The notes under the pieces were generated by a model. That model searched no databases and had not been told where the DNA came from. It saw nothing but the letters and a program-made list of their open reading frames with translations. Source: Desulfobulbaceae bacterium (GTDB taxonomy: Bacteria > Desulfobacterota > Desulfobulbia > Desulfobulbales > Desulfobulbaceae). From it: 44,514 bases of DNA. Both the position numbers and the translations under genes were made by a program. Positions 1 through 44,514 of this stretch are shown in pieces. How positions within the stretch are numbered: position 1 is the first letter of the stretch; every line of letters begins with the position of its first letter. The stretch lies in NCBI GenBank assembly GCA_011391865.1, contig JAABPV010000018.1, forward strand, positions 1-44,514. Direction: 5' to 3'.

Positions 1-1
1 A

Positions 2-310
2 GAAAACTTGGCTGTTCGACAGATGAGATTTTTCAGCAACCATGCTTATAGTCAATTTATTGTGCTACGGCTATATCGCAGCCTTGCTGAGGCTGAGCCG
101 AAGGTCTTCCTTGCCGAACTGTCAGCTACACTGATCAACGTGAGCATCTTTTACCTGCAAGATGTGCCTGACAGAGCCAAGTCTGTAGCTTATGCGCAGG
201 AGGCGCGGGACATTCTTATCCCCCTCTGCAAGCAGGCACCGCATCTGCAAAGCGATCTTGATATGGCAGAGCGTGTGCTGGCGGCCAACAAGGCCAAGCC
301 GTCGGCATGA
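2..310 (+). CDS. C-terminal fragment of a tetratricopeptide-repeat (TPR) protein
   Basis: The reading frame is open to the left edge of the window, so the true start is probably outside it; the first possible in-window start is a TTG at position 8. About 100 residues are visible. They form amphipathic helices, including a LYRSLAEAEP segment followed by an AYAQEARDILIPL segment, resembling the degenerate final repeats of TPR proteins in which each unit scores (A)xxxxxEAxxIxxxL. TPRs are protein-protein interaction scaffolds, and the partner cannot be told from this piece. The frame ends with a TGA at 308-310. The next gene begins about 140 bases later behind its own promoter, so they are probably separate units. 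TPR assignment is by pattern only; function unknown. Confidence 0.55.
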   Translation, partial: ENLAVRQMRFFSNHAYSQFIVLRLYRSLAEAEPKVFLAELSATLINVSIFYLQDVPDRAKSVAYAQEARDILIPLCKQAPHLQSDLDMAERVLAANKAKPSA

Positions 311-346
311 AGCATCCGCGCAGCACCCTCTGACCACGCTTGCCGG

Positions 347-410
347 GCCGCCGCAACAATCCCATTGACAAACCAGCCGCCGCGCTTTACTTTCTGCCTG
401 AAGCAGCAGC
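347..410 (+). repeat. Dispersed 64-bp repeat, copy A, containing a promoter
   Basis: This 64-base block recurs at 15688-15751 with 60 of 64 identical positions and no indel. It contains TTGACA (365-370), a 17-base spacer and TACTTT (388-393), and lies just upstream of the DUF4469 gene. The flanking sequence on both sides is unrelated to that of copy B, so the boundaries are sharp. Confidence 0.8.
365..393 (+). promoter_or_regulatory. Probable sigma-70 type promoter of the DUF4469 gene
   Basis: A perfect TTGACA is followed after 17 bases by TACTTT (3 of 6 matches to TATAAT, including the first, second and last positions). The same arrangement is conserved in the duplicated copy upstream of hisD, where the only change in the -10 is C to G. 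Expected transcription start is near 400. Confidence 0.55.
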
Positions 411-452
411 ACCATTCCGCATTTCTCCTTACCCTCTCACCGGAGAACGATC

Positions 453-1511
453 ATGGCGACGATTCAATGGCGGCCCGCAGTCAATGCTCTCACCACTCCT
501 AAGTCATACCGCATTCAGGCTGTGTCGCGCAGCACGGACGGCTATGACGAAATGGCGGCGGACATCTCCGCCGAGCAGCCCATCTACAGCGAAGAGACGG
601 TCAAAGGGCTTGCGCCATTGATCATGCAGTGGATTCAGCGGCGGCTGATCAACGGCAGCCAAGTCACCTTGCCGGAAGCCTTCAGCTTCTATGTCTCCTT
701 CACCGGCAAGTTGGACAGCCCGGATGCCCCGCTGCCAGAGGGTGACGACCTGCTTCAGGTCAATGTGCGCGTCTCGCAGCCTTTTGTCAAAGAGATACGG
801 CATCAGGCCAAGCTGGAACGCCTGCCGCTGACCGAGAGGGTTCCGGTGATCAGCTCGACCGAAGACACGCTGCTCAAGCTCAAGGATGTGCTCAACCCGG
901 CAGGCGTGCTGCTGCTCACCGGCACTGACCTTGCTGCTGATCCGCAGAGCGCGGGCAACGTGGTGATTGAAGGCACCCGGAACGGCAGTGCCGTGCAGAC
1001 GCGCCTGCTGCGGGTCGAGCCAAGCGAGATGCTGCTGATGCCGGACATCCCGGCGCAGGATAATTCGTGGAATAACGAATACACAGTCACGGTCAACGCC
1101 CGCTACAGCGAGCACGGCACCCTGCGCACCGGGACATGCAGCCGCAAGCTGCGCAGACCGCTGACCGTGCCGCTGTCCGGGGAGACTGGCATTCTCAGCG
1201 GCGATGAGGCCAGCCCTTTGGCCAGCGTCACTGGCGGCACCGCAACAGCCAATGAGCTGCTGCGCATTCAGGCCCTGGTTGACAGCCGCACCGGCCAGCT
1301 CACCTTGCGCCTCCTTGACATGCAGGAAGGCGGCAGGGCAGGGGCGGCGGTTGCAATAACTGAGGAGATTGAATACAACGTGCTTGGCTTCAGTAACTCA
1401 GCGGTGGAGTCGCTCACCATTGCGGTTGAGAATCTCGCCGGGCTGATCAGCCTGACACGGGACAACTACAGCGGCAGGCTGGTGGATGTGCTGGATGTGA
1501 GGATAGAATAA
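453..1511 (+). CDS. HU-like DNA-binding domain protein with DUF4469 Ig-like domain
   Basis: 352 residues. Residues about 1-125 resemble the HU-like fold found at the N-terminus of DUF4469 proteins: a beta hairpin start (MATIQWRP), the conserved helix IMQWIQRRLINGSQVTLPEAFSF cut into pieces, and a segment equivalent to the DNA-binding arms. Residues about 145-245 fit the Ig-like DUF4469 domain (LLLTGTDL, then a strand-rich region ending in NNEYTVTVNARYS). The remaining 100 residues look like another beta-rich domain. Such proteins are known mainly from Bacteroidetes and some Gram-negatives; the role is unknown but a nucleoid or DNA-associated function is inferred from the HU-like part. The start is supported by GGAGAA seven bases upstream. 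No membrane segment or signal peptide is visible. It is a monocistronic gene with its own promoter. Confidence 0.7.
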   Translation: MATIQWRPAVNALTTPKSYRIQAVSRSTDGYDEMAADISAEQPIYSEETVKGLAPLIMQWIQRRLINGSQVTLPEAFSFYVSFTGKLDSPDAPLPEGDDLLQVNVRVSQPFVKEIRHQAKLERLPLTERVPVISSTEDTLLKLKDVLNPAGVLLLTGTDLAADPQSAGNVVIEGTRNGSAVQTRLLRVEPSEMLLMPDIPAQDNSWNNEYTVTVNARYSEHGTLRTGTCSRKLRRPLTVPLSGETGILSGDEASPLASVTGGTATANELLRIQALVDSRTGQLTLRLLDMQEGGRAGAAVAITEEIEYNVLGFSNSAVESLTIAVENLAGLISLTRDNYSGRLVDVLDVRIE

Positions 1512-1528
1512 GGCGGGTACTCCTGAAA

Positions 1529-1560
1529 TAAAAAAACCGCAGCTCATTGTTGAGCTGCGG
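1529..1560 (-). terminator. Rho-independent terminator of the aconitase gene
   Basis: A perfect 10-bp stem (1537-1546 with 1551-1560, loop TTGT) is preceded on the plus strand by an A-tract at 1529-1536. On the minus strand this reads as hairpin followed by T-tract, placed 76 bases after the aconitase stop. The hairpin may also slow transcription arriving from the DUF4469 gene. Confidence 0.8.
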
Positions 1561-1635
1561 CTGCGCGGCATCATGTTATTGCATGGGCATGATGCCGTGA
1601 AACAAAATAGTGCTACAGGTCTTGTTCCCCTTTTT

Positions 1636-3567
1636 CTACCTCGCCCAATTGAGCAGACCACCCGCAGCAATAATCTCCCGGTGCCGCCGGGACAGCTCGC
1701 AGCGCGCCTGCACTGTTCTGCCGCCGATCTCGACATTCAGCGTCTCCGCGCCGCTGAGGATGGCCTCGCGGATGCCGGGGATGACGACAGCCGCGCCCTG
1801 CTCGATGCGGTCGTAGTCGTCGGGATCAGCAAAGGTCAGCGGCACAATGCCGAAGTTGATCAGGTTGGCCTTGTGGATGCGGGCGAAGCTCTTGACTAAC
1901 TTCACCTCCACGCCGAGATAGCGCGGAGCCAAGGCCGCGTGCTCGCGGCTGGAGCCTTGGCCGTAGTTGTCGCCGCCAATCACCGCGCCGGCAAAACCCT
2001 CGGCTGAAGTTGCCTGCATGTCGCGGGCGAAGCTGTCCGTGATCTGCGAGAAGACGTATTCGCTGATCGCCGGGATGTTGCTGCGCAGCGGCAGTATTTT
2101 CGCGCCCGCAGGCATGATGTGGTCAGTGGTGATGTTGTCGGCCAGCTTGAGCACGACCTTGCCCTTCCACGTCTCCGGCAGCGGCGCAAATGTTGGGAAC
2201 GGCGCGATGTTCGGCCCGCGCACGATCTCCACCTTCGCGCTTTCCGCCTCCGGCATGGGCCGCTCAATGCGCTCGTCGCCGGGCAGATAGCTCTCCGGCA
2301 GGGTGAAGGCCGGATATTCGCCCAGATCACGCGGATCAGTGATCACACCCTTGATCGCTGAAGCCGCCGCCACTTCCGGGCTGCACAGATAGACCAGATC
2401 GCCCTTGTTGCCGGAACGTCCGGGAAAGTTGCGCGAGAAGGTGCGCAGAGAGATCATGCCGGTGGGCGGTGCCTGGCCCATGCCAATGCAGCCCAAGCAG
2501 CCGGACTGATGGATGCGCGCTCCGGCTTGCAGCAGAGGCAGCACGCCGCCCTGCGCGGTGAGGTTCTCAAGGGCTTGGCGGCTGCCGGGATTGATCTCAA
2601 AGCTGACATCGTTATGCACCGAGCGGCCTGCCATGATCTTCGAGACCGCAGTCAGGTCGCGCAGTGAGGAGTTGGTGCAGGAGCCAACCAGCACCTGCGC
2701 CACCGGGCGGCCCGCCACCTCGCGCACCTTGACCACGTTGTCCGGCGAGGAGGGGCAGGCGATCATCGGCTCCAGCGCGGACAGGTCGATCTCCAGCACC
2801 TTGTCGTACTCTGCGTCAGCGTCCGCGCTCAATTCGCGCCACTGCTCTTCCCGGCCTTGGGCGGCAAAGTATGTGCGCGTCTGCTCGTCCGAGGGAAAGA
2901 CAGAGGTCGTCGCGCCCAGCTCCGCGCCGAAGTTGGTGATGGTCGCCCGGTCAGTGAGGCTCAACTCCGCCACACCCGGCCCGAAATACTCCATGATGTA
3001 GCCCACGCCACCCTTGACCGTGAGCTGACGCAGCACCTCCAGCAGCACATCGCGGGCCGCCACCCAGGGTTGCAGTTTGCCAGTCAGCTTGATGCCATAA
3101 ATCTTCGGCATGATCATATAGAAGGGTTTGCCTGCCATGGCCATCGCCACGTCCAAGCCGCCCGCGCCGATGGCCAGCATTCCCAAGCCGCCGCCGGTCG
3201 GAGTGTGCGAGTCAGAGCCAAGCAGCGTCTTGCCAGGCACGCCGAAGCGTTCCAGATGCACCTGATGACAGATGCCGTTACCCGGCGGCGAGTAGTGCAG
3301 GCCGAACTTGCGGGCCGCACCTTGCAGGAAGATGTGGTCGTCGGCGTTCTTGTAGTCCGATTGCAGCATGTTGTGATCCACGTAGCTGACCGACAGCTCA
3401 GTGCGCACACGCGGAATGCCGATGGCCTCGAACTCCAGATATGCCATCGTGCCGGTTGCGTCCTGGGTCAGGGTTTGATCAATGCGGATGCCGATCTCCT
3501 CGCCCTTCTTTAGCTCGCCTTCAACGATATGCGCGGCGATGATTTTTTCTGCGACGGTTTGTCCCAT
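1636..3567 (-). CDS. acn: Aconitate hydratase
   Basis: 643 residues; interconverts citrate and isocitrate via cis-aconitate in the TCA cycle using a [4Fe-4S] cluster. The three cluster cysteines are visible: C297 in VGSCTNSS and C357/C360 in SGCLGCIG. The substrate-binding signatures SDSHTPTGGG (about 118-127) and, in the C-terminal swivel domain, GGDNYGQGSSREHAA are intact. At about 640 residues it belongs to the shorter aconitase subgroup common in Deltaproteobacteria rather than the roughly 890-residue AcnA. I start at the second methionine (MGQTV) because GGAG lies eight bases before it, whereas the ATG 39 bases further upstream has no ribosome binding site. Ends before a strong terminator, transcribed alone. 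Confidence 0.95.
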   Translation of the reverse strand: MGQTVAEKIIAAHIVEGELKKGEEIGIRIDQTLTQDATGTMAYLEFEAIGIPRVRTELSVSYVDHNMLQSDYKNADDHIFLQGAARKFGLHYSPPGNGICHQVHLERFGVPGKTLLGSDSHTPTGGGLGMLAIGAGGLDVAMAMAGKPFYMIMPKIYGIKLTGKLQPWVAARDVLLEVLRQLTVKGGVGYIMEYFGPGVAELSLTDRATITNFGAELGATTSVFPSDEQTRTYFAAQGREEQWRELSADADAEYDKVLEIDLSALEPMIACPSSPDNVVKVREVAGRPVAQVLVGSCTNSSLRDLTAVSKIMAGRSVHNDVSFEINPGSRQALENLTAQGGVLPLLQAGARIHQSGCLGCIGMGQAPPTGMISLRTFSRNFPGRSGNKGDLVYLCSPEVAAASAIKGVITDPRDLGEYPAFTLPESYLPGDERIERPMPEAESAKVEIVRGPNIAPFPTFAPLPETWKGKVVLKLADNITTDHIMPAGAKILPLRSNIPAISEYVFSQITDSFARDMQATSAEGFAGAVIGGDNYGQGSSREHAALAPRYLGVEVKLVKSFARIHKANLINFGIVPLTFADPDDYDRIEQGAAVVIPGIREAILSGAETLNVEIGGRTVQARCELSRRHREIIAAGGLLNWAR

Positions 3568-3613
3568 AATACTGTCTCCTTGAAACAAGAAAATACTGGA
3601 GCGCATTCAGCGC

Positions 3614-3644
3614 ATATTACATCGATTAAAACTGTTTTTTGCAA
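3614..3644 (-). promoter_or_regulatory. Possible promoter of the aconitase gene
   Basis: On the minus strand TTGCAA (3644-3639) is followed after 19 bases by TAATAT (3619-3614), about 45 bases before the aconitase start. Spacing is longer than ideal, so the call is tentative. The rest of 3645-3828 shows nothing recognisable; it is A+T-richer than its surroundings. Confidence 0.3.
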
Positions 3645-3828
3645 GTGCTTTCGCAATCTCGTCAGCTTTTATGGTAATTTGCAAACAACCTTATTCTCAT
3701 CCGGTTCAGCTTATGAAGAAACAAGCCAAAATATGGTGAAAAGAGCAGTGAAAGCGCGAAGGATCTGCCTGCTTTTGCGTTCCTCACCAAATCGAACAGC
3801 AGGTTAGGTAACTGCTATTGTTTACGAT

Positions 3829-4122
3829 TCAGGTCTGCGGATCTGCCGCGTGGGCGACATAGGCGGACTCAATGTAACCAAGCGGACTGCGCGTCTCTTC
3901 TTTGCCGGACAATTCTTGGGCAAGAACAGGCAAATTGACATCAGCTCCCGGACAGCATTCGCCGCAGAAGCCGCATGACCTGCATCGTCCGCTGAGAAAC
4001 GGAAAATTCTGCTGATCAAACTCTATGGCATTGGCGGGGCAGACACCGGCGCAGATGCCGCAGCGGGCGCAAAGCTGCTGACCGATGACTGCTTGTCTGA
4101 GCCAAGCGAAATTTTTCTGCAT
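3829..4122 (-). CDS. Truncated FrhB-like protein: two-cluster ferredoxin domain only
   Basis: 97 residues. Two cysteine clusters (CARCGICAGVCP and CRSCGFCGECCPG) are typical 2[4Fe-4S] ferredoxin motifs. The following LGYIESAYVAHAADP segment matches the linker that in coenzyme F420 hydrogenase beta subunit (FrhB/FpoF) family proteins leads into a roughly 300-residue catalytic domain. Here a stop codon cuts the protein off at that point, and the downstream sequence shows no continuation in any frame. FrhB homologues often accompany polysaccharide pyruvyl transferases in glycan clusters, and one lies three genes upstream, so a truncated member of the cluster is the simplest reading. It starts five bases after the acyltransferase stop, as the last gene of the operon. 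It may still act as a small ferredoxin. Confidence 0.65.
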   Translation of the reverse strand: MQKNFAWLRQAVIGQQLCARCGICAGVCPANAIEFDQQNFPFLSGRCRSCGFCGECCPGADVNLPVLAQELSGKEETRSPLGYIESAYVAHAADPQT

Positions 4123-4127
4123 CGTGT

Positions 4128-4871
4128 TCAGTCACGCTGGCCGATCACTTTGGCCGGAATCCCGGCGGCGACCGCAAAGGGCGGAATATCTTTCGTCACC
4201 ACGGCGTTGGCCCCGACCACCGCGCCATCGCCGATCCGCACGCCGTCGTTGACCACCGCATGAGCGCCGATCCAGACATCGCGGCCAATGACTATGCCGC
4301 CTCGGTCAACCAAGGGCTGCTCGGCAATCGGTCTGCTTGGATCGCTGAAGCCGTGCTGCACCCCGCCGATAAAACAATTGCCGCCGAAGAGGCAATGCTC
4401 GCCGACAACGAGCTTGGAGGCCGTGCCGAGATAGCAGAACGCGCCGACGCTGACGTTGTCGGCTAAAGTGATTTCGCCGCCGCGCGCCCGCACTTGACTG
4501 TAGCGGCCAATGAGCACATTGCTGCCAAGACGGATGCTCTGCTCGGCCTCGCCCCGGAAGCTGAGAAAGACATAGTCATCCAGCATCACGTTGTTGCCAA
4601 GAAAAATACGGTGCGGCGCGCGCAGAGAAAGATGATGCCCAAAGACCGGATTCTTGCCTGCCTTGCCAAACAGGGCAGGATACAAAAAACGCCGCAGACC
4701 GAGGCCCAGCAATCCGGGCAGCGGGCCAAGCAGCAGGTTCAGCAGTTCATAACGGAGCAGCGGGAGCAGGCCGCGCTGGCCGATGACCGTGTCCTGATAT
4801 TTTTGCAGGGCCGATTTTCGCTGATCCTGCATCACCTCGCGGAAGCGGTATTTGCCGTGGCCGCCGCTCAT
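4128..4871 (-). CDS. Hexapeptide-repeat acyltransferase (LbH/WbbJ type)
   Basis: 247 residues. After an N-terminal region of about 75 residues with two hydrophobic patches (LLPLLRYELLNLLLGPLPGLLGLGL), residues 85-245 form a left-handed parallel beta-helix with repeated hexapeptides such as IRLGSN, ITLADN, LVVGEH, IVIGRD, VRIGDG and the closing VVTKDIPPFAVAAGIPAKVIG that is standard for WbbJ/maltose-type O-acetyltransferases. It presumably transfers an acyl group from acyl-CoA to a sugar of the glycan made by the surrounding genes. The start is the ATG that overlaps the upstream stop (ATGA), so translation is coupled; a longer reading frame to 5336 only overlaps the upstream gene and is not coding. 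Confidence 0.85.
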   Translation of the reverse strand: MSGGHGKYRFREVMQDQRKSALQKYQDTVIGQRGLLPLLRYELLNLLLGPLPGLLGLGLRRFLYPALFGKAGKNPVFGHHLSLRAPHRIFLGNNVMLDDYVFLSFRGEAEQSIRLGSNVLIGRYSQVRARGGEITLADNVSVGAFCYLGTASKLVVGEHCLFGGNCFIGGVQHGFSDPSRPIAEQPLVDRGGIVIGRDVWIGAHAVVNDGVRIGDGAVVGANAVVTKDIPPFAVAAGIPAKVIGQRD

Positions 4872-5914
4872 GCCTGCGGCTCCTCGGCCCGCAGTCGGGC
4901 TAAATGAACAAAGCCCCCGGCGATGCCGTAAAGTATGGTTTTCAAACGCATGAGCAGGGCGGTGGACAGCGCCAAGGCCGGGCTGAAGCCGAACAACGGA
5001 AAAATCAGGGCGTAGGCCGCCTCCATCAGGCCGATGCCGCCGATGGAGACCGGCAGGTTCATGATCAGCATCAGCGCGGGCACGGCCAGCAGCATGGCCG
5101 AAAAACTCACTTCGGCGGAAAAGGCCAACGCGCTCACCCAAACATTGACCACTGCGCTGAAATAAAACAAAAAGGATATGGCGAAAACCAGCAGCAGGCC
5201 CGCCGGGCTGTCCTTGTAGCTGAACACCGCCTGCTGCATCCGGCTGAGTTGCGCCAGCAGCTTCTCCGCTCCCGCCCAGCGGGGAGCCAGCAGCTTGGAA
5301 AACAGAGGCAGCAGGCGGCGGTCGATGATCAGCCAAAAGGCCAGCAGGGTGACGGCGGCGATGAAAAGCAGACTGGCGTTCAGCGCGGGCAGGTTATGAT
5401 GTCGCAGCTCAAGCAGGACAGCGGCGGCTGAAAGCAGGGCGAGCATGACCATGCCGGAAAGCCGTTCCACCAGCACTGAGGCCGCCGCCTCGTATTTCTC
5501 CCCGGCATGGCGGCTCAGCTCCCAGATCCGCACCACGTCGCCGCCCATTGAGGTCGGCAGGAAGAGGTTGAAAAAACGCCCGATGAAATAAATGGCGGTC
5601 AGGCGGGAAAGGCTGATCTGAATGCCCTTGCAGCGGAGGAGCACCTGCCATTTCCACGAGCTGATCACGGTCATCAAAACCCCGCAGAGCAGGGAAAGGC
5701 TGAAATAGAGCCAGTCCACATGACGGAGCGTGTCGAGCAGGCTGCTCCGCCCTGCCCCGCTGTGCAGCCCGGCAGTCCAGATGACGTAGAGCAGCAGCAG
5801 CAGGCTGACAGTGAATTTGAGCAGAAAAAGCAGCCGTTTTCTGTTTCTTGCCGGAGGAGGCGGGACAGCGGCGTTCAGGCGCGGCAGGGCGGCGCAGGTT
5901 GATTTGATTGGCAT
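4868..5914 (-). CDS. Lysylphosphatidylglycerol synthase TM region / UPF0104 family membrane protein
   Basis: 348 residues with about eight hydrophobic segments beginning at residue 28. The motif GRFFNLFLPTSMGGDVVRI, including the conserved LPxxxGGDxxR, and the later NLPVSIGGIGLMEA are diagnostic of the family that includes the flippase half of MprF, AglD and YbhN. The soluble lysyltransferase domain of MprF is absent. In glycan clusters such proteins are thought to move lipid-linked intermediates or modify membrane lipids; the exact substrate is unknown. It begins six bases after the pyruvyl transferase stop and overlaps the next gene by four bases, so it is clearly part of the operon. Confidence 0.85.
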   Translation of the reverse strand: MPIKSTCAALPRLNAAVPPPPARNRKRLLFLLKFTVSLLLLLYVIWTAGLHSGAGRSSLLDTLRHVDWLYFSLSLLCGVLMTVISSWKWQVLLRCKGIQISLSRLTAIYFIGRFFNLFLPTSMGGDVVRIWELSRHAGEKYEAAASVLVERLSGMVMLALLSAAAVLLELRHHNLPALNASLLFIAAVTLLAFWLIIDRRLLPLFSKLLAPRWAGAEKLLAQLSRMQQAVFSYKDSPAGLLLVFAISFLFYFSAVVNVWVSALAFSAEVSFSAMLLAVPALMLIMNLPVSIGGIGLMEAAYALIFPLFGFSPALALSTALLMRLKTILYGIAGGFVHLARLRAEEPQA

Positions 5915-5920
5915 TCAAGA

Positions 5921-7090
5921 TCAGGAAAAATACTTTTTCAGCATCGAGGCGGTGCGGCGGGCCTTCTCTTTTTCTGACGGCACAAGGCGGGCCAGCTCGG
6001 CTTTGGTCTCCGCCCGCGCCGCCCAGGCTTTTTTGAGCGTTGCCGCCAGATAGTCGGCGGTCAGGCTGGAAAAGGGCACCTGCCATTTTTCCTGTCCCAC
6101 AGTGCGGAGAAAGCCCGCGCTTTTCGGGTAGGAGGTGATGCCGACCATCGGCGTGTGCATAGCCGCGCAGAAAATCAGGGTGTGGGTGCGGAGGCCGGAA
6201 TGCAGCTCCACCCGGCCCAGCAGGGCGGCAATTTCCTCGTAGCGGTATTCCGTGTTGGCGATGATCCGCACCCGCTCCTGCCGGGCGATCTTCGCCACGC
6301 ATTCGCGGGTTATCTGCAAATCCATCACCTGAGTGACAAAAAAGATGACATCCACATCCAAATCGGCCATGACCCGGTCAGCAGCCCCGGCAATGGCGGC
6401 GCAGAACTGCTCGCGGCTGAAGGTGCCGCCTTTGCTCCAGTGGTCAATGTAGGCGTTGACGTTGAAGCCGACAGTTCCTTTGGGGTTGGTGAAAAGCCGC
6501 TCCTTGGCGATGATCTCCCGCAGCCGGATCTCCGGCGGCGGCTCGGTGTTCAGGGCGCAGTCAGCGTGGATGTGCAGCTCCGGGCAGCGCAGATGAAGGC
6601 GTTCAAAAATTTCCACAGTGGCTGCATCACGGGTGACAACTAAATCCGTCGCGTCCAAGACCTTCTGCAAAGCCCTTTTTCCGACCGGATAGTCAATCGG
6701 CCCGACCGAGACATTGTAGAGGACTATGGGAACGCCTTTCTTTTTGCAGAACGGCGCGAACAGGGCTATTGAGGAAAGGTTGTTGAAGAGCGGATTATAG
6801 AATTTGCGGTCAAAGAGGAGATTGTCGCAGATCAGGACCAGATCGGTGTCGGTCATGGCTTTGTACATCGGCCAGCCGAGATTTCTGATGCTGCCCTTCC
6901 ACGGCATCAGGCTCACCGGTTTGACATTATAAGCCGGGAAATGCTCGCGGAGAAACTGCGGCTTGGTGGTCGGCACAAGATATTCCGTTTCCGGCAGCAC
7001 GTCAGAGACATCGCGGAGCAAGTTGCCGAGTATGGCCATGTCGCCGGCGTTGCGGCCTGAGTTGTTGCCCAGCACGGTGATTCGTCGCAT
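5921..7090 (-). CDS. Polysaccharide pyruvyl transferase family protein
   Basis: 389 residues. The N-terminus MRRITVLGNNSGRNAGDMAIL carries the glycine-rich GxNxGDxAIL signature of the CsaB/WcaK family. The C-terminal half has a GT-B-like layout with LGRVELHSGLRTHTLIFCAAMHTPMVGI, where the R-x-H-x-xxFxAA motif is the family active-site region. These enzymes attach pyruvate ketals from phosphoenolpyruvate to sugars, although many homologues are of unproven specificity. AAGGAAA seven bases before the ATG supports the start. It is embedded in a glycan cluster with an SDR epimerase upstream and a membrane flippase-like protein downstream, with gaps of only 12 and 6 bases. Confidence 0.85.
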   Translation of the reverse strand: MRRITVLGNNSGRNAGDMAILGNLLRDVSDVLPETEYLVPTTKPQFLREHFPAYNVKPVSLMPWKGSIRNLGWPMYKAMTDTDLVLICDNLLFDRKFYNPLFNNLSSIALFAPFCKKKGVPIVLYNVSVGPIDYPVGKRALQKVLDATDLVVTRDAATVEIFERLHLRCPELHIHADCALNTEPPPEIRLREIIAKERLFTNPKGTVGFNVNAYIDHWSKGGTFSREQFCAAIAGAADRVMADLDVDVIFFVTQVMDLQITRECVAKIARQERVRIIANTEYRYEEIAALLGRVELHSGLRTHTLIFCAAMHTPMVGITSYPKSAGFLRTVGQEKWQVPFSSLTADYLAATLKKAWAARAETKAELARLVPSEKEKARRTASMLKKYFS

Positions 7091-7102
7091 GATTTTTCCT
7101 TT

Positions 7103-8131
7103 TCAGCTGCGGTTGAGCCAGCCTTGCTCCCGGTACCAGAGCGCGGTTTCCCGCAGTCCGCTCTCGTTGCTGTGCCGCAGGCGGTAGCCCAGCACCGTGT
7201 TCAGCTTGGCGATGTTGAATTTGCGGTCTTTGGTGTAGAAGGCCACCCGGCGGCGGTAGATCGGTGGCTGGAGGCCCAGCGGCGTGCAGACCGCCTTGCA
7301 GAGGTCGGCGGCAAGAAAAAAGGGCCAGATCGGCAGGCGGATGACCCGCATCTCCTTGCCCAAGGCCTGAGCGATGACGCGCCCCATGTCGATGATCGAA
7401 ATCGGCTCGTCGTTGGCGGCGATGAAGACCTGCGAGAGCGCTTTGTCCGAAACAGCGGCCAGCAGAAAAATCTCGGTCAGGTCATCAACATGAATCAGAT
7501 GGTAGATGCCCTTGCCTTTGCCGAGCATCAGCAGCCAGCCGCTGTTGGCCATCTTGAAGAATTTGAGCAGCCGCTGGTCGCCGGGGCCAAAAATTGGCGT
7601 GGGCCGGATGATGGTGTATGGAATGTCGCTGGCTGACGCGAACTCGGCCAGCCACTGCTCGCCCTCCAGCTTGGTGCGCTGATAGCCGTCGCCGGGGCTG
7701 AACGGCGAATTTTCATCCGCCTTGCCGTCGCCGGGAATATGCCCATGCACGCCCACTGTTGAGGCATGGACAAAGCGTTTGAAATCAGCTCTGCCTTTGA
7801 CCGCCTCGGCCAGCAGCTGGGTGGAATGCAGATGCACTCGGCGGTAGCCCTCATCCGTGCCTTTTTCCTCGCGGAAGGCGGCGGCCAGATGGAAAATATA
7901 GGCTGCGCCCTCTGCTGCCGCGCTGACCGTGGCCGGATCAAAGACCTCGCCCCGAAACCAGCGGACCGGCAGCCCGCTGAGGTCGCCAAGATCCGAGGAA
8001 GGGCGGGCGATGGCCTGAATCTCCGCTCCGGCGGCGGCCAGCTTGTGCGTCAGCACCCGGCCAGTGAAGCCGGTGGCCCCGGTGATCAGGACTTTCGCCC
8101 CCTTGAACTGCTCATGCACTGAATTGCTCAC
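7103..8131 (-). CDS. NAD-dependent epimerase/dehydratase (extended SDR)
   Basis: 342 residues. The Rossmann nucleotide-binding motif is TGATGFTG (G18, G21, G24), and the catalytic pair is Y150xxxK154 with the preceding Ser/Thr in HASTVGVHG. The C-terminal half is typical of extended SDRs of the GalE/3-beta-HSD branch. It most likely makes or modifies a nucleotide sugar for the surrounding glycan genes; the exact reaction cannot be read from sequence. The start is GTG at 8131, supported by AAGGAAAAG about five bases upstream. Gap of 14 bases to the upstream DTHLH protein. Confidence 0.85.
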   Translation of the reverse strand: MSNSVHEQFKGAKVLITGATGFTGRVLTHKLAAAGAEIQAIARPSSDLGDLSGLPVRWFRGEVFDPATVSAAAEGAAYIFHLAAAFREEKGTDEGYRRVHLHSTQLLAEAVKGRADFKRFVHASTVGVHGHIPGDGKADENSPFSPGDGYQRTKLEGEQWLAEFASASDIPYTIIRPTPIFGPGDQRLLKFFKMANSGWLLMLGKGKGIYHLIHVDDLTEIFLLAAVSDKALSQVFIAANDEPISIIDMGRVIAQALGKEMRVIRLPIWPFFLAADLCKAVCTPLGLQPPIYRRRVAFYTKDRKFNIAKLNTVLGYRLRHSNESGLRETALWYREQGWLNRS

Positions 8132-8145
8132 GTCTTTTCCTTGTT

Positions 8146-8919
8146 TTAAACTGAAGAGGCGGCCCTGCGGACTGCGGCGTTGCGGCGCAGGCGGCGGAGC
8201 AGCTCCAGCAGCCCGGACCGCCTGCCGACGCTGCTGGCGGCGGCCTTGCCTTGCAGCAGGGCGCGGAGCAGCGCGTCCGGCTCCAGCTCCGCCGCAGCTG
8301 TCAGCCGGGAGCCGCAGCTGCCGAATTTGTCCTCCTCGCCGCTGAAGGGCAGCGGATCGGAGCCGCAGATCATTTGATATCCCAAACAGCGAGCCTTGCG
8401 GAGCAGCGGCGGCAGCGGCCAGCCCGCAGGCCGCAGGCTGACATCGCCGATGAGAAGATTTTGGCCGCTGAACTGCCGCAGCAGGCCGTCAATGACCTTG
8501 CCACGCTGAAACAGCCATTTGCCCGGCGACCACGGCAGCACCGGCACGCCATTGCCCGCCCGGATGGATTTGATCAGCGCCGTCGCCGGAAGACCGTCGG
8601 CAAAAAGCGCGTCTGTGCAAAGGGCCAGCACCTCAATCCGCTCTGCGGCGACAATCTGGCGGCCCGGCAGCAGGCAGAGGCGGCTGCCGTCGCTGCTGCG
8701 CCGCAGGATGAGCTGGCGGCGGTCAGCAGCCTCAAGCGTGAAATCGCGCAGTAGAATGTCACCGAGCCGCAGCCGCTCATAAACATGGCAGTCAGCCCGT
8801 TCCGCGAGAAAGCCTGCCCGGAGCGCACCGCCGCCAAGCTGATCAAGCAGGCGGGAGAAGGCGCGGTCCAAATCATAGCAGGGGTAAAGATGCAGATGCG
8901 TGTCGGCCAGCAGGTCCAT
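8146..8919 (-). CDS. PHP/amidohydrolase-like protein with N-terminal DTHLH motif
   Basis: 257 residues starting MDLLADTHLHLYPCYD. The DTHLH motif is the first metal-binding site of amidohydrolase, TatD and PHP-type enzymes. Later motifs are less clear: a possible second site is IGDVSLRPAG, and CGSDPLPFSGEED near residue 200 has the GSDPLP signature seen in amidohydrolases and PHP proteins of sugar clusters. The protein is not closely recognisable, and specificity is unknown. I chose the ATG at 8919 because it lies just after the upstream stop (four-base gap), and the longer in-frame extension overlaps the glycosyltransferase with no family resemblance. A role in glycan or lipid precursor metabolism is inferred only from context. 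Confidence 0.6.
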   Translation of the reverse strand: MDLLADTHLHLYPCYDLDRAFSRLLDQLGGGALRAGFLAERADCHVYERLRLGDILLRDFTLEAADRRQLILRRSSDGSRLCLLPGRQIVAAERIEVLALCTDALFADGLPATALIKSIRAGNGVPVLPWSPGKWLFQRGKVIDGLLRQFSGQNLLIGDVSLRPAGWPLPPLLRKARCLGYQMICGSDPLPFSGEEDKFGSCGSRLTAAAELEPDALLRALLQGKAAASSVGRRSGLLELLRRLRRNAAVRRAASSV

Positions 8920-8923
8920 GCGC

Positions 8924-10093
8924 TCAGTCCTGCCGGTCCAATTCGGCGTAGGCCCGCTCCAGCCTGCGCTGAAAGGCGGCGAAATTGTATTTCTGCTCAT
9001 AGAGCAACCTGCCGTTGGCGCCGAGCCGCTGCCGCAGTGCCGGGTCTCCGGCCAGCCGGATGAGCTGGGCGGCGAAGGAGGCCGGTTCGGGTTGGGCAAA
9101 GAGCGCGGTGGTCTCATTGAGAATAAGCTGGTTGGACGGCACGTCCGCCGCGACAATAGCCCGGCCCGCTTTGTAATAGTCCAGCACCTTCAGCGGGGTG
9201 TTGACCCCGGACTGCCGGGGCGCGGCAAGGATGTCCGAGGCGGCGAGATAGTCCGGCAGCTCGTCCGGGGCCACCCGGCCCAGAAAAGCAACCTGCTCCG
9301 CCGCGCCGCGTTCGGTCAGCCAAGCCCGCTGCCGGGCGATTTCCTCTTCGCTGCCGCCGATGATCACGAAACGGGCCTGCGGCAGCGCGGCGCAGACTGT
9401 CGGCATGGCCTCGAAGAGCATCTCCACCCCCTGATAAATAGCGAAGGAACCGACATAGGTGATGAGCAGCTCATCAGGCCGCTGGCGCAGCCGCGCCCCG
9501 ATTGCGGCGGTGCGGGCCGGGCTGGCCTCAGTCATCGAGGAGGCCATGTCGTAAATGGTGTGCACCGGCTTGTCCGTGCCCACAGCCTGCGCCTGCCGGG
9601 TCAGGCCCGCGCCGGTGCAGATGACCAAGTCCGCCCGGCGGATGACAAAAGACTCCACAGCGGCATAGCAGGAGAGGAGAAAATTTTTGAGCATCCCCCG
9701 GCGGTAGGAGAACGGGTCGGAATGTTTCTCAAACACCGCTTTGGTCTTGAAAAGCCGGGCTAAAAGCAGGGCGATGAAGCCCGCCTCTTCGATGCCGTGG
9801 ATCAGGTCGTAACGGCGGCGGCGCAGCAGGGCGGCGGCTTTGCAGAACAGGATGAGGTCAAAGCCCAGCTTGAGCGGCGAGGGGCCGATGGCGATCTGCT
9901 TGGCCCGGAAAAGATTGGGAGCGCGGATGATGCGGACATTGCGGATCTGCTCGTCCTCGCCAAATGGCAGGGTGAGCAGATCCACGGCATGGCCGGACTC
10001 GCTCAGGCTTTTGAGGACAAAGCGCACCCGGATCGGCGAGCCGCGCCACTGAAAAAAAGGCTGCGGGCTGATGAGGAGTATCTTTCGGTTCAC
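8924..10093 (-). CDS. GT4-family glycosyltransferase
   Basis: 389 residues with the GT-B layout. The N-terminal half has the glycine loop region MNRKILLISPQPFFQWRGSP; the C-terminal half contains ITYVGSFAIYQGVE, FLGRVAPDELPDYLAASDILAAP and the NTPLKVLDYYKAGRAIVA segment typical of the family-4 nucleotide-sugar binding site (E/LKxLxYxAxGxP). It should be a retaining transferase that adds a sugar from a nucleotide donor to a lipid or glycan acceptor at the cytoplasmic membrane. The start codon is GTG sharing one base with the dxs stop (TAGTG), so it is translationally coupled to dxs. The downstream gene follows after four bases. Confidence 0.9.
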   Translation of the reverse strand: MNRKILLISPQPFFQWRGSPIRVRFVLKSLSESGHAVDLLTLPFGEDEQIRNVRIIRAPNLFRAKQIAIGPSPLKLGFDLILFCKAAALLRRRRYDLIHGIEEAGFIALLLARLFKTKAVFEKHSDPFSYRRGMLKNFLLSCYAAVESFVIRRADLVICTGAGLTRQAQAVGTDKPVHTIYDMASSMTEASPARTAAIGARLRQRPDELLITYVGSFAIYQGVEMLFEAMPTVCAALPQARFVIIGGSEEEIARQRAWLTERGAAEQVAFLGRVAPDELPDYLAASDILAAPRQSGVNTPLKVLDYYKAGRAIVAADVPSNQLILNETTALFAQPEPASFAAQLIRLAGDPALRQRLGANGRLLYEQKYNFAAFQRRLERAYAELDRQD

Positions 10094-11991
10094 TAAGCGG
10101 CGCCCTGCTGCATCAGCTCCAAGGCCGCCTTGATGATTCCGGCTGCGTCAATGCCCGCGTCCTTCCACAGCACCTGCTGCGTGGCTTGCTCAATGAACGC
10201 GTCGCCGTAGCCGAGAATGCGCACCGGCAGTGTCAGATGCCGCTCGTGCAGCATCTGCGCGACCGCGCCGCCAAAGCCGCCTTTTTTGGCGTTATCCTCC
10301 ACGGTCAGCACTCTGCCGCAGCGTTCGGCCCAATGGCTGATCAGCTCAATGTCCAAGGGTTTGATGCAGCGAGGATTGATCACCGCCGCCTCAACGCCGA
10401 GCTTGGCCAAACCGTCCGCCGCCTGCATCGCCGCATAAACGCGGTTGCCGACTGGAATCAACAAAATATCTTTGCCTTCACGCAGCAGCTCGCCCTTGCC
10501 GACAGGCAGCAGGCGCAGCTCATCGTCCATCGGCACGCCCTCGCCGCTGCCGCGAGGATAGCGGACAGCGCAGGGGCCGTCCAAGCTGAGGGCGGTGAAG
10601 AGCATCTGGCGCAGCTCGTTCTCGTCCTTGGGAGCCATCAGGGTCAGATTGGGAATGCAGCGGAGCAGCGAAATGTCGAACACGCCGTGATGGGTGGGGC
10701 CGTCGTCGCCGACCACGCCCGCCCGGTCCAAGGCGAAGACCACCGGCAGGTTGGTCAGGCAGACATCGTGAATGATCTGATCCACCGCTCGCTGGACAAA
10801 GCTGGAATAGACTGCCACCACTGGCCGCAGTCCGGCCAGAGCCAGCCCGGCGGCAAAGGTGACGGCGTGCTGCTCGGCGATGCCGACATCAAAAAAGCGG
10901 TCGGGGAAACGCTTGCTGAACTCCAGCAGCCCGGTGCCTGCGCGCATGGCGGCGGTGATACCGACAATGCGCCGGTCGTTTTCCGCCAGCCCGCAGATGG
11001 TCTTGCTGAAAACAGCGGTGTAGGAGGGCGGGCCGGGTACGGGCAGCGGTCTGCCGTCCACGGTGGAGAAAGGGCCAAGGCCGTGGTAGTCGCCGGGATT
11101 TTTCTCCGCTGGCTCGTAGCCCTTGCCCTTGGTGGTCAGCACATGCATCAGCACCGGGCCGTGGCTGTTGTCGCGGACATTCTCCAAGGTTTCCAGCAGC
11201 ACAGGCAGATCATGGCCGGAAATCGGGCCAACGTAGTCGAACTTGAAGGCCTCGAAGAGCATTCCCGGCGTGAAGAGGACTTTCAGGCTTTCCTCTGACT
11301 TGCGCAGGATGCTGAGGATGTTCTCGCCCACGGCGCAGAGCTTCAGCCCCTCCTCGATCTGATCCTTGAGACGGCGCACTGTCTTCGAGGTCATCTTGCG
11401 GCTGAGGAAGCTCGACAGCGCACCGACATTGGCCGAGATCGACATCTCGTTGTCGTTGAGGATGACGATCAGATTCTTGTGCAGGTCGCCCGCGTGGTTG
11501 AGAGCCTCGAAGGCCAGTCCGGCGGTCATAGAGCCGTCGCCGATCACAGCGATGACCTTGCTCTGGTTGCCTTGTAGCTGCTGGGCCGCCGCCAGCCCAA
11601 GGGCGAAGGAAATGGAGGTCGAGCTGTGGCCGGTCTCAATGGTGTCGTACTCGCTCTCCGCCCGCTTGGGAAAGCCGCTGATGCCCTGCGCCTGCCGCAG
11701 GGTATGGAATTTGTCGCGGCGGCCCGTGATCAGTTTGTGAGCGTAGCACTGGTGGCCCACGTCCCAGATCAGCTTGTCCTGCGGGGTGTTGAAGACGTGA
11801 TGAAGGGCAAGCGTCAGCTCAACCACGCCAAGACTGGGCGCGAGGTGGCCGCCGTTCTCAGCCACGGTGGCGATGATCCGCTCCCGGATTTCCTCGGCAA
11901 GCAGCTCCAAATCGCGGACAGGCAGGCCGCGCAGGTCTGCCGGGGAGTCAATGGTGTCGAGCAGGCTCAGTTCGGCTGCGGCTTCCGTCAT
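10093..11991 (-). CDS. dxs: 1-deoxy-D-xylulose-5-phosphate synthase
   Basis: 632 residues, full length for Dxs. Condenses pyruvate and glyceraldehyde 3-phosphate in the first step of the MEP isoprenoid pathway, using thiamine diphosphate. The TPP-binding signature GDGSMTAGLAFEALNHAG, the N-terminal HHVFNTPQDKLIWDVGHQCYAHKLITGR block, and the transketolase pyrimidine domain (DVGIAEQHAVTFAAGLA) and DRAGVVGDDGPTHHGVFD are all present. AAGGAAA before the ATG supports the start. xseB is directly upstream, but the usual ispA between them is missing (only 58 bases). The isoprenoid product would feed quinone and undecaprenyl carrier synthesis, which fits the glycan genes fused downstream of it. Confidence 0.97.
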   Translation of the reverse strand: MTEAAAELSLLDTIDSPADLRGLPVRDLELLAEEIRERIIATVAENGGHLAPSLGVVELTLALHHVFNTPQDKLIWDVGHQCYAHKLITGRRDKFHTLRQAQGISGFPKRAESEYDTIETGHSSTSISFALGLAAAQQLQGNQSKVIAVIGDGSMTAGLAFEALNHAGDLHKNLIVILNDNEMSISANVGALSSFLSRKMTSKTVRRLKDQIEEGLKLCAVGENILSILRKSEESLKVLFTPGMLFEAFKFDYVGPISGHDLPVLLETLENVRDNSHGPVLMHVLTTKGKGYEPAEKNPGDYHGLGPFSTVDGRPLPVPGPPSYTAVFSKTICGLAENDRRIVGITAAMRAGTGLLEFSKRFPDRFFDVGIAEQHAVTFAAGLALAGLRPVVAVYSSFVQRAVDQIIHDVCLTNLPVVFALDRAGVVGDDGPTHHGVFDISLLRCIPNLTLMAPKDENELRQMLFTALSLDGPCAVRYPRGSGEGVPMDDELRLLPVGKGELLREGKDILLIPVGNRVYAAMQAADGLAKLGVEAAVINPRCIKPLDIELISHWAERCGRVLTVEDNAKKGGFGGAVAQMLHERHLTLPVRILGYGDAFIEQATQQVLWKDAGIDAAGIIKAALELMQQGAA

Positions 11992-12049
11992 GGTCGTTTC
12001 CTTGAAAAAGGCTGCGGGCGGATCGGCCCGGTCGTTCTGCGCGGAGACT

Positions 12050-12283
12050 TCAGCCGCCTTCCGCCGCGCTGAAAGGAACTGCCGCCAGGCCGCCGTCCTC
12101 CTGACGCAGCAGCAGTTCAGCCTGACTGCGGGCCTCAGCCAGCTTCTGGCCGCAGAAGGCGGCGAGCTGAACGCCCTCGTCGAATTTTTTCAGGCTCAGG
12201 TCGAGCGAGGGCTGGCCCTGCTCCAGCTCGCTCACAAGCTGCTCCAATTTGGCCAAAGCCTGCTCAAAGGTCTTCTTGCTCAT
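12050..12283 (-). CDS. xseB: Exodeoxyribonuclease VII small subunit
   Basis: 77 residues beginning MSKKTFEQALAKLEQLV, followed by the conserved LEQGQPSLDLSLKKFDEGVQLA helical region of XseB. Several small subunits coat one XseA in the nuclease that degrades single-stranded DNA. The large subunit gene is not in the window. Placed 58 bases upstream of dxs in the same orientation, a common arrangement. The C-terminus is rich in alanine and glycine beyond the usual core. No good Shine-Dalgarno sequence was seen before the ATG. Confidence 0.92.
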   Translation of the reverse strand: MSKKTFEQALAKLEQLVSELEQGQPSLDLSLKKFDEGVQLAAFCGQKLAEARSQAELLLRQEDGGLAAVPFSAAEGG

Positions 12284-12402
12284 CGCGTGTTCAGGTCAGC
12301 GTCGGATTGGGCGGCATTTCCTGCTCCCCCCCTCAGGAATGATGCAGTGTAAACCGGATGCCGCTGGTTTTCAACCGGAGATTTCCTCTGTCAGGTTTCA
12401 AT

Positions 12403-12431
12403 TTGACCAGCCCGCCGCTTGCCACTATAGT
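12403..12431 (+). promoter_or_regulatory. Sigma-70 type promoter for the unknown gene and xerC
   Basis: TTGACC (12403-12408), a 17-base spacer and TATAGT (12426-12431) form a near-consensus promoter about 70 bases before the ATG at 12504. The rest of the divergent intergenic region 12284-12402 shows no obvious feature. Confidence 0.65.
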
Positions 12432-12503
12432 TGAAGGTAGCGGGCCTTCCTGCGGACAGGCAGGAGCAGCGCAACTCAATCAGCAACAGACCGGAGCGGA
12501 ACC

Positions 12504-12917
12504 ATGGCGACTTGGAGCTACGAAGCGTTTGCCTCAGCAAATTCAGGCAGAACCGGGATCATGGAGTTGGAGGGCAAGGTGACGGCACTGCTCGAATCCT
12601 TGGGCGCGCGGGCCGAACATGCGAAAACGGCCATGACCAACGTGGTCGGCGGCACAGCCAGGGCCGTGGTTTATTTTCCCGACATGGCCATCGCCGTGCC
12701 GCCGCTGCGCAGCATTGCGGGCTGGAGGAAAGGCGATGCCAACACCATCGCCGATTCCGCCGACACTGAGCGCTACAAGGAGGAGATGTACCAGAGCATT
12801 GTCGAGATGCTGAACGCCCTGCCGGACATTCAGGCGGCCTTGAGCAAGATTTCCGCCACGGCCTGCAAGAATGGCTGCGCGACCATCACCATCTGGTATC
12901 CGACTGAAACAGCGTGA
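12504..12917 (+). CDS. Hypothetical protein coupled to a tyrosine recombinase
   Basis: 137 residues, no family recognised. The middle (residues 25-45) is a helix, AxxLESLGARAEHAK, and there are two short hydrophobic stretches (ARAVVYFPDMAIAVPPL) but no clear transmembrane segment or signal peptide. The C-terminus, ACKNGCATITIWYPTETA, contains two cysteines. Its stop overlaps the GTG start of the recombinase by four bases (GTGA), so the two are translated together and may work together. A promoter lies about 70 bases upstream. Start ATG at 12504 follows GGAG with a modest spacing (GGAGCGGAACC). Confidence 0.55.
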   Translation: MATWSYEAFASANSGRTGIMELEGKVTALLESLGARAEHAKTAMTNVVGGTARAVVYFPDMAIAVPPLRSIAGWRKGDANTIADSADTERYKEEMYQSIVEMLNALPDIQAALSKISATACKNGCATITIWYPTETA

Positions 12918-13828
12918 AGCCCGCGCCGCTGGCAGCTTTCATTGACTGGCTGCGGATCGAGCGCGGCTACTCCGAGCGCACGGTGGAGAGCTACAGCCGC
13001 GATGTGGAGGAGTTCCTTCGCAGTCTGGGCGGCGGCACGGCGGATATTACCACAATCGGCCCGCCGCAGGTGCAGCAGCATCTCGCCTCCCTCTATCTGG
13101 GCAATTCCGCCGCCTCAGTGGCCCGGAAGATGTCCTCGCTGCGGGTCTTCTTTCGCCACTGCCTCCGCCTGGGCCTGCTTGCTGCCGACCCGATGGCCGG
13201 GCTGGCCGGGCCGAAGCTGGCCAAGCATATTCCGGTCTATTTGACCGTGGATGAGGTCTTCAGCCTGCTGGAGGAGCCGAAGCCGCAGCAGGACAGCCTG
13301 TATCAGCGCGACCGGGCGGTGCTGGAGTTGATCTACTCAACTGGGATGCGGGTCTCCGAGGCGGCGGCGGCCAATCTGGCTGATGCAGACTTCGAGGCAG
13401 GGATGATGAAAATCCGGGGCAAGGGTGGCAAGGAGCGGCTGGTTCCCTTTGGCAGGGCGGCGGAGGATGCACTGCGGCAGTGGCTGCCTCTGCGCGGCCA
13501 GCTCACCGCCGCCCGGATCACGCGGGGCGATGTGCCGGAGCGGGACGCGCTCTTTCTCAACAGCCGGGGAACGCGCCTGACCGTGCGCAGCATTGAGCGG
13601 ATGGCAGCCGCCTACGGCCAGCGGGCAGGCATCAGCGTGGAAGTCACGCCCCACGCCCTGCGCCATTCCTTTGCCACCCATCTGCTGGAGATGGGCATGG
13701 ATCTGCGCATGGTGCAGGAGCTGCTCGGCCATGTCAGCCTCTCAACCACGCAGAAATACACTCATCTTGACATGGCCCACCTCAGCAAGGTCTATGACCG
13801 GGCGCACCCCAAGGCTGACCGCTCCTGA
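12914..13828 (+). CDS. xerC: Tyrosine recombinase, XerC/XerD type
   Basis: 304 residues, the standard length. The N-terminal SAM-like core-binding domain starts about residue 5 (FIDWLRIERGYSERTVESYSRD). All catalytic residues are visible: R146 (STGMRVSE), K170 (RGKGGKER), H247 and R250 (HALRHSFATH), H273 (LGHVSLSTTQ) and the nucleophile Y282 (KYTHLD). Xer enzymes resolve chromosome dimers at dif together with a partner recombinase and are recruited by FtsK. Xer function is inferred; integrases of mobile elements look similar, but no element ends are seen and the sequence is close to the XerC/D consensus. Start is GTG overlapping the preceding stop. A palindromic array lies just downstream. 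Confidence 0.9.
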   Translation: MKPAPLAAFIDWLRIERGYSERTVESYSRDVEEFLRSLGGGTADITTIGPPQVQQHLASLYLGNSAASVARKMSSLRVFFRHCLRLGLLAADPMAGLAGPKLAKHIPVYLTVDEVFSLLEEPKPQQDSLYQRDRAVLELIYSTGMRVSEAAAANLADADFEAGMMKIRGKGGKERLVPFGRAAEDALRQWLPLRGQLTAARITRGDVPERDALFLNSRGTRLTVRSIERMAAAYGQRAGISVEVTPHALRHSFATHLLEMGMDLRMVQELLGHVSLSTTQKYTHLDMAHLSKVYDRAHPKADRS

Positions 13829-13904
13829 TCTGAATTCTTGCATAACGAGCCGAGCTGTTCATCTCCACCAGTTCTGTCCCAGCCGCCCGCAAACACTCTC
13901 TGCC

Positions 13905-14062
13905 GGAGTCACCATAGTGTCTCTTGCAGAGATACTATGGTGACTCCGGTTGAGACACTACGGTGTCTCCAGTGGAGACACTATAGTGTCTCGGTAGGAG
14001 ATACTCTGCTGACTCCGATGGAGACACTATGGTATCTCTTTAGGGAGACACCATAGTGTCTC
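13905..14062. repeat. Array of seven 18-19-nt palindromes, period 23-24 bp
   Basis: Units start at 13905, 13929, 13952, 13975, 13998, 14021 and 14045, so the spacing is 24, 23, 23, 23, 23, 24. The best unit is GAGACACTATAGTGTCTC, an exact palindrome; units 1, 2 and 5 carry GGAGTC/GACTCC variants. Spacers of 4-6 bases are unconserved. The array sits in the convergent intergenic region between xerC and the TIR gene. The last unit is followed by five T residues (14063-14067) and could double as the xerC terminator. The remainder of 13829-14145 shows nothing else. Confidence 0.9.
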
Positions 14063-14145
14063 TTTTTGCGTCCCCGTGCGGCGGAGACGATGAAGGCCAG
14101 TCTTGCGGGCCAGCTCCTCCCAGTTTATGCTGGAGGACGTGCTGG

Positions 14146-15570
14146 TTATTCAATATTCCCTGTCCGCTGCACCAGTGCTTCGCTGTCTGGGGCAATCGCC
14201 AATGCTCCCTTGGTGTTGCCGCGAAGGTCATTGTCCTCGAAGATGCCTCCTCCTTTGTCCCATACAAAAATACCCCAGTCTCTGTTCTGAGAGATGCAGT
14301 TACAGCGTAGGGTAGCATTGCTGCTTGGCATGATCACCACACCGGAACCTTCGTTGGCAAATATTTCGTTCTCCTCCAGTGTCCCTTGGCCGCCGTAGCC
14401 GACAAGGACACCATTTACCCCATCATGAATGAGGTTGCGACGCAGGAGAGAATTTGCGCTGCCGCTGATGACCACACATGTCGATCCCTGACTGGATATG
14501 TCGCAATCCTCCAATTCAAGCCTGCCTTGAGTAATGTCGACAGTAATACATCTTTTCACGGCTGCTTGACATATGGTCAGGTTGAAAATTCGTCCATTGT
14601 CTGCTTTGAATAGAACGGTCTCCTTGCCAGATGCTTGAATCACAATCTCGCTTCGCTCTCCGTCTCCTATGATCTCGACTGTCTTATCAATCACAATGCC
14701 TTCTATGTACAAGCCAGGCCGGACAAGAATGCGTGTGCCTGCTTTGACGGCCTTGAGTGCCTCAGTGATTGTTGCATAATCGCCACGGTGCCAAGCGTCC
14801 ACCACCACGGTTGGCGGCTCGGTCTTTATAGCCGCCGCATGTTGTGGCTTGGCATTTTGCAGCGGTGAAGCGTAATAGTAATTGTTCTGCGTGGATATAG
14901 CATTGCTGCCCTGCGCAATGTTCTGGTCTCCGCCTTTAGATTGGAACGTGTTGGCAGAGCTGGCAGTTTCCTTGCCATCCTTCTTGGCTTGCTGTGGCGG
15001 CGGTGTTTCCTTGGCTGCATCTGCTTTCCGCACAGACTCGGCACGGGCAGCTTCCGCCTCGCTTCGCTCCAATGCTTCCATAAGCTGCTCCGCCAGCTTC
15101 GCAAACGCCCTGCGGCACTGCGACGAAGCGAAGTCTTCAAAGCGCAGCTCGCGCCAGTCCGCATACTGCCGCGCCACGATAATCTGCGCCAGTTTGTCGC
15201 GCTCCCGCTTTGCTTTGTCGCTCAGAACAGGGCAGCTAACGTAATAGACCGGCAGAATCAAATCACCGCGTCGCAGTTCCTCTTCGCGCTTCAGAAAACG
15301 CTCCAGCTCTTCCCGGCAGGCATCGCTTCTGAAGAATGCTGGCGTGATGATCGGCAGGAGAAATGTGGTCGCATCAAGCGAGCCGTTGATGCGCTCTTGC
15401 CATTGCTGGCCCCAAGCAATGTCCTTGCGGTCTTGAAATATCTCAAACGCCTCACCGGTCTGCATCCGCACCGCCCGGCTCAAATGCTCGCGGAACTGCG
15501 TGATCAGACCATTCTCATGCTGGTCATCCAGATTCACATAGCTCATGAAGGCTTTCGGTGTCCGGCTCAA
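14146..15570 (-). CDS. TIR-domain protein fused to a right-handed parallel beta-helix
   Basis: 474 residues. Residues 5-160 are a TIR domain: strand A KAFMSYVNLD, the box with FEIFQDRKDI, and SDACREELERF, in which the conserved C85xxEL (E88) is the position of the NADase glutamate in catalytic TIRs. Residues 165-215 are a charged, low-complexity linker followed by the glycine-asparagine motif QNIAQGSNAISTQNNYYY. Residues 260-474 form repeated short strands (GVNGVLVGYGGQGTLEENEI and GSGVVIMPSSNATLRCN, here quoted in part) typical of pectate-lyase/NosD beta-helices. TIR proteins in bacteria commonly act in antiphage signalling or NAD+ depletion; that role is inference. I take the TTG at 15570 because GGAGGG lies seven bases upstream; the next ATG is in the same frame and within the TIR domain. 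No neighbours suggest a partner gene. Confidence 0.8.
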   Translation of the reverse strand: MSRTPKAFMSYVNLDDQHENGLITQFREHLSRAVRMQTGEAFEIFQDRKDIAWGQQWQERINGSLDATTFLLPIITPAFFRSDACREELERFLKREEELRRGDLILPVYYVSCPVLSDKAKRERDKLAQIIVARQYADWRELRFEDFASSQCRRAFAKLAEQLMEALERSEAEAARAESVRKADAAKETPPPQQAKKDGKETASSANTFQSKGGDQNIAQGSNAISTQNNYYYASPLQNAKPQHAAAIKTEPPTVVVDAWHRGDYATITEALKAVKAGTRILVRPGLYIEGIVIDKTVEIIGDGERSEIVIQASGKETVLFKADNGRIFNLTICQAAVKRCITVDITQGRLELEDCDISSQGSTCVVISGSANSLLRRNLIHDGVNGVLVGYGGQGTLEENEIFANEGSGVVIMPSSNATLRCNCISQNRDWGIFVWDKGGGIFEDNDLRGNTKGALAIAPDSEALVQRTGNIE

Positions 15571-15687
15571 GGCGATTCCCTCCGCAGCGGCAATGGTTGC
15601 TTATTTTTGCATCAGCCGCATAATAACCGTGTTTCTGCCGCGCTGCAAGAGACAGCCTGCTGTCTCTTCGCATGTCCCTGTCCTGCC

Positions 15688-15751
15688 GCCGCCGCAACAA
15701 TCCCATTGACAAACCCGCTGCCGCGCTTTAGTTTCTGCCTGACGCAGCAGC
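15688..15751 (+). repeat. Dispersed 64-bp repeat, copy B, containing the hisD promoter
   Basis: This copy differs from 347-410 at only four positions. It contains TTGACA (15706-15711), a 17-base spacer and TAGTTT (15729-15734), and lies 54 bases before hisD. The flanks on either side are unrelated between the two copies. Confidence 0.8.
15706..15734 (+). promoter_or_regulatory. Probable sigma-70 type promoter of hisD
   Basis: TTGACA, 17 bases, TAGTTT. The arrangement is shared with the DUF4469 promoter through the 64-bp repeat; the transcription start should lie about 15741 and leave a leader of some 65 bases. Confidence 0.55.
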
Positions 15752-15804
15752 GGCTCGGCGGCGCAGTCGCACATCCACTTTGTTTGCAGAATAAAGGAAC
15801 AACC

Positions 15805-17100
15805 ATGAATATCAACATCTACGACCTGAACACACTCTCAGCGGCGGACAAGGCAAGAATCCTGCGCCGCTCCGAGTTAGACATCGAGGGCTTTCAGGAG
15901 ACTGTGCGGCCCATCATCAAGGCGGTGCGGGAGCGCGGCGATCAAGCCTTGGTCGAGTTCTGCGCCAAGTTTGACAAGGTGACGCTCGACCCCACAGCCA
16001 TTCAAGTGACTGAGGCGGAGTTTGAGCGGGCCGAGCGCAGCTTGGAGCCAGAGATCAAGGCGGTGATCGAGCGGGCAGCAGCCAACATCCGCAAGTTCCA
16101 TCAGGCCCAGATGCCGGAGGAGATGTGGTTCACGGAGATCAGCGAGGGCATTCTGGCGGGCGAGAAGATCACGCCGATCACCTCGGTCGGCATCTACGTG
16201 CCGCGCGGCAAAGGCTCGTTCCCCTCGGTCATGCTGATGCTCGGCATTCCGGCGGTGATTGCGGGCGTGCCGGAGATCATCATCTGCACCCCGCCCACGC
16301 CCGACGGCACGGTTGACGATGCCTCACTCTTCACGGCCAGAGTCTGCGGCATCAAGACGGTCTATAAGACCGGCGGGGCGCAGGCGATTGCGGCGATGGC
16401 GTTTGGCACTGAGACGGTGCGGAAGGTGCACAAGGTCATCGGGCCGGGCAACGCCTATGTGTCGGCAGCGAAACGCCTGCTCTACGGCCACATTGACGTG
16501 GGCACGCCCGCAGGCCCCAGCGAGTCCATCATCCTCTGCGACGAGCAGGCCGACCCGCGCATCGCCGCCCTTGACCTGCTGATTGAGGCCGAGCATGGCC
16601 CGGACTCCACTGCCTTGCTGGTGACGCATTCACGCGAGCTGGCGGACAAGGTGATGGCTCTGCTGCCGGACTTGATCGCTGATCTGCCGGAGAAGCGGCG
16701 TGAGTTCTGCACGGCTGTGCTGGGCAACTACGGCGGCATAGTGCTCACCAAAGACTTGGCCCAGTCCATTGCCTTTGTCAACGACTTTGCCCCGGAGCAT
16801 CTGGAGGTGCTGACTGCCGAGCCAATGCTGCTGCTGGCAAAGATCCGCAACGCTGGCGAGATACTGCTCGGCCAGCACACGCCGATCACGGTCGGCAACT
16901 ACGCGCTGGGCGTGAACGCCATCCTGCCCACCGGCGGCTTTGCCCGCACCTTCTCCTGCGTCACGGTCTTTGACTTCCTCAAACGCTCGTCCATTGGCTA
17001 CATGTCCAAGCAGGGCTATGACAGCCTCAAGGACGTGGCCATGCAGTTTGCCGACTACGAGGGCTTTCCTGCGCACGCGAATGCGGTGCGGAAGCGGTAG
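15805..17100 (+). CDS. hisD: Histidinol dehydrogenase
   Basis: 431 residues. Oxidises L-histidinol to L-histidine in two NAD-dependent steps, the last of histidine synthesis. Family blocks are clear: the N-terminal AxxILRRSELDIEGF, the NAD-site region YVPRGKGSFPSVMLMLGIPAVIAGVPEIIICTPP (quoted in part), KVIGPGNAYVSAAKRLLYG, and the catalytic DLLIEAEHGPDS with E and H that activate water. The C-terminal HTPITVGNYALGVNAILPT is also intact. The start ATG has AAAGGA upstream; a much longer upstream frame is antisense to the TIR gene and not coding. Stands alone rather than in a his operon. A terminator follows. Confidence 0.97.
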   Translation: MNINIYDLNTLSAADKARILRRSELDIEGFQETVRPIIKAVRERGDQALVEFCAKFDKVTLDPTAIQVTEAEFERAERSLEPEIKAVIERAAANIRKFHQAQMPEEMWFTEISEGILAGEKITPITSVGIYVPRGKGSFPSVMLMLGIPAVIAGVPEIIICTPPTPDGTVDDASLFTARVCGIKTVYKTGGAQAIAAMAFGTETVRKVHKVIGPGNAYVSAAKRLLYGHIDVGTPAGPSESIILCDEQADPRIAALDLLIEAEHGPDSTALLVTHSRELADKVMALLPDLIADLPEKRREFCTAVLGNYGGIVLTKDLAQSIAFVNDFAPEHLEVLTAEPMLLLAKIRNAGEILLGQHTPITVGNYALGVNAILPTGGFARTFSCVTVFDFLKRSSIGYMSKQGYDSLKDVAMQFADYEGFPAHANAVRKR

Positions 17101-17108
17101 CAGCACTC

Positions 17109-17140
17109 AGGGCGGCCGCAAGGGCCGCCCTTTCTTTTCT
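17109..17140 (+). terminator. Rho-independent terminator of hisD
   Basis: A nine-bp GC-rich stem, 17109-17117 with 17123-17131 (AGGGCGGCC), is followed by a T-rich run TTCTTTTCTT, 8 bases after the hisD stop. Confidence 0.85.
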
Positions 17141-17280
17141 TGAACACCTCCCCCTGTTGCCCCATTTCCCCACCATCTTACTGAGCAAGCAAGCGGTTTC
17201 TCTGGAGAACGCCGCCCTTGCCGCGTTTTTGTCCGGCCTGCTGGTTACACTGCACACGAAGCTGCGCATTCGTGAGAACC

Positions 17281-17395
17281 CTGAGCATGCTCATCGTTAG
17301 GCTCTGAGCATGCTCAGGGTCGGACGCTGACCATGCTTAGAGTCGGACGCTGACCATGCTCAGGGTTGGACGCTGACCATGCTCGCGTCAGGCAT
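17281..17395. repeat. Tandem array of palindromic 23-bp units (GCATGC core)
   Basis: Units start at 17301 (25 bp), 17326 and 17349 (23 bp each), with a degenerate one at 17372 and an isolated CTGAGCATGCTCA at 17281. The palindromic core is CTGAGCATGCTCAG, mutated in later units to GACCATGCTCAGGGT. Units are joined by CGGAC or TGGAC. The array lies between the hisD terminator and the argD promoter. The rest of 17141-17280 and 17396-17450 shows no further feature. Confidence 0.8.
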
Positions 17396-17450
17396 GAGCC
17401 TCTTTTGGATGCGCCGCAGGACAGGAAGCACGCGGGCCGCAAAAGAATGC

Positions 17451-17479
17451 TTGACAGGACTGGCCCGGCTTTTTAGGAT
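17451..17479 (+). promoter_or_regulatory. Sigma-70 type promoter of argD
   Basis: TTGACA (17451-17456), 17-base spacer, TAGGAT (17474-17479), 72 bases before the ATG of argD. This is a different sequence from the duplicated promoter, with a consensus -35 and 4 of 6 matches in the -10. Confidence 0.65.
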
Positions 17480-17550
17480 GGGCTGTCAGGCCAGCCCCGC
17501 GTTCTCAGGCGGAAGCTGCGGTCGCATTCACCACCACAAAGAGCTGAATC

Positions 17551-18750
17551 ATGAGCAATGCACACTGGACAGCGCGAGGCGAAGCTGTGTTCGCAGGAAC
17601 CTACACCCGTTTTCCGGCGGCAATCGTCCGGGGCCAAGGCTGCCGCCTTTGGGACGCGGACGGCAAGGAATACTTGGATTTTCTCTCCGGCATCGCGGTC
17701 TGCTCGCTGGGGCACTGCCACCCGGCAGTGACGGAGGCCATCTGCGCCCAAGCGAAGAAGCTGCTGCACGTCTCCAACCTCTTCTACACCGAGCCGCAGA
17801 CCGAGCTGGCTGAGCTGCTGATTGCGCACAGCTTTGCCGAGCGGGTCTTCTTCTGCAACTCTGGCGCAGAGGCCAACGAAGCGGCGATCAAGCTGGCCCG
17901 CATTTACAGCAGCAGCACAGGTCGTTACGAGGTGATTTCCCTCAGCGGCTCCTTTCATGGCCGTACCTTGGCAACCGTGGCGGCCACTGGCCAGCCCAAG
18001 TTTCACAAGGGCTTTGAGCCACTGCCGAGCGGTTTTATTCATGCTGACTTTGGCACGCCAGAAGCCATTGAGCGGCTGATTAGCAGCAAGACCTGCGCCA
18101 TACTCTGCGAACCAATCCAGGGCGAGAGCGGCGTGCGACCGCTGTCAGAGGAATATCTGAAGGCAATCCGGGCTATTTGCGACCGCCACGGCCTGCTGCT
18201 CATCTTTGACGAGGTGCAGACCGGCATAGGCCGCACCGGCACCCTCTTCGCCTACGAGCAGTGCGGCGTTGTCCCTGATATCATGACCTTGGCCAAAGCA
18301 CTGGCTAACGGCCTGCCGGTCGGCGCGATGCTCACCCGCGCCAAGGTTGCCGCTGCCTTCACGCCGGGCACGCACGCCTCAACCTTTGGCGGCAATCCGG
18401 CAGCTGCGGCGGCAGGTGTGGCCGTGCTGAAAACCATGCTCGCCGAGGGCTTTTTCACCGACCTGCGCGAGCGCAGCAGCTATTTTGTTCAGCGTCTGGA
18501 AGGCTTGGTGGAGCGGTTCCCGCAGCTCTGCACCGGGGTGCGCGGCAGGGGAATGCTGCTGGGATTAGTGCTGACGGAGAAAGGGATCACGCACGGGCCG
18601 GAGATTGTCCGCAGAATGTTCGAGCGCGGCATCCTGATCAACTTCGCAGGGATGCAGGCACTGCGCTTCATTCCGCCGCTGATAGTCAGTCGGGAGGATA
18701 TGGACAGAGTGGTGGCGGAGCTGGGGCAGGTACTGGCGGAGCTGGACTGA
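17551..18750 (+). CDS. argD: Acetylornithine aminotransferase
   Basis: 399 residues. PLP-dependent transaminase that forms N-acetylornithine from N-acetylglutamate semialdehyde in arginine synthesis; the family also accepts succinyldiaminopimelate in some bacteria. D220 in FDEVQTGIGRTG binds the PLP nitrogen and K249 in TLAKALANGLPVGA is the Schiff-base lysine. The substrate-binding N-terminal block DFLSGIAVCSLGHCHP and the NSGAEANEAAIKLAR helix are also typical. Placed alone behind its own promoter, convergent with ubiB; only 15 bases separate the two stops. Ornithine or 4-aminobutyrate aminotransferase would be the alternatives but the match is to ArgD. Confidence 0.93.
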   Translation: MSNAHWTARGEAVFAGTYTRFPAAIVRGQGCRLWDADGKEYLDFLSGIAVCSLGHCHPAVTEAICAQAKKLLHVSNLFYTEPQTELAELLIAHSFAERVFFCNSGAEANEAAIKLARIYSSSTGRYEVISLSGSFHGRTLATVAATGQPKFHKGFEPLPSGFIHADFGTPEAIERLISSKTCAILCEPIQGESGVRPLSEEYLKAIRAICDRHGLLLIFDEVQTGIGRTGTLFAYEQCGVVPDIMTLAKALANGLPVGAMLTRAKVAAAFTPGTHASTFGGNPAAAAAGVAVLKTMLAEGFFTDLRERSSYFVQRLEGLVERFPQLCTGVRGRGMLLGLVLTEKGITHGPEIVRRMFERGILINFAGMQALRFIPPLIVSREDMDRVVAELGQVLAELD

Positions 18751-18765
18751 GGAAAGCGCGGGGCT

Positions 18766-20499
18766 TTAGAGCTTGCCCTGCCTGAGGATGGAGATCAGCA
18801 GCCAGAGGCCCATGATCCCAGCGATGATGAAGCCGATCATGCCGATTGTGGGCAGCTCGCTGTTGGCCGTGCGGCTGCCGTAATGCACGACTAACGACGA
18901 GCCGATGATCAGGGCCGCAAGGACAATGGCAAAGGCGATCCGGTTTGAGGCGCGGTAAAGAGAGTGCTCCAGAGGACGCAGGCCGTGGTGCTCCAGCTCC
19001 AGCCGCACCTTGCCTTGGCGGAGCATGGCCAGGATGCTGCGGGTCTCTGCGGGCAGGTCGCGGAGCAGGCTCATGTACTGGCTTGCGGTCTCCGCCGCCT
19101 CATGGGCCAGACGCTTGGGATTAACCCGCCGCATCTTGATGTCCCGCATGAATGGCTTGGCCAAGGAGAGCATCTCGATCTGCGGATCAAGGGCCAGACC
19201 GACACCCTCGGCTGTGCCGAGCGCCTTGAGCATCAGATAGAGGCTGGGCTTGAGGAAGAGGCGGTGGCGGCTGAAGAGCCGTAGCAGCTCCCAATGAATC
19301 TTGCCGATCTCCAGCTCGCCGATGGAGAGGTGCAGGTAGCGGCTCATGAAGTCGCTGATGTCCAAGGACAGCGCGTCGCGGTCAAACTCGCCCTGCTGCA
19401 CCGTCATCTTGAGAATGCCTGCGGTGACTTTGCTCTCGTCGCCAGAGACGATGCTGGCCACCAACTCAATGAAGCCTTCCCGGTCTTTGACGAGCAGCCT
19501 GCCCATCTGGCCGAAGTCGATGAAGCAGACCACATTGCCGGGCAGGAAGAAGATGTTGCCGGGATGGGGATCAGCGTGAAAGAAGCCGTGGGTGAAGATC
19601 TGCTCCATCACCAGCTTGGCCCCGCGCTCGGCCAGCAGGGTTAGGTCAAGGCCCGCAGCCCGCAGGGCCTCGATGTCGGAAGCCTTGATGCCGTCAATCC
19701 GCTCCATGACTAAAATACGCTCGGTGGAGAGGGCAGGGAAGGCTTCGGGCACATAGATTTCCCGGCTGCTTGCGAACTGGCGGGCAAAGTGCTGAATGTT
19801 GGTCAGCTCAATGGTGAAGTCGATCTCCCGCGACAGGCTGCGGGCGAACTCGCCGACAATGGCCGTGGGCCGGTGTCCCTGCACCTCCTCCAGATGGTCT
19901 TCCATCAGCTGGGCAAGGCGGGCCAGTATCTCCAAGTCGATGGAGATGTTCTTCTCCAAGCCGGGCCGCTGCACCTTGACCACCACCTTGCGCGTCTGCC
20001 CGTCTTCTCCTGTCAGCAGGGCGTGATGCACTTGGCTGATTGAGGCGGCGGCCACCGGTTCATGGCTGAAGTCGGCGTAGATATCCTCCGGCTCCTTGCC
20101 CAAGTCCTCCAGAAATATCTGCCGCACCTCCTCGTAGGAGAAGGGCGGCACATTGTCTTGGAGCTTGGCCAGCTCCTGCAAGTAGTCGGGGGCGACAAGA
20201 TCAGGCCGGACTGAAAGCAGCTGGCCGAGTTTGATGAAGGTCGGCCCCAGCTCCTCCAAGGCCATGCGCAGGCGTTCCGGCTTGGAATGCCGGTAGATGA
20301 TCTGCTCCTCTGGCTCTTGGCTGCGGGATGCTCTGCTGCGACTGAGCAGCTGTAGGCCGGTCTCGATGTACTGGTCCAGATGCAGCCGTTCAACAAGGTC
20401 GCTGAAGCCGTACTTGAACAGCACCCGCAGAATCTGCTGATAGCGGTTCAGGTGCCGGAAGGTCCGGTTGAACGCGCCGAACTGCCTGATGCTGAACAT
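18766..20499 (-). CDS. ubiB: UbiB/AarF-family atypical kinase
   Basis: 577 residues. The family motif is present as FIKLGQLLSVRPDLV (KxGQ), with the atypical nucleotide-binding A-rich loop region PVAAASISQVHHA and the catalytic HADPHPGNIFFLPGNVVCFIDFGQMGRL (HxDxHPGN and DFG parts visible). Two C-terminal transmembrane helices (about 522-545 and 550-575) anchor it in the membrane, as in UbiB. UbiB supports quinone biosynthesis, possibly as an ATPase that extracts precursors; because mqnD is present in this window, the quinone concerned would be menaquinone, which is inference. It is translated after a phasin-like gene with a five-base gap. Confidence 0.9.
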   Translation of the reverse strand: MFSIRQFGAFNRTFRHLNRYQQILRVLFKYGFSDLVERLHLDQYIETGLQLLSRSRASRSQEPEEQIIYRHSKPERLRMALEELGPTFIKLGQLLSVRPDLVAPDYLQELAKLQDNVPPFSYEEVRQIFLEDLGKEPEDIYADFSHEPVAAASISQVHHALLTGEDGQTRKVVVKVQRPGLEKNISIDLEILARLAQLMEDHLEEVQGHRPTAIVGEFARSLSREIDFTIELTNIQHFARQFASSREIYVPEAFPALSTERILVMERIDGIKASDIEALRAAGLDLTLLAERGAKLVMEQIFTHGFFHADPHPGNIFFLPGNVVCFIDFGQMGRLLVKDREGFIELVASIVSGDESKVTAGILKMTVQQGEFDRDALSLDISDFMSRYLHLSIGELEIGKIHWELLRLFSRHRLFLKPSLYLMLKALGTAEGVGLALDPQIEMLSLAKPFMRDIKMRRVNPKRLAHEAAETASQYMSLLRDLPAETRSILAMLRQGKVRLELEHHGLRPLEHSLYRASNRIAFAIVLAALIIGSSLVVHYGSRTANSELPTIGMIGFIIAGIMGLWLLISILRQGKL

Positions 20500-20504
20500 C
20501 AGCC

Positions 20505-20843
20505 TTATTCAGCCGCCGCGCCGCAGTTCTCCTGCTGACAGCCCTGTGTCTTGCCCGCTGCCGCCTCCAGCTCGCTGACACGGCGGCGCAGCTCGGCGAT
20601 CTCTTCGACATTGACACAGCGGCAGCTCTTGAGCCGCTCATCTACCTTGCGCCCGATCCACTGCTCCAGATTGCCTTTGGCGGCCTCGGATTTCTTCAGC
20701 AGGTCGTCGACAAAAGCCTTGCCCTCCTCCACTGACAGGCAGCCTTTGTCTGTCAGCGTCTTACCCAGCTCCTCCAGCTTGTCGCGAGTCAGGAACGCCG
20801 CGCCGATGCCGGCGTACATCACATTCTTCAGCACGTCTTTCAT
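20505..20843 (-). CDS. Phasin-superfamily (PhaF/PhaI-like) small helical protein
   Basis: 112 residues. The N-terminus MKDVLKNVMYAGIGAAFLTRDKLEELGKTL followed by DKGCLSVEEGKAFVDDLLKKSEAA is the pattern of the poly-hydroxyalkanoate granule-associated/phasin-like family, with a predicted coiled coil in the C-terminal half (IAELRRRVSELEAA). Several cysteines occur near the C-terminus (CRCVN, CQQENCG). The start has GGGAGGAAAG 3-8 bases upstream. The gene precedes ubiB by five bases, an arrangement seen in other Proteobacteria where this protein and UbiB are neighbours. Not proven to bind granules; it may simply be a membrane-associated regulatory partner. Confidence 0.7.
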   Translation of the reverse strand: MKDVLKNVMYAGIGAAFLTRDKLEELGKTLTDKGCLSVEEGKAFVDDLLKKSEAAKGNLEQWIGRKVDERLKSCRCVNVEEIAELRRRVSELEAAAGKTQGCQQENCGAAAE

Positions 20844-20899
20844 GCTTCTTTCCTCCCTGATTGAAGTTCCGCAGCCGCAGCGCAGCCACGCTTGGATGA

Positions 20900-20929
20900 A
20901 AAATACCCGATTCCGCGCCGTCCGCACAA
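20900..20929 (-). promoter_or_regulatory. Possible promoter of the phasin-ubiB operon
   Basis: On the minus strand TTGTGC (20929-20924), an 18-base spacer and TATTTT (20905-20900), about 56 bases before the phasin-like start. Both elements match only moderately, so the call is tentative. Confidence 0.35.
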
Positions 20930-20943
20930 GGGAATAAGGGAAA

Positions 20944-22014
20944 TCAGTCCACTGTCTCGGCGAAATCCTCCCGCACCGCCTCAATGCCCTGCCCGGTGCT
21001 CTGCGGCGGCGGCGAGGAGAGCGGATTGTTGTCCAGCGTCAGCTCGGTCAGGTTGGCCATCTGACTGATTTCCGGCGGCAGCTCGCGGAGATGGTTGCTG
21101 TGCAGATTCAGCTCAGTCAGATCGTGCAGCTCGAAAAGGACCAGAGGAAACGCGCTCAGGTTGTTGCCGTAGAGGCAGAGCGACTCCAAGCTGCTCAGTC
21201 GGGCGATTTCCGGCGGCAGGTCAGTGAGATGATTGTTGTGCAGGTTCAGCTCGGTCAGGCCGGTCAGCGCGAAAACTTCAGGCGGCAGCTCGGTCAGCTC
21301 GTTTCTGCCGAGGCAGAGCACGGTCAGGCAGCCCAGTCGGGTGATTTCCGGTGGCAGACGGCGCAGCGTGTTGCCGCCCAAATACAGATGCGTCAGGCGG
21401 GCGAGCTGGCCGATGGTGGCAGGCAGCTCCGTCAGCTCGTTGTCCAGCAGGGACAGCTCGTTCAAACTGGCCAGCTGGCCGATTTCCGGCGGCAGCTCGG
21501 CAAGAAGGTTGTTGTCAAGATACAGCTCCCGCAGCTTGGTCAGGCGGAACAGTTCCGGCGGCAAGCGGCGGAGGCGGTTGCCGTTGAGGTGCAGCACCTG
21601 CAAATTGCTGAGCAGGCCGATCTCCGGCGGTAGTTCGCTGAGGCTGTTGCCGCTGAGATTGAGCTCCTGCAAATGGACAAGCTGGCCGATTTCCGGCGGC
21701 AGGCTGCTCAGGCGGTTGTTGAAGAGGTGCAGCTCGGTCAGGCCGACGAGCCGGGCGATGACCGGAGGCAGCTCGCTGAAGCTGTTGCCGCCAAGATTGA
21801 GCGATTGCAGCTCGTGCAGCTGCGTGATTTCCGGCGGCAGGCTGCTCAGGCAGTTGCCGCGCAGATTCAGCTCCCGCAGATGGGTCAGCGCGAGCAGTTC
21901 CGGCGGCAGCTCGGTCAGACGGCTGGCTATGAGGCTCAGGCTGGCCGCTTTGCTGTCCGCCGCTTTTTTGATCTTCATCACCTTAACCAGTTCTTCATTA
22001 GTCATCATCATCAT
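20944..22014 (-). CDS. Leucine-rich-repeat protein, Roco-type LRR without a GTPase domain
   Basis: 356 residues. After a 25-residue N-terminal segment (MMMMTNEELVKVMKIKKAADSK), about 13 tandem 23-residue repeats follow the pattern LPPEIxxLxxLxxLxLxxNxL, giving a solenoid of the bacterial Shoc2/Roco type. The C-terminal cap NPLSSPPPQSTGQGIEAVREDF matches the NPLxxPPxxxxxQGxxAIxxY signature that in Roco proteins joins the LRR to the Roc-COR GTPase, but here the protein ends there. No signal peptide or membrane segment. The first of four consecutive ATG codons at 22014 was chosen because GGAGG is four bases upstream; the next ATG gives a better seven-base spacing. Partner and function unknown; protein-protein binding is inferred. 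Confidence 0.9.
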   Translation of the reverse strand: MMMMTNEELVKVMKIKKAADSKAASLSLIASRLTELPPELLALTHLRELNLRGNCLSSLPPEITQLHELQSLNLGGNSFSELPPVIARLVGLTELHLFNNRLSSLPPEIGQLVHLQELNLSGNSLSELPPEIGLLSNLQVLHLNGNRLRRLPPELFRLTKLRELYLDNNLLAELPPEIGQLASLNELSLLDNELTELPATIGQLARLTHLYLGGNTLRRLPPEITRLGCLTVLCLGRNELTELPPEVFALTGLTELNLHNNHLTDLPPEIARLSSLESLCLYGNNLSAFPLVLFELHDLTELNLHSNHLRELPPEISQMANLTELTLDNNPLSSPPPQSTGQGIEAVREDFAETVD

Positions 22015-22036
22015 GCATCCTCCTTCCGCGCCTCTG

Positions 22037-22849
22037 TCACGGCAGCGCGGCATTTAAAGATTCTCCCTGCTGCGAGGCGAAATAGCTTTGAATCGCCTCA
22101 ATGCCTTGGCTGGCCAGCAGCAGGGGCGGCGTGGTCAGCGGGTTGTCCTCCAGCAGCAGGGTGTTCAGCTTGGTCAGGCGGCAGAACTCCTGCGGCAGCG
22201 AGATCAGCTGGTTGAGCCGAAGATTCAGTTTGGTGAGCTTGGTGAGCTTGCCGATTTCCGGCGGCAGCGTGGTCAGTTGGTTGCGACTGAGGATGAGCGT
22301 GGTCAGATTGGTCAGCGCGCAGACTTCCAGAGGCAGCTCGGTGAGGTTGTTGCCGCTCAGGTCCAGCTCAGTGAGATGGGTCAGCTCGGCCAGCTCCGCT
22401 GGCAGTTCGGTGAGCTGATTGAAGCCGAGGCGAAGATGCGGCTGCCGGGTCAGTTTGGAGATTTCCGGCGGCAGCGAGGTCAGCTTGTTCCAGCTCAAAA
22501 CTAAGCTGGAGAGATTGGGCAGCAGCAGCAACTCTGGCGGCAGCTCGGTGAGCCGGTTGAAGCTGATGTCCAGCTCTGCCAGATTGGTGAGCTGGCAGAT
22601 GCCCGACGGCAGCGAAGTCAGCTCGTTGTCGCTGAGGTCCAGATGGGTCAGGTTGGTCAGCAGGCCAATCTCCGACGGCAGCGACGAAAGCTGATTGAAA
22701 CTCAGATCCAAATGCGTCAGGTTAATGAGATCAAAGATCTCTGGCGGCAGCATGGTCAGCCCGTGGTCGCTGAGGTTGAGGCTGGTCACCTCCTCGTGCC
22801 CGTCGTCTCCGTTCTCCTCACAGTCCTCAGGCATCTCATCGTTGATCAT
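22037..22849 (-). CDS. Leucine-rich-repeat protein, paralogue of the downstream gene
   Basis: 270 residues. After an acidic N-terminus (MINDEMPEDCEENGDDGHEE), about nine 23-residue repeats of the form LPPEIxxLTNLTxLDLSxNQL run to the C-terminal cap NPLTTPPLLLASQGIEAIQSYF. The cap is the Roco-type signature found also in the neighbouring gene. It precedes that gene by 22 bases in the same orientation, so both are probably one transcript and arose by tandem duplication. GGAGGAATATA precedes the ATG, an excellent ribosome binding site. It carries no other domain; a binding role is inferred. Confidence 0.9.
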   Translation of the reverse strand: MINDEMPEDCEENGDDGHEEVTSLNLSDHGLTMLPPEIFDLINLTHLDLSFNQLSSLPSEIGLLTNLTHLDLSDNELTSLPSGICQLTNLAELDISFNRLTELPPELLLLPNLSSLVLSWNKLTSLPPEISKLTRQPHLRLGFNQLTELPAELAELTHLTELDLSGNNLTELPLEVCALTNLTTLILSRNQLTTLPPEIGKLTKLTKLNLRLNQLISLPQEFCRLTKLNTLLLEDNPLTTPPLLLASQGIEAIQSYFASQQGESLNAALP

Positions 22850-22896
22850 TATATTCCTCCTTGCGGACAGCGTCTCGGCCCGCCTTTTTTGTTTGC

Positions 22897-22902
22897 ATTA
22901 TA
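22897..22902 (-). promoter_or_regulatory. Perfect -10 element upstream of the LRR pair
   Basis: TATAAT reads on the minus strand at 22902-22897, about 48 bases before the first LRR start. The -35 region is poor, so only the -10 is clear. Confidence 0.45.
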
Positions 22903-22926
22903 AAGGCTGCCGCGCCGTTCTGCCTC

Positions 22927-23301
22927 TTATTTCCGCTCAATATCCCGATGAAAGACCTCCAGCGCATCGCCGTGCGCCGTCTTGGCTATAAAACGCCGCA
23001 GCTGCTCAGTCACTGCCACGGAGCGGTGCCTGCCGCCAGTGCAACCCACGGCGCAGCTAAATTCCTCCCGGCCTGCCTGTCTGTGGCTGTCGAGCATGAA
23101 GGCCAGCAGCGGCTCCAAGCGGGCAAGGAATTCCCGCCCGGCCTGGCTTGCCAGCACGTAGGCGGCCACAGGCTCTTCCAAGCCGCTGCGCTCTTTCAAT
23201 TCCGGCACCCAGTAGGGGTTGGGCAGAAAGCGGACATCCAACAGCATGTTGGCCTCTGGGCAGCCGTATTTGAAGCCGAAGGAAAACAGTCTGATCTTCA
23301 T
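22927..23301 (-). CDS. Stand-alone RapZ C-terminal domain protein
   Basis: 124 residues. Matches the C-terminal (RNA-binding) half of RapZ/YvcJ: SFGFKYGCP at residues 7-15, DVRFLPNPYWVPELKERSG, and the strongly conserved GCTGGRHRSVAVTEQL with the final VFHRDIERK. The N-terminal P-loop kinase half, normally 150 residues with GxSGxGKS, is absent, and the start codon is well supported by GAGGAGG. In E. coli RapZ directs the sRNA GlmZ to RNase E and senses glucosamine-6-phosphate through this half; whether this short form acts similarly is unknown. The preceding frame starts further upstream in an overlapping region and lacks a ribosome binding site. It follows the ClC transporter gene with a 10-base gap. 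Confidence 0.85.
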   Translation of the reverse strand: MKIRLFSFGFKYGCPEANMLLDVRFLPNPYWVPELKERSGLEEPVAAYVLASQAGREFLARLEPLLAFMLDSHRQAGREEFSCAVGCTGGRHRSVAVTEQLRRFIAKTAHGDALEVFHRDIERK

Positions 23302-23311
23302 TTCCACCTCC

Positions 23312-25093
23312 TCATGCGGACGCGCAGAGGATGCGTATCTCCTCTGCTTTCTCGCGGATGCCGCGCCGCAGCACCTCACGGTTGTAGGCCGAGATCACGT
23401 CCCGGCGTTTCAGCATACCCAGCACCCATTTGTCGTCCATGCTCTCCACCACTGGGATTTCCTCCAGCCCCTTGATGTCAAAGAGCTGGATGGCATCAAA
23501 GAGGTTGCGCTCAGGAGTCAGGGCGATAACCTCGCGGCTGCAAATCGCGCCGACAAGATGACAGCAACGCTGCTCCTCGTCGTGTAAGATTGTCTTCACG
23601 TCTTGCATGGAGACCATGCCGACCATCCTGCCACTATGGTTGATCACCGGGAAGTAGAACGAGTCGCTGGCCACAGCAAAGAGCTGGAGTAGATGATTGA
23701 TGTTTGCTGTCTCGCTGATGAAATTGACATCCTCGGTGATTGCCTTGCCCACGAGGATGGATTTCAACACCGCTACTTCCCGGCCCTCATGGATGTTGAT
23801 GCCCGCACGGGTGAAATCCACAGTATCTATCGAGTCAGGATGGAGCTTGCGGGCCACCACCGTGCCGAGAATGGCGGTGAGCATCACTGGGATGATGATC
23901 AAATAATTGCCTGTCATCTCAAAGAGGAGGAAAATGGCGGTCATCGGCGCATGAGTGGCGGCGGCGAGGAAGGCTCCGATGCCCACAGTGGCATACGCCC
24001 CGGCAGAGGCGGTCTGCTCAGGCAGCAGCGCATGGGCGACGCTGCCAAAGGCCCCGCCAATCACCGCGCCAATGAAGAGCGAGGGCGCGAAGACACCGCC
24101 CGCGCCGCCAGAACCGAGCGTCACGGCAGTGGCGGCAGATTTGAGCAGAATCAGGGCGGCCATCACACCTAGCTGGCCTTTGCCGTCGAGTACCTCGGCA
24201 ATGTACTCGTAGCCGTCGCCCATCACCTGCGGGAAGAAGATGCCGACGCAGCCGACTAAGAAGGCACCGAGGATCGGCTTGAGCTGGCCATGCAGCGGCA
24301 GAGCGGCGAAGCGGTCGCGGATGAAGTAAAACAAGCGGATATGCAGCACCGCCAAGATGCCGACAAGCACAGCCAGCAGGGTGTAGAGCGGCAGTTCGAC
24401 CAGCGGATTGACTAGCTGATAATCCGGGATGGGAAAGGCGGCCACCTCGCCGTACCAAGCCCGCGAAACCACGGTGGCCATAGCTGAGGCGATCACCAGC
24501 GCGGAGAAGGAGGAGATTTCGTAGGTGCCTAAGAGGATGATCTCCGCCGCAAAGAAGACCCCGGCCAGCGGAGCGTTGAAGACCCCGGCCACGCCGCCTG
24601 CACAGCCTGCGGCGACATAGACCTTCATCCGCACGCCAGAAACCCGCAGCCGCTGGCCGAACTGCGAGCCGAGCGCGCCGCCGATCTGGGCAATCGGGCC
24701 TTCCACGCCAGCGGAATTGCCGCTGCCGATGGTCAGGGCTGTGGCGACTATTTTGATGAAGATGTTCCGGGCCTTGATCACCCCGTTTTCCAGATTGACC
24801 TTGCGGAGGAACTGGGTGAAACCGTAGCCGTTGACCTTGCCGGGAAAAAGCAGCGAGAGCGGGATGAGCAAGACCATGCCGCTCATCGGTAGGAGCGGCA
24901 GAAGCAGGCTGCGCCAGCCGCCCTCGCCGATGCGCAGCAGCTCATAGCCCTGAACAAAAAGAAGCCTATGCACCAGCTCCAGCGTCTCGCGGAAGAGGAT
25001 GCTGCAAGCTCCGGCGAGCAGACCGATCACAGCGGCGGTGAGCAGCACGGCGGTCTTCTCGCCGGGGAGAAACACTTTCAGTTTGGCAGGCAT
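23312..25093 (-). CDS. ClC-family chloride channel/antiporter with CBS pair
   Basis: 593 residues. Residues 15-420 form the ClC transport domain with about 10-12 membrane segments. The selectivity region is GSGNSAGVEGPIAQIG: the glutamate in GVEGP occupies the gating-glutamate position of the H+/Cl- antiporters, and the second filter motif GSGGAGGVFAPSL is present. The N-terminus has hydrophobic segments from residue 16. Residues 430-590 hold two CBS domains (AITEDVNFISETANINHLL and REVIALTPERNLFDAIQLF), which in ClC proteins bind adenine nucleotides. It is upstream of the RapZ-like gene and divergent from trkH, so its transcription may share the 25094-25398 region. Confidence 0.92.
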   Translation of the reverse strand: MPAKLKVFLPGEKTAVLLTAAVIGLLAGACSILFRETLELVHRLLFVQGYELLRIGEGGWRSLLLPLLPMSGMVLLIPLSLLFPGKVNGYGFTQFLRKVNLENGVIKARNIFIKIVATALTIGSGNSAGVEGPIAQIGGALGSQFGQRLRVSGVRMKVYVAAGCAGGVAGVFNAPLAGVFFAAEIILLGTYEISSFSALVIASAMATVVSRAWYGEVAAFPIPDYQLVNPLVELPLYTLLAVLVGILAVLHIRLFYFIRDRFAALPLHGQLKPILGAFLVGCVGIFFPQVMGDGYEYIAEVLDGKGQLGVMAALILLKSAATAVTLGSGGAGGVFAPSLFIGAVIGGAFGSVAHALLPEQTASAGAYATVGIGAFLAAATHAPMTAIFLLFEMTGNYLIIIPVMLTAILGTVVARKLHPDSIDTVDFTRAGINIHEGREVAVLKSILVGKAITEDVNFISETANINHLLQLFAVASDSFYFPVINHSGRMVGMVSMQDVKTILHDEEQRCCHLVGAICSREVIALTPERNLFDAIQLFDIKGLEEIPVVESMDDKWVLGMLKRRDVISAYNREVLRRGIREKAEEIRILCASA

Positions 25094-25228
25094 GGCAGTC
25101 AGCGTCAGAAGATGCAGGGGGAAGCCGCTTCAACTTAGCAGAAAAAATCTTTCCTGCAAGCGGCTTTTTTGCTATTATCAGACCTTTTCTGCCAAGCTGG
25201 CCGCTATGCGTCCTGCCTCTGCCGAGCC

Positions 25229-25374
25229 GCCGAGGCATACGTATGCCTCGGCTTGGTCCCAACAGGTTGGTGCGAAGGGAGGCAAGCAGTTGGCTCAATA
25301 TGAAGCAACAGGTTGGTCCGACGAGAAGCAACCTGTTGGCCCTGAGAGAAGCAAGTGGTTGCTTCCCGTATTTT
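25229..25374. repeat. 24-bp palindrome plus five-unit 23-bp tandem array
   Basis: A perfect 24-bp palindrome at 25229-25252 (core GGCATACGTATGCC) is followed by 23-base units starting at 25260, 25283, 25306, 25329 and 25352. Each begins CAAC or CAAG and carries a palindromic core such as CAACAGGTTGG or CAACCTGTTGG, followed by a purine-rich half ending in GAAG. It lies in the divergent region between the ClC and Trk genes, upstream of the chosen trkH start. Apart from it, 25094-25228 shows only short A/T runs. Confidence 0.8.
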
Positions 25375-25398
25375 CCACCGCTGACGAACGAGCCGCGC

Positions 25399-26766
25399 AT
25401 GAGCTTGCACCGAAGACTGAAGAAGATTCTCACGCCTATCTCGCTGCCAGTGCTGTTCTTTGCCGCTGCCATCCTGCTCGGCGCGGTCTTGTTGCACGCG
25501 CCCTTCAGCAACGGCACGGGTCGGGTCTCCTTTCTCGACGCGCTCTTCACCTCGACCTCAGCGGTCTGCGTCACCGGCTTGGCAGTTGTTGACACGGGCA
25601 CGGCCTACAGCCGCACCGGCCACGTCATCCTCATGCTGCTGATTCAGGGCGGCGGACTTGGCATCATGACCTTCTCGACCTTGACCTTGTACTTGTGGAA
25701 GAAACGGGTCTCTTTGACGGATAAGATTGCCGTTGGTCAGAGCATTCTCAATAACGCTAACTTTCATCTCGGCAGATTCCTCATCCAAGTCTTTGCTGTC
25801 ACCCTGCTGATTGAACTCTGCGGGGCAGTGCTCTTGTTCATCAGTGACCCGCAGGGATTCTCGCCTTTCTCAGCATTGTTCCATGCGGTCTCAGCCTTCT
25901 GCAATGCCGGATTCTCCCTTAATCCTGATAGTCTAATTGGCTGGCAGGCGAACTGGCCCGTCAACCTGACGATCATGGCCTTGATTGTGTTCGGCGGTCT
26001 TGGTTTCTCTGTGCTCATCGAGAGCGCATCCTTTGCCTGCTCACGCCTGCGGAAAAGAAGAGCGATATGGAAAGACGAATGGTACAACAGTCTGGTGCTC
26101 AAGACCTCGCTCTTTCTCATTGCTGCTGGCGCGGTGTATCTGTATTTCTCTGAATTCGTCGTCCATAAACCCTATCTTCCTGCCAGCGAGGCCGTGCTGG
26201 CCTCGCTCTTTCAATCTGTCACCTGCCGGACAGCGGGCTTCAACACCCTGAACATTGCGGCCATGACCGATGCTTCGCTGCTCTTCATGATCCTGCTGAT
26301 GTTCATCGGCGGCGCGCCCGGCTCCTGCGCAGGCGGAATCAAAGTGACCACCTTCCGGGTCTTGCACTCCTTCATCATGGCCCAGCTCAGAGGTCGGCAT
26401 CAGGTGACGCTGGGCAAGTACGCGGTGGACAGCGAGTCGGTCAACAGCGCCTTGACCCTGCTTTTCTTCTCAGTCGCCTTGCTCTTCTTCAGCGTCATTG
26501 TCCTCAACTTCACCGAAGGCGGCGGACTCTCGCATCAGCAGACGCAGGGCCGCTTTCTTGAGCTGCTCTTTGAGGCGGTCTCGGCCTTTGGCACAGTCGG
26601 CCTGAGTGCTGATCTCACTCCGAAGCTCTCGCCCGGCGGCAAAGTGATCATCATCTGCCTGATGTTCATTGGCAGGCTCGGCCCGCTGGTGCTGCTCAGT
26701 TCGGTGCAGTCCTTCGGCACCAAGCTGCTCTACTCCCGGCCTGAAGAGAAACTGTCTATTGGTTGA
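25399..26766 (+). CDS. trkH: Potassium uptake protein, TrkH/KtrB family
   Basis: 455 residues, four repeats of a membrane-P-loop-membrane unit. The selectivity glycine regions of the P-loops are visible, for example STSAVCVTGL (about residue 55), AVSAFCNAGF (about 157), TCRTAGFNT (about 275) and AVSAFGTVGLS (about 394). Imports K+ with TrkA/KtrA as the regulatory subunit, which is encoded 12 bases downstream. I start at the ATG in MSLHRRLKK; an in-frame extension to 25243 is low complexity, lies inside the repeat array, and lacks a ribosome binding site. The ribosome binding site of the chosen start is weak. Confidence 0.9.
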   Translation: MSLHRRLKKILTPISLPVLFFAAAILLGAVLLHAPFSNGTGRVSFLDALFTSTSAVCVTGLAVVDTGTAYSRTGHVILMLLIQGGGLGIMTFSTLTLYLWKKRVSLTDKIAVGQSILNNANFHLGRFLIQVFAVTLLIELCGAVLLFISDPQGFSPFSALFHAVSAFCNAGFSLNPDSLIGWQANWPVNLTIMALIVFGGLGFSVLIESASFACSRLRKRRAIWKDEWYNSLVLKTSLFLIAAGAVYLYFSEFVVHKPYLPASEAVLASLFQSVTCRTAGFNTLNIAAMTDASLLFMILLMFIGGAPGSCAGGIKVTTFRVLHSFIMAQLRGRHQVTLGKYAVDSESVNSALTLLFFSVALLFFSVIVLNFTEGGGLSHQQTQGRFLELLFEAVSAFGTVGLSADLTPKLSPGGKVIIICLMFIGRLGPLVLLSSVQSFGTKLLYSRPEEKLSIG

Positions 26767-26778
26767 ACCCGGAGCATC

Positions 26779-27429
26779 ATGAAACTGCAAATCGGCATCA
26801 TAGGCTTAGGCAAATTCGGCCTCAAGTTCGGTCAGACCCTTGTCACCCTTGGCCATGAGGTCTTGGGCATAGAGACTGACCCGGACAAGGTCAAGAATGC
26901 GCAGCATCTCCTCACCCAAGTCTTCCTGACCGACGCGATGAGCCGCGAGGCCTTGGAGCAAATCCGTATTCAGGACTTGGAGCATGTCTTGGTCAGCGTC
27001 GGCGACTCCATCGCTGCCAGCGTGATGATCACCATGTATCTGAAAGAGCTGGGCGTGGCCAAGGTCTGGGCAAAGGCGATCAACAAAGACCACGAGAAGC
27101 TGCTCTACAAGATCGGCGCGGACGAGGTGGTGATCCCGGAGTTCATGGCTGCCAAGCAGATCGCCAGCCGCATCGCCATGCCCGGCTTTATTGAGTATCT
27201 TTCCTTTGACCGCTCCATGGCGGTGAAGGAGTTCACCGTCAAGCGCTGGGCGGGCAAGAGCCTGATTGAGCTGAACCTGACCAACACCTTCGGCATTCAA
27301 GTCATCGCTGTGCGCCGCAACGGCAGCAAGCGGTATGAGTACATCCCCAAGGCCGACGAGCTGTTTCAGGAGGGCGACAACTTCGTCGCCATCGGCAAGA
27401 TAGCTCAGATGACCAAGGTTGTTCCATGA
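26779..27429 (+). CDS. trkA: Trk/Ktr potassium uptake regulatory subunit (RCK domain)
   Basis: 216 residues, one RCK_N (Rossmann) domain with GLGKFG (residues 9-14), the conserved acidic E-x-D-x-x nucleotide loop (IETDPDKV), and one RCK_C domain from about residue 135. KtrA-type length (single copy) rather than the double-length TrkA. Binds nucleotides and gates the adjacent TrkH-type channel. The start ATG follows the trkH stop by 12 bases with a ribosome binding site (GGAGC at 26771-26775). Trailed by the corC promoter. Confidence 0.92.
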   Translation: MKLQIGIIGLGKFGLKFGQTLVTLGHEVLGIETDPDKVKNAQHLLTQVFLTDAMSREALEQIRIQDLEHVLVSVGDSIAASVMITMYLKELGVAKVWAKAINKDHEKLLYKIGADEVVIPEFMAAKQIASRIAMPGFIEYLSFDRSMAVKEFTVKRWAGKSLIELNLTNTFGIQVIAVRRNGSKRYEYIPKADELFQEGDNFVAIGKIAQMTKVVP

Positions 27430-27467
27430 GCAGGCCGCGATTTCTCATCGCCGGGCCGGGCCGCTCA

Positions 27468-27476
27468 TGCTATAAT
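27468..27476 (+). promoter_or_regulatory. Extended -10 promoter of the corC-lnt-prfB operon
   Basis: TGC TATAAT is a perfect extended -10 (TGnTATAAT) with the TG at 27468-27469; no clear -35 is seen. It lies about 50 bases before the corC start and after the trkA stop. Confidence 0.6.
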
Positions 27477-27520
27477 GGCCGGGACGGTCAGCAGCGAAGA
27501 TATTTTCGACATCTGGGAGG

Positions 27521-28384
27521 ATGACAGCGGAGATTATGAGCGAGAACGAGGGGGAAGCGAGGGAAAAATCTTTCTGGCAGCGGCTACGGCGGCCTTTGTT
27601 CCGCTCCTCGCCGGACACGGCCCAGCAGCTGGAGCATGAGATTCAGGAGCTGCTGGAGGACGGCGAGGAGCACGGCTTGATCAGCAGCCATGAAGAGCAG
27701 CTCATCAACTCTATTTTCAATTTCCGGGCTACAGTGGCCTCGGAGATCATGACCCCGGCGGCGGAAATCATCTCCGCCGACCTCAGCAGCTCGGTGGAGG
27801 AGATCAGCCGCCTGATCTGCGAGGAAGGCTACACCCGCATCCCGATTTACAGCGGCAGCCCGGACAACATCGTCGGCATCGTCCACGCCAAAGACCTGCT
27901 CCGCATCCTCAGCCGCAGCGGCGGCGCAGCAGCCACGCTGGAGGAGCAGCTCAACCCGCCGGAGCTGATTCCCGAATCCAAGCCGATCACCGAGCTGCTC
28001 CGCGATTTCCAGTCCGGCAAGAACCACATGGCCCTTGTCACCGACGAGTTCGGCAGCGTCCGGGGCCTGATCACCTTGGAGGACGTGTTGGAGGAAATCG
28101 TCGGCGAAATTGACGACGAATACGACCAAGGCGAGCGGGAGTTGATGCTGAAGGTGGACAGCCAGACCGTGGTTGTCGATGCCCGCATTGACATCGAGGC
28201 GGTGGAGCGTCATTTTGACTGCCTGCTGCCGGACGGCCTCTATGAGTCGGTGGGCGGCCTGCTCATCCACTTGCTCAACCGTGTGCCGAAACAGGGCGAG
28301 AACGTGACCACGCCGCCCCTGACCTTCAAAGTGCTGACCGCGACCCCGCGCCGGGTCCGCACAGTGAGAATCCGCAAAACATGA
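27521..28384 (+). CDS. corC: CorC/HlyC family CBS-domain protein
   Basis: 287 residues. Two CBS domains (about 65-125, MTPAAEIISADLSSSVEEI; and 135-190, ending in FGSVRGLITLEDVLEEIVGEIDDE) followed by a CorC_HlyC transporter-associated domain (about 205-285, VDARIDIEAVERHFDCLLPDG). It lacks the DUF21 membrane domain, like E. coli YbeX/CorC, which is linked to Mg/Co handling and to ribosome/lipoprotein metabolism by its constant neighbour lnt. Two starts are possible: the listed ATG directly abuts GGGAGG, and another in-frame ATG at 27536 follows GGAG by three bases. Overlaps lnt by four bases. Confidence 0.88.
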   Translation: MTAEIMSENEGEAREKSFWQRLRRPLFRSSPDTAQQLEHEIQELLEDGEEHGLISSHEEQLINSIFNFRATVASEIMTPAAEIISADLSSSVEEISRLICEEGYTRIPIYSGSPDNIVGIVHAKDLLRILSRSGGAAATLEEQLNPPELIPESKPITELLRDFQSGKNHMALVTDEFGSVRGLITLEDVLEEIVGEIDDEYDQGERELMLKVDSQTVVVDARIDIEAVERHFDCLLPDGLYESVGGLLIHLLNRVPKQGENVTTPPLTFKVLTATPRRVRTVRIRKT

Positions 28385-29985
28385 GCGACGAGAACGCCCC
28401 GAACAGACTCCTGACGTTGGCCGCGCCCGCCGCTGCGGCCCTGCTGTTGTCGCTGGCCATGCCCGGCCCGACCGGCTGGTGGCCGCTGCTCTTTGTCGCC
28501 TTGATCCCGCTGCTCTGGGCGGCGCGGCGGCTGCCTCCGGCCAAGAGCTGCTGCATGGGCATGTTTTCAGGTCTGCTCTATCATCTCGGCCTGATATATT
28601 GGATCGTCTTTGTCCTCAACCGCTATGGCAACCTTCATGCTTCAGCAGCGGCAGCGGTGCTGCTGCTCTTGGCTGCATACATGGCGGTCTACATGGGCCT
28701 CTTCAGCTACTTCATCTCTTGGCTGGCCGGGGGGACGGGCCGCAGCTCCGCCTCTGTCATCCTGCTGACCGCGCCCGCGCTTTGGGTCGGCCTTGACGTG
28801 GCACGAGGATGGCTTTTCTCCGGCCTGCCATGGATGGACCTCGGCTACGGCCTTTCCAGCCAGCCCCTGCTGATTCAGGCCGCCGACTTGGGCGGGCATC
28901 ATCTGGTCACCTTCTGCGTCGTTCAAATCAACGTCCTGATTTTCTGGCTCTTAGACAGAATGTTGAGCAGGGATAAGGCACTGCGGCGGCATTCCCTCTA
29001 TCCCTTGGCAGTCTTCCTCCTGCTCTACTGCGTCGGCGGCTACTCCATGTTCCGCTGGCGGCAGGTGGAGGCTGCTGCGTCGGCAGCAGACCAGGCGGTC
29101 GTGACGGTGGTGCAGGGCAATATTGATCAGAGCGAAAAATGGTCTCCGGCCCGCAAGGAAGAAACTGTGCGCAAATATTTTGCGCTTTCCGGGCAGAGCT
29201 TCCGCAACGGCCAGCCCATTGATTTGCTGGTCTGGCCGGAGACAGCCCTGCCTTTCTATCCTTTGCGGGATCCGCTGATGAAACAAGTGAACGACTTCGC
29301 CCGCGACCGGCGGGCGCATCTGCTGACCGGCGCGCCCTATTTCAATGTGCTGCCAGAGAAAAAGAGACCTGTGGAATTCTATAACAGCGCACTGATGCTG
29401 GATTCCACAGGCCGCCTGACAGACAGGTACAACAAGCAGCATTTGGTACCCTTTGGCGAGTATGTCCCTTTGCGCGACTATCTCTGGTTTGTCAAACCCT
29501 TGGTCGAGCTGGTGGGTGACTTCAGTATTGGAACGTCTTCTGAGCCGCTGGAGGCGGAACGGATCAAGGCTGGCGTGCTGATCTGCTTTGAATCGATCTT
29601 CCCGGAAATCGCCCGGAAGACCGCCGAGCAGGGAGCGAATCTGCTCGTCAATCTGACCAACGACGCATGGTACGGATACTCCAGTGCGCCGTATCAGTCT
29701 TGGGCAATGACCGTGATGCGGGCGGTGGAGAACCGGCGCAGCATGGCGCGGGCCGCCAACACCGGCATCAGCGGCTTTGTCGCGCCGACCGGTGCTGTCA
29801 TTGCCAAATCAACACTGTTCACGGATGCCGCGCTGACGGAATCTGTTCCCCTGCTGACCGAGCAGACCTTTTTTGTCAAAGGCGGGCATTGGTTCGGCCA
29901 TGTCTGCCTTGTCTTGGGCGGCATGTTTCTTCTCGTCAATGCTTGGACGAAAAGAATGCGGCGGCGGAACGGAGGCCGGAAGTGA
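28381..29985 (+). CDS. lnt: Apolipoprotein N-acyltransferase
   Basis: 534 residues. Transfers an acyl chain to the N-terminus of lipoproteins in the inner membrane, the last step of lipoprotein maturation. Six hydrophobic segments in the first 225 residues are followed by a nitrilase-like catalytic domain with the triad E287 (VWPETALPF), K352 (YNKQHLVPFGEY) and C402 (LICFESIFPE). A final membrane segment is at about 505-525. ATGA overlap with corC couples the two. The gene order corC-lnt-prfB is common in Deltaproteobacteria. Confidence 0.95.
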   Translation: MSDENAPNRLLTLAAPAAAALLLSLAMPGPTGWWPLLFVALIPLLWAARRLPPAKSCCMGMFSGLLYHLGLIYWIVFVLNRYGNLHASAAAAVLLLLAAYMAVYMGLFSYFISWLAGGTGRSSASVILLTAPALWVGLDVARGWLFSGLPWMDLGYGLSSQPLLIQAADLGGHHLVTFCVVQINVLIFWLLDRMLSRDKALRRHSLYPLAVFLLLYCVGGYSMFRWRQVEAAASAADQAVVTVVQGNIDQSEKWSPARKEETVRKYFALSGQSFRNGQPIDLLVWPETALPFYPLRDPLMKQVNDFARDRRAHLLTGAPYFNVLPEKKRPVEFYNSALMLDSTGRLTDRYNKQHLVPFGEYVPLRDYLWFVKPLVELVGDFSIGTSSEPLEAERIKAGVLICFESIFPEIARKTAEQGANLLVNLTNDAWYGYSSAPYQSWAMTVMRAVENRRSMARAANTGISGFVAPTGAVIAKSTLFTDAALTESVPLLTEQTFFVKGGHWFGHVCLVLGGMFLLVNAWTKRMRRRNGGRK

Positions 29986-30227
29986 GCAGTCAGAAAGACT
30001 ACATCGGCGTGAGCCAGTGCGACGACGGTACGTGGCAGTATTCGGTGCGCAAGGCCAGCGGCAAGTTCAAGATCGAAGGCGGTTTCAGCACAGCCAAAGT
30101 GGCGGCACTGCTGCGCGACGAATATATCATCCGCCACCAGTTAGACGAGGAGTGCAACTTTAAAGTCAAGCGGATGGCGAAAATGCGGAATGAAGCCTAC
30201 GAGCAGATGTTCGGCAGGCAGGATTGA
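29982..30227 (+). CDS. Small AP2-like domain protein
   Basis: 81 residues starting at the GTG that overlaps the lnt stop (GTGA); GGAGG is six bases upstream, a good ribosome binding site. Residues 7-50 (YIGVSQCDDGTWQYSVR, then GGFSTAKVAALLRDEYI) follow the AP2/ERF fold pattern YxGVxxxxxGKWxAxIR...LGxFxTxEEAAxAYDxA, with three strands and one helix. The remaining C-terminal part (EECNFKVKRMAKMRNEAYEQMF) is basic and helical, which could extend DNA contact. AP2-like domains in bacteria are usually parts of homing endonucleases or integrases; a solitary one in an lnt-prfB operon is unusual. The AP2 resemblance is by eye and needs a profile search. Confidence 0.5.
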   Translation: MSSQKDYIGVSQCDDGTWQYSVRKASGKFKIEGGFSTAKVAALLRDEYIIRHQLDEECNFKVKRMAKMRNEAYEQMFGRQD

Positions 30228-30254
30228 ATTAAATTTTCAGGAGAATGCGGAACA

Positions 30255-31368
30255 ATGGCTGATTTGACCGAGACTGCGGAACTGCGGCAGAAGATACAGG
30301 CGTTGAAGGATAAAATGCTCGCGTTGAAGGAGCATCTTTGACTTGGACAGCAAAAAGCTGGACATTGAACGCTTGGAATCCGACTCGCTGGAGCCGAATT
30401 TCTGGAATGATCAGCACAATGCCAAAAAGGTGCAGCGGCAGCTCGGTCAGCTGCAAGAGGTAGTCGGTGGCTGGGAGCTGCATTATCGGCATGTTGAAGA
30501 GGCGGAGCTGCTCTTGGACATGGCAATAGAGGAAGGCGACACCGAATCTCTGAACGAGGTCGAAGCCTCGTTGGGGCGGCTGGCCGAGGAGGTTGAGGCC
30601 ACTGAGCTAGAGTGCATGTTTGACGGCGAGCACGACAGCTGCAACGCTATGCTCACGGTTCATGCGGGTGCGGGCGGCACCGAGGCACAGGATTGGGTGA
30701 GCATGTTGCTGCGCATGTACCTGCGTTGGGCTGAATTGCACAGCTTCAAGGCCGATATTCTTGATTATCTGCCCGGTGACGAGGCCGGAGTGAAGTCGGT
30801 CACTGTCCTGATCAGCGGCAAGAACGCCTACGGCTACACCCGCTCCGAGGTCGGCATCCACCGTTTGGTGCGGATTTCGCCCTTTGACGCTTCGGGGCGG
30901 CGGCACACCTCCTTTGCCTCGGTGATGGTGCTGCCGGAATTGGACGACACCATCGAGATAGACATCAACGAGAAAGACCTGCGCATTGATACCTACCGCT
31001 CCAGCGGCGCAGGCGGCCAGCATGTCAATAAGACGGACTCGGCCATCCGCATCACCCATTTGCCGACAAACATTGTCGTGCAATGCCAGAACGAGCGTTC
31101 GCAGCTCCGCAACAAGGAGATGGCTATGAAGATGCTGATGGCCAAGCTCTACGACAAGCAGCAGCAGGAGAATTTGCAGGCGCAGGAGAATCTGCACGGC
31201 GAGAAAAAGGAGATCGCTTGGGGCAGCCAGATCCGCTCCTATGTCCTTCAGCCCTACCGGCTGATTAAAGACCACCGCACTGGCGTGGAGGTCGGCAATG
31301 TTGATGCTGCGCTGGACGGCGATTTGGATCAGTTCATCAAGGCCTTTCTGCTCTGGCAGCCGCGTTAA
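30255..31368 (+). CDS. prfB: Peptide chain release factor 2 with programmed +1 frameshift
   Basis: 370 residues after frameshifting. The first 28 codons (MADLTETAELRQKIQ...) end in CTT TGA C at 30336-30342, the classic prfB slippage site, with the Shine-Dalgarno-like AAGGAG at 30328-30333. Reading resumes at GAC (30340), so the product continues as ...EHL-D-LDSKKLDIERLES. The stop-codon specificity motif is SPF (RISPFDASG), and the hydrolysis motif GGQ is in SGAGGQHVNKTD. RF2 releases peptides at UAA and UGA, and its own UGA gives autoregulation: low RF2 raises frameshifting. The coordinates span both frames; the annotation must be joined at 30338/30340. Confidence 0.97.
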
Positions 31369-31371
31369 GCG

Positions 31372-32568
31372 ATGCCGCTGCTGACCAGCCTGCTCATCCT
31401 CATCGTCGCGGCACGTCTGCTGGGACAAATTTTTCAGCGCTACGGCCAGCCCTCAATTGTCGGGGAGATGCTGGCCGGAGTGCTGCTGGGGCCGAGCGCG
31501 CTTAATCTGATCCACGCCAACGCCGCGCTGGCCAGCATCTCGGAGTTCGCCGTCTTCTTGGTGGTGCTCTCCGCCGGACTGGAGATGAATTTCAAGGATG
31601 TTTTCAACGCCCTGTTCAGCCGGGGTATTGTCATCGCCATTCTCGGCTTTGTCCTGCCCTTTGCTGCTGGAACAGCTATCGGCGCGGCCTTTCATCTTGA
31701 TGTGATGCGCACGGTTTTTCTCGGACTCTGCGTTTCCATCACCGCCCTGCCGGTCACCGTGCGCATCCTGCAAAATTTCAATCTGCTCAACTCGGAAATC
31801 GCCCGCTACTCCGTTGCCACGGCCATTTTCAACGACGTGGCCGCCCTGCTGGTGCTTGGGGTGATCCTCAACCTGCCGGAGCAGCCCTCCCTGCGGGCCA
31901 TTGCGGTTTCCGTCTTCGGTACCGGCTGGAAATTGGTCGCGCTGGGCGCATTGATCCTCGGCTTCAACTGGCAGCTGGAGCAGCTGCCGAAGCGCGGCAT
32001 ACACATTGAAAAAGTCTCGGAAAAATTAGTCGAGATCGTCGGCGGTGAAGCTCTCTTCGGCATACTCGCCCTCTTCGTCCTTGTCTTCGGCTCAATCAGC
32101 GAGATGCTCGGCTTTCACTTTGTCATCGGCTCATTTTTCGGCGCACTGCTGATAGACCGGAAATTCTTCCTCGCCTCGCGCTACCATGAGCTGGATCTCA
32201 CGTTGCGTTCCATCACCGAAGGCTTTCTGGGGCCGGTCTTTTTTGCCTATCTCGGCTTGGAATTTGACATTGACGCGCTGAAGCCGCTCGGTTTTGTCTT
32301 TGTCGTGCTGGCGGTGTCGGTGATCTCAAAAGTGCTGGCGGGCTGGCTTGGCGGGCTACTGATCCAGATGCCGCCAACGCAGGCGTTAGGCATCGGCATC
32401 ATCCTCAATGGGCGCGGGGTGATGGAATTGGTCATCGCCAGCATTGCTTACGAGCGCGGCTTTATCAATCAGGGCCTGTTTTCCACCCTTGTGCTGATGG
32501 GCGTGGTGACGACGATGATCACTCCGCTGATGTTCCGCAAATGGATTTTGCCCAAGATGGAGGAATGA
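31372..32568 (+). CDS. CPA2-family cation:proton antiporter (Kef/NapA-like)
   Basis: 398 residues, about 12 transmembrane segments throughout (first one LLTSLLILIVAARLLG). Contains the GEMLAGVLLGPS loop and, in the membrane, FNDVAALLVLG: the ND pair takes the place of the DD pair of electrogenic antiporters, which suggests an electroneutral exchange type. No RCK or TrkA domain follows, unlike KefB/C. It begins four bases after the prfB stop. Likely exchanges Na+ or K+ for protons; the ion cannot be determined here. Confidence 0.9.
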   Translation: MPLLTSLLILIVAARLLGQIFQRYGQPSIVGEMLAGVLLGPSALNLIHANAALASISEFAVFLVVLSAGLEMNFKDVFNALFSRGIVIAILGFVLPFAAGTAIGAAFHLDVMRTVFLGLCVSITALPVTVRILQNFNLLNSEIARYSVATAIFNDVAALLVLGVILNLPEQPSLRAIAVSVFGTGWKLVALGALILGFNWQLEQLPKRGIHIEKVSEKLVEIVGGEALFGILALFVLVFGSISEMLGFHFVIGSFFGALLIDRKFFLASRYHELDLTLRSITEGFLGPVFFAYLGLEFDIDALKPLGFVFVVLAVSVISKVLAGWLGGLLIQMPPTQALGIGIILNGRGVMELVIASIAYERGFINQGLFSTLVLMGVVTTMITPLMFRKWILPKMEE

Positions 32569-32572
32569 AACG

Positions 32573-32920
32573 ATGAATCCAATCTTGACCTCCATCCTCA
32601 TGCTGACATGCAGCAATGTCTTCATGACTTTCGCGTGGTACGCCCATCTCAAGGAGCTGCACAGCAAACCGTGGATAGTCGCGGCCTTGTTCAGCTGGGG
32701 CATCGCCTTGTTTGAATATCTCCTCCAAGTTCCGGCCAACCGCATCGGCCACACAGTTTTGAGCGTTGGGCAGCTCAAGATCATTCAGGAAGTGGTCACG
32801 CTGACGGTTTTCCTGCCCTTTTCCGTCTTCTATTTGAAAGAATCCCTGAAGCTGGACTATCTCTGGGCGGGCTTGTGCTTGGTTGGGGCGGTGTATTTCA
32901 TGTTTCGGGCGAAGCTGTAG
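32573..32920 (+). CDS. DUF486 (DMT-family) membrane protein
   Basis: 115 residues with four transmembrane segments. The block MLTCSNVFMTFAWYAHLKEL, then ALFSWGIALFEYLLQVPANRIGH and the final AGLCLVGAVYFMFRAK are signatures of DUF486, a small multidrug-resistance-like fold of unknown substrate. GGAGG nine bases upstream of the ATG. Four bases after the antiporter stop in the same operon; a protein that could couple membrane transport, function not known. Confidence 0.9.
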   Translation: MNPILTSILMLTCSNVFMTFAWYAHLKELHSKPWIVAALFSWGIALFEYLLQVPANRIGHTVLSVGQLKIIQEVVTLTVFLPFSVFYLKESLKLDYLWAGLCLVGAVYFMFRAKL

Positions 32921-32923
32921 GCC

Positions 32924-33139
32924 GTGCAGTATCTTACGACAGGTTTTCAACGTATCCCAAGATACGTTGAACCGCTCTTTGGAGCCGATGAACATATCTG
33001 CGGGGCTGTTCATCAGTATCTGATGCTAAAGAACATGCCGTTGTTCATGAAGGCGCGGATCGAGAACGGCACAGTTGCCTGGCCGGGCAATATAGACATT
33101 GCGCCGGAGACGCTTTGGGATTTTTCAATGGCGGTTTAA
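32924..33139 (+). CDS. DUF2442-like protein, 5' end degraded
   Basis: 71 residues by the first in-frame GTG. Residues 28-66 (VHQYLMLKNMPLFMKARIENGTVAWPGNIDIAPETLW) fit the end of DUF2442 (roughly 80 residues), in which a conserved RxxxGTVxWPNxxDIDPxTL motif closes the domain. The usual beginning with MYPxVxxVxPLxDYxLxLxF is missing and replaced by an inverted repeat (32942-32971), so this is likely a truncated remnant. DUF2442 proteins are often antitoxin-like partners in toxin-antitoxin pairs; no matching toxin (DUF4160) was seen. Treat as a probable pseudogene. Confidence 0.4.
   Translation: MQYLTTGFQRIPRYVEPLFGADEHICGAVHQYLMLKNMPLFMKARIENGTVAWPGNIDIAPETLWDFSMAV
32942..32971. repeat. Inverted repeat (stem about 13 bp) inside the DUF2442 remnant
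   Basis: GGTTTTCAACGTATC is followed by CC AA and by GATACGTTGAACC, a stem with one bulged T. It precedes the conserved part of the DUF2442 remnant, and may mark a small insertion that removed the gene's beginning or a hairpin at the end of the DUF486 gene. Confidence 0.6.
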
Positions 33140-33171
33140 AGTTATTCTGAGAGAGGTAAAGGGGGGAATGT

Positions 33172-33873
33172 ATGGCTCAAGAATATATGTTGGAATGCAA
33201 CGATTGCAAAAAATTAGCAGAAGGATACATGTCTCATGACAGCAAAGAGTCGTGTCCGTTTTGCGGTTCAAATAATACAAATATTGGTGTGCATGTCAGG
33301 GTTAACATAACTGCTGGGGCGCATGTTACAGCATCTGCGATTGTGTCTATCCCAGATGATGTACCTTCAATTTTGCTACAATCTTTCGTCATTCCTGTCG
33401 GAAAGACTACCGAAGGAGTAATAATCAAGGCCGCTCTAGTTCCGTGGCTGGAGATTATAAAGCTGATCGCACAGGATCCAAAAGCAATTTTCCAGATAGA
33501 TCCAAGGCGGTGGGAAGAAATAATTGCCGCAGCCTATGAGCAGGCAGGGTTCGATGAAGTTATTTTGACACCACGCAGCGGTGATTACGGGCGAGACGTA
33601 ATCGCTGTCAAAAAAGGGTTGGGCGAAGTTCGCATTATTGACCAAGTGAAGGCCTATAAACACGGTCATCTTGTTACAGCCAACGATGTTCGGGCATTGA
33701 TGGGCGTTTTGCAAACAGACGGCGCATCAAAAGGATTCTTGACCACGACTTCTGATTTTGCTCCCAAGCTAAAAGATGACCCGCTTATCACTCCTTTTAT
33801 CCCTCAACGGTTAGGACTCATAAACGGAGAACAGTTAGTCCCAAGATTGCAGGATATAGCAAACAAAAGATGA
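33172..33873 (+). CDS. Mrr-like restriction endonuclease-fold protein with N-terminal zinc ribbon
   Basis: 233 residues. A zinc ribbon at the N-terminus uses C9xxC12 and C28xxC31. Residues about 110-200 match Mrr_cat: WEEIIAAAYEQAGFDEVILTPRSGDYGRDVIAV (in parts), with catalytic D142, Q158 and K160 in the D-x(15)-QVK arrangement. It likely cleaves DNA, perhaps modified or foreign DNA. No methyltransferase gene is nearby, so a Type IV (modification-dependent) activity is possible but unproven. The region looks lower in G+C than its neighbours and carries a degraded gene upstream, suggesting acquired DNA. A strong ribosome binding site AGGGGGGAAT precedes the ATG. Confidence 0.8.
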   Translation: MAQEYMLECNDCKKLAEGYMSHDSKESCPFCGSNNTNIGVHVRVNITAGAHVTASAIVSIPDDVPSILLQSFVIPVGKTTEGVIIKAALVPWLEIIKLIAQDPKAIFQIDPRRWEEIIAAAYEQAGFDEVILTPRSGDYGRDVIAVKKGLGEVRIIDQVKAYKHGHLVTANDVRALMGVLQTDGASKGFLTTTSDFAPKLKDDPLITPFIPQRLGLINGEQLVPRLQDIANKR

Positions 33874-33908
33874 TTGCAGAACACGCCAGAACAGGCAAAA
33901 CCCGTAGG

Positions 33909-33964
33909 GGCGGTTCATGAACCGCCTCTTGCCCGTCAGGAGGCCTTTCCTCTTGACAGGCAAG
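33909..33964. repeat. Two adjacent hairpins (REP-like) before asnS
   Basis: Hairpin 1 is the exact palindrome GGCGGTTCATGAACCGCC at 33909-33926. Hairpin 2 is a 16-bp stem 33928-33943 with 33949-33964 (CTTGCCCGTCAGGAGG with CCTCTTGACAGGCAAG, two G-T pairs), loop CCTTT. The second arm carries a TTGACA. Together they resemble a REP-type element, possibly also ending the nuclease transcript. Confidence 0.7.
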
Positions 33965-33979
33965 ACGGTATCTACGGAT

Positions 33980-33988
33980 TGATATAAT
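33980..33988 (+). promoter_or_regulatory. Extended -10 promoter of asnS
   Basis: TGA TATAAT, a perfect extended -10, at 33980-33988, 28 bases before the asnS ATG. The TTGACA at 33954-33959 is 23 bases away, too far for a regular -35; the extended -10 suffices. Confidence 0.65.
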
Positions 33989-34015
33989 TTACACACACCA
34001 TAGGAGCAAGAAATC

Positions 34016-35392
34016 ATGCTTCCACGCATCAAAGAGCTGCTTCGTACCGCACCGTCCGAGCAGGCGGTTGAGGTGCAGGGCTGGGTGAGAACATGCCGTG
34101 ACTCCGGCAGCTTGTGTTTCATCGACGTGACCGATGGCTCCTGTCTGGCTGGACTACAGGTGATCGCCGAGCCGAATCTAAGCAACTATGAAAGCGAAGT
34201 CCGCCGTTTGAGCACTGGCTGTGCGGTCAAAGTCTGCGGCAGGCTGACCGCATCTCCGGCCAAAGGCCAAGCAGTGGAGGTGCAGGCGGAACGCCTGACT
34301 GTGGTCGGCTCGGCAGACCCGGAGATCTACCCTCTCCAAAAGAAGAGGCATAGCGTCGAGTTTCTGCGTTCGATCAGCCACCTCCGCCCGCGCACCAACT
34401 CCTTCGGCGCGGTGGCCCGCATCCGCTCTGAGCTAAATTTCGCCATCCACCGCTTCCTGCGCGAGCAGGGCTTCTTGCAGGTACACACGCCCATCATCAC
34501 CACCTCGGACTGCGAGGGCGCAGGCGAGATGTTCACAGTCACCTCCCTAAATCCTGAGCAGCTGCGCACACCGGAGCCGTTCAAACAGGACTTCTTTGGC
34601 CGCAGAGCTGGTCTCACTGTGAGCGGCCAGCTCCAAGCCGAGATATTCGCCCTCTCGCATGGCCGGGTCTACACCTTCGGCCCCACCTTCAGAGCAGAGA
34701 ACTCCAACACGGCGCGGCACTTGGCTGAATTCTGGATGCTGGAGCCGGAGATGGCGTTCTGCGACCTTACTGGCGACATGGCGGTCGCCGAGGCCCTTAT
34801 CAAGGATCTGGTCGCTGCGGTGCAGAGCAATTGCGCGGAGGAACTGGAGCTGTTTGAACGCTTTGTCAGTAAGGGCTTGCTGCAAAAGCTGGAGGCAGTG
34901 CAGGCGCAGCCTTTTGCCCGGATGACCTACACTGAGGCCGTGGAGGCCCTGCGCACATCAGGCAAGAAGTTTGAATTTCCAGCGCAGTGGGGCAATGATC
35001 TGCAATCAGAGCACGAACGCTTTTTGTGCGAGGAAGTGGCGGGCAGACCGCTGATCGTCACCGACTATCCAAAGACCATCAAGCCCTTCTATATGCGCCT
35101 GAATGACGACGGCGCGACTGCGGCGGCGATGGACATCCTCGTGCCCGGCATTGGCGAGCTTGTGGGCGGGAGTCAGCGCGAGGAGCGCTTAGAACTGCTG
35201 GAGGAACGGATGCGAGCGGCGGGGCTTGATCTGGAGGAGTACAGCTGGTACTTGGACTTGCGGCGATTTGGCTCTGCGCCGCACGCGGGATTTGGTCTCG
35301 GCTTCGAGCGGTTAGTGCAGTTTGTCACCGGTATCAGCAACATTCGCGATGTGATGCCCTTCCCCCGCACACCCGGCAGTGCTCCCTGCTGA
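34016..35392 (+). CDS. asnS: Asparaginyl-tRNA synthetase
   Basis: 458 residues. N-terminal OB-fold anticodon-binding domain ([25 protein letters not shown], in part) followed by the class II catalytic domain ([20 protein letters not shown], motif 1 region with [16 protein letters not shown]). Motif 2 ([28 protein letters not shown]) and motif 3 ([28 protein letters not shown]) are present, and the NxR/H pattern fits AsnS rather than AspS. AGGAG precedes the ATG. Presence of asnS suggests direct charging of tRNA-Asn, in contrast to many Deltaproteobacteria that use the GatCAB route. Confidence 0.95.
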
Positions 35393-35428
35393 TGAAACAG
35401 GGGAAGGACAGGCGGTCTGGCCTGAGGC

Positions 35429-36022
35429 TCAGGGATAGCGTTCCAGCAGCCGTTTGCGCCAGTAGCTGCTGAAGAGCGCGCCCAAGGGGTTGCTGGCCAG
35501 GACACGGTCTTTCACCGCAAGGACTGTGACCGGTGCTTCGGAGTATTTCTGAAAGAGCATGTCGTGGCCGAGGCAGAGGCCAAGCTGGATGTTCAGGTCT
35601 GTCTTAGCCCGGTTGAGGATCTTCGCCTGCGCCACCGGGTTGCAGGCGACCTCGAACTGGTCCGGCCTGATCTTGCTCAGGTTGTCGTGCTTGTCCTTGT
35701 CCAGTCCGCCGACCTTGCAGCAAACCGACTCGACCGTGAAGACCCGCTTGAAGACCGCCGCCGCCAAGGAGGCCTCTTCCGCCAAGCCAATGCAGAAGGC
35801 AAGGCCGAGCTTCTGAAAGCCCATCTGCTTGGAGAACTCAATGATCTCCTCGATCCGGCAGAGGCTGTCGCCGTGCGTCGCACGCAGCTCCTCGCTGAGG
35901 TTCTGCCAAGGCTGGTTCTCCGCCAGCTGATGCTCGGAGGAATCAATTTTGCCGCCGGTGCAGTCAAAGCCCTCCTTGCCGCACCGGTTCTTCGGCTGCA
36001 TTCTGCAATCCGCGCACTGCAT
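35429..36022 (-). CDS. DUF1847 cysteine-rich protein
   Basis: 197 residues. The N-terminus has CADCxxxPKNRCGKEGFDCTGG, a four-cysteine metal-binding-type region, followed by the LxxELRATHGDSLCRIEEIIEFSKQMGFQKLGLAFCIGL block and a C-terminal CNPVAQAKILNRAKTDLNIQLGLCLGHDMLFQKYS that are typical of DUF1847. Members are often found in anaerobes; the metal-binding role is inferred from cysteines and no reaction is known. The start ATG has AGAGGA six bases upstream. It overlaps the end of the upstream DUF1566 gene by 59 bases in another frame. Confidence 0.85.
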   Translation of the reverse strand: MQCADCRMQPKNRCGKEGFDCTGGKIDSSEHQLAENQPWQNLSEELRATHGDSLCRIEEIIEFSKQMGFQKLGLAFCIGLAEEASLAAAVFKRVFTVESVCCKVGGLDKDKHDNLSKIRPDQFEVACNPVAQAKILNRAKTDLNIQLGLCLGHDMLFQKYSEAPVTVLAVKDRVLASNPLGALFSSYWRKRLLERYP

Positions 36023-36677
36023 TCGTTTCCTCTTTGGTTGAATTGGGCAAAGCCTGCGCTTTCGTCGGCTGCTTGGGCCGCCGCACCGGCAGGACGTGAA
36101 AGCTGTTAAGCTGGAAGGCATAGCTGTCTATGCCAAGGGCGAGGCTCACATAAAAGGCGTAATCGGGATACAAATCGCCGACGCTGGATGACCAGTAGTA
36201 GAAGGACTGGATGTCAAGCAGTGCCTTGCCTGCCTCCCATTTCTTCTCGCCGCTGACATCTTTGGAGATCTCCAGCAGCTCCTCCCGCGTGGGCAGCCGC
36301 CAATCACCTGCCTGCGAGCCGTCCTTCAGGCCGCAGAAGCCGTCGCCAAGGCGGCTGACCGCCACGCGGGCCTCATGCCAGGAGCGGCTGTTTCTGCCGC
36401 CGCTCCTGTCCCCCTCGAAGAAGTCGGCGCAGTTGGCGTTTTTCAGCCAGAGCAGGCCAGTGCGGCGGTCGGTCAGAGTGCCGTCGTTATTGTCTTTGAA
36501 CCGGGCTGGCTTGGCCGCCTCAGCAGCTTCCTGCTTCTTCTCCTCCTCGGCCTGCGCAGACCGCCGGGAAAACAGATCTTTCAGAGGCTTGGCCATGTGC
36601 CACTCGGCGGCGGCGGACAGAGGGGAAAAAAGCAGGAGCAACGCGGCAAAGGCGGCTGATTTGGGCATGGAGAGCAT
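35964..36677 (-). CDS. DUF1566 (Lcl) secreted protein
   Basis: 237 residues. A signal peptide (MLSMPKSAAFAALLLLFSPLSAAA) leads into a charged coiled segment (about 35-60, AQAEEEKKQEAAEAAKP) and then the DUF1566 domain: FKDNNDGTLTDRRTGLLWLKNANC, DWRLPTREELLEI, and WSSSVGDLYPDYAFYVSL, whose WRLP and YWSSS motifs are diagnostic. Found in many secreted proteins of Deltaproteobacteria, function unknown. The last about 30 residues are not part of the domain and run into the next gene. AAGGAGGAAATC before the ATG supports the start. Confidence 0.85.
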   Translation of the reverse strand: MLSMPKSAAFAALLLLFSPLSAAAEWHMAKPLKDLFSRRSAQAEEEKKQEAAEAAKPARFKDNNDGTLTDRRTGLLWLKNANCADFFEGDRSGGRNSRSWHEARVAVSRLGDGFCGLKDGSQAGDWRLPTREELLEISKDVSGEKKWEAGKALLDIQSFYYWSSSVGDLYPDYAFYVSLALGIDSYAFQLNSFHVLPVRRPKQPTKAQALPNSTKEETNAVRGLQNAAEEPVRQGGL

Positions 36678-36840
36678 GATTTCCTCCTTGAGAAAAGAGA
36701 TGTCGGCAGCAGCCAGCTTAACAGCTTGCCGCTGTTTTTCAAAGCGGAAAGAGCGGCTGGCCGGGCTTGAAAAAACAGGCTGGCGCAGGTATGCTGCATC
36801 TGCGCATTCGTGCAGCCTCTTGTCATGCGCTGCGGAGAAA

Positions 36841-36956
36841 GGCAGGAGGCTGACTGTCAGACGGCCAGCCTCCTGCGCGTCTGACGGCCAGCCTCCTGAG
36901 CGTCAGCCTCACAGCCTCCTGCGCGTCGCCGCGTCAGTCTGCTGAGGATGCGTCAG
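36841..36956. repeat. Tandem 23-bp array between DUF1566 and hflX
   Basis: Units at 36858-36880, 36881-36903 and 36904-36926 are each 23 bases and share CAGCCTCCTGCGCGT or CAGCCTCCTGAGCGT ends; a degenerate fourth lies at about 36927-36956. An inverted copy, GGCAGGAGGCTGACTGTCAG, precedes them at 36841-36860, overlapping the first unit. The remainder of 36678-36840 holds no clear feature. Confidence 0.75.
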
Positions 36957-36993
36957 GCAGAATCGTTTCCATCCATCACGCAAGGAGGGCATC

Positions 36994-38613
36994 ATTTCCA
37001 TCGTCGGCCATGCAGCAGGATTGAAGAGCGGCCAGCTCCGGCAGCTGGAGCTGCTGCTCAAGAAGAAGATCAGCCCGGACGAGGTGATCAGCCGGGAAGC
37101 CGCCCGCAGTCTGGCAGCCTTGTCCATAGAGCTGAACCGCCAGCTGGGCCTGCTCATCCAGCGTTCCGGCCTGGTCGAGACCGTCATTGTCGGCGACCAC
37201 GACCGCATCGTGATCCCGGTTTTGCAGAACGCCCGCAGCGGCGGCGGCAGGCTCTGCGGCCTGCGCTGCATCCACACGCATTTCAGCACCAACGGCCCGG
37301 ACGAGGAGGACATCATGGATCTGGTCTGCCTCCGTCTGGATTTGATGGCCGTGCTGACGCTCAGCAACGGCCAGCCGGACTTGCTGCGCAGCGTCCATAT
37401 TCAGCCGGAGCGCGGCGGCGGCCAAGGCTGGCAGCTGCTGGAGCCGTTCCGCCCGGCCGAGGAAGCCTTTTCCTGCCTCAGCCTGATCGAAGGCCTTGAA
37501 GAGGAGCTGGCCCGCAGCCAGCCGCTGCGCGCAGTGGACAAGGGGCGCGACCGGGCCATCCTTGTTTCGGTCAGCAGCGGCTCGCGCGGCCTGGCGGCGG
37601 AGTCCATGCTGGAGCTGGCCGAGCTGGCCCGCGCCGCTGGCGTGGATGTGGCGGAGCGGGTGATGCAGCAGCGCGGCAAAGCGGATCCGCGCTTCATCTT
37701 GGGCCGGGGCAAGCTGATGGAAGTGATGCTGACGAGCATCCGCAGCGGGGCTGATCTGCTCATTTTCGATCAGGAGCTGACCCCCTCGCAGGTGCGCTCG
37801 ATCACCAGCCGCACCGACCTGCGGGTGATTGACCGCACCCAGCTCATCCTCGACATCTTCGCCCGCCGCGCCCGCTCGCGGGAGGGCAGGCTGCAAATCG
37901 AGATGGCCCAGCTCAAATACCTGCTGCCCTTTCTCGCCAGCCGGGACGACGCGCTCTCCCGCCTCACCGGCGGCATCGGCGCACGCGGCCCTGGCGAGAC
38001 CAAGCTGGAGATTGACCGCCGCCGGATCAAAGACCGCGTCGCCCGCCTGAGCGACGAGCTGAAGGAGGTGGGCCGCCAGCGGCAGCATCGCCGGAGCCGC
38101 CGCCGCAAGCACGAGGTGCCGGTGGTTTCGCTGGTCGGCTACACCAACGCGGGCAAATCCACCCTGCTCAACAGCCTGACCGGCGCGGACATTTTTGCTG
38201 AGGACATGCTCTTCGCCACCCTTGATCCCACCTCGCGCCGCTTTCGTCTGCCCGGCGGGACAGAGGCGGTGCTGACGGACACGGTGGGCTTCATCCGCAA
38301 TCTGCCCGCCGAACTGCTGAAGGCTTTCGCCTCGACGCTGGAAGAGCTGCACGAGGCGGATCTGCTCCTGCATGTGATTGACGCGGCCAATCCGGCCTGG
38401 CCGCAGCAGGCCGAGACTGTGGACAGTCTCATGCGCGAGCTGGAGCTGGAGCAGATTCCCTGCCTGCGGATCTACAACAAGATAGATCTGCTGCCAGACG
38501 CGCTCCTGCCGCCGCAGATTGCTGAGGCTGAGGACGGCCTTTGCCTCAGCGCGAACAGCCCGGCAGGGCTGGCTGGGCTGAGGGAGCGGATTGAGGCACT
38601 GCTGGCGGCATGA
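36994..38613 (+). CDS. hflX: GTPase HflX
   Basis: 539 residues from the start used here. HflX rescues stalled or heat-stressed ribosomes. N-terminal region (GLKSGQLRQLELLL; RSGLVETVIVGD; GLRCIHTHFSTNGP), the GTP-binding domain with G1 GYTNAGKST, G3 DTVGFIRNLPAELLKAF and G4 NKIDLL, are all present, and the middle Arg-rich linker is typical. The start is unusual: no ATG, GTG or TTG lies in frame between the upstream stop (36943-36945) and a TTG at 37021 that has no ribosome binding site, whereas AAGGAGGG at 36982-36989 suits initiation at ATT (36994) or ATC (36991). The family's N-terminal GxTxGLK motif (here GHAAGLK) lies before the TTG, which supports the upstream start. Confidence 0.85.
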   Translation: MSIVGHAAGLKSGQLRQLELLLKKKISPDEVISREAARSLAALSIELNRQLGLLIQRSGLVETVIVGDHDRIVIPVLQNARSGGGRLCGLRCIHTHFSTNGPDEEDIMDLVCLRLDLMAVLTLSNGQPDLLRSVHIQPERGGGQGWQLLEPFRPAEEAFSCLSLIEGLEEELARSQPLRAVDKGRDRAILVSVSSGSRGLAAESMLELAELARAAGVDVAERVMQQRGKADPRFILGRGKLMEVMLTSIRSGADLLIFDQELTPSQVRSITSRTDLRVIDRTQLILDIFARRARSREGRLQIEMAQLKYLLPFLASRDDALSRLTGGIGARGPGETKLEIDRRRIKDRVARLSDELKEVGRQRQHRRSRRRKHEVPVVSLVGYTNAGKSTLLNSLTGADIFAEDMLFATLDPTSRRFRLPGGTEAVLTDTVGFIRNLPAELLKAFASTLEELHEADLLLHVIDAANPAWPQQAETVDSLMRELELEQIPCLRIYNKIDLLPDALLPPQIAEAEDGLCLSANSPAGLAGLRERIEALLAA

Positions 38614-38711
38614 ATTGTTCATTTCCCTTCCGCCGCTTTTTCGGGTACACTGTCTAAAATTCCTTTGCGCCGCGCCGCTGCGGCCAGCAATTCAACCAAC
38701 TGAGTGCAAGC

Positions 38712-39065
38712 ATGATTGAAATCACAGATCTGGCTGTAAAGAACGTCAAGGACTACTTGGATCAGAACAAGATCGAGTCCGCTGTCCGCATTTCCATGAT
38801 GTCCGGCGGCTGCTCCGGCCCCAGCCTGAGCCTGTCCTTGGATGATGTTAAAGAAAACGACACGACCGTGGAGAAAGACGGTGTTAGCTTCCTCATGGAC
38901 AAAGGCTTGTCCGAAACCTGCGGCGCGGTGAAGGTTGATTTCATCGAGTCCTCCGGCGGCTGCGGCTGCTCCGGCGGTGGCTTCACCATCACCTGCGAGA
39001 AGCCACTGCCCGGCGCGCGCAGCGGCGGCTGCGGCGGCTCCTGCTCCTCCGGCGGCTGCTGCTGA
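38712..39065 (+). CDS. HesB/IscA-like cysteine-rich protein 1
   Basis: 117 residues. A-type iron-sulphur scaffold/carrier fold: MIEITDLAVKNVKDYLDQNK, then GGCSGPSLSLSL in place of the family's first cysteine motif, and SGGCGCSGG corresponding to the C-x-C pair. In related proteins of Deltaproteobacteria the cysteine of CSGP is sometimes selenocysteine (USGP); here it is encoded by TGC. A glycine-cysteine tail GGCGGSCSSGGCC (five cysteines) follows, not part of the standard fold. It may bind iron or other soft metals; function is inferred. The gene has its own short leader. Confidence 0.8.
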   Translation: MIEITDLAVKNVKDYLDQNKIESAVRISMMSGGCSGPSLSLSLDDVKENDTTVEKDGVSFLMDKGLSETCGAVKVDFIESSGGCGCSGGGFTITCEKPLPGARSGGCGGSCSSGGCC

Positions 39066-39076
39066 TTCTTCCACAC

Positions 39077-39108
39077 AGGGGCGGGCTGCCCGCCTGCCCC
39101 TTTCCCCC
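39077..39108 (+). terminator. Possible terminator after HesB-like gene 1
   Basis: A GC-rich imperfect hairpin (GGGGCGGGC with GCCCGCCTGCCCC, one bulge) precedes TTTCCCCCC; the T-tract is short, so this is tentative. Confidence 0.4.
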
Positions 39109-39157
39109 CGCGTTTTCAATACCAGCGCAACACATTTGATTTATTTGTGTTATTTAT

Positions 39158-39166
39158 GGGGGGGGG
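39158..39166 (+). other. Run of nine G residues upstream of HesB-like gene 2
   Basis: A homopolymer tract at 39158-39166 lies about 12 bases before the -35 of the second HesB-like gene. Long G runs are prone to slipped-strand length change. Confidence 0.5.
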
Positions 39167-39177
39167 TAAAATTGATC

Positions 39178-39207
39178 TTGTTAAGATCGCGTCAGAAATG
39201 TTATATC
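39178..39207 (+). promoter_or_regulatory. Probable promoter of HesB-like gene 2
   Basis: TTGTTA (39178-39183), 18 bases, TATATC (39202-39207) preceded by TGT (extended -10 type), about 57 bases before the ATG. Confidence 0.5.
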
Positions 39208-39263
39208 TCTGTTCAGACTGCGGCCAGCCGCCCATTTTTTACGTTTGAATCAGGAGAGAACAC

Positions 39264-39653
39264 ATGTTTGCAGCATCTGACGCGGCAGTGGAAACGCTTG
39301 CCTCATACCTGCGCGAGCAGGGCATAAGCAATCCTGCTGTCCGTATCACGCCGATGGCCGGGAACTGCGCCGGGCCGCATCTGCGGCTCAGGATCGATGA
39401 GGCGAAAGAAAACGACCGCGTGTTCGAGTGCGGCGGCATTACCTTTGTTGTTGCACAGGCCCTGCTGGCCGAATGCGGCTCCATCACAGTGGAATTTGCT
39501 GAAAGCCAAAGCCCCTGCTGTTGCAGCGGCGGCTGCGCCGGATTCCGCATCAGCGGCGAAAAAAAGTACCCCTTCGCCGGGCGGTGCTCGCAAGGGCCGA
39601 ATAGCTGCGACCTGCGCTGCGGCAAGCAGCCTCCAACTGCATCCGCCCTCTGA
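39264..39653 (+). CDS. HesB/IscA-like cysteine-rich protein 2
   Basis: 129 residues, paralogue of the gene at 38712. Shared features are VRITPMAGNCAGPHLRLRIDEAKENDRVFECGGITFVV (in part, matching VRISMMSGGCSGPSLSLSLDDVKENDTTVEKDG of the first) and a cysteine-rich second half, SPCCCSGGCAG. The tail here contains CSQGPNSCDLRCGKQP, richer in charged residues than in paralogue 1. The two were probably duplicated in tandem and diverged. Metal or Fe-S carrier function inferred. Confidence 0.75.
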   Translation: MFAASDAAVETLASYLREQGISNPAVRITPMAGNCAGPHLRLRIDEAKENDRVFECGGITFVVAQALLAECGSITVEFAESQSPCCCSGGCAGFRISGEKKYPFAGRCSQGPNSCDLRCGKQPPTASAL

Positions 39654-39781
39654 AACCTGCTTGCCTTTCCGCTGTAAAAACCGTAGAATGAATGACGGCT
39701 CCGCCGCCGCGTCGGCGGAGATGCCTCCCTGAACAAGGCAGCTTCTGCCTCATCGTGTCTTCAACTCTTTGGTCTTGTGCT

Positions 39782-40585
39782 ATGATGATTGATCTGAAAG
39801 CCGCTGCTCTGCTCTTGGCCTGCGCTGTATTTGCCGCCGCTCCTGCCTCCGCTTTTCAAGGAGGGGCGGACGGCTGCGGCGCAGGCAGCTGCAAGGATTG
39901 CCACGCCCTCAGCAAACAGGAAGCCGCAACCCTGCTCAAAGGCAAGGTGGGTGAGGTGCTGGATGTCAAATTCAGCGAAGTGCCCGGCCTCTGGGATGTA
40001 GATGCGGTCTATGAGGGCGAGAAAATTCCGCTTTATCTCGACTTCTCAAAGAAGTACCTGATCAGCGGCAACGTGATCAAATTGGACACCAACGTTGACG
40101 TGACCGAGCGGAAGTATGTTGACATGAACCGGATTGATGTCAGCAAAATCCCGCTGACCGACGCAATCGTGATCGGCGATCCGAAAGCCGCCCGCAAGAT
40201 CATCGTCTTTGACGACCCGGAGTGTTCCTTCTGCAAGAAGCTGCACCCGGAGATGGAAAAGGTCGTGGCCGGTCATCCTGACATCGCCTTCCTGATCAAG
40301 ATGTATCCGCTTCCCTCGCATCCTGGCTCACTGCCCAAGGCTAAAGCCATAGTCTGCGCCAGCACGAAAGGCGACAACGCCCGCGCCGTCACCATGCTTT
40401 CCGACGCGCTGAACGGCAGGCCCGTGCCTGCGCCGGACTGCGCGACCGATCAAGTAGAAAAGAACATCGCCTTGGTCAAAGAACTGCGCATCGTCTCGAC
40501 CCCGACCTTGATCATGCCCGACGGACGGATTATCCCCGGCTACAAAGAGGCGGCCAAGATCGTCGAGGTTTTAGAAAACAAATAA
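39782..40585 (+). CDS. DsbC-like periplasmic thiol-disulfide protein with a CxxCH motif
   Basis: 267 residues. A signal peptide (residues 1-24, ending ASA) is followed by a DsbC-type dimerisation/N-terminal part and a thioredoxin fold with active site C148-S-F-C151 (DDPECSFCKKLHPE) and cis-proline STPTLI. It fits DsbC/DsbG-type isomerases, which repair disulfides in the periplasm. Near the mature N-terminus, C37-K-D-C40-H41 has the form of a c-type heme attachment site, which is not part of DsbC; related Deltaproteobacterial proteins may share it. I start at ATG 39782, the first of two adjacent ATGs; an upstream extension has no signal-peptide character. No strong ribosome binding site is seen. 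Confidence 0.85.
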   Translation: MMIDLKAAALLLACAVFAAAPASAFQGGADGCGAGSCKDCHALSKQEAATLLKGKVGEVLDVKFSEVPGLWDVDAVYEGEKIPLYLDFSKKYLISGNVIKLDTNVDVTERKYVDMNRIDVSKIPLTDAIVIGDPKAARKIIVFDDPECSFCKKLHPEMEKVVAGHPDIAFLIKMYPLPSHPGSLPKAKAIVCASTKGDNARAVTMLSDALNGRPVPAPDCATDQVEKNIALVKELRIVSTPTLIMPDGRIIPGYKEAAKIVEVLENK

Positions 40586-40610
40586 CGGCGCACTGTTCCT
40601 GCCGCCAGCT

Positions 40611-40646
40611 GGTCTGATCTGCTCTGCGGGTCAGACCTTCTTTTTT
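40611..40646 (+). terminator. Rho-independent terminator of the DsbC-like gene
   Basis: Stem GGTCTGA (40611-40617) with TCAGACC (40631-40637), then TTCTTTTTT. Confidence 0.7.
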
Positions 40647-40655
40647 CTGACGCAC

Positions 40656-41501
40656 ATGAACCGCGAACTGAGCCTCGGTTTTTCTCCCTGCCCCAACGAC
40701 ACCTTCATCTTCTGCGGCTTGGCGCAGGGAAAAATTCCGCTTCGCCGCGTCCGCTTTGCCGCGCCTTTGCTGGAGGACGTGGAAACCCTCAACAGCTGGG
40801 CCATGCAGGGCCGTCTTGACGTGACCAAGCTCTCCTTTCATGCTCTTGGCCATGTGCTTGACCGCTACACGCTGCTGGATTCCGGCGCGGCTCTGGGCAG
40901 AGGCTGCGGTCCGCTTTTAATCACAGCGCAGGCTGTCGGCGATCCTGCCGCGTGGACTGTCGCCATTCCTGGTCAGCTCACAACCGCCGCGCTGCTGCTT
41001 CGTCTTTTTTTGCGTCAGCCTTGCCGCACCGTGATCATGCGTTTTGATCAAATCATGGAAGCTGTGCTCTCAGGAAAGGCGGACGCAGGCGTGATCATCC
41101 ACGAAAGCCGTTTCACGTATCAGGAGCGCGGGCTACGCTGCGTGCAGGACTTGGGCGCATGGTGGGAAGAGGAAACCGGTCTGCCCATCCCGCTTGGCTG
41201 CATTGCCGCCCGCCGCAGTCTGCCTGCGGAGATGATTGAGGAAATCGAGCAGTCTGTCGAGGCAAGCATCTGCTGGGCGCAGGCGGATCCAGCGGCCTGC
41301 TTGCCATACATCCGTCAGCACGCCCAAGAATTGGACGAGGCGGTGATTGCCGCGCATGTCGGCCTGTATGTGAATGATTTTTCCCTGCGGCTGGGCGAGG
41401 AAGGCCGGGCTGCGGCGCAGGAGCTGCTGAAACGTGGCCGCGAGGCGGGAATCTTCGGACAGATGGACAGCAATTATTCAGCGAAGTCCATGCTGTGGTG
41501 A
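40656..41501 (+). CDS. mqnD: 1,4-dihydroxy-6-naphthoate synthase
   Basis: 281 residues. Opens the cyclic de-hypoxanthine futalosine intermediate to 1,4-dihydroxy-6-naphthoate in the futalosine route to menaquinone. It has the solute-binding-protein fold; the N-terminal motif LGFSPCPNDTFIFCGL and the GRLDVTKLSFHALGHVLDRYTLLDSGAALGRGCGPLLI region (in part) are diagnostic. No other mqn genes are in the window. It begins 10 bases after the terminator of the previous gene, so the ribosome binding site is weak. Indicates menaquinone as the respiratory quinone. Confidence 0.95.
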   Translation: MNRELSLGFSPCPNDTFIFCGLAQGKIPLRRVRFAAPLLEDVETLNSWAMQGRLDVTKLSFHALGHVLDRYTLLDSGAALGRGCGPLLITAQAVGDPAAWTVAIPGQLTTAALLLRLFLRQPCRTVIMRFDQIMEAVLSGKADAGVIIHESRFTYQERGLRCVQDLGAWWEEETGLPIPLGCIAARRSLPAEMIEEIEQSVEASICWAQADPAACLPYIRQHAQELDEAVIAAHVGLYVNDFSLRLGEEGRAAAQELLKRGREAGIFGQMDSNYSAKSMLW

Positions 41502-41528
41502 GGAAATTGAGGATTTTTTTTTAATTTC

Positions 41529-41537
41529 TGATAAAAT
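41529..41537 (+). promoter_or_regulatory. Extended -10 promoter of the two-CW gene
   Basis: TGA TAAAAT (41529-41537) with TTGAGG at 41507-41512, 19-base spacer. Transcription would begin about 41544. Confidence 0.5.
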
Positions 41538-41582
41538 CAGGCGTTGAAGCCGCAGTTGTCAACTAAGAGCACCGGGGGAGCT

Positions 41583-41903
41583 ATGGGAACAAAAAAGAAT
41601 TGCTGGGAAATCAAGAAATGCGAACGGGAGCCGGGCGGGGCCAAGGCAGCTGAATTCGGGATATGTCCGGCAGCGGACGAACGGCGGGCCGACGGCATTC
41701 ATGAAGGCAAAAACGGCGGGCGCTGCTGCTGGGTCATTGCGGGCACACTCTGCAAGGGCGCAGAGGCGCAGGGTTCCTATCTTGAAAAATTTTGCAGCGA
41801 CTGCCACAACTGCGAATTCTACAGCAGCGTCAAACGGGAAGAGGAGCCGCGCTTCAAGATCGGCCTGACCATCCTCAAGGAGATGAAAAGCCGCAGCAAT
41901 TGA
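41583..41903 (+). CDS. Two-CW domain protein
   Basis: 106 residues. The name-giving motifs are CWEIKKCEREPGG at the N-terminus and CCWVIAGTLCKGAEAQG in the middle; a C-terminal CSDCHNCEFYSSVKREE with CxxCxxC completes the family pattern. Found in Deltaproteobacteria and other anaerobes, function unknown; cysteine arrangement suggests metal binding. The ATG follows GGGGGAGCT with short spacing; an in-frame TTG at 41544 is less likely. The gene is monocistronic with its own promoter and terminator. Confidence 0.85.
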   Translation: MGTKKNCWEIKKCEREPGGAKAAEFGICPAADERRADGIHEGKNGGRCCWVIAGTLCKGAEAQGSYLEKFCSDCHNCEFYSSVKREEEPRFKIGLTILKEMKSRSN

Positions 41904-41920
41904 GCGGAGGCAGAACGAGG

Positions 41921-41957
41921 AAAAGGCCGTGTCCTCTGTGGGGACACGGCCTTTTTT
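41921..41957 (+). terminator. Strong rho-independent terminator of the two-CW gene
   Basis: Fourteen-bp perfect stem, 41921-41934 with 41942-41955 (AAAAGGCCGTGTCC), followed by T residues to 41957. Confidence 0.95.
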
Positions 41958-42138
41958 AATCTGCTCAAATTGCGGCGTGTGCAAGAGGTCTCTTTTTTCA
42001 CCAAGACCGTTGGGCCGATCTGATCCGCACCGGATTGTTCGCTCCGCTTGCAAAGAGAGCGGCATTCAGCGCGTCTTTTGCGTTTTTCTTTGCTGTTTCA
42101 GGGGATTGAAATATGCGATCTGCGCTGGCAAACGCCTC

Positions 42139-42454
42139 GTTGTACGCTTGAATCAAGCCGATTTCAATTGAAATCAGGGCAATTCACATTGAAATCAGGC
42201 CGATTTAAGTGTGAATCGGGGCGATTTCAGTTGAAAACGGGACGATTTCGATTTGAATCGGGGCGATTTCGATTGAAACCGGGCCGTTTTACATTTGAAT
42301 CAGGCTGATTTCAACTGAAAACGGGACGATTTCGGTGTGAATCGTGTCAAAGTCAATTTGAATCGGGGCAATTTCGATTGAAACCAGGCCGTTTCAAATT
42401 TGAATCAGGACGATTCCAACGTGAAACGGGTCAAAGTCAATTGACTTTGACCCG
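42139..42454. repeat. Fifteen-unit 21-bp tandem array with a terminal 28-bp palindrome
   Basis: Units start every 21 bases from 42139 to 42433 with no indel (typical unit GATTTCAATTGAAATCAGGGC is palindromic in its first 16 bases; alternating units end GGGGC, GGGAC or AGGCC). Successive units vary by point changes, often within the palindrome on both arms. The array ends in a perfect 28-bp palindrome at 42427-42454. The plus frame through the array, read from CGA at 42159, encodes a heptad such as RFQLKSG and is interrupted by one TGA (42306-42308) after seven units. The region 41958-42138, between the terminator and the array, and 42455-42509 show nothing. Confidence 0.95.
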
Positions 42455-42509
42455 ATGAAAGCGGGGAACCGGGCAGCCGCAAAAGGTTTTTTGATTCAGG
42501 AAAAAAGAA

Positions 42510-43304
42510 TCAGTTCTTGGCTGATGCGATTTCCTGATGATGGAAGCTCTTCAGGGTGCTGATTTCCTTCTCCAGCTTGTCAGTGGAGGCCAGCACAATC
42601 ACCGGCAGGGCGTTCTCCTGCACGCCAAGGTAGAACTCTTTGGCCACCGGCCAGAACTGATTGATCTTAGCCACGCTCTCCTTGGCAAGATCAGAGTAGC
42701 CGTCATAGCTGTTGATCTTGGCCAAGCTCTTCTCAAAGTCCTCAACCGCTTTTTGCAGCTGAACCACGTTGTTGTGGTCTTTGAAGCCGGCCTTGTGAGC
42801 TATGTAGTACTTGTTGACCCGCTCCAGCAAGAAAAGCTGGTTCTCCACTTCCGCCAGCATTCCCGCTTCCCCTTTGGCTCCCTTGCCGTACACGCCGGAG
42901 AGGAAATCCGCTCCTTCGAGCAGCGATTCGCTGAAGTCGATCATCAGCGCGCCAGTTGCCGGGCTGTAGGGCTTGGCCAAGGCTTTGTCCAGCTCATCGC
43001 GGGTGTAGGAAAGGAAAATGGCGATATTTTTCTCTTCCTTGCTGTTCCCCGCTTTGATGCCGTTATGGAGCTTGAGGATGTCTTTTTTGATCTGGCTCAG
43101 ACTCTCCTGCAAATCAGTGTCCGCATGGTCGGCGCGGATGTCCAAGTGCTTGTAGAAATACGCCTTGGCGATCTTCTGACTGCTGATGCTCACGTTCTGG
43201 GCAGATGTCATCATCTCCACATCGACATCAGCTGCCGCTTGTCCGACTGGCAGAACGAAGAAAACTGCCGCTGCTGCCAGAACCTTCAAAGAAACTGTCT
43301 TCAT
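42510..43304 (-). CDS. Secreted protein with PilJ-type (type IV pili chemotaxis sensor) helical domain
   Basis: 264 residues. A signal peptide (MKTVSLKVLAAAAVFFVLPVGQAAAD) precedes an all-helical protein. Residues about 30-110, MTSAQNVSISSQKIAKAYFYKHLDIRADHADTDL in part, have the QxIAxAY pattern of the PilJ N-terminal domain (a four-helix bundle sensor found in PilJ and NarX). No membrane segment, kinase or methyl-accepting domain follows. It is translated from an ATG that overlaps the upstream stop (ATGA) with GAGGAGG before it, so it is coupled to the upstream paralogue. Function unknown; a soluble periplasmic ligand-binding role is inferred. Confidence 0.6.
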   Translation of the reverse strand: MKTVSLKVLAAAAVFFVLPVGQAAADVDVEMMTSAQNVSISSQKIAKAYFYKHLDIRADHADTDLQESLSQIKKDILKLHNGIKAGNSKEEKNIAIFLSYTRDELDKALAKPYSPATGALMIDFSESLLEGADFLSGVYGKGAKGEAGMLAEVENQLFLLERVNKYYIAHKAGFKDHNNVVQLQKAVEDFEKSLAKINSYDGYSDLAKESVAKINQFWPVAKEFYLGVQENALPVIVLASTDKLEKEISTLKSFHHQEIASAKN

Positions 43305-44188
43305 GCTAATTCCTCCTCTTTTGAACGCATGATTACTGTGAACTTGTCAAACCACCCCTGTTGCTCCTCTGCAACCGGGGTGAAATAACCAGACACGCTG
43401 CCCTCAACTAATTTCTGCTCCATTTTCAGGATTTCCCGCAGCGCATCAAAAATCTTGCTGGCGTTCTCCTCTGCAACAGAGGGCATGAAACGGCCAGACT
43501 TGCTCTTGGCCAGCACACTGAAGGCGATGAAATCATTTTCCGTGGTCTTCAGCTTGTCTTTGATCTCTTTGGAAACCAGCTTCTCGTCAGCGGCAAGCAA
43601 TTCTTGATAAATTTTCTCGGTTTCATCAACAACCTGCTTCACTTCCGTCTCATAGTCAGCATCAGAAACACCCCACGCCTTCATCAGATACAAGGCGGCC
43701 ATGCGCTGTGATTCCAATCCCAGCTCGGCCACCAGCACCACGTCATGCTCGCCCTCAATGCCGGTGTCCTTGGCCACGTCTTCCGCCACTTGCTGGCAAC
43801 GCACGGTGTATGCCTCCACCTTCTTGCGCAGCTCGCTCATTTTCGCCTTGTTCGGGGTCTTCTCGAATTCTGGTTTGATTTCAGCCCAAGTTTTTGCCAC
43901 TTCATCAATCTCGGCGGTCAGCTTGTCATTCAGCTTGTGGCTTTTAAGATCGGTGAAATATTTATCCACCGTCTTGATGTTCTCATTCAGATCCTTTTGG
44001 GGATCATGATAGGTCACACCCATGCCGACCAGCGCGTAGTCTTTGAGAATCCGCTGCGAATACATGCAGATGTCAGAAATTTCATGCACATCCTGCGCGG
44101 AAGCGTTGGCCGACACTTCCGAGCAGAACAGCGTCAGCGCGGCGGTTAGCAGATAAAAGAATTTTTTTGATGCGGGTTGCTGGTTCAT
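43301..44188 (-). CDS. Secreted protein with two PilJ-like sensor domains
   Basis: 295 residues. Signal peptide MNQQPASKKFFYLLTAALTLFCSEVSANA. Two repeats of the PilJ pattern are visible: MYSQRILKDYALVGMGVTYHDPQKDLNEN (about 42-70) and LESQRMAALYLMKAWGVSDADYETEV (about 155-185), each followed by long helices with WxExKxxF-like spacing. This matches a duplicated type IV pili methyl-accepting transducer N-terminal domain, but no signalling domain is attached. GGAGGAG precedes the ATG. First gene of a two-gene transcript whose promoter looks sigma-54 dependent, suggesting control by an enhancer-binding protein. Confidence 0.65.
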   Translation of the reverse strand: MNQQPASKKFFYLLTAALTLFCSEVSANASAQDVHEISDICMYSQRILKDYALVGMGVTYHDPQKDLNENIKTVDKYFTDLKSHKLNDKLTAEIDEVAKTWAEIKPEFEKTPNKAKMSELRKKVEAYTVRCQQVAEDVAKDTGIEGEHDVVLVAELGLESQRMAALYLMKAWGVSDADYETEVKQVVDETEKIYQELLAADEKLVSKEIKDKLKTTENDFIAFSVLAKSKSGRFMPSVAEENASKIFDALREILKMEQKLVEGSVSGYFTPVAEEQQGWFDKFTVIMRSKEEELA

Positions 44189-44276
44189 GACTTTTCTCCT
44201 CCAGATGAATTATTCAGCACAGAGCGACCTGTCGCCGTCCTGTTGTTTCTGCAAGCATTGGTTGCTGATCTGCTCA

Positions 44277-44292
44277 TGCTAAAACCGTGCCA
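44277..44292 (-). promoter_or_regulatory. Sigma-54 promoter upstream of the PilJ-like gene pair
   Basis: Minus strand TGGCACGGTTTTAGCA. The consensus is TGGCACGN4TTGCA: fifteen of sixteen positions agree (the first T of TTGC is followed by A), with GG and GC separated by the required 10 bases. Transcription start near 44266, giving a leader of about 77 bases. The remaining region 44293-44366 is A+T-rich. Confidence 0.75.
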
Positions 44293-44366
44293 GTTTTTCA
44301 TTTAATATTAAAATCGCGTTAAACATATTGATTTCACTGTAAAAAAATTTTTATTTGTATATGTTT

Positions 44367-44385
44367 GACAATGAGAATGATTCCT
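44367..44385. promoter_or_regulatory. Possible Fur-box-like sequence
   Basis: GACAATGAGAATGATTCCT matches 13 of 19 positions of GATAATGATAATCATTATC and overlaps a TTGACA at 44365-44370. It may serve the transposase or the upstream PilJ-like operon. The match is partial. Confidence 0.3.
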
Positions 44386-44394
44386 GTTCGGTGT

Positions 44395-44440
44395 AAACTG
44401 AGTAATAATTACTCAGTTTAGATGCGCAACTGAGTAATTA
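44395..44440. repeat. Palindrome and half-copy near the IS left end
   Basis: A 25-bp palindrome at 44395-44419 (arms AAACTGAGTAAT and ATTACTCAGTTT around a central A) is flanked by T and A, i.e. by TA on both sides, and followed by a third half-copy AACTGAGTAAT at 44428-44438. IS630 family elements insert at TA, so this may be the outer inverted repeat region of the element whose transposase follows. Confidence 0.6.
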
Positions 44441-44475
44441 TAGCCAAAGCAGTATAAAATGACTACACTGTGTGT

Positions 44476-44514
44476 ATGGCATACTCAATAGATTTTCGTC
44501 GGAAGGTCTTGGAG
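44476..44514 (+). CDS. IS630-family transposase, first 13 codons (cut by window end)
   Basis: The frame begins MAYSIDFRRKVLE, the usual N-terminus of IS630-type transposases, whose first part is a helix-turn-helix that starts MAYSxDFRxKVL. The window ends in the gene. The upstream palindromic sequences fit the inverted repeat region of such an element. Confidence 0.75.
   Translation, partial: MAYSIDFRRKVLE

Follow-up and report, generated by a model that had tools for sequence, protein, structure and literature searches.

In this study, we identified a gene of a cable bacterium that joins a TIR domain, through a linker, to a right-handed beta-helix. The linker carries a short motif that resembles a fungal sigma peptide and recurs on NB-ARC and TPR proteins of the same and a neighboring genus. 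We tentatively read the encoded protein as an intracellular immune-type effector, in which the TIR domain would act as a putative NADase, the beta-helix would sense or restrain, and clustering of the sigma-like linker would activate. Close relatives belong to Candidatus Electronema, and the host is therefore a cable bacterium, a multicellular filament that conducts electricity. The architecture first seen in the sequence was confirmed, and its interpretation as a conflict protein is supported in part. The gene lies in the window, the whole stretch of 44,514 nucleotides that was analyzed, and is organized as follows.

14146..15570, minus strand: TIR-linker-beta-helix gene of 474 aa, running from a TTG start at 15570 to a stop codon whose last base is 14146
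15578..15583, minus strand: GGAGGG, ribosome-binding-site-like by sequence, 7 nt upstream of the TTG
15055..15570, minus strand: TIR domain, residues 1-172 (Pfam TIR_2/TIR; NCBIfam FxsC_Nterm below its cut-off; PDB L6 plant TIR)
15307..15318, minus strand: C85-R-E-E88, putative catalytic Glu motif (alignment of 10 homologues)
15010..15123, minus strand: long helix, residues 150-187 (AF2 model)
14863..14952, minus strand: sigma-like linker motif NTFQSKGGDQNIAQGSNAISTQNNYYYASP, residues 207-236 (motif profile, sigma identity, AF2 disorder)
14149..14823, minus strand: right-handed beta-helix, residues 250-474 (Pfam Beta_helix, AF2, fold comparison)
12914-13828, plus strand: tyrosine recombinase, neighboring gene
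15805-17100, plus strand: hisD, neighboring gene

Since it is flanked by the tyrosine recombinase and hisD, the TIR-beta-helix gene stands alone, and the single-gene locus that had been proposed from the sequence is supported. Neither a partner gene typical of known antiphage TIR systems (Thoeris etc.) nor a motif-bearing partner gene adjoins it. The TTG start and the strong ribosome binding site had been taken as a hint of controlled low expression. The GGAGGG element is real, but the start codon at the same place in homologues is ATG or GTG, with TTG in one other paralogue; TTG is thus not conserved and gives no sign of controlled expression. Elsewhere in the window (20944-22053, minus strand), a 369-aa leucine-rich-repeat protein is encoded (Pfam LRR_8, E 3e-49).

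The linker (residues 191-249) is disordered in the AF2 model and contains QNIAQGSNAISTQNNYYY at about residues 216-233. A blast search with the window protein reached TPR and NB-ARC-TPR proteins solely through linker residues. The window copy matches a motif profile with an E of 1.7e-17 per genome, the profile being built from seven copies of which the window copy is one row. This match and the recurrence of similar copies in dozens of further proteins show that the motif did not arise by chance. With the seven-copy profile, five copies were found in the own genome, and the motif was detected in 5/5 Electronema genomes and in two of the three genomes of genus g14, and in none of 49 other relatives. 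A 20-copy profile found it in 0/394 other genomes of a 395-genome phylum sample. Judged by dxs identity (76-77%), genus g14, probably Candidatus Electrothrix, is the one closest to Electronema. After removal of duplicates, 43 distinct proteins of Electronema and its sister genus carry the motif: 10 NB-ARC-TPR proteins, 23 TPR-type proteins, 4 small proteins, 3 TIR-beta-helix proteins and 3 short or TM proteins. Among the larger carriers, Pfam detects TPR in 31/33 and NB-ARC in 10. The sequence-only reading had likened the linker to Asn-rich motifs of bacterial conflict systems; the link to conflict-type NB-ARC/TPR proteins stands, but the motif is a specific, reused one and not generically Asn-rich.

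The motif is N-terminal in nearly all carriers and central in the TIR-beta-helix protein. In the four small carriers (one of them modeled), the end that bears the motif is disordered and the rest forms a four-helix bundle whose last helix is hydrophobic, so that they are alike in general plan to Bell/HeLo death effectors. In some adjacent gene pairs the motif is present on both members (L064 and L062/L101; more weakly L014 and L086). At L064, L062/L101 and L014, a four-helix-bundle gene and a TPR or NB-ARC-TPR gene, with the motif on both, are candidate receptor-effector pairs. Such adjacency is found at 3-4 loci of the motif family, and the window gene is not among them.

L064:1019-1402 and 1423-2163: four-helix-bundle gene plus TPR or NB-ARC-TPR gene
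L062:1748-2128 with L101:1073-3136: four-helix-bundle gene plus TPR or NB-ARC-TPR gene
L014:12633-13007 and 13042: four-helix-bundle gene plus TPR or NB-ARC-TPR gene

The fungal sigma peptide and window residues 208-230 are identical at 11 of 23 positions in an ungapped alignment (score 55), a score that none of 5000 shuffles reached. Against the motif profile, the sigma peptide beats 500/500 shuffles. When it was used as query, the window protein ranked first of 2908 ORFs, followed mostly by other motif proteins; this set was taken from fetched loci and is enriched in motif proteins, so that the shuffle control is the only clean test. A Methanothrix peptide beats 499/500 shuffles with the seven-copy profile, but in pairwise alignment the BASS3-type peptides of Methanothrix and Frankia show only weak similarity to the motif. 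A BASS3-like assignment was set aside, the pairwise match to the BASS3 peptide being weak. Four peptides are described in PMC8086366; three are reported there to form amyloid-like aggregates, the fungal sigma (AAS80314) among them. The fungal sigma is stated to be without sequence homology to the bacterial amyloid signaling sequences, or BASS (PMC12261475, 2025). The likeness of the cable-bacterium motif to the Nectria haematococca sigma motif is an order-specific one of sequence, and the fungal motif occurs in an effector/NLR context without a TIR effector or a beta-helix.

In amyloid signaling, NLR-type receptors and their effectors have one short motif in common, and the cable-bacterium motif is distributed in this way. 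The closest precedent is provided by the BASS motifs and their NLR/Bell pairs (Dyrka 2020, described in PMC7889193 and PMC8086366). There, too, an N-terminal motif is found on NLR-like proteins and is common to small helical-bundle and TIR proteins, partly in adjacent genes, and both groups of motifs occur in filamentous bacteria. However, BASS was described mainly from actinobacteria and cyanobacteria, and the motif from cable bacteria resembles fungal sigma and not the BASS3/RHIM peptides with which it was compared. In published pairs the effector motif is C-terminal; in cable bacteria, the TIR protein has it in the middle and the small proteins have it at their N-terminus, and the motif carriers are, unlike those of BASS, mostly TPR proteins. 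BASS motifs are also known with TIR and CHAT domains (PMC7889193), and a TIR domain with an amyloid motif is therefore a known kind of protein. The protein described here is set apart by the sigma-like sequence, its central position and the beta-helix. We lean slightly towards the view that the linker motif forms a signaling amyloid. The shared motif on NLR-like proteins suggests an unrecognized immune signaling network.

The motif is not a general property of the family. It is absent from 7/10 aligned homologues (L016-L020, L031, L033), which possess the TIR and the beta-helix; the motif is thus an add-on that is not essential to the family, and in view of these paralogues it has probably provided a TIR-beta-helix pair that already worked with a further input or a further way of clustering. 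The same homologues, the lack of a conserved neighboring gene and coils that combine a conserved scaffold with variable positions also fit a simpler explanation, namely a single-gene sensor-effector in which an intracellular ligand would act through the beta-helix alone to switch on the TIR domain, the motif being a passive flexible spacer acquired by recombination with TPR genes. This is the strongest competitor of the amyloid reading, but we regard it as unlikely. Three TIR-beta-helix genes, each at another site in the genome, have retained the motif, with its invariant positions held while the surrounding linker diverges, and the NB-ARC/TPR proteins bear this very motif; both points argue against a passive spacer.

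Alternatively, the motif might be a non-amyloid oligomerization or docking tag, such as a short beta-roll or a coiled trimer, that joins TIR, TPR and NB-ARC proteins. The regular G-x-x-A-I-G-x-Q spacing common to many proteins would agree with such a tag, as would the lack of any fold in the AF2 model of the motif alone. However, the motif peptides match no Pfam family, oligomerization repeats included, at E up to 1, and the likeness to the amyloidogenic sigma motif is order-specific. A docking tag appears improbable.

The TIR domain is detected above cut-offs by Pfam TIR_2 (E 2e-10, 41.6 bits, cut-off 28) and TIR (E 5e-6, 26.7 bits, cut-off 21.3). The C85-x-x-E88-L motif, which had been called intact, is so, and it aligns with the C-x-x-E-L of the flax L6 TIR. 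C85, R86 and E88 are invariant in 10 aligned homologues from three phyla, E88 across Electronema, Streptomyces, Frankia and Bradyrhizobium, and this residue is also in place in the second Streptomycetaceae copy. An AF2 model built with ten homologues shows alternating strands and helices in a TIR-like arrangement at modest confidence (pLDDT about 46-77). PADLOC returned weak TIR matches only. The antiphage TIR NADases (Thoeris ThsB, TIR-STING, SpbK and others) have the same TIR fold and putative catalytic Glu; unlike these, the window protein ends in a beta-helix and is without a cyclase, STING or ThsA partner. Judged by its conserved residues, the TIR domain is probably an NADase.

The closest curated model of the TIR domain is FxsC_Nterm (NF040588), with 48.7 bits against a cut-off of 130, and no activity test of that family was found. 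Together with the modest AF2 confidence, this would be compatible with a TIR domain that is a scaffold or inactive, in a protein acting as a regulatory adaptor and not as an NADase. The invariant C-x-x-E in 10/10 aligned homologues makes this reading quite improbable. For the TIR domain and for a motif-bearing NB-ARC-TPR protein, the best curated matches include the FxsC TIR-like protein and the FxSxx-COOH system TPR protein (NF040586), respectively, but both matches are far under the curated cut-offs, and no FxSxx peptide or radical-SAM gene adjoins the window gene.

The beta-helix of about 200 residues expected from the sequence was recovered as a Pfam Beta_helix match above cut-off (residues 324-459, E 8e-17) and in the AF2 model, where it spans about 220 residues (254-474) with pLDDT mostly >90. 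Fold comparison gave Z (VIA) of up to 25, with pectin-lyase-type folds as matches. The repeat fold is that of NosD/TIGR03804 parallel beta-helix proteins; in contrast to NosD, the window protein is fused to a TIR domain and lacks an obvious signal peptide, as judged by eye, and the NosD subfamily cut-off is missed. A phage-structure-like (tailspike-like) or glycan-binding sensor, as put forward in the sequence-only reading, is very improbable, for although alginate lyases/epimerases and phage tailspikes are among the nearest folds, these matches are generic, no tailspike PHROG was matched (the sole PHROG match is an unnamed family, on the TIR part), no relative was found in phages or viral contigs, there is no DPH motif, and a signal peptide is not obvious. 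A function as epimerase or lyase was considered and rejected, the match being at fold level only and the DPH motif of AlgE-type epimerases being absent. Human FBXO11, considered as a candidate beta-helix relative, was not among the PDB sequence or fold matches listed.

The number of beta-helix coils differs among homologues, by up to several extra 46-residue double coils. In the aligned coils, positions 4, 6, 13, 22, 27 and 32 never vary, while positions 10-12, 15, 17, 18 and 21 are highly variable. This pattern is the one to be expected of a fixed scaffold with a variable surface, although any solenoid shows some of the same. In our reading, the beta-helix would be a cytosolic recognition or restraint module that diversifies in sequence faster than the TIR domain, and we hold a role as sensor to be slightly more likely than not.

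Compared with the Electronema aureum copy (L014), the window protein is 96% identical in the TIR domain and 57% in the beta-helix. The TIR domain has a dN of 0.022 and a dS of 0.25, whereas the values are 0.26 and 0.90 in the beta-helix cap and 0.39 and 1.02 in the coils, and nucleotide identity falls after about residue 175. With a dS of 0.25 in the TIR against about 1.0 in the beta-helix, the gene is of mosaic origin. When several other paralogues are compared, the dS of the beta-helix is below or similar to that of the TIR. In the TIR tree, the window gene groups with L014 (support 100/100) and a grouping with L019 is rejected (p 3e-6). The beta-helix tree joins the window gene and L019 (support 93/94), yet the AU test does not reject window plus L014 (p 0.18), and a beta-helix swap from the L019 lineage was therefore not adopted. 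The TIR half and the beta-helix half thus differ in their recent history, with a switch near the linker, the mosaic jump in dS being the sole firm part of this history. The fast divergence of the beta-helix may result from recombination or relaxed constraint.

The architecture is not confined to the window. Full-length TIR plus beta-helix proteins recur in Electronema, Streptomyces calvus, another Streptomycetaceae genome, Bradyrhizobium and Frankia, and the own genome holds a paralogue (G000:C13); absence from other genomes, which had been named as a refutation of the sequence-only reading, is thus not the case. It is rare, the own genome being the sole match among 395 sampled phylum genomes, with two full-length copies in 298 sampled Streptomycetaceae. 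Co-localization with defense genes, which had been named as support, is not shown by these copies: around the Streptomyces, Frankia and Bradyrhizobium copies there is no conserved defense neighbor, only a lone PIN-domain gene, and no defense-island evidence was found outside Electronema. No description of a TIR-beta-helix conflict protein was found in the open-access literature searched. Related genes differ in their modules. L021 (8001-9044, plus strand) encodes a TIR followed by a different C-terminal domain, of no assigned family, and in L028 (2705-3283, minus strand) most of the TIR is deleted; we read these paralogues as birth-and-death of modules. A close TIR relative with a different C-terminal region is encoded on Agrobacterium tumefaciens plasmid pAtCG920 (L106, about 7990-9450, plus strand), in an ORF missing from the PLSDB gene table and near caspase, TIR and DUF262 genes. 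Three TIR paralogues without the motif, located at separate sites, each have a divergently oriented DUF4469-type gene as neighbor.

L019:6560-7726, minus strand: DUF4469-type gene (Pfam-tested)
L021:6565-7638, minus strand: DUF4469-type gene
L031:3890-4788, plus strand: DUF4469-type gene

In Electronema, several TIR-beta-helix genes lie beside arrays of about 23-bp palindromic units.

13906..14062: array of seven ~23-bp units, every unit being an imperfect palindrome of 18 bp (GAGACACTATRGTGTCTC type), directly 3' of the gene
15649..15666: single palindrome GAGACAGCCTGCTGTCTC, upstream of the gene
G000:C13:11196-11352: palindrome array elsewhere in the own genome
G000:C87:455-610 and 1495-1512: palindrome arrays elsewhere in the own genome
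L143-L148 and L052: further array loci in Electronema

The same array type adjoins the TIR-beta-helix genes in G000:C13, L014, L015 and L016. In the own genome, arrays were found only at the two TIR-beta-helix genes and on C87, where the array lies beside a stretch read by eye as a HepT/MntA-like pair. Across Electronema, the arrays adjoin TIR-beta-helix genes, MmeI-type restriction genes and MNT-HepT, and also DUF4231 plus caspase, PRTase-CE plus NADAR, a HetE-N-like protein and a few other genes. L146 (1620-2147, plus strand) encodes, beside an array, a protein of 175 aa that matches HetE-N below the threshold (E 8e-4); its Gly/Ala-rich C-terminal part contains NSSSGEQN, and it resembles a helical-bundle effector with a C-terminal signaling tail. 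The orthologous hisD loci were compared (window 13877-15773 vs L161 3958-5163). In E. aureum (L161, G003:C11), the array is kept with 87% identity and hisD with 94%, an unrelated 237-aa gene (L161:4234-4947, minus strand) replaces the TIR gene, and MNT-HepT is present on the other side. The hisD locus is a likely cargo-exchange site at which conflict cargo would be swapped beside arrays, and the arrays themselves could possibly serve as recombination site, terminator or regulator binding site.

In the reading that we tentatively prefer, these elements would work together as follows. Engagement of the beta-helix would free the linker motif to self-template; alternatively, the motif would be templated by NB-ARC-TPR or TPR proteins with the same motif at their N-terminus. 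Stacking of the motifs would cluster the TIR domains, which, as executor, would then cleave NAD+, and NAD+ consumption would kill or arrest one cell of the filament. Trans-activation of the TIR-beta-helix protein by NLR-like proteins is possible, though we put it somewhat below an even chance. With slightly more reserve, one may envisage a sigma-type amyloid network, in which NB-ARC/TPR receptors would template not only small four-helix bundles that act on membranes but also a TIR NADase with its own exchangeable beta-helix sensor.

Amyloid signaling connects fungal prions, animal necroptosis and proposed bacterial NLR systems. If true, the network proposed here would be the first bacterial amyloid network resembling the fungal sigma prion motif, and it would add a TIR architecture with a diversifying recognition domain that is neither LRR nor TPR. 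In our searches, the sigma-like motif was confined to one cable-bacterium genus and its nearest sister genus. Its presence on NLR-like, pore-like and TIR proteins would allow a direct test of whether amyloid-controlled cell death evolved with multicellular filaments that share resources, and, if the reading holds, a filament could switch off individual cells among those that it is made of.
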